This document shows, piece after piece, positions 1 through 32,090 of a stretch of 32,090 nucleotides of DNA. The notes beneath the pieces are model-generated. The model saw only the letters and a program-made list of their open reading frames with translations. It did no database searches and was not told the DNA's origin. Position 1 is the stretch's first letter, and every line of letters begins with the position of its first letter. Position numbers and translations under genes: made by a program. Origin of the DNA: Anaerolineales bacterium (lineage in GTDB: Bacteria > Chloroflexota > Anaerolineae > CG2-30-64-16); the NCBI GenBank assembly GCA_017882045.1, contig JADGQF010000016.1:1-32090 (forward strand), written 5' to 3'.

Positions 1-809
1 AGCGCCAACGGCGCGACCACCAGCAGCGCGATCACGCCGGCCAGCAAGAGGCCGGCAGCCGGAGCAAGGGTGAGCGGCCGGACGGGCGACCGACTACCTG
101 TTTGTTCTGCGTCGCCGTGCCCTGAGGTCTCGACGGAAACGCGGGCGGGCTTACGTGGGCCGAAGGCGAGCAGTGCCAGGGCCAGCGTGGCCACCAGGAC
201 GGGCAGGAGCCGGCCCGCGGGATAGGTGTAGGGGGACAATCCTGTGGCTGCTCCGAGCGCCAGCCATGCGCCCACTCCGCCGGTGCGAGACGCGCGCCAG
301 AAGGCCCAGAGGATGACGACCAGAAACAAAGGCACCAGCACCGGCTCGATGCCGACCCGGCTGAAATGCACGTGCCAGCGCAGGATGGCCAGGACGGCGG
401 CAGCCAGCAAGGGCATGCTCGCAGGGATGCGCCGGTCGGCCTCAACCAGCTCGCGCCCGAACGCGTAGAGCGCCGGGATGGTGAGCGTCCCCGCCAGGGC
501 GCCCACGCCGCGCATCACGACCGGCGCCGGCCCAAACAGGCGAAAGGCCAGGGCGGTCAGGTAAATGAACATTGGCTCGACGCCGAAGTTGCCGGGGAAG
601 AAAATGGGGTGATAACCAGGCTGCGTAATCACACGCCAGGCTTCCCCGGCCTCGTAGGCCTCGTCATAGTGGAATCCCGGCGGGATGCTGTCCAGTTTCC
701 AGAAACGGAAAGCGGCGGCCAGCGCGGTGATCAGGACCAGCGCCAGTGCCGGACGCCAGATAGACCGGCCTGCCGCCCGACTCCGCTCACTATACGCGAT
801 GCGTCGCAT
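1..809 (-). CDS. GT39/ArnT-like (PMT_2-type) membrane glycosyltransferase, 3' end truncated by window edge
   Basis: Reverse-complement translation from ATG at 807-809: MRRIAYSERSRAAGRSIWRPALALVLITALAAAFRFWKLDSIPPGFHYDEAYEAGEAWRVI...FGVEPMFIYLTALAFRLFGPAPVVMRGVGALAGTLTIPALYAFGREL...; open to base 1. N-terminal TM followed by an acidic 'DEA' loop motif typical of GT-C enzymes. Not in the ORF track, apparently because it lacks a stop within the window. Confidence 0.8.
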   Translation of the reverse strand, partial: MRRIAYSERSRAAGRSIWRPALALVLITALAAAFRFWKLDSIPPGFHYDEAYEAGEAWRVITQPGYHPIFFPGNFGVEPMFIYLTALAFRLFGPAPVVMRGVGALAGTLTIPALYAFGRELVEADRRIPASMPLLAAAVLAILRWHVHFSRVGIEPVLVPLFLVVILWAFWRASRTGGVGAWLALGAATGLSPYTYPAGRLLPVLVATLALALLAFGPRKPARVSVETSGHGDAEQTGSRSPVRPLTLAPAAGLLLAGVIALLVVAPLA

Positions 810-842
810 GCTGGATTACGGTCTCCAACGTCGAGAGGATTC

Positions 843-1199
843 TCAGAAGGCTTTCCCGTCGGCGACTTTCTGCTCCAGCGCCGCGGCCACCGCCTCCGGG
901 CTGCCGGCGATGCGTTGCACGCGCGCGCCACCCGCCAGCAGAGCGGCTTCGGCATCGGCAGACACTAGCGCACTGTCGGCGATGATGGTGACTTCGCTCG
1001 CCGTGGCTGCCTCCGATGGGCTGAAACCGAAGGCCGGCGTGAAAGCCTGAAGAAAGCTCTGCGCCAGCAACAGGTGGGCGCGTGTCGCCGGCTGCGCGGC
1101 CGGACCGAACAGCACATAGTGCTCTAGCGGCTTGCCGGTGGCCTGCGTCGCCGCGTCGCCGGCAAGCGAGTCCTGACTGCCCATGCTGAGCCTATTCAT
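843..1199 (-). CDS. 118-aa hypothetical protein, homologous to the C-terminal domain of the adjacent 1082-aa protein
   Basis: MNRLSMGSQDSLAGDAATQATGKPLEHYVLFGPAAQPATRAHLLLAQSFLQAFTPAFGFSPSEAATASEVTIIADSALVSADAEAALLAGGARVQRIAGSPEAVAAALEQKVADGKAF*. The track ORF extends to 1298, but overlap with the upstream gene favours the ATG at 1197-1199. Confidence 0.7.
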   Translation of the reverse strand: MNRLSMGSQDSLAGDAATQATGKPLEHYVLFGPAAQPATRAHLLLAQSFLQAFTPAFGFSPSEAATASEVTIIADSALVSADAEAALLAGGARVQRIAGSPEAVAAALEQKVADGKAF

Positions 1200-1219
1200 T
1201 GCTTCCTCTCCTCTGCCGA

Positions 1220-4200
1220 TCAGGCGAGGCCCGCCACCAGGCCGTCGAAAGCCGCCGCCAGGGCGTAAACGTCGCCGGACAGCCGGCTGACCTGACACCC
1301 GGCAGCCCGCAATGTATCCTCGGCGCCGGCCGGCGCCAGGTCGCCGACGATGACGACCTTGGCCGCCTGGGCGGCTTGCTCGAGGCTGAAACCACCGCTG
1401 GCGCCGCTGCGCTGCAGATATGGTAATGCCATCTGGAGCGCCAGGCGCGTCTGCACTGCGCCGGCCGCAGGCGGGCTAAAAAGCAGATATTGGGCAAACA
1501 CTTTATTGGCTTCGGGCGCCAACGTGATGTCTTGGGTGACCGTCGCGCCTGCTGCGATCACGATCTCCGACACTACCGGTCCCCCCGTACCCACGGCCAG
1601 TGCATAGCTGCCGGCGGTCAGGCGGTTGAACCGGTAGACGCCATCCGCATCTGTCTGCGTCACCGAAAGCTCAGCGCCATCGCGCAGTAAGCGCACGATC
1701 TTGTGGGCGGCAGGCGACCCGTCGTGCGCCAACACACGCCCGGTCAGCAGTCCTAGCTGTGAGGGAAGGCTCCATATCAGGTCCTGAACCAGCTCCTGAG
1801 CACCGTCCAGGATGATACCGCTTGCCACCAGCCCCATGGCCTCCACATCCAGGCTGTACGTGCCGGCCGGTAGATTGCCGAACCGGTAACTGCCGTCGGT
1901 CTCGGTGCGGCCCTGTGCGACCAGGTCGCCCTGCCGGGTCAGCGTTAGCAGCGCGTCGGCCTGTCCCTGGCCAGAAGCGTCGACCAATTTGCCGCGCAGC
2001 ACGCTGTGCTGGGCCTGGAACAGATCGATCGCGGCCAGCTTGAGGATGTTCTCGCCGGTCAGATCCACATCCTCCAGCATTTGGTCCGCCACCTGCAGGC
2101 GAAAGCGCCCGGCCGGTAGCCCCTGGAACGCGAACTTGCCGTCCGCGTCGAGCGGAGCCTGGCGCGTCCAACCCCAGGGCGCAGGCGCGTATAGAACTGC
2201 GACCAGCCCAGTGGATGGATTCAGCACCTGGCCCTGCAGGCCACTGCGCATTGGAAAAAGCAACGTGAACAGGCCGTCGGCTTCGAGCAGAATATGTGTG
2301 GCAATCAGACCGGCGCCGTCCAGGCTCAACTGGTACTCGCCGGGCGCGACGCCGGTAAAGGCAAAGGTGCCGTCTGTCTCGAGCAAAGCCTTCAGTGCCG
2401 CCGGACCGCCCGCTGGCGGCGAAGCGGGACTGAGATAGAGCGCTGTGCCTGCCGGCGCGCCGGACACCTGTCCCTGCACGCGCGCCGTCCCGGCAATCCC
2501 CTGCAACTGGAAGTTCACCTCGTAGGCGACCTGCTGTCCCTCAGGCCCTGGGACGTTCGCGGTGTCGAGACCATCCGCCGCGTCGCTGGGCCAGTCGTTC
2601 TGCACGATCAGCAAGCGAAACATGCCGCGCGTATGGACGAACTTATACAGTCCGCCGGGCGCATAGGGATCGGCGCCGCTGGTAGTCACCGGGAACTGCG
2701 TCCCGGCCGCTGCACCCACCCACGACATCTGCACCTTGATGCCCTTGAGCAGGTTGCCGTCCGGGCCGGTGATCGTGCCAAAAAACTCGTCCCGATGCCC
2801 GGTCTCCGCCGGCGGCAGCAAGCGCTGCAGGGTTTTGACATAACGGTAACCTGCAGGAGCGCCGGCAGTCAGCTTGACGCTCTTGCTTCCCCAGCTATCC
2901 AGGGCAATACCGGCCACCACGCTGCCGGGTATGGATAGCTGGTAAACTCCCAGGGGCAGACTCTCGAAGCGAAACGCGCCGTCCGCCCCAGTATGCGCCA
3001 GGCTCACCAACCCGCCATCTCGCTGCAACGTCACTTCTACGTCGGCCTTGAGTGTGCCCTTTTGGTCGACTACCCGGCCCGACAGAGTGCTCAATTTTCC
3101 TCCACCTAAGCGCACGATCAGTGGAGCGGTTACCGCAGCCACGACGTTGATGCCCTGCTGGACCACACCTTGCCCGCCCACTGACAGGTCGTAAGCGCCG
3201 ACCAGTAAATGCGCAAAGTGGAACCCGCCGTCGCTGCCCGCCACGGTCGCCGCCGATACCTGGCTCCCCTGCAACAACTCCACGCGCAGGTCGGGCAGCG
3301 GATCACCGATGTCCGCGCGCACGAGGAAACCATCGAGGACCCCCTCGTTCTGGGCGCCGATCGGGTAGTTGGGCATCGACTTGACCGCATCGACAACCGG
3401 CAACTGGCCATGGAGATCGAAAGTGGTGTTCCACCAATCCGAGTACCAGGACTGGCTCTCCCAGGTGATGTCAAATGAGCTCAGCCGACGGTTGGCCAGC
3501 AGCCAGAAGCACATCGTGAAGTAGCTTTCCGGGCAAGTAACCCCGTGTATCTGCCGGTCGCCCTGCAGAAAATCGTTGATGGCCACAACCCAGTCAGCGT
3601 GCATCTGGGGCGTCAGTCGGGGATAGCGGCGATCATCCCGCCAGCCCATGCACGGACCGCCTTCGGTGCTCAGGATCGGCACCTTGTGGCCCAGGACGCG
3701 CATGGCTGCTTCGTCCGGCACTTGCCAACCCAGGAAACAAAGCGCGTTATTCATAATCGTCTTGCCGGGATTCTTGTCCGACGCTCGCCATTGGTTGATC
3801 AGCTCGCGTGGCTGATTATCCCATGCCCAGGCGCACAGCTTATCGTATTCCTCCTGGGTCAGGGCCAATCCTGTCTGGTTGACCGCGTCGTAGGGATAAT
3901 CCAGCGGATGATTGAGCGTATAGTTGTGAATCGCGATCCACGCGCCGCTGTCGAACAGGTCCGCCCGGCCCCGGGCAACGACTTTTTCCAGGGCGCTTCC
4001 CATGGAGTCTACGGACATGGCCGGAAGGGCCGGCAGGCCGCCCGCGGCCAAAATTGCGTCGGCATCGATGATGAAGTTATCTACCACGATATCCAGCGAG
4101 CCCGGAGGGGTCACCCCGTTTTCCCACTCGATAGACACATCTGGCTCATTGTTGGACTCGAAATAACGCACCCCCGCCTTCACCAGCCGTTTGATGGTCT

Positions 4201-4468
4201 CCGTCTCTCGACCACCCAGGTGCCCGGGGTTCGGGGCCTGGCGGTACAAGCGCACGATCGGAAAGATATCCGCGGCAAGCAACTGCTCGCACAAGGGCAA
4301 CGACGAGCCGCCGCCATCGTCAAGGGTCTTCACCCATTTGACGTGCATTTGCTGCAACTCAGCGATCCACAGACTCAGTGTGCTGGCCTCAGAAGGGTAC
4401 AGAATAGTGGACCAGTGCACACCACGCCGATTGTCGTTTCGTGGTCGGGGAAAATCCTGAAGGTGCAT
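1220..4468 (-). CDS. Glycoside hydrolase clan-A-like TIM-barrel protein with about 7 carboxypeptidase-regulatory-like/SpaA-type beta repeats and a C-terminal domain
   Basis: N-terminal GVHWSTILYPSEASTL... barrel with an 'ESNNEPD' acid/base-type motif and a 'PILSTEGG' nucleophile-type motif. Repeats of the form 'L.G.V....G......V.L...G......T..DG.F.F..L..G.Y.L.V'. SD-like AAGGAGAAGG just upstream of the ATG. Confidence 0.8.
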   Translation of the reverse strand: MHLQDFPRPRNDNRRGVHWSTILYPSEASTLSLWIAELQQMHVKWVKTLDDGGGSSLPLCEQLLAADIFPIVRLYRQAPNPGHLGGRETETIKRLVKAGVRYFESNNEPDVSIEWENGVTPPGSLDIVVDNFIIDADAILAAGGLPALPAMSVDSMGSALEKVVARGRADLFDSGAWIAIHNYTLNHPLDYPYDAVNQTGLALTQEEYDKLCAWAWDNQPRELINQWRASDKNPGKTIMNNALCFLGWQVPDEAAMRVLGHKVPILSTEGGPCMGWRDDRRYPRLTPQMHADWVVAINDFLQGDRQIHGVTCPESYFTMCFWLLANRRLSSFDITWESQSWYSDWWNTTFDLHGQLPVVDAVKSMPNYPIGAQNEGVLDGFLVRADIGDPLPDLRVELLQGSQVSAATVAGSDGGFHFAHLLVGAYDLSVGGQGVVQQGINVVAAVTAPLIVRLGGGKLSTLSGRVVDQKGTLKADVEVTLQRDGGLVSLAHTGADGAFRFESLPLGVYQLSIPGSVVAGIALDSWGSKSVKLTAGAPAGYRYVKTLQRLLPPAETGHRDEFFGTITGPDGNLLKGIKVQMSWVGAAAGTQFPVTTSGADPYAPGGLYKFVHTRGMFRLLIVQNDWPSDAADGLDTANVPGPEGQQVAYEVNFQLQGIAGTARVQGQVSGAPAGTALYLSPASPPAGGPAALKALLETDGTFAFTGVAPGEYQLSLDGAGLIATHILLEADGLFTLLFPMRSGLQGQVLNPSTGLVAVLYAPAPWGWTRQAPLDADGKFAFQGLPAGRFRLQVADQMLEDVDLTGENILKLAAIDLFQAQHSVLRGKLVDASGQGQADALLTLTRQGDLVAQGRTETDGSYRFGNLPAGTYSLDVEAMGLVASGIILDGAQELVQDLIWSLPSQLGLLTGRVLAHDGSPAAHKIVRLLRDGAELSVTQTDADGVYRFNRLTAGSYALAVGTGGPVVSEIVIAAGATVTQDITLAPEANKVFAQYLLFSPPAAGAVQTRLALQMALPYLQRSGASGGFSLEQAAQAAKVVIVGDLAPAGAEDTLRAAGCQVSRLSGDVYALAAAFDGLVAGLA

Positions 4469-4555
4469 GGCCTTCTCCTTAACGGGCTAACTTGTAGCGA
4501 CCATTACTTGCGCACGCATGATACTCCATCTGCCAGGGTTTGGCAAACATTTCAT

Positions 4556-4584
4556 TTGACGGAGATGAGGACTTATGGTTAGAT
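4556..4584 (+). promoter_or_regulatory. Putative sigma70-type promoter for the 4594 gene (TTGACG-N17-TTAGAT)
   Basis: TTGACG 4556-4561, 17-nt spacer, TTAGAT 4579-4584; start codon at 4594. The -10 match is weak. Confidence 0.35.
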
Positions 4585-4593
4585 GTAGTTTCC

Positions 4594-7536
4594 ATGAGAG
4601 AGTTCTCCCTGATGAAGCCTCGCGCGGTCAAGGCGTTGATTCCCCTCCTCCTGTATGCCGGCCTGGCGACCGGCTTCTTTTGGCCCTTGCTGCTCCATCT
4701 CTCAAGTGGTCTGCACGATCGCTCCGACACGGTGCTCAATACCTGGATCATCGGTTGGCAAGCGCACATCTTGCCTCAAGCCCCGCTTGCCTTGTTCGAC
4801 GCGCCGATATTCCACCCGCTGCGCAATACGCTGGCCCTCTCTGAGATCCTTTGGCCGGCCGCGCCGGCAGCGGTGCCGCTGACCCTGGCCACGCAAGCAC
4901 CACTGCTCGTCTATAACCTGCTCTTCCTGGCCAGTTTCCCGCTCGCCGGATTCGGCGCTTACCTCCTGGCACTGCACCTGACCGGCAGCCGGCCGGGCGC
5001 GCTCCTGGCCGGGATCATCTATGCCTTTTCGCCGCACCAGTTCGGCCATCTAAGCCAGCTACAATTGCTGAGCATCGGCTGGCTGCCACTGCTGCTGCTC
5101 TTCCTGGACCGTTTCTGGGAGCGAGGGAAACCTCGCGACGGTCTGCTCCTGGCGCTGACCATGGCCGCCCAGGCCCTATCCGCCTTTTATTATGCCTTTC
5201 AGGTCCTCCTGGTCGCCGGGCTGTTCCTGCTTTACCGGCTCATCATGCCGGGCAGGGCAGGCCTGGACCTGCGCGGCCGGTTTCGGGCGCTGGTCCGGTT
5301 AGCGCCCTGGGCAGCCCTGGCAGCCCTGCTCATACTGCCGTTCACCATCCCCTACTTCCAGGTGCGCAGCCAGTTGGGGCTCCAGCGCTCGCTGGCCGAA
5401 ACCTTGAGTTACGCGCCGTCCCTGACGGATTACCTGCTGCCGCTGCCGGGTCACCCACTCTACGCTTGGCTGCTGCCTGACACCGGCAAACTGGGCGGGG
5501 GCGGGCTCTTTCTGGGCCTCGTCCCGCTCTGCTTGGCTCTGACCAGCCTCGTCGCCCGGCGACCTGCCGCCGCCGCCGGTCATCTGCGCCGCACGCATCG
5601 GCTGAGCTCACTGTTCTGGCTGCTGCTCTTCATAGCCGCGCTGATACTTTCTCTGGGCCCGCGCCTGAAGCTGACGCCCGCTGACCCCGGCGGTCTCGCT
5701 CTGCCCTTCGGCTGGCTCTACCAGCACGTTCCCGGCCTGACGGCCATCCGCGCGCCAGGCCGCTTTGCGGTGAGTGCGTTCCTGGCGCTGGCCATGCTGG
5801 CCGGCCGCGGCGCAACCTGGCTGCTGGAGCGTTTGCGGAGGCCGGGTATGCGTGCGGCCGCCTGGGTTGCGTTGGCAGCGCTCTGCCTGCTCGAGTACGG
5901 CGGCGGACAACCACCGTTTGCCGTCTACGCCATGCCCGACCTGGCTGCCCCGCCTGCGGTCTACAAATGGCTGGCCGCTCAGCCTCCGGCGGTAATTGTC
6001 GAATTGCCACTCAGTTCCGACATGGCCCTGCCGCCCCCCGCCTCAAACGGAAACGGGGGCGAGGCCTGGCCTGACTACAACGTCATGCGCTACCAGTATT
6101 TCGGCCTCGACCACTGGCAGGCCACCGTCGACGGCTATAGCGGCTTCACCCCGCCCCATCACCGGGAACTGGGCCTGGCCCTGGCCGATTTCCCCTCCGA
6201 ACGCGCAGTGGCCGTGCTGCGTGGACTGGGTGTCCAATATGTCGTCATACACGCTGGCTTGCTTGACGCGTTCCAACCCGGACGTGCCGCTCAACTACGC
6301 CCGGCCACAGGGCAGGCGCTGAATGAGGCGCCCGGCCTGGCGTTAGAGAAAGACTTCGGGACGGATTGGGTTTACCGGATTCTGCCGGCGGCGGGGCCGT
6401 CGTTGACGGGCAGTTTCTGGATTGACCAGGACCAGAACGCGTTCCTCGTCATGCGGACAACCGGCCGGGGGACGGCAGTGCTGAGTCCCGGGCAGCCGCT
6501 GCGCGTGACAGGGTCGCTACAGCGGGCGGAGGGCAGCAACAGGCAAACGTTCGAGGATTCCCTGACTCTGCCCCTGGCAGTGAGCGAGATCAGCGTCCTG
6601 CCGGTCCCTCTGCCGCGGCCCACGCTGGCAGGGACCTACAGCACGACGCTGGAGGCGGTGAATGCGCCGTTCGCCGTGGCAGATTATGGCGCGGCGGTGG
6701 AGTTCCAGACCGCGCGAGCAGAGCCGGCAAGCGAGCTTCTGCCCCTGCAGCTTAGCGCCGCGCGCGTTCCCGAACGGGCAGTGCCGCACCAGTCCCTGGC
6801 CTTCACCCTGACCTGGCGTTTGCTCGACCGCCCAGCAGGGGATTACAGCGTCGGCCTCAGGGTCGTGGATGGGAACGGGCAAGCTGTGGCAGCGGATGAC
6901 CGCACTTTGATTGGCGGACAGGACCCGGTGCGCAGCTGGCGCCCGGGCCTGGTGTTGACGACCACCCACACGCTCACCTTGCCCGCCGATGCCCTGGGCC
7001 GCTATACCATCCGCGTGTCCGTATACAACCAGGACAAGGGCTATCGCTACTTTGACGCGTCCGGGGCGCCTGGCGCGGACTTCGCTCGGCCTCTGCCGGT
7101 CAAGCCGGCCAACCTGCCGTATACCGGCCTGCCGCCCGCCTCAGCGCAAGCCAAATTCGATCACGATATTTACCTGCTCAGCGCCCAGGGACGGCCGCCT
7201 GAAGCAGACGGCGGCACATTTGAGGTTTCCACCAACTGGACGGCCGGTCAGACCCCGCCAATTGACTACACGGTCTTTGCTCACCTGGTGAGCCCGGCCG
7301 GGGAGTTACTGGCCCAGCAAGACCAACAGCCGGCACAGGGGCGCTACCCGACGGGCATCTGGGGACCCGGGGAACTGGTGAGCGACACCCTGCACATCAG
7401 CTTGCCGGCCGGTCTTTCCGGCAAGACTGCTTGCTTGCGCCTCGGCCTATATGACCCGGCCACCTTGCGCCGCCTGGCTCGCCAGGACGCCACGGGCGAC
7501 TTCTGGCAAGGGAGGCAGTGCTGGCAGCTGCCATAA
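4594..7536 (+). CDS. Large multi-pass membrane protein (GT-C glycosyltransferase/YfhO-like) with C-terminal extracytoplasmic beta-domains
   Basis: MREFSLMKPRAVKALIPLLLYAGLATGFFWPLLLHLSSGLHDRSDTVLNTWIIGWQAH...; many hydrophobic helices in the N-terminal half, soluble repeats after about aa 450. The ATG at 4594 or 4612 is preferred over the ORF-track start. Confidence 0.75.
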   Translation: MREFSLMKPRAVKALIPLLLYAGLATGFFWPLLLHLSSGLHDRSDTVLNTWIIGWQAHILPQAPLALFDAPIFHPLRNTLALSEILWPAAPAAVPLTLATQAPLLVYNLLFLASFPLAGFGAYLLALHLTGSRPGALLAGIIYAFSPHQFGHLSQLQLLSIGWLPLLLLFLDRFWERGKPRDGLLLALTMAAQALSAFYYAFQVLLVAGLFLLYRLIMPGRAGLDLRGRFRALVRLAPWAALAALLILPFTIPYFQVRSQLGLQRSLAETLSYAPSLTDYLLPLPGHPLYAWLLPDTGKLGGGGLFLGLVPLCLALTSLVARRPAAAAGHLRRTHRLSSLFWLLLFIAALILSLGPRLKLTPADPGGLALPFGWLYQHVPGLTAIRAPGRFAVSAFLALAMLAGRGATWLLERLRRPGMRAAAWVALAALCLLEYGGGQPPFAVYAMPDLAAPPAVYKWLAAQPPAVIVELPLSSDMALPPPASNGNGGEAWPDYNVMRYQYFGLDHWQATVDGYSGFTPPHHRELGLALADFPSERAVAVLRGLGVQYVVIHAGLLDAFQPGRAAQLRPATGQALNEAPGLALEKDFGTDWVYRILPAAGPSLTGSFWIDQDQNAFLVMRTTGRGTAVLSPGQPLRVTGSLQRAEGSNRQTFEDSLTLPLAVSEISVLPVPLPRPTLAGTYSTTLEAVNAPFAVADYGAAVEFQTARAEPASELLPLQLSAARVPERAVPHQSLAFTLTWRLLDRPAGDYSVGLRVVDGNGQAVAADDRTLIGGQDPVRSWRPGLVLTTTHTLTLPADALGRYTIRVSVYNQDKGYRYFDASGAPGADFARPLPVKPANLPYTGLPPASAQAKFDHDIYLLSAQGRPPEADGGTFEVSTNWTAGQTPPIDYTVFAHLVSPAGELLAQQDQQPAQGRYPTGIWGPGELVSDTLHISLPAGLSGKTACLRLGLYDPATLRRLARQDATGDFWQGRQCWQLP

Positions 7537-7625
7537 TCGGGCGGCGAAAGCAGTTCCTCGACGGTGGCGGAAGCAGTGCCTCGCTGCCAGCGGATCAGCC
7601 GGCGCCCCTCGCGTGGCGGTAGTGC

Positions 7626-9986
7626 TCACTCAGCCGGTTCAGCCGCCAATACCCCACCCACCTCGCTGACAGCATTCGCCACCCAGCGTTCCCTTGGCCA
7701 GTCCGGCGCGCCTGCCCAGCGCAGGCCGGGGTTGCGCGGCGGCAACAGGACCTTCCGGGCGGGACTATCGGCGATTGCCACCGCTATTCCGAGGGCAACC
7801 TCTCCATGCAGGCCGCCCGGGGTCAGCATGTCACTCGGGCCAACGATAATGCGCGCTCGCGCCAGCCCCTCGTCGGGCCCGCGCGCCGGGCCGCGCTCGC
7901 CCAGGCTGCGTTGCATCTCGACCTGGGCGGCAGCGCTCAAGGCTACCGGCCAGAGCACCAGGTCAGGGAACGCCTGGTGCAGGGCCGTCAGGAGGGCTGC
8001 GCCCAGGCTGCCGTCGTCCCCGTCGACCACCGCCACGATCGAGAATCTCCTGCGCCGGAGCGGCGCCGCCACCCTCTCACCTTCTGGCTCCGCCGGCCCG
8101 CGAGAGACAGCCGCCGGAAGCGGCATGACGGAGGGCAACGGACGAGCGACGAGCGGCTCTCCCGGCTGCGGTCCCGCGCCGGCCGCGACTGCCCCAGCAT
8201 CCAGACTTCCCTGGGTGGTTGCCTCCCCGAGCCCGGCCGGAGATCTATCCGCCGCAGTCGAGCTCGTCGCGACGTCGTGCTGTACCGTGACTGCCGCGCC
8301 TGGCCGGCTTTCACCGCCTGCCGCCAGGCCGGCCACCGGCAGGCCCACGGCTGCGCCGACACCCGGCAGCGGCTGGCCCTCAGAAACATTGCCGGCCAGC
8401 GTGTCCTCGCCGAGATGATCGGTTGCCGGCCGGAAACCCAGAACCCGCTCATCCTCGCTGCGCAACCGTCCGTCGGCACGCAGGACCACAGCGTGCGTGA
8501 GCCAGAAGATGAGGGCGATCACGATACCCCCGCCCAGTTGTACGAGCGAAATGGCAAGGCTGGTGGCAGCGGTGGGACCAAAAAGCCAGCCCGGGGCGCG
8601 TACGAGCACAAAACCGAGCGTGATCACCGAAACGACGGCCGCAGCCAGGACCACGCCATACAGGTAGACCTTGCGCAGCACCGAAGAGCGCTCGGCATAG
8701 CCGGCCGGGCCGGGCAGGCGCGCCAGCTCCTGAGACGGGCGCCAATGGCCCCACCACGCCGGAGCGCCGGCCAAAAATAACGCCGCCGACAGGCTGAAAT
8801 AGTCGCGCGCCTGTGGGTTTGCAAGCATGGTAGCCGGCCAGAGGCCGACTGCCAGGAGGATAGTCAGGCCGAGCAGCGCCTGAAGACCGTACCAGAAAGC
8901 CGCCAGGCCGAGCGCGGCGAGCACATAATAGTAGAGGCGGCGCAGAATGGCTGCGTCCTGGCTCTCGTCAGTCCAATCGATATCGCCACGTGCGACATTG
9001 CTAAAGGCCAGCCAGAGCAGAAGTCCTTCCGGCAGATAGGCCACGGCCGGTACCAGGGTCTCTTCCCAGAACACCTGGGCGTTGGCGACCGGCTGCCCGA
9101 GGGCAACCAGCAACCCGTGCCACACGAGGTAACCGAACGTGACGAGCGTCAGGGCCGTCCCGGCCATCATACCGGCGTAGAGCAGCAGCTTGCGGCTGAT
9201 CGCGTTGACCTCGTCCACGACGTCCGCGGTGGACGAGGTCAACGCGATCAGGCGGTTGGCGCGCAGCCAAAGGATAATGGCCAGGGGCAGGGCAACGATG
9301 GTCATGGCCAGCGAGGCGGCGGCCAGGGCGCGCCAGTTGGCGACCTCGCCGGCCCCTGTGCCGAAGAAGTAAACCCGGGCCGCGAGGCTCAGGAAGGTGC
9401 GTAAGAACTCACCGGCGCCCAGCGTGGCAACCAGCGTGGCCAGGCCCGTTCCTAGATAATAATACGCCCGCCGCCAGCCGGGACCCGCGCCAGGTTCGGC
9501 GCCCATATCCCCGTCCCATGCGGTCAGGCGGCGGAGAAAGAACCAAAAAGCCAGGCTGATCGAGGCTCCGACGGCGCCGCCGGCCACCTGGGGCATCCAC
9601 ACGGCCGTCTGCGCAGTCAGGATCCACAGGAACCCATAGTACAGGGCCAATCCCACTTCCACAGCCAGGCAGGCCAGGGCGCCGAACTGTCCCATCCATA
9701 GATAGCCCTTGCGGGCCGGCGAGCCCCGCTCGGCGCCACCCGCGATCGTCAGATGGCGCGCCTCACGATTGGCCAGATACCAATGCAGGCCCCAGACGGC
9801 CACGGCGACCAGCGCGGCACCGAGCCAGAGCAGGACACTGCTTCCCATCAGCCCGGTCACCGAGAAATCGCTCCCCGCCAGGGCCAGTTCGATAAGACCG
9901 ACGCCGGCATTGATGAGGCTCAGCAACCAGACCAGCAGGCTGATGAGGGCCACGGTATAAAGATACACGCGCTGCACGCTGCGCAT
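7626..9986 (-). CDS. Multi-pass membrane protein with repeated DUF5671-like units, a disordered linker and a DUF3842-like soluble C-terminal domain
   Basis: Recurring '(R/K)+xYxY' helix starts: RSVQRVYLYTVAL, RRAYYYLGTGL, SRKLLLYAGMM, LRRLYYYVLAAL, LRKVYLYGVVL. Gly/Ala/Pro-rich linker, then FSIVAVVDGDDGSLGAALL...ARIIVGPSDMLTPGGLHGEVALGIAVAIADSPARKVLLPPRN. Confidence 0.75.
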   Translation of the reverse strand: MRSVQRVYLYTVALISLLVWLLSLINAGVGLIELALAGSDFSVTGLMGSSVLLWLGAALVAVAVWGLHWYLANREARHLTIAGGAERGSPARKGYLWMGQFGALACLAVEVGLALYYGFLWILTAQTAVWMPQVAGGAVGASISLAFWFFLRRLTAWDGDMGAEPGAGPGWRRAYYYLGTGLATLVATLGAGEFLRTFLSLAARVYFFGTGAGEVANWRALAAASLAMTIVALPLAIILWLRANRLIALTSSTADVVDEVNAISRKLLLYAGMMAGTALTLVTFGYLVWHGLLVALGQPVANAQVFWEETLVPAVAYLPEGLLLWLAFSNVARGDIDWTDESQDAAILRRLYYYVLAALGLAAFWYGLQALLGLTILLAVGLWPATMLANPQARDYFSLSAALFLAGAPAWWGHWRPSQELARLPGPAGYAERSSVLRKVYLYGVVLAAAVVSVITLGFVLVRAPGWLFGPTAATSLAISLVQLGGGIVIALIFWLTHAVVLRADGRLRSEDERVLGFRPATDHLGEDTLAGNVSEGQPLPGVGAAVGLPVAGLAAGGESRPGAAVTVQHDVATSSTAADRSPAGLGEATTQGSLDAGAVAAGAGPQPGEPLVARPLPSVMPLPAAVSRGPAEPEGERVAAPLRRRRFSIVAVVDGDDGSLGAALLTALHQAFPDLVLWPVALSAAAQVEMQRSLGERGPARGPDEGLARARIIVGPSDMLTPGGLHGEVALGIAVAIADSPARKVLLPPRNPGLRWAGAPDWPRERWVANAVSEVGGVLAAEPAE
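9196..9251. repeat. Perfect 23-bp inverted repeat with 10-bp spacer inside the DUF5671 gene
   Basis: Left arm 9196-9218 CTGATCGCGTTGACCTCGTCCAC; spacer 9219-9228 GACGTCCGCG; right arm 9229-9251 GTGGACGAGGTCAACGCGATCAG. Confidence 0.95.
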
Positions 9987-10036
9987 CGTTGCTCTCCCCC
10001 CAACATGACCCATCAGGCACAAATAAAGCCTGTGAC

Positions 10037-10045
10037 ATTATATCA
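10037..10045 (-). promoter_or_regulatory. Putative extended -10 promoter element for the DUF5671 gene
   Basis: Minus strand reads TATGATATAATG, which contains TGATATAAT (TGnTATAAT), about 50 nt upstream of the ATG at 9986. Confidence 0.45.
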
Positions 10046-10060
10046 TAGGCTCTATCTCAG

Positions 10061-10094
10061 GGCCGCCGCCTGGTCGGCGGCCGCCTGGCCGCCG
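10061..10094. repeat. Three-arm GC-rich inverted repeat able to form mutually exclusive hairpins
   Basis: GGCCGCCG (10061-10068) cctggt CGGCGGCC (10075-10082) gcct GGCCGCCG (10087-10094), in the gap between the ABC permease and the DUF5671 gene. Confidence 0.7.
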
Positions 10095-10125
10095 CGGCCA
10101 TTCCGCCTAGCGCCTCAAGTGCGCC

Positions 10126-10913
10126 TCACTTCCAGCGCGTGAGGATCGTCTCGCGCTGGAATAACCCCACCCCCAGGTACACGAGGCCAACGTCCAGGAT
10201 CGCAACCACCAGCGTCGCGATGGCAAAGGTCGTGGCGTTCAGAAAGATCAGACCACCCAACACCGCAAAGAAGAAGCCCATAAACGGGATGACCACCAGC
10301 GCGCCCAGCTGCTCTGCGGCCCGTGGGTCGTTCACGCGGCTACTGACGATGATACCCACCATGACGGCCATGATCGTCAGGAGCGGCACCAACAGCAACA
10401 TCACGATCAACCACATCGGGTTAGCGAAGAGCGCGAACACCCGGTCGCTGACGGCGAAGATGCGGGCGCAGACCAGGAAAATCGCAAAGCACACCCAGGT
10501 CAAGCCCACGGCAGGCGCGGCCGAAGCGTAACTCTTCGCCAGCAGCAACTGCATGGTAGTGATGGGGGTCGCCAGTAGCGGTTCCAACGAGCGGGTAAGC
10601 TTTTCGCCGACGATGCTGTAGGCAGCGATCGTCACCGGCAGGATCAAGGGCATCATCAGGAACAGCATCATCATCTGGCTGGACATCAGTGATTGAAAAG
10701 CTTCCTGCGGGCTCATCGAAGCGTAGATGGGGTTAGCCAGCATGCGCGACATCTCCTGCATGTCACTGGCCTTCACCGGCCCGTACTTGGCGGCGATCAG
10801 CATACCGATCGGAATGGCCGTCATCAGCACAGGCACCAGGATCAGCATCGACAGGATCAGCTTGTTATGCAGCGTGTCTTCCCACTCTTTGCGAATGATC
10901 GTCCGTATCTCTC

Positions 10914-10917
<4 letters not shown>
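10126..10917 (-). CDS. ABC-2 type transporter permease
   Basis: MREIRTIIRKEWEDTLHNKLILSMLILVPVLMTAIPIG...; multiple TM helices, 'IVGEKLTRSLEPLLATPI' motif of ABC-2 permeases; 4-nt overlap with the ATPase gene. Confidence 0.9.
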
Positions 10918-11882
<965 letters not shown>

Positions 11883-11992
11883 AAGCACCCTCACGTCTTC
11901 TAACGCATCGGCGACCGCATCAGCGGCATGCGCAGAACTGGCTTCAGCGGCATGAATGCCCGCCAAATAATACGAAGCAGCCGCGTATCCGG

Positions 11993-13738
11993 TTACGCCG
12001 GTCGCTCGTACTGCGACTCGTTCGCCCGGCGCGCCAACTCCTCGGCTGACAACTCTCGTGGCACAAAGCTTTCGGCAGTCGGCAGGGTTGTCGCTCCCGG
12101 ATCGTCCACCGTCGCAGGCGCCGGAATGGGCTCCTCGCGAAGCCAGAAGATCAGGCCTGCCAACAGCACGGCAACCACGAACACGCCACCTTCGACGGCG
12201 AAAGTGCCAAATCTACTCCCTGCCCAGACTGCCCACGCGTCGACGAGCGCATGTGCGCCGATGGCCGCCAACAGGTACAGAGGCTGGCGACGGGTAACGG
12301 CGCGCATGACCAGAACTGCGAAAGCAATCTGCGCGGCCACGCTCGCCACCCGCTCCATCCCGGCCACCACGGTCATGTACCAGGGAGTACTCCAGTAGGC
12401 GGCGGCAGCCGCGCGCGCCTGGTCGGCCGTCGCGCCGGAGAGACCCAGCGCAGCCGGGCCTGTGGAGCGCAAAATCAACATACTCACGAGGCTCGCCAGG
12501 GCCAACAGGCCAAAAATGATGGACTCGGCTGCTTCGTGCCCGGCGCCGAACTGCAGGGCAGCACGCCAACCACGCGCTCGCTTGAGGAAAAACGTCAGCA
12601 CAATCCAACGCGCGCCCTCCTCAAACAGCCCGGCGCTCAGCCCGGCCGCCAGCGCCAGTGCGGGCAACGGCCATAAAGCAACACCTCGCCCGCCGCCGAT
12701 CAGGCCGATTGCCCAGTTGAAAGGCAGGTGCGCGAGTTGTGAGGCGATGAATGTCAGCGCGCCCGCACCGAAAATGCCCCAACCCGGCCCATAGCGCCGG
12801 CGTATCCACCAGCCCACTAACACGGGGAAAGCAAGCATCAGCGGGTACTGGATCAGCAGCGCGGCCAGCAGAAACGGGACATTCAGCGGCACGGGGGCGT
12901 TGCCCGCCGTCTGCGCTCCCGGCGTGCGTGTCTGCGTGTCCGGCGCGGCGCCCGGAGCGCTGGTTGCGGCCGCGGCGGCCGCGGCGACGGCCGGCCCCGG
13001 CGTGCCCTGCGCGCCTGCTCCCGCTCCCGGCTGCCATGCGCGAAGATCAAACACCGCGCCCGAGCTCCGGTTGCGATACCTGATCAATAAGTTTGGCGCA
13101 GCCTGGCCGTACCAGGCGTCGTGGCTGCCGGCCGCCCCATAATCCATGCTGATGTGCCAGCTTGGAAAAGTGCCCGCCGGCACAGTTATCGTTTCCACGC
13201 CGGTTACGCTCACCCTGATCGGGGCGCTCTGCCCACTGGTCGGGATAATATCTGTGTAGCGGGTCGCGTAACCGTTGGCGAGCGGCAGCGCCCGTTGGAC
13301 TTGCAAGCTTTGGTCATTGTCAAGGCCATCCGCGGGACGTGTCACGTCTTTGCCGGTTACCTTGCCATCCGTGGCGGTGGTTCTGATCGTCGCCTTGTCC
13401 GGTCCGTAGGTCGTGTCAAAGCGCAGGCCCGACAGCTCGCGCCAGGACATGGCGGGCAGTAGATCCTTACCGAGCACCACCGTGCCCCGATCCAGGCGAC
13501 CGGCCATGTTCAGTTCGTAGGCCTGCGTCCAACCGTTCTGGACCTGATGCCAGGTCCAGGTGGCCGTGCCGGCCTGCTTGCCGTCCTTGCCCAGCACGTC
13601 ATAAGTGCTGACCTCGCCGTCCGTCCAGGGCGCAGTCTTGAATGATAGTGGCTGCGTTGCCAGTGTGTTGCCACTGCAGCCGGCCAAAAAAACCAGGCCG
13701 AGGGCAACCACCACAAGCATGCAAAGCCCACGTTTCAT
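11993..13738 (-). CDS. Lipoprotein domain (DUF3108-like) fused to a YhfC-family putative intramembrane metalloprotease
   Basis: MKRGLCMLVVVALGLVFLAGCSGN lipobox; Ala/Pro linker; then TM region with 'GLFEEGARW', 'GAGHEAAESI' and 'HALVDAWA' motifs. Confidence 0.75.
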   Translation of the reverse strand: MKRGLCMLVVVALGLVFLAGCSGNTLATQPLSFKTAPWTDGEVSTYDVLGKDGKQAGTATWTWHQVQNGWTQAYELNMAGRLDRGTVVLGKDLLPAMSWRELSGLRFDTTYGPDKATIRTTATDGKVTGKDVTRPADGLDNDQSLQVQRALPLANGYATRYTDIIPTSGQSAPIRVSVTGVETITVPAGTFPSWHISMDYGAAGSHDAWYGQAAPNLLIRYRNRSSGAVFDLRAWQPGAGAGAQGTPGPAVAAAAAAATSAPGAAPDTQTRTPGAQTAGNAPVPLNVPFLLAALLIQYPLMLAFPVLVGWWIRRRYGPGWGIFGAGALTFIASQLAHLPFNWAIGLIGGGRGVALWPLPALALAAGLSAGLFEEGARWIVLTFFLKRARGWRAALQFGAGHEAAESIIFGLLALASLVSMLILRSTGPAALGLSGATADQARAAAAAYWSTPWYMTVVAGMERVASVAAQIAFAVLVMRAVTRRQPLYLLAAIGAHALVDAWAVWAGSRFGTFAVEGGVFVVAVLLAGLIFWLREEPIPAPATVDDPGATTLPTAESFVPRELSAEELARRANESQYERPA

Positions 13739-13771
13739 GCGCTGCCTCGTTTCGAAGTAAGTGATTGAGAA

Positions 13772-13800
13772 AGAATACGCCATCAATAGGCCAACTGCAA
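13772..13800 (-). promoter_or_regulatory. Putative promoter for the lipoprotein-YhfC gene (TTGCAG-N17-TATTCT)
   Basis: On the minus strand TTGCAG (13795-13800), 17-nt spacer, TATTCT (13772-13777), about 35 nt upstream of the ATG at 13738. Confidence 0.4.
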
Positions 13801-13847
13801 GACCAGGGGCCGACGAAAGGCTGACAACCGGCGCTCGCATGCAGCGT

Positions 13848-14669
13848 TCAGGAGATCTCGACCGACTCTAGCTCCAGCCACTGCCTGCCTTCGCTCGCCA
13901 ACAGGCCGTAGCCGAGCCGGCCCCAGGGGGTAGCGACCAGGTACTGATTATCCAGCCAGATGACGAGACCCAATGGCCCGCGCGGCGAGCAATCCGTGGC
14001 CAGCACCGCCGTATCATCCACACTAAAACGCGCGCTCCGGCTGCCCCACTCGATCGCGTACGTATGCCATTCGGTCATCGGCGCTTCGACGGGCGCCTCT
14101 GCCACGCGTAGCACGCGCTGGAGGACCGGCCAGAGCCGGCGATAGAGCGGACGGACATTCATCAGCGGCACTGCGAGGGGCGCGCTGAGCGCGAGGAAAA
14201 ATGCTGGCCAGCGCAGGGCATCGATCGTGGCGGCCTTCCAGCCATAGCCGGGAGTACGCAGATCGAGCTTCATATTCGATGGGGGCGAGGCGTAGAAAAA
14301 CCAGATGGCGCGCGGCAGCGTGGGAACGCGCAGCCCAGTCATCAGGAATGGATCGTTCCAGAAACCAAAGCCGGCGGTTCCCCGCAGAATCCCGGCGCCC
14401 TCAACCAGGGGTGGCCCCGGGTGCGAAAACCGGGCCCTGACCGCCAACCGTAGAGGTGGGCGCCAGAGGAAGGCGCGGCGGGCCAGCCGTTGGGTGTCGT
14501 CGATCTGGGCATCAGTGTACCTGAGGGCCGAAGTCTCGGCGTTGACCAGGCGCAGCGAGCCGCCTGTGAACTCAAGGGAGCCCTGCCCGGGGAGTAAGGT
14601 GCTCCAATGCGGGCCGAGGGTTCGGGCAAAATCCTCCCGCAGGCGTGGCGAGGCAGCGAGAGGTGTCAT
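13848..14669 (-). CDS. Concanavalin A-like lectin/glucanase-fold hypothetical protein
   Basis: LREDFARTLGPHWSTLLPGQGSLEFTGGSLRLVN...MTEWHTYAIEWGSRSARFSVDDTAVLATDCSPRGPLGLVIWLDNQ; the 'WHTYAIEW...F.VD' pattern is typical of GH16/LamG-like domains. 4-nt overlap with the next gene. Confidence 0.65.
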   Translation of the reverse strand: MTPLAASPRLREDFARTLGPHWSTLLPGQGSLEFTGGSLRLVNAETSALRYTDAQIDDTQRLARRAFLWRPPLRLAVRARFSHPGPPLVEGAGILRGTAGFGFWNDPFLMTGLRVPTLPRAIWFFYASPPSNMKLDLRTPGYGWKAATIDALRWPAFFLALSAPLAVPLMNVRPLYRRLWPVLQRVLRVAEAPVEAPMTEWHTYAIEWGSRSARFSVDDTAVLATDCSPRGPLGLVIWLDNQYLVATPWGRLGYGLLASEGRQWLELESVEIS

Positions 14670-15355
14670 GCCATCTTTTCCGCGACGAGGACCGGCAGCG
14701 TCACGCCCCCGACGTCACGGTCCAGGACCTGCGCCCGCAGGCCCACTTGTAGCAGCGCCTCGGTCCAGCGGCGGAAATGGCCGTCATCGGGCGCCCCATA
14801 GAAGATTGGCGTCAGGCGGCGCAGCCAGGGGTTTTTCACGATCACGCCGAGGCCGACCACCACCAGGCGTCCGCCGGAGCGCCCACCAGGCGCCGGTCCA
14901 CGCAGCACCCGCTCACATTCCCGCAGGCTGGCCGGGTCGCCGATATATTCGGCAGGGAAAGTGGAAACCAGGGTGTCAAAACTGCCGTCCGCAAAGGGCA
15001 GGCGTTGCGCGAGGCCGCGCACACGCGGCGCCTCGGCGCGACGCCGGCGCAGCTTGCCCGCGGTAATCCGCTGCATGGCCGGCGACAGATCAAGCCCGTA
15101 GCCCGTCAGACCGCGCCGCGCCATCTCCAGCAATAATTCCCCCGTGCCGAAGCCAATTTCCAGCACCTGACTGCCCTCGACGTAGTCCAGGGCTAAGCGC
15201 CGCCACTCGGCCCAATGCCCCGCGCTCACTAGCCAACTGGCCGCATCGTAAGACCAGGCGAACTCGTTGTACAGCCTTCGGCAGGCCCAGAGGTAGAGAC
15301 TGCCAAACCAGCGGACCGGCCGGGAAGAGCCGCGGCGCGCGGCGCTTGCGTCCAC
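14666..15355 (-). CDS. Class I SAM-dependent methyltransferase
   Basis: QVLEIGFGTGELLLEMARRGLTGYGLDLSPAM motif I/II; ADGSFDTLVSTFPAEYI; GTG start at 15353-15355 overlapping the upstream TAG. Confidence 0.85.
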   Translation of the reverse strand: MDASAARRGSSRPVRWFGSLYLWACRRLYNEFAWSYDAASWLVSAGHWAEWRRLALDYVEGSQVLEIGFGTGELLLEMARRGLTGYGLDLSPAMQRITAGKLRRRRAEAPRVRGLAQRLPFADGSFDTLVSTFPAEYIGDPASLRECERVLRGPAPGGRSGGRLVVVGLGVIVKNPWLRRLTPIFYGAPDDGHFRRWTEALLQVGLRAQVLDRDVGGVTLPVLVAEKMA

Positions 15356-15975
15356 TAGGGCCTCGTGAGCAGAAAGATAGCGCCGCCCGCCTGCAGCGCG
15401 ACGATCAGCCAGTAGATGGCCTGGAATGATACCTTGGCCGTCTTGTGGCGCGACGGAACGTGCATTCCCAGCAACGCCCCGGCTGAGCCGCCGACTGCCG
15501 CGAGCGCCAGCAGCACGGCTTCGGGCACGCGCCCCAGCCCGCTTTCGGACTGCCGCTTGTCATAACGGTAGATGCCAAAAGTGGCGACGCTCGACGTGGC
15601 GGCCCATAACGCCAGCCAGGCCGGCAGAGCGGTGGGCTTGAGCCACAAGCTGCCCACGAGGAACAGTACCAGCGCTCCACCCAGGCCGGTGAGCATGTAG
15701 CGGAGATGAGGAAGCATCAGCAGCGATGCGGCTCGCACCTGTACCGCCGCCGGCCCCTTCGCGCTGCTCGTCACCTGGTAGCTCACCCGCTGCCCCGGGC
15801 GCAATGCCGCGGCGTTCGTCACATTGCGAATGTGGACGAAAACGTCCTGGACGAAAAGGTCCTGCCCGCTTGCGCCGTCCGGCCGGATGAAGCCGTAGCC
15901 TCGCGCCGGATCGTACTTCACCACGACGCCCCGCTGGGTCGCTCCCGGTAGCCTATTGGATGGCTGTGCTGGCAT
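15355..15975 (-). CDS. Cold-shock domain fused to DUF1294 membrane domain
   Basis: GVVVKYDPARGYGFIRPDG...DVFVH (CSD RNP1/RNP2), then TM segments with FGIYRYDKRQSE and GGSAGALLGMHVPSRHKTAKVSF typical of DUF1294. Confidence 0.85.
   Translation of the reverse strand: MPAQPSNRLPGATQRGVVVKYDPARGYGFIRPDGASGQDLFVQDVFVHIRNVTNAAALRPGQRVSYQVTSSAKGPAAVQVRAASLLMLPHLRYMLTGLGGALVLFLVGSLWLKPTALPAWLALWAATSSVATFGIYRYDKRQSESGLGRVPEAVLLALAAVGGSAGALLGMHVPSRHKTAKVSFQAIYWLIVALQAGGAIFLLTRP
15834..15863. repeat. 15-bp in-frame tandem duplication in the cold-shock RNP2 region
   Basis: GGACGAAAACGTCCT (15834-15848) followed by GGACGAAAAGGTCCT (15849-15863), 14/15 identical; encodes ...QDLFVQDVFVH... Confidence 0.9.
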
Positions 15976-16023
15976 GTGGATCTCTCCCTGGCCGGCGCGT
16001 GACCTCGGCGCCGTCCAACGTCA

Positions 16024-17028
16024 TCAGCCACCTGCCGGCGGCGAACCGTTCATCTCCGGCGTCAGATAGCGCCAGAGCCGCACGTGGGGCGCCGGCTCCA
16101 GCCGGGCCAGGCGCAACAAAGCCTTCTCCACCCCGACCGGATTGCGATCGGCGAGCAGCGCGTTGCGGCTCAGCCGCGCCGCCACTACGCCGGTCGTGCC
16201 CGTCCCCGCGAACAAATCACCCACCAGGTCCCCAGGCCGGCTGGAGGCCTTGACGATGCGCTCCAACAGGCTCTCGGGTTTCTGCGTTTCGTAGCCCACG
16301 CGTTCGCCGTGTTGGCGCGCCACGACAGGCATGTACCACCAATCCTCGGGCACCTTGCCGCGCGCCAGGTCGGGCACCTTGCCAAAGCCGGCTTTACGAC
16401 TGCTCTGGAAGGTCCGGACGGTCGACTCGTTATACGGCATACGCACGGCATCGGCGTCGAAGTAATAAGCCGGCGAGCGGGTGTAGACCAGGATGTTGTC
16501 GTGTTTGCGCTTGAAAGCCGACCGGATGGGCGACGGCCCGTAGTAGCACCAGATGATCTCGTTCAGGAAGCGCTCACGCCCAAACAAGCGGTCCAACTCC
16601 ACTTTGACGTAGTGCACGGCGTGCCAATCGAGGTGCACGTAGAGGGTCCCGCTCGGGCACAGAAGGTCGCGGGCAAATACCAGGCGCCGGTATAGCCAGG
16701 CCAGGTAGCCGTCAAAATCCTGGTCATCCCGGTAAGCCTTGACCGCCTGCGACTGCCGCCCGCGTGCGCCCTCGACGCGTGCGCTATACACTTTCCCGCT
16801 GCCGAAGGGCGGGTCAATGTACAGCAATTGGCAGCGCGCGGCCCACTTGGCCGCCTGCGCCTCCAGTAACGCGAGGTTCTCCGCGCAGTACAGATCGACC
16901 GTCGCCGGACCCTGGCCGGCCAACTCCGGCGGCAGGGCAATGGCGAGCGGCGCCGCGTCGATAGTCTGCGCTTCCAGCTCGGGCAGGTTCAGTCGGGTGT
17001 AGTTGTGCTCGTAGGCTCCGCGACCCAT
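16024..17028 (-). CDS. DNA methyltransferase, N4/N6 family (beta-class motif order)
   Basis: LLYIDPPFGSGKVYS (motif IV) in the N-terminal part; YETQKPESLLERIVKASSRPGDLVGDLFAGTGTTGVVA (motif X/I) in the C-terminal part. Confidence 0.88.
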   Translation of the reverse strand: MGRGAYEHNYTRLNLPELEAQTIDAAPLAIALPPELAGQGPATVDLYCAENLALLEAQAAKWAARCQLLYIDPPFGSGKVYSARVEGARGRQSQAVKAYRDDQDFDGYLAWLYRRLVFARDLLCPSGTLYVHLDWHAVHYVKVELDRLFGRERFLNEIIWCYYGPSPIRSAFKRKHDNILVYTRSPAYYFDADAVRMPYNESTVRTFQSSRKAGFGKVPDLARGKVPEDWWYMPVVARQHGERVGYETQKPESLLERIVKASSRPGDLVGDLFAGTGTTGVVAARLSRNALLADRNPVGVEKALLRLARLEPAPHVRLWRYLTPEMNGSPPAGG

Positions 17029-17132
17029 GCGAGCATGATACCCCAGTCACAGGGGCTTGACAAGCGGCTTCTCACACTTCGCTAACAGGGCGCCAACGTT
17101 CTTCTAACGCGCCTCAACGATACTGGAAGATG

Positions 17133-17138
17133 TATAAT
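17133..17138 (+). promoter_or_regulatory. Putative -10 element (TATAAT) upstream of clpB
   Basis: TATAAT at 17133-17138, about 37 nt upstream of the ATG; no clear -35 seen. Confidence 0.35.
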
Positions 17139-17174
17139 AAGAACCAGCTGACAGCTTGACGACAGAAACGAGGG

Positions 17175-19793
<2,619 letters not shown>

Positions 19794-19898
19794 TCCCAGG
19801 CTGCGGGCCGGCTCAGACTGTCTTAGCCACGCTTAGCGGCCGCCCGTCTTATCCCTGGCGCTGAACTGACGGATATCATGTTTGCTCATGGTTGTTCC

Positions 19899-19907
19899 TG
19901 GTACAAT
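19899..19907 (+). promoter_or_regulatory. Putative extended -10 (TGGTACAAT) upstream of the AOR gene
   Basis: TGGTACAAT 19899-19907; SD AGGAGG at 19929-19934, 5 nt before the ATG at 19940. Confidence 0.4.
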
Positions 19908-19939
19908 AAGGCCAGCCATCGGTATCCCAGGAGGTGCCA

Positions 19940-22105
19940 ATGTTGACGCGCGATTCCGTCCAGGAAATGAAGCTTGCCCATCGTGTGCTGGCCGAGTTCG
20001 GCTACATCGTGCCGAAAGTGCAGCGCGGCTACGCCGGGCAGACGCTGTACGTAAACCTTTCCACGCGGCACATCGAAGCGCGCCCGGTGACCGACGAGAT
20101 GAAACGCATCTTCATCGGTGGCAAAGGGTTCGGGCTGTGGCGCCTGTGGCACGCGGTGTCCGGCAAAACGAAGTGGGATGACCCGGAGAACGAGATTGTC
20201 CTCGCGTCTGGCCCCATCGGTGGCACCACCATGTACCCCGGTACCGGCAAATCCCTGGTGGTAACGATCTCCCCCCTCACGCACATCGTCGTCGACAGCA
20301 ACGTCGGCGGCTACTTCGGCCCACTGCTCAAGTTCGCCGGCTGGGATGCGTTGGAAGTGCAGGGCAAGGCCGAACGCGACGTGGTCATCGTCATCGATGG
20401 CGACAGCGGGCGGGTGACCGTCGAAGAGGCGCCCGCGGAACCGGTCGACACACATCCGCTGGTCGAAGTGTTGACCGAGATGTACGCGAAAGACGAGGCG
20501 GACCGGCGTAACGTGTCCGTTGTCTCGACGGGGCAGGGCGCGGCGCATACCCGCATCGGCTGCCTCAACGTGAGCTGGTACGACCAGCGGCGCGGGACGG
20601 CGCGCGTCAAACAGGCGGGACGCGGCGGGATCGGCACTGTCCTGCGCGACAAGCGCGTCAAAGGCATCGTCGTGCGCTGGACCGGCGTCAAGGCCGACAG
20701 CAACGACCCGGCCGAACTGACACGCATTCGCAAGGTAGGCCAGCGCATCAACAAGGAAATCATCGACCTGGATGACAGCCAGAACAAGATGCGCCGGGTC
20801 GGCACCGCGCACCTGGTCGAGATCATGAACGACTACGATCTGCTGCCTGTGCACAACTACCGCTTCGGCTCCCACCCGGATGCGCACCGCATCGACTCCA
20901 CGGTCTGGGACAAGATGTTCACGCAGGGGATTCCCGATGGTTGCTTCTACGGCTGCACCATGGCTTGCTCGAAGGGCGTGGATCACTACCAGGTCAAGAC
21001 GGGCCCTTATGCGGGCGAGTGCGTGACTGTGGATGGGCCTGAGTACGAAACGGTGGCGGGGGTCGGTTCCAACCTGGGTATCTTCGATCCCGAGCCGATC
21101 CTGGAGCTCAACTTCTACTGTGACACCTACGGTATCGACAGCATCTCCTATGGCACCCTGACTGCTTTCATCATGGAATGCTTTGAGGCCGGCCTGCTGG
21201 ACCTGGACAAGACCGGCGGCCTGGACCTGCGTTTCGGCAACAGCCAGGCGGCGATCGAGCTCTTGCACCAGATGGCCGAGGGCCGGGGGTTCGGGCAGAT
21301 CGCCGGCATGGGCGTGCGCGCCATGAAGGACTATTTCGTCGAGCACTTCGGGGCCGACCGTGCGTTCGTCGAATCGATCGGCATGGAAAACAAGGGCATG
21401 GAATATTCCGAGTACGTGACCAAGGAGAGCCTGGCGCAGCAGGGCGGCTATGGCATGACCAACAAGGGGGCTCAGCACGACGAGGCCTGGCTGATATTCA
21501 TGGATATGGTCAACAACCAGATCCCAACCTTCGAGGACAAGGCCGAGGCGTTGCACTACTTCCCCATGTGGCGCACCTGGTTCGGCCTCAATGGCCTGTG
21601 CAAGCTGCCCTGGAATGACATCGAGCCCGCCGACAACGCTCTGACCGACGAGCCGGCCAAGGTGCCCGAGCACGTCCACAACTACGTCGAGTTGTTCTCG
21701 GCTATCACGGGCTGGGAAGTAACGAAGGAAGACCTCATCACCATGTCCGAGCGGGTCTACAACTTCCAGCGCGTCTTCAATCTGAAACTAGGCTTCGGGA
21801 CGCGCGAGTCCGACCGCATTCCCTACCGCTCTCAGGGGCCGGTGACGGTTGAGGAATACGAGAGCCGGCAAGAGCGCTACGACAAGCAGTTACGGGAGAA
21901 GCTGGGGTTGGACCCAGTCGGGCTGAGCACAGCGGAAAAGGCAGCCGCGCTGCGTCGCTATCGCGAGGACCAGTACCAGAAGCTGTGCGACGCCGTCTAC
22001 AAGCGCCGTGGTTGGAACAGCAACGGCATCCCGACCGTCGAGAAACTGCGTGAACTGGGGATCGACTTCCCGGATGTGGTCGCGTTGGTCACGGCCCATT
22101 CCTGA
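19940..22105 (+). CDS. Aldehyde:ferredoxin oxidoreductase (AOR) family tungsten/molybdenum enzyme
   Basis: LYVNLSTRHIEARPVTDEMKRIFIGGKGFGLWRLW..., LASGPIGGTTMYPGTGKSLVVTISPLTHIVVDSNVGGYFGPLLKFAGWDALEVQGKAE, GCFYGCTMACSKG cluster ligands, LNGLCKLPWND distal Cys. Confidence 0.93.
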   Translation: MLTRDSVQEMKLAHRVLAEFGYIVPKVQRGYAGQTLYVNLSTRHIEARPVTDEMKRIFIGGKGFGLWRLWHAVSGKTKWDDPENEIVLASGPIGGTTMYPGTGKSLVVTISPLTHIVVDSNVGGYFGPLLKFAGWDALEVQGKAERDVVIVIDGDSGRVTVEEAPAEPVDTHPLVEVLTEMYAKDEADRRNVSVVSTGQGAAHTRIGCLNVSWYDQRRGTARVKQAGRGGIGTVLRDKRVKGIVVRWTGVKADSNDPAELTRIRKVGQRINKEIIDLDDSQNKMRRVGTAHLVEIMNDYDLLPVHNYRFGSHPDAHRIDSTVWDKMFTQGIPDGCFYGCTMACSKGVDHYQVKTGPYAGECVTVDGPEYETVAGVGSNLGIFDPEPILELNFYCDTYGIDSISYGTLTAFIMECFEAGLLDLDKTGGLDLRFGNSQAAIELLHQMAEGRGFGQIAGMGVRAMKDYFVEHFGADRAFVESIGMENKGMEYSEYVTKESLAQQGGYGMTNKGAQHDEAWLIFMDMVNNQIPTFEDKAEALHYFPMWRTWFGLNGLCKLPWNDIEPADNALTDEPAKVPEHVHNYVELFSAITGWEVTKEDLITMSERVYNFQRVFNLKLGFGTRESDRIPYRSQGPVTVEEYESRQERYDKQLREKLGLDPVGLSTAEKAAALRRYREDQYQKLCDAVYKRRGWNSNGIPTVEKLRELGIDFPDVVALVTAHS

Positions 22106-22127
22106 GGCGACGGAAAGTGGGAGATAC

Positions 22128-22168
22128 GGAGACTGGGAGAGCGCGCTTCGCGCATTCTCCCAGTCTCC
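22128..22168. repeat. Long perfect hairpin between the AOR and ThiS-like genes
   Basis: GGAGACTGGGAGA (22128-22140) / TCTCCCAGTCTCC (22156-22168), with inner stem GCGCG-ctt-CGCGC. Confidence 0.9.
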
Positions 22169-22182
22169 CAATTACGCCTGAG

Positions 22183-22383
22183 ATGATACGCGTCAACAAC
22201 CAGTACGATGTCGAATGGCAGGCCGGCATGACCGTCCAGGATCTGCTGGATGGGCTGAAATTCAGCTTCCGCATGATCGTGGTCAAGATTGACGGCCAGG
22301 TCGTGCTGCGTCCCGATTTCGCCACTACCCCGGTCCCGGAAGGCGCTGAGGTGCAGGCGATCCACCTGATCGGCGGCGGCTAG
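22183..22383 (+). CDS. ThiS/MoaD-like sulfur carrier protein
   Basis: MIRVNNQYDVEWQAGMTVQDLLDGLKFSFRMIVVKIDGQVVLRPDFATTPVPEGAEVQAIHLIGGG*: beta-grasp pattern with C-terminal GG; directly downstream of AOR. Confidence 0.85.
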   Translation: MIRVNNQYDVEWQAGMTVQDLLDGLKFSFRMIVVKIDGQVVLRPDFATTPVPEGAEVQAIHLIGGG

Positions 22384-22962
22384 CGGAGGACACGGCGCCG
22401 ACAGCAAGGCGGCCAGCCACTGGAAAACGCCCAGCAATTGCGCAGCGGACGCCAGCACGACGGCGATAACGAAGCGCTGCACCCACACTGCGCCCTTGTC
22501 GGCCGCAAAACGCGTGCCTACCCAGGCGCCGATCATGTTCCCCACACCCATCAGCAGACCGATCGGCCAGTCCACCTTCGAGTGCGCCCAGAAGATGATC
22601 GGGGCGGCGGCCGTGAGCACAAGGACGATCGCCACCTTGACCGCATTGCCGCGCACGACGTCATAGCCCGCACCCAGCACCAGCCCCGCCAGCAGGAAAA
22701 TGCCCACCCCCGCCTGCAGGAACCCGCCGTAGACACCAATTGCGAAGAAGATCAGATAGCGGCCCACCGTCATACCCTTCGCCACTGCCTGCCCCTTGCC
22801 CACCAACCAGCGCTTGGAATCCACGAAACCATTCGGCGGGACTCCTTTGCGGGGGATTCTGCGCATTGTAGCACCACCAGTCGGGCAAACAAACCCACCA
22901 ACCGGCCGCACAATAGAGCCGGCGGCCCTTCGCCGCCATTTATCAGTCCATCTTGACCTTAA

Positions 22963-22991
22963 TTGACAGCCCGCTCCGCTGAGCCTATAAT
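22963..22991 (+). promoter_or_regulatory. Perfect consensus sigma70-type promoter TTGACA-N17-TATAAT upstream of the radical SAM gene
   Basis: TTGACA 22963-22968, 17-nt spacer, TATAAT 22986-22991; ATG at 22998. Confidence 0.8.
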
Positions 22992-22997
22992 GCCGCC

Positions 22998-24086
22998 ATG
23001 AAAATGCTGGCCCTCGCTCCTAAGCTCCCCCTTTATTGGTCCTTCCGGCGCTTTGGCCGACCCAAAATGTATCCCTTCTCCGTCGTCGTCAGCGTAAGCT
23101 TCCGCTGCAACTCGCGCTGCAAGACCTGCGACGTCTGGCGCAAGCCCAACGACGACATGTCCGTGGAAGAATGGGATCGCGTCTTCGCCAACCTGGGGCG
23201 CACGCCTTTCTATATCACCTTCACGGGTGGAGAGCCTTTCCTGCGCCGCGACCTTGACGAAATGGTGATCAGCGCCTACCGGCACTGCCGTCCGGCCGTC
23301 ATCACCATTCCCACTAACGGCCTGTTGAGCGACCGTGTCATCGAACGCGTCGATCGGATCTGCCGTGAGTGTCCGGAGAGCGAGATCGGCATCAATTTGA
23401 GCCTGGATGGCATCGGCGAGGAGCACGACGCCATCCGCGGCGTGCCCGGCAATTGGGCCAAATCGATGGCCACCTGGAGCCGGCTGAAAGATCTGCAGAA
23501 ACAACGGCCCAACCTGGTCCTCAGCATCCATACCGTCATCAGCCGTTTCAATCAAGAACGCTTCCGCGAGATCTATGCGGGACTGCAGGACCTGGCGCCC
23601 GATAGCTACATTACCGAGGTGGCCGAGGAACGTGTGGAGCTGGATACGGTCGGCTGGGGCATCACCCCTGACCCAGATACCTACGCTCCGATCGCGGACT
23701 TCTTGAGCCGGCAAGCGCGCACGCAGCACACTCGTGGCCTGGCGCGTGTCACGCAGGCCTTCCGCGCCCGCTATTATCAGCTCGCCTTGCGCGTGGTCTA
23801 TGAGCGGCGGCAGGTTATCCCCTGCTATGCCGGTTGGGCCAGCGCACACATTGCGCCCAACGGCGATATCTGGAGCTGCTGCATCCGTGCGGAGCCGGCA
23901 GGCAGCCTGCGCAAGACAAACTATGACCTGGCGCCGATCTGGTTCGGCGAGGGCATGGGCCGCTTACGTAAGTCCATCTACGGCGGCGAGTGCGCTTGTC
24001 CGATGGCCAACGCCAGTTACGCCAATATGCTGTTGCATCCGCCAACGGTAGCGGGCGTCGCCCTGGAGGTGCTGGTCGGCAAATGA
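22998..24086 (+). CDS. Radical SAM protein with SPASM/Twitch-like C-terminal Cys motifs
   Basis: [15 protein letters not shown] (CxxxCxxC), [10 protein letters not shown]-terminal [32 protein letters not shown]...[20 protein letters not shown]. Confidence 0.92.
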
Positions 24087-24113
24087 GCGGGCGAGGGCTA
24101 AGTTCGCGTCCAT

Positions 24114-24142
24114 TTGACAAAGCGTGTTCCGGAAGATATGCT
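24114..24142 (+). promoter_or_regulatory. Putative promoter TTGACA-N17-TATGCT upstream of the DUF3090 gene
   Basis: TTGACA 24114-24119, 17-nt spacer, TATGCT 24137-24142; ATG at 24184. Confidence 0.6.
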
Positions 24143-24183
24143 AGACGTACCATTGGTTTCTGATGACTGAACGGAGCAATGCC

Positions 24184-24693
24184 ATGGCGAACCCGATCTA
24201 TGAATTTGACCCGGTAACTCACATCACCGCCGATGCTCTCGGCCGCCCGGGACACCGCTCGTTCTACATCCAGGCGGTGCGTGGACTGGATCGCATCACT
24301 TTGCTCTGCGAGAAAGAACAAGTGCAGGCCATGACCGAAGCAATCGATGAGATGTTGGATAACCTGGAGAAACAGTACAGCCTGATGCGCGACAAGGACC
24401 TGGCGGTTGAGGAAGCGTCGATGCTTATCCAGGAGCCCGTCGAGCCGCTGTTCCGGGTCGGTTCGATGGGGCTGGGTTATGACGAGAACCGCGACCGTAT
24501 CCTCCTCGTGGTCCAGGAACTGCTGGCCGAGGACGAGAACCGGGACCCGTTGGAGGTACGTCTGTTTGCCTCTCGCGCGCAGATGCAGGTCCTGGGCGCC
24601 CATGCCAAGGAAATCATCCCGCGCGGTCGCAGTCCGGAGCAGCGCACTTTGCAGATCGAAGCCTACGTGCGACGGAACGGTCACGGCGAATAA
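24184..24693 (+). CDS. DUF3090-like protein
   Basis: MANPIYEFDPVTHITADALGRPGHRSFYIQAVRGLDRITLLCEKEQVQAMTEAIDEMLDNL...VGSMGLGYDENRDRILLVVQEL...VRLFASRAQMQVLGAHAKEIIPRGR. Confidence 0.75.
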   Translation: MANPIYEFDPVTHITADALGRPGHRSFYIQAVRGLDRITLLCEKEQVQAMTEAIDEMLDNLEKQYSLMRDKDLAVEEASMLIQEPVEPLFRVGSMGLGYDENRDRILLVVQELLAEDENRDPLEVRLFASRAQMQVLGAHAKEIIPRGRSPEQRTLQIEAYVRRNGHGE

Positions 24694-24732
24694 CGCCTAC
24701 GGCCGCAAAGGCTTGCCAAACTACGTTGAATC

Positions 24733-24768
24733 AAACAGCCCCGCCGGGTCCGGCGGGGCTGTTTTGAA
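24733..24768 (+). terminator. Rho-independent terminator-like hairpin between the DUF3090 and YyaL-like genes
   Basis: AAACAGCCCCGCC (24733-24745) gggtcc GGCGGGGCTGTTT (24752-24764), with a short T run. Confidence 0.8.
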
Positions 24769-24779
24769 AGGAAAGGTTT

Positions 24780-26879
24780 ATGACTACGTCCACGAGCGCA
24801 GGGCAACCGAATCGCCTGATCCACGAGACCAGCCCTTACCTGCTACAGCATGCCCATAACCCGGTTGATTGGTATGCCTGGGGGCCGGAAGCGCTGACGC
24901 GTGCGCGTGCCGAGGACAAACCAATTCTGCTCAGCATCGGCTATTCGGCCTGCCATTGGTGCCACGTTATGGCCCACGAGTCCTTCGAAGACCCTGCCAT
25001 CGCAGCCCTCATGAACAGCCTGTTTGTCAACATCAAGGTCGACCGCGAGGAGCGTCCTGACCTGGACGCGATCTACATGGAAGCGGTCCAGGCCATGACG
25101 GGCCAGGGCGGCTGGCCCATGACAGTCTTCCTGACCCCCGAAGGCCGGCCTTTCTATGGCGGCACCTATTTCCCACCCACGCCACGCTACGGTATGCCCA
25201 GTTTCCGGCAGGTCCTGCAAGCGGTTGCCGATGCCTGGCGCGATCGCCGCCAGGACCTGGAAGCCGCCGGCGAGCGCATCGCCGGCGGCTTGAAGCGCAG
25301 CGCAACCATCGGCCCGTCCGACGCGCCGCTGACCGCCGCGCTCCTCGACCGGGCCGCACGCAACCTGCTCCAGGCGCTCGATCGCCGCGAAGGCGGCCTG
25401 GGCGGCGCGCCCAAATTCCCTCAACCCATGACCCTCGACTTTATGCTTCAACTCTACGTGCATACCGGCGAGCAGGAGCTGCTGGAGGCGGTCAATCTGA
25501 CCTTGACCAAGATGGCCGGCGGGGGCATCTACGATCAGCTTGGCGGCGGCTTCCACCGCTACAGCACGGACGCCCGCTGGCTGGTGCCGCATTTCGAGAA
25601 GATGCTGTATGACAACGCTCAACTGGCGCGCACTTACCTGCATGCCTGGCAAATCAGCGGGAACGCCGAGTACAGGCGGGTAGTGGAAGAGACGTTGGAC
25701 TATGTGTTGCGCGAGATGACCTCGCTCGAAGGGGGGTTCTACAGCACTGAGGACGCCGACAGCGAAGGGCAGGAGGGCCGGTTCTACCTGTGGACGCCGG
25801 ATGAGATCGCAAGTTTGCTGGGCGAAGAGGACGCGCGGCTGTTTTGCGCCTATTACGACGTGACCTCGGCCGGCAACTTCCACGAGGGCGGGAGCGGGCG
25901 CAATATTCTACATGTCACCCATGACGTGCCCGCGACTGCTGAAGCGCTGAACGTGACCGGCGAGCGGCTGTCACAGGCCCTTCGGCGCGGGAGAGACGTG
26001 CTCTTCGCGGCCCGGCAGAAGCGGGTCCGGCCCGGCCAGGACCAGAAAATCCTCGCCGAGTGGAACGGCCTCATGCTGCACGCCTTCGCCGAGGCCGGCG
26101 CGGCGCTGGGACGGACCGACTATCTTGCCGCGGCAACTCGGGCCGGGCAATTCCTGCTCGCGCAGATGGCCTTTCTCACCGCCGATGGGAGCCTGCGCCT
26201 CTACCGAAGCTACAAGGGCGGCGAGGCACGCCTGCCGGCCTACCTCGAGGATTACGCCTCGGTTGCGCTGGCTATGCTCGCGCTGTATGAGGCGGTCCTC
26301 GACCCACATTGGCTGCAAGCCGCGGTCAGCCTGACGCAGGTGATCCTGGCGCTCTTCGCCGATCCCGCGGCGGGGGGCTTCTTCCAGATAGGGAACGAAC
26401 ACGAGGAGCTGATCGCGCGCCGCAAGGATTTCATCGATAGTGCCGTGCCTTCCGGCAACTCCCTGGCGGTAGAGATGTTCCTGCGCCTGGGCAAGCTCCT
26501 GGAGCGCACAGATTATACCGCTCACGGCTCCGCCGTTCTGCAGATGCTGGCGGGCGCGATGGCAGATCAGCCTGCGGCCTTCGGCCGGCTGCTGTGTGCC
26601 CTGGACTTTCACCTCAATCCCGGTTATGAGATCGCGATTGCCGGGGACGTGGAGCAGGAAGACAGCCGCGCCCTGCTGACCCAAGTCTGGCGCCGCTACC
26701 TGCCGAACAGCGTCCTGGCGCTACACATGCCCGGCGATGAGCGCGCCGCAAGCCTGGTGCCTTTCCTGGCCGGCCGCGAACCGATCAAGGGCCGCGCTGC
26801 GGCTTACGTGTGCCGGAACTACGTGTGTAACTTGCCCGTCACCGATCCGGCCGCCTTGGCCGCTCAGCTGGAGCGATAG
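24780..26879 (+). CDS. Thioredoxin-domain protein, YyaL/DUF255 (SPATA20-like) family
   Basis: [69 protein letters not shown] with CHWC motif; (alpha/alpha)-barrel region downstream; 699 aa. Confidence 0.95.
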
Positions 26880-26921
26880 GTGCTGCCAGTTTGAAGCTGC
26901 CCGGCGGGAACTGATACCCCG

Positions 26922-27770
26922 TCAGGGCTCGATCAATGCCCGCAGCACGCGCAGGTTCTCTACGTCTTCGTGCATGTCTTCGCTCTTGGGGGTCTCGAGG
27001 ATCTTCGGCACTCCGGCGAAGCGGGGATCGTTGAGAACAAAGCCGAAAGGCGCCAATCCCAACTCTCCCGTGCCGATATGGTCGTGGCGGTCAACGTGGG
27101 AGCCGAGGCCCTTCTTGCTGTCGTTGAAGTGGAAACAGCGCAAGCGCGCCAGGCCCAACAGACGGTCGAACTTGTCCATTGTCTCGGTGTACGTCTGAGG
27201 GGTGCGAATATCGTAGCCGGCAGCCAAAGCGTGGCAAGTATCGAAGCAGAAGGCCACGCGCTCCGGCTCCTTGACGCCCTCTAGAATGGCCAGCAAGTGC
27301 TCGAACGTGAAGCCCAGCGCCGAACCCTGGCCGGCAGTGTTCTCGACCAAGGTCAAGGTCTTATAGCCGGCTGTGCTCGCATGGCAGGCATCCAGCCCGG
27401 CCACGATGCGCGCCAGGCCCGCCTCCTCCCCGGCGCCCATGTGCGCTCCCGGGTGGAAGACCACACCCAGCAGCGCCAACTGCTCGGCGCGCGCCAGCTC
27501 GTCGGCCAGGGCGGCCACTGACTTGCGCCACAGTTCGTCGTCTCCGGTGCCGAGGTTGATCAGATAGGCCGCGTGTGCCACGACCGGGGCGATCCCGGTC
27601 TCTTTCTGCGCCTTGAACCAGCGCTCGATCTCTTCGGGCGCCGCCGGCTTTTGCTGCCAACGGTTCTGATTCTTGGTAAAAATCTGCATTGTGTTGATGC
27701 CGATGGATTGCGCGCGCTCAAATGCGCTGCTCAAGCCACCCGCCACCGACATATGTGCGCCAAGCAACAT
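26922..27770 (-). CDS. nfo: Deoxyribonuclease IV (AP endonuclease IV)
   Basis: MLLGAHMSVAGGLSSAFERAQSIGINTMQIFTKNQNRWQ...LTLVENTAGQGSALGFTFEHL...VAFCFDTCHALAAGYDIRT...CFHFNDSKKGLGSHVDRHDHIGTGELG. Confidence 0.97.
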   Translation of the reverse strand: MLLGAHMSVAGGLSSAFERAQSIGINTMQIFTKNQNRWQQKPAAPEEIERWFKAQKETGIAPVVAHAAYLINLGTGDDELWRKSVAALADELARAEQLALLGVVFHPGAHMGAGEEAGLARIVAGLDACHASTAGYKTLTLVENTAGQGSALGFTFEHLLAILEGVKEPERVAFCFDTCHALAAGYDIRTPQTYTETMDKFDRLLGLARLRCFHFNDSKKGLGSHVDRHDHIGTGELGLAPFGFVLNDPRFAGVPKILETPKSEDMHEDVENLRVLRALIEP

Positions 27771-27790
27771 GGCTGAGTTCCTCTCAGGCA

Positions 27791-28348
27791 TCATTCGCCG
27801 GCCGCCAACGTGTAGTGTTCCACGCCTTCAGCCTTGTCCTCTATACGCGCTAACACGAATAGCAACGATGAAAGGCGGTTCAGGTACTTGAGCGCCGTAT
27901 CGTCGCGCAACTCGCCCTTGTGCGTCAGCCAGGCAACCAGGCGCTCCGCGCGCCGCACCACCGTGCGCGCCACATCCAGCGTCGCGCCTCCCAGGCTGTC
28001 TCCAGCGACGATGAAAGCGCGCGGCATTTCGACTTCGGCCCCCAGTTCGTTCGCTGCCTGCTCCAGCCAGCTCAGCCGCTCGACCACCAACCAGGGCGGG
28101 CGGGTGGCTGCTTCGGGCACCATTGCCAGGTCGGCCATCATGTGGTAAAGATCGCGTTGGACCGCCAGTACATGCCGGCGCACCCGTTCATCCTGCGCCT
28201 GGGCGCGCGCCATCCCCAACACGGCCGACGCTTCGTCCACCGTGCCGTAGGCCTGTGGCCGTTCGTCGTACTTGGGCACTCGCTCGCGTCCGAGGATCCC
28301 GGTATAGCCATCGTCTCCGGTCGCCGTATACCATTTGGTAAATGCCAT
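27791..28348 (-). CDS. PduO-type cob(I)yrinic acid a,c-diamide adenosyltransferase
   Basis: KWYTATGDDGYTGILGRERVPKYDERPQAYGTVDEASAVLGMARA...MPRAFIVAGDSLGGATLDVARTVVRRAERLVAWL...KYLNRLSSLLFVLAR. Confidence 0.93.
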   Translation of the reverse strand: MAFTKWYTATGDDGYTGILGRERVPKYDERPQAYGTVDEASAVLGMARAQAQDERVRRHVLAVQRDLYHMMADLAMVPEAATRPPWLVVERLSWLEQAANELGAEVEMPRAFIVAGDSLGGATLDVARTVVRRAERLVAWLTHKGELRDDTALKYLNRLSSLLFVLARIEDKAEGVEHYTLAAGE

Positions 28349-28359
28349 TTCAAGTTACC

Positions 28360-28887
28360 TCAGTGTGCTGCTACCCCGACCCCTAGACTGTAAACCAGCC
28401 TGCCACCCAGCCAACCCTCCAGGAGGATCAGCCCCGCGCCGATTACGAGCAGAGCCATGAACAGAGCGCGCTGGTTGCGCGAGGCGCGCCGGGTACGCAA
28501 TGAGCGTGGGGGACGGATCGCGTGTGACTGCTGAAAAGCAGAGGTCTGCCGCGGGGCGGGTTCGGACGCCTGGTTCCATAACCCACGATTGCGCAGAGGC
28601 AGATACAACGCAAAGCCAAACACCACCAGCAAGCTCACGCCGACCGTGATATGCTGGTTGAGGACGGTCTGCACGGCCGGCGAGTCAGGCGCGCGCGCTC
28701 CGTCGATCAGGCCCGTGAGCGACGCCACCAATACTCCCAGCCAGCCGAGGACCAGGCTGAACCGGCCGTACTCGATCCACCGTTCTCGTTTCAGGAGGAG
28801 TCCGAGAATAATCAAAGCCACGCCGGTCAGAGATAGGGCGATCGGGAAATGTACAAAGCGCGGGTGAAGGGGAAACAAGAAAGTCAT
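28360..28887 (-). CDS. DUF2231-type membrane protein
   Basis: MTFLFPLHPRFVHFPIALSLTGVALIILGLLLKRERW...LTGLIDG...HITVGVSLLVVFGFALYLPL: HPxxVHFPIAL motif and 4 TM segments. Confidence 0.85.
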   Translation of the reverse strand: MTFLFPLHPRFVHFPIALSLTGVALIILGLLLKRERWIEYGRFSLVLGWLGVLVASLTGLIDGARAPDSPAVQTVLNQHITVGVSLLVVFGFALYLPLRNRGLWNQASEPAPRQTSAFQQSHAIRPPRSLRTRRASRNQRALFMALLVIGAGLILLEGWLGGRLVYSLGVGVAAH

Positions 28888-29621
28888 CTCACGTCGTAGC
28901 TGGCCTTGACCAGCCGCTCCGCCAGGTATTTGCCGCGAGGCAAGCCGCAGTTGCGCATCTCGTGGACCACAACCGGCAACTCGTACATGACACGGCAGAG
29001 CTCCGCTTGCCAGGCGGCGCCATCCCAGGTCAATATCGCGTAGGCAGCGCGCTGGTCTCCATCCCTGGGCAGGCCGACGCTCGCCACATTGACCAACAAC
29101 CGATCATGCCAGCAGCGGGTGAAGGGCACGTGCATATGACCGAACGCCAGCGCTTCCCAGTCGCAGGTCTCAACCGGTCCTAACAGCACGTCCAGATCCG
29201 CCTCTGTCATGCGCGGCAGGATGTAACGTTCGTCATCCGTCGGATTCGCGTGGACCACCAACAGATCATGCCCGGGCTTGGGCGAGATGCGATGCGAAGA
29301 GGGCAAAGCCAGCAGGTAGGCGATCCGTTCGGGACCCAGCTTTTGCCTTAGCCACTGCCAATGTGCGGCGAAAGAGCCCGGTTCCTTGTGTTCCGGCGGA
29401 TCGTCCTGGCGGCGGGCAAGGAATGCGTCAGTATTGCCCGCCAGGACGACGGCGCCGGACTGCTTGAGCCGGTCGACGACTTCCCCCGGCCAGGGACCTT
29501 CCCAGACCAGGTCACCCGCCACCACCATCCCATCTAATGGGCCGCGCCGCTGCATGTCGGCCAGCACAGCCTCAAGCGCCACGAAATTGCCGTGGATGTC
29601 CGACAACAACCCTATCCGCAT
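28884..29621 (-). CDS. Metallophosphoesterase (YfcE/calcineurin-like)
   Basis: MRIGLLSDIHGNFVALEAVLADM...DGMVVAGDLVWEGP...VVLAGNTDAFL...ALAFGHMHVPF...LLVNVASVGLPRDGD; 4-nt overlap with DUF2231. Confidence 0.93.
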   Translation of the reverse strand: MRIGLLSDIHGNFVALEAVLADMQRRGPLDGMVVAGDLVWEGPWPGEVVDRLKQSGAVVLAGNTDAFLARRQDDPPEHKEPGSFAAHWQWLRQKLGPERIAYLLALPSSHRISPKPGHDLLVVHANPTDDERYILPRMTEADLDVLLGPVETCDWEALAFGHMHVPFTRCWHDRLLVNVASVGLPRDGDQRAAYAILTWDGAAWQAELCRVMYELPVVVHEMRNCGLPRGKYLAERLVKASYDVR

Positions 29622-29639
29622 CTGGTCTCCTTTGACCGG

Positions 29640-30497
29640 TTACGGCCCTTCTGCACGCACCACAATCGCGCCCAGGGCGTTGGGTCCCGCATGCGTGGCA
29701 AAAACCGGACCCACTTCCTGCAACATAATATCCGCCGGCGCCACATTGATCATACCGGCCAACCGGCCGACCAGATCTGTGGCGGCGTCTCGGCCACGCG
29801 TATAGACGGTGGCCAATATCTCGACAGGCAGCCGGGAACACACCTCTTCTTCCAGGCGCGACAGGGCACCCTTGTACGAACGGGCGACTCCCAGCAAACG
29901 CAGGTCGCCGTCCACCATCTCGACAATCGGTTTCACGTGGAAAGTGCGGGCCAGCTTCTCGATCAAAGGCATCATCCGATCCAGGCGGCCGCCTCGGCGC
30001 ACCCATTCCAGCGTGTCGAGCACGAAAATCACTGAGGTGCGGTCCCGCAGGTTCTCGACCGCACGCTGCACCACCTCGAGGCTGGCGCCGGATAGAGCGC
30101 GCTTCGCCGCCTCAATCACTTGCACACCCATGCCCAGGCTGATCGAGCGCGAATCGACCACCCGCACCTGATCCGGGCCGAACTCCTGCGCGCCCAGCCA
30201 GGCCGAGTTGTAAACAGCGCTGTGCTGCTTCGGCAGAGTCAGGCAGAGAACATCGTGGCCGGCGGATATCAGGCGCTGATATGCCATCTGAAAGGCGCCG
30301 GGGGGCGGGGCAGCCGTCCCGGGGGCATCTTCGAGCTTCGCTGCCCGGCGCCAGAACTCCTCCACGCCCATAGTGTCATCCGAGACCATGTCCTGTCCGA
30401 AGCGGACGAAGCATGGAACGACGGTGATTTCGTAGCGGCTCACTAGCTCCGGAGTGAGGTCACAACCGCTGTCGGCAACGATGCGAACGCTATTCAT
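29640..30497 (-). CDS. DegV family fatty acid-binding protein
   Basis: MNSVRIVADSGCDLTPELVSRYEITVVPCFVRFGQDMVSDDTMGVEEFWRRA...VRVVDSRSISLGMGVQVIEAAK...FVLDTLEWVRRGGRLDRM. Confidence 0.95.
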   Translation of the reverse strand: MNSVRIVADSGCDLTPELVSRYEITVVPCFVRFGQDMVSDDTMGVEEFWRRAAKLEDAPGTAAPPPGAFQMAYQRLISAGHDVLCLTLPKQHSAVYNSAWLGAQEFGPDQVRVVDSRSISLGMGVQVIEAAKRALSGASLEVVQRAVENLRDRTSVIFVLDTLEWVRRGGRLDRMMPLIEKLARTFHVKPIVEMVDGDLRLLGVARSYKGALSRLEEEVCSRLPVEILATVYTRGRDAATDLVGRLAGMINVAPADIMLQEVGPVFATHAGPNALGAIVVRAEGP

Positions 30498-30519
30498 TGC
30501 AGCTCCTCTTGTCATTGCC

Positions 30520-30547
30520 ATTATACCATCTAGGGCAGCAAGCGCAA
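30520..30547 (-). promoter_or_regulatory. Putative promoter for the degV operon (TTGCGC-N16-TATAAT, with extended TGG)
   Basis: Minus strand TTGCGC (30542-30547), 16-nt spacer ending in TGG, TATAAT (30520-30525). Confidence 0.55.
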
Positions 30548-30585
30548 TCACTGAACGAACTCTCTCACAAGTTTGTAAAATTCGA

Positions 30586-30614
30586 TTGCACGAGACTGCA
30601 CTTTGTGTTACAAT
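30586..30614 (+). promoter_or_regulatory. Putative promoter TTGCAC-N17-TACAAT for the Mth938-like gene
   Basis: TTGCAC 30586-30591, 17-nt spacer, TACAAT 30609-30614; ATG at 30651. Confidence 0.55.
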
Positions 30615-30650
30615 CCGATCCTACTGGGCTGGGTCACGGAGAGGTGCACC

Positions 30651-31013
30651 ATGCGACCAAAAATCGACGATACATGGTTCGGCAGCATCACAGTGGACGG
30701 AATGCGCTACGAGTACGACATCCTCATCCGGCTCAGCGGCAAGGTGAGAAAGCGCAAAAAGGACCTGTCCAAGGTTATTTACGGCACCTCTCACACCATC
30801 AGCCTGGCCGAGATTGAGGAACTGTATCGACCGAAGGTCGAGCGCCTGATCATCGGCACCGGTCAGGAAGACAAGGTGCGGCTCTCGCCGGAAGCCGCCG
30901 ATTTCCTGGCCGACCACAACTGCCAGGTCGACCTTTGGCCTACCTCAAAAGCGGCCAGGAAATGGAACGAAGCAGAGGGCAACATCCTGGCTCTGTTCCA
31001 CATCACATGTTGA
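30651..31013 (+). CDS. Mth938-like (DUF498) domain protein
   Basis: MRPKIDDTWFGSITVDGMRYEYDILIRLSGKVRKRKKDLSKVIYGTSHTISLAEIEELYRPKVERLIIGTGQEDKVRLSPEAADFLADHNCQVDLWPTSKAARKWNEAEGNILALFHITC. Confidence 0.88.
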   Translation: MRPKIDDTWFGSITVDGMRYEYDILIRLSGKVRKRKKDLSKVIYGTSHTISLAEIEELYRPKVERLIIGTGQEDKVRLSPEAADFLADHNCQVDLWPTSKAARKWNEAEGNILALFHITC

Positions 31014-31032
31014 ATTCCACAAGAGAAGGTCC

Positions 31033-31992
31033 ATGACAATCGCAATCATCGTCCACGGCGGCGCATGGGACATCCCGCTCGCCCTTCATGCACAACATAT
31101 TGCCGGCTGCCGGGCAGCCGCAGAAGCAGGCTGGGACCTGTTGTCAAAGGGCGGTTCGGCCCTGGACGCCGTCGAGGCGGCGGTACGCGTTATGGAGGAC
31201 GACCCGGTCTTCGATGCCGGGCGGGGATCGCATCTGAATCAGGACGGCGAGGTAGAGCTGGACGCGGGGATCATGGACGGTCGCACTTTGGACGCAGGAG
31301 CCGTCGCGGCGGTCAAGTGCATTCGCAACCCCATCAGCCTGGCGCGTCGGGTGCTCACGGATGGCCAACACGTCTTCCTGGTCGGCACGGGCGCCGAACG
31401 CTTCGCACAGCGCACGGGTATCCCCCTTTGCGATCCTGCCGAGCTTGTGGTGGAACGCGAACGCCAGGCCTGGCTGCAACAGGGAAGCAAGGCGCTCGTA
31501 CCCGGGGCCGGCTTCCGTCCCCAGGCCGCGGCCGATACGGTGGGAGCGGTCGCGCTGGACATTAAGGCCAACCTCGCAGTGGGCAACTCTACCGGCGGCA
31601 CCTTCTTGAAGCTACCCGGCCGGGTAGGAGATACACCCATCTTCGGCTGCGGCCTCTACGCCGATAACCACATGGGCGCTGCGGTTTGCACCGGCTGGGG
31701 CGAACAGATCATGAAAACCGTGCTGGCCAAGACGACCGTGGACCAGTTGGCCTGGCTCTCGGACCCCATGACCGCCGCGCAAGTGGCCCTCGTCTATTTC
31801 CAGGAACGCATTGGCGGCCTGGGCGGCGTCATATGCGCTGCGCCTGACGGCCGTGTCGGGTGGGCGCACAGCACCCCCTACATGGCCTTCGGCTACCGCA
31901 CGGCGGACATGCAGGCCGTCCGCGCGCAAATGGGCCGGCAGAAAAGGCAGGCCAACTCCGCCTACCAGGTTGAACGCGGCGAAGAAGAATGA
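31033..31992 (+). CDS. Isoaspartyl peptidase/L-asparaginase (Ntn-hydrolase, type 2)
   Basis: MTIAIIVHGGAWDIP...GGSALDAVEAAVRVMEDDPVFDAGRGSHLNQDGEVELDAGIMDG...DTVGAVALD (Thr nucleophile), NSTGGTFLKLPGRVGDTPIFGCGLYAD. Confidence 0.95.
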   Translation: MTIAIIVHGGAWDIPLALHAQHIAGCRAAAEAGWDLLSKGGSALDAVEAAVRVMEDDPVFDAGRGSHLNQDGEVELDAGIMDGRTLDAGAVAAVKCIRNPISLARRVLTDGQHVFLVGTGAERFAQRTGIPLCDPAELVVERERQAWLQQGSKALVPGAGFRPQAAADTVGAVALDIKANLAVGNSTGGTFLKLPGRVGDTPIFGCGLYADNHMGAAVCTGWGEQIMKTVLAKTTVDQLAWLSDPMTAAQVALVYFQERIGGLGGVICAAPDGRVGWAHSTPYMAFGYRTADMQAVRAQMGRQKRQANSAYQVERGEEE

Positions 31993-32090
31993 GCACGCCG
32001 GAGAAGCGGGTGCGGGTAGTGATCAAGGGTTGGGTGCAAGGCGTGGGCTTCCGCGTCAATTGCCAGCACGAGGCACAGCGCCTGGGCCTG
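31989..32090 (+). CDS. Acylphosphatase, 3' truncated by window edge
   Basis: MSTPEKRVRVVIKGWVQGVGFRVNCQHEAQRLGL: GxVQGVGFR motif; ATGA overlap with the asparaginase stop. Confidence 0.88.
   Translation, partial: MSTPEKRVRVVIKGWVQGVGFRVNCQHEAQRLGL

What the first reader, a model, noticed from the sequence alone, without database searches (positions are those of the whole stretch)
9196..9251. Perfect 23-bp inverted repeat with 10-bp spacer inside a coding sequence
CTGATCGCGTTGACCTCGTCCAC-gacgtccgcg-GTGGACGAGGTCAACGCGATCAG is an uninterrupted palindromic pair within the DUF5671 gene. It lies in the linker between two TM repeat units (minus-strand protein ...NRLIALTSSTADVVDEVNAISRKLLLY...). All codon positions match between the arms, so protein constraint alone does not explain it. 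Possible explanations are a template-switch mutation, a functional mRNA hairpin or protein-binding palindrome in the gene, or an assembly/amplification artefact.
Basis: partly seen in the sequence, partly recalled or inferred. Interest (0 to 1): 0.72.

Follow-up and report, generated by a model that had tools for sequence, protein, structure and literature searches.

The report
One-off template-switch hairpin in a gene
A copying error during DNA replication pasted a backwards copy of about 23 bases just upstream of the original inside a membrane-protein gene of a Chloroflexota bacterium, adding five amino acids to a loop; it is a clean example of a well-known kind of mutation, not a new genetic device.

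Summary
The palindrome is real: arms 9196-9218 and 9229-9251 are 23/23 complementary with a 10-nt spacer. About 1.7e-7 such hairpins are expected in the window by chance, and it is the longest perfect hairpin in 0.81 Mb of the same genome. It lies in a minus-strand gene for a multi-TM DUF5671 protein with a C-terminal DUF3842 domain. Same-family orthologues (38-42% identical) show its origin: the nearest reads NRL-TWDAPEV-ELNALSR; the window reads NRL-IALTSST-ADVVD-EVNAISR, five residues (15 nt) longer, only here. The downstream arm (VDEVNAIS) is inherited: 18/23 bases match the nearest orthologue at the homologous position. The upstream arm (LIALTSST) resembles nothing at its site above chance and is the downstream arm's reverse complement. 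No homologue has more than a 9-bp perfect stem there. Neither arm recurs in the genome; there is no terminator or credible RNA-family match; the new residues fall in a predicted loop between helices. Best explanation: one in-frame, lineage-specific replication template-switch mutation, probably recent because all seven wobble-wobble pairs are intact. Conserved function and mobile palindromic repeat are contradicted; an artefact is unlikely but untested without reads. Ordinary in kind.

The parts
7626..10022 (-). Host gene: multi-helix membrane protein with DUF5671 repeats and a C-terminal DUF3842 domain; first base of the reading frame uncertain (10022 is the longest frame)
9229..9251 (-). Arm that is 5' in the mRNA (CTGATCGCGTTGACCTCGTCCAC, encodes LIALTSST): the new, copied arm
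   Evidence: No better than shuffled sequence against the orthologues' upstream region; covers the lineage-specific extra residues
9219..9228 (-). 10-nt spacer (loop)
9196..9218 (-). Arm that is 3' in the mRNA (GTGGACGAGGTCAACGCGATCAG, encodes VDEVNAIS): the inherited source arm
   Evidence: 18/23 bases identical to the nearest orthologue at the homologous position, 13-16 of 23 in the other four family members

Best explanation
A DNA-replication template-switch mutation. While the polymerase copied this site, the growing strand switched for about 20 bases onto a reverse-complement template, either its own freshly made strand folded back over a loop of about 10 nt or the opposite parental strand. 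It copied the inherited segment encoding VDEVNAIS backwards and then returned to the normal template near the conserved Leu codon (CTG). This replaced part of an ancestral linker resembling TWDAPEV, left the gene a net 15 nt longer in frame without a stop codon, and produced a perfect 23-bp hairpin. The extra residues sit in a loop between predicted helices, so the protein probably tolerates them. Shown here: the palindrome, the lineage-specific 15-nt length difference, which arm is inherited, absence from orthologues, single copy. Inferred: the replication mechanism, the strand used as template, the exact switch points, neutrality and recency.
For: Perfect 23-bp arms far beyond chance. Orthologues lack the 5 extra residues and any comparable stem: 4-9 bp perfect at most in ten homologues. 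The downstream arm matches orthologous DNA at the homologous position while the upstream arm is at chance, so one arm is a copy of the other. Arms occur once each in the genome and nowhere in 9 family genomes except one hit with 3 mismatches at an unlinked place. The insertion falls in a low-confidence loop between helices (residues 244-247, block pLDDT 66). The mechanism is established in E. coli (PMC7202029), in yeast coding genes (PMC8604942) and for creating RNA stems (PMC8794818).
Against: No genome of the same genus was available, so the pre-event sequence is known only from orthologues at about 40% protein identity. The exact switch points cannot be placed, and the 15 nt may have accrued in more than one step (one residue of the five, the D in ADVVDE, could be a separate change). 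No reads could be examined.
Confidence: 0.9

Rival explanations
1. A functional mRNA hairpin or protein-binding palindrome maintained by selection in the gene (RNA processing site, translational pause, regulator site).
For: Strong fold, z = -7.9; all seven wobble-wobble pairs intact (sequence).
Against: Absent from every homologue examined; no terminator-like or promoter-like site; the only Rfam matches are miRNA-precursor models far below their gathering scores, as any perfect hairpin would give; recency explains the perfect pairing.
Confidence: 0.04
2. An assembly or amplification artefact (inverted chimera).
For: The genome is a fragmented draft (462 contigs, 6% contamination) and no reads were seen.
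Against: The 56-base structure fits inside a single short read, lies mid-contig, preserves the reading frame (net +15 nt) and introduces no stop.
Confidence: 0.05
3. A mobile or repeated palindromic element inserted in frame, like Rickettsia palindromic elements, REPs or MITEs.
For: It is a palindrome that adds residues in frame to a protein.
Against: Single copy in the genome at up to 3 mismatches; one arm is inherited gene sequence homologous to orthologues; the net gain is only 15 nt, less than the palindrome.
Confidence: 0.01

Closest known systems
Template-switch mutations that create perfect RNA stems (Monttinen and Loytynoja 2022, PMC8794818)
   Same: A reverse-complement copy placed beside its source makes a perfect stem in one event, in one lineage
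   Different: Their cases are microRNA and rRNA genes; this one is inside a bacterial protein-coding gene, and ancestral states are less well resolved
Quasipalindrome-associated template-switch mutations in E. coli (Klaric et al. 2020, PMC7202029)
   Same: Bacterial replication, nascent strand used as template, perfect palindrome as the product
   Different: Those perfect a pre-existing imperfect repeat; no strong pre-existing repeat is seen in orthologues here
Template switching in yeast coding genes (Abraham and Hazkani-Covo 2021, PMC8604942)
   Same: Several neighbouring amino acids of a protein changed by template switching between inverted-repeat arms
   Different: Theirs homogenise arms or invert spacers; here the gene is also longer by 15 nt
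Coding palindromes of Nematomorpha mitochondria (Mikhailov et al. 2019, PMC6649704)
   Same: Perfect inverted repeats inside protein-coding genes
   Different: Those are numerous, up to 284 bp, and both arms encode conserved protein; here there is one and only one arm is conserved

Membership tests
Template-switch mutation | One arm is the inherited sequence and the other is its reverse-complement copy | tested here: met
Template-switch mutation | Relatives lack the new arm | tested here: met
Template-switch mutation | Four switch points explain the whole difference from the ancestral sequence in one event | tested here: inconclusive
   Relatives are too distant to reconstruct the ancestral linker base by base
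Quasipalindrome correction | A pre-existing imperfect inverted repeat at the site | tested here: inconclusive
   Family orthologues have at most 10-15 bp stems with up to 2 mismatches in the 120 nt around the site; ancestor unknown
REP / MITE / Rickettsia-type palindromic element | Several copies in the genome | tested here: not met
Intrinsic terminator | GC-rich stem followed by a run of T | tested here: not met
Conserved functional RNA hairpin | Stem conserved or covarying in relatives | tested here: not met

The most novel reading that the evidence does not exclude
The hairpin, though born by template switching, has been co-opted in this lineage as an intragenic RNA or DNA signal, for example to tune expression of the membrane protein.
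Probability: 0.03. Interest if true: 0.4.

Novelty: new member of a known kind. Interest (0 to 1): 0.17.

Why it matters
It is a clear example, in a draft Chloroflexota genome, of a replication error writing several new neighbouring amino acids into a protein. Such events can be read from a coding palindrome plus distant orthologues, and they can mislead alignment-based inference of positive selection. It does not reveal a new system.

Tried and rejected
Rfam gave only miRNA-precursor models far below their gathering scores (30.8 against 79, 28.1 against 268, 18.3 against 70), rejected as generic matches to a perfect hairpin. Promoter and terminator scans gave nothing. Spontaneous inversion of the 10-nt spacer was considered: the frame stays open in either orientation, but nothing supports it. 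Of the other long hairpins that fall in open frames in the sample, those in frames with a Pfam match lie near the frame's start, before the recognised domain, and the rest are in frames without a Pfam match, so no second clear coding case was found. A first alignment call failed because two loci were given on the wrong strand (redone).

Full report
Observation. The inverted repeat is exactly as described: arms 9196-9218 and 9229-9251, 23/23 complementary, spacer 10 nt. A base-composition model (G+C 64.5%, pair probability 0.271) expects about 1.7e-7 hairpins this good in the window and 4e-6 in 0.81 Mb. The minus-strand RNA folds with z = -7.9. In a sample of 813,512 bases of the same genome (the window plus 80 other contigs) it is the longest perfect hairpin with loop 3-60; hairpins of 15 bp or more are in excess overall (19 against 0.1 expected), so such structures are made or kept more often than composition predicts.

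Setting. It lies in an intact minus-strand open frame (7626-10022) with DUF5671 (E 7e-33, three stretches) and a C-terminal DUF3842 (E 2e-14).

Orthologues. Searches of relatives, of the family and of the genome collection gave same-family orthologues at 38-42% protein identity and more distant homologues. At the site four orthologues read NRL-TWDAPEV-ELNALSR, NAL-AYQAPEA-ELHTLGR, DRW-AALAPAV-ELNTASR and NRL-SWDAPEL-ELNALGR. The window reads NRL-IALTSST-ADVVD-EVNAIS-R, five residues longer than all of these.

Direction of the event. The arm that is downstream in the mRNA is homologous to the orthologues' ELNALS segment: 18/23 identical bases with the nearest and 13-16 of 23 with the other four family members, each rare in shuffles (0.003 or less). 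The upstream arm, wherever placed in the preceding 75 nt of each homologue, does no better than shuffled versions. So the downstream arm is inherited and the upstream arm is its reverse-complement copy. The longest perfect stem in the corresponding 120 nt is 4-9 bp in ten homologues. Third codon positions of the two arms pair with each other and all seven such pairs are intact; as wobble sites drift quickly, the event is probably recent (inference).

Mechanism. This is the footprint of a replication template switch, by fold-back onto the nascent strand or by a switch to the opposite strand, as described for RNA stems (PMC8794818), quasipalindromes in E. coli (PMC7202029) and yeast coding genes (PMC8604942). 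The return to the normal template may have used short identity around the conserved Leu codon (inference). In a structure model (mean pLDDT 79, five sequences) the new residues fall between a long helix ending at residue 243 and a short one starting at 248, in a block of pLDDT 66 (numbering from window 9971), which would explain tolerance.

Alternatives. A conserved function is contradicted by absence in all homologues and by the lack of terminator, promoter or credible RNA-family signals. A repeated palindromic element is contradicted by single copy. An artefact is unlikely because the structure fits in one read, keeps the frame and contains no stop, but only reads can settle it.

Verdict. 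Real, well explained and ordinary in kind: a lineage-specific mutation with no evidence of function.

Noticed in passing
window 7626-9971 (-): The protein joins repeated DUF5671 membrane units to a C-terminal DUF3842 domain; both are domains of unknown function.
   Followed up: no
L054:179-226: A 22-bp perfect, AT-rich hairpin with a 4-nt loop lies upstream of the GntR domain in an open frame, probably before the true start of that regulator gene; possible operator or leader hairpin.
   Followed up: partly
L029:10372-10417 and L029:15154-15198: Perfect hairpins of 21 bp (loop 4) and 18 bp (loop 9) on one contig that is unusually rich in long hairpins; the first is outside any long open frame.
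   Followed up: no
window 22128-22168: A 19-bp inverted repeat, 89% complementary, with 3 nt between the arms; not examined.
   Followed up: no
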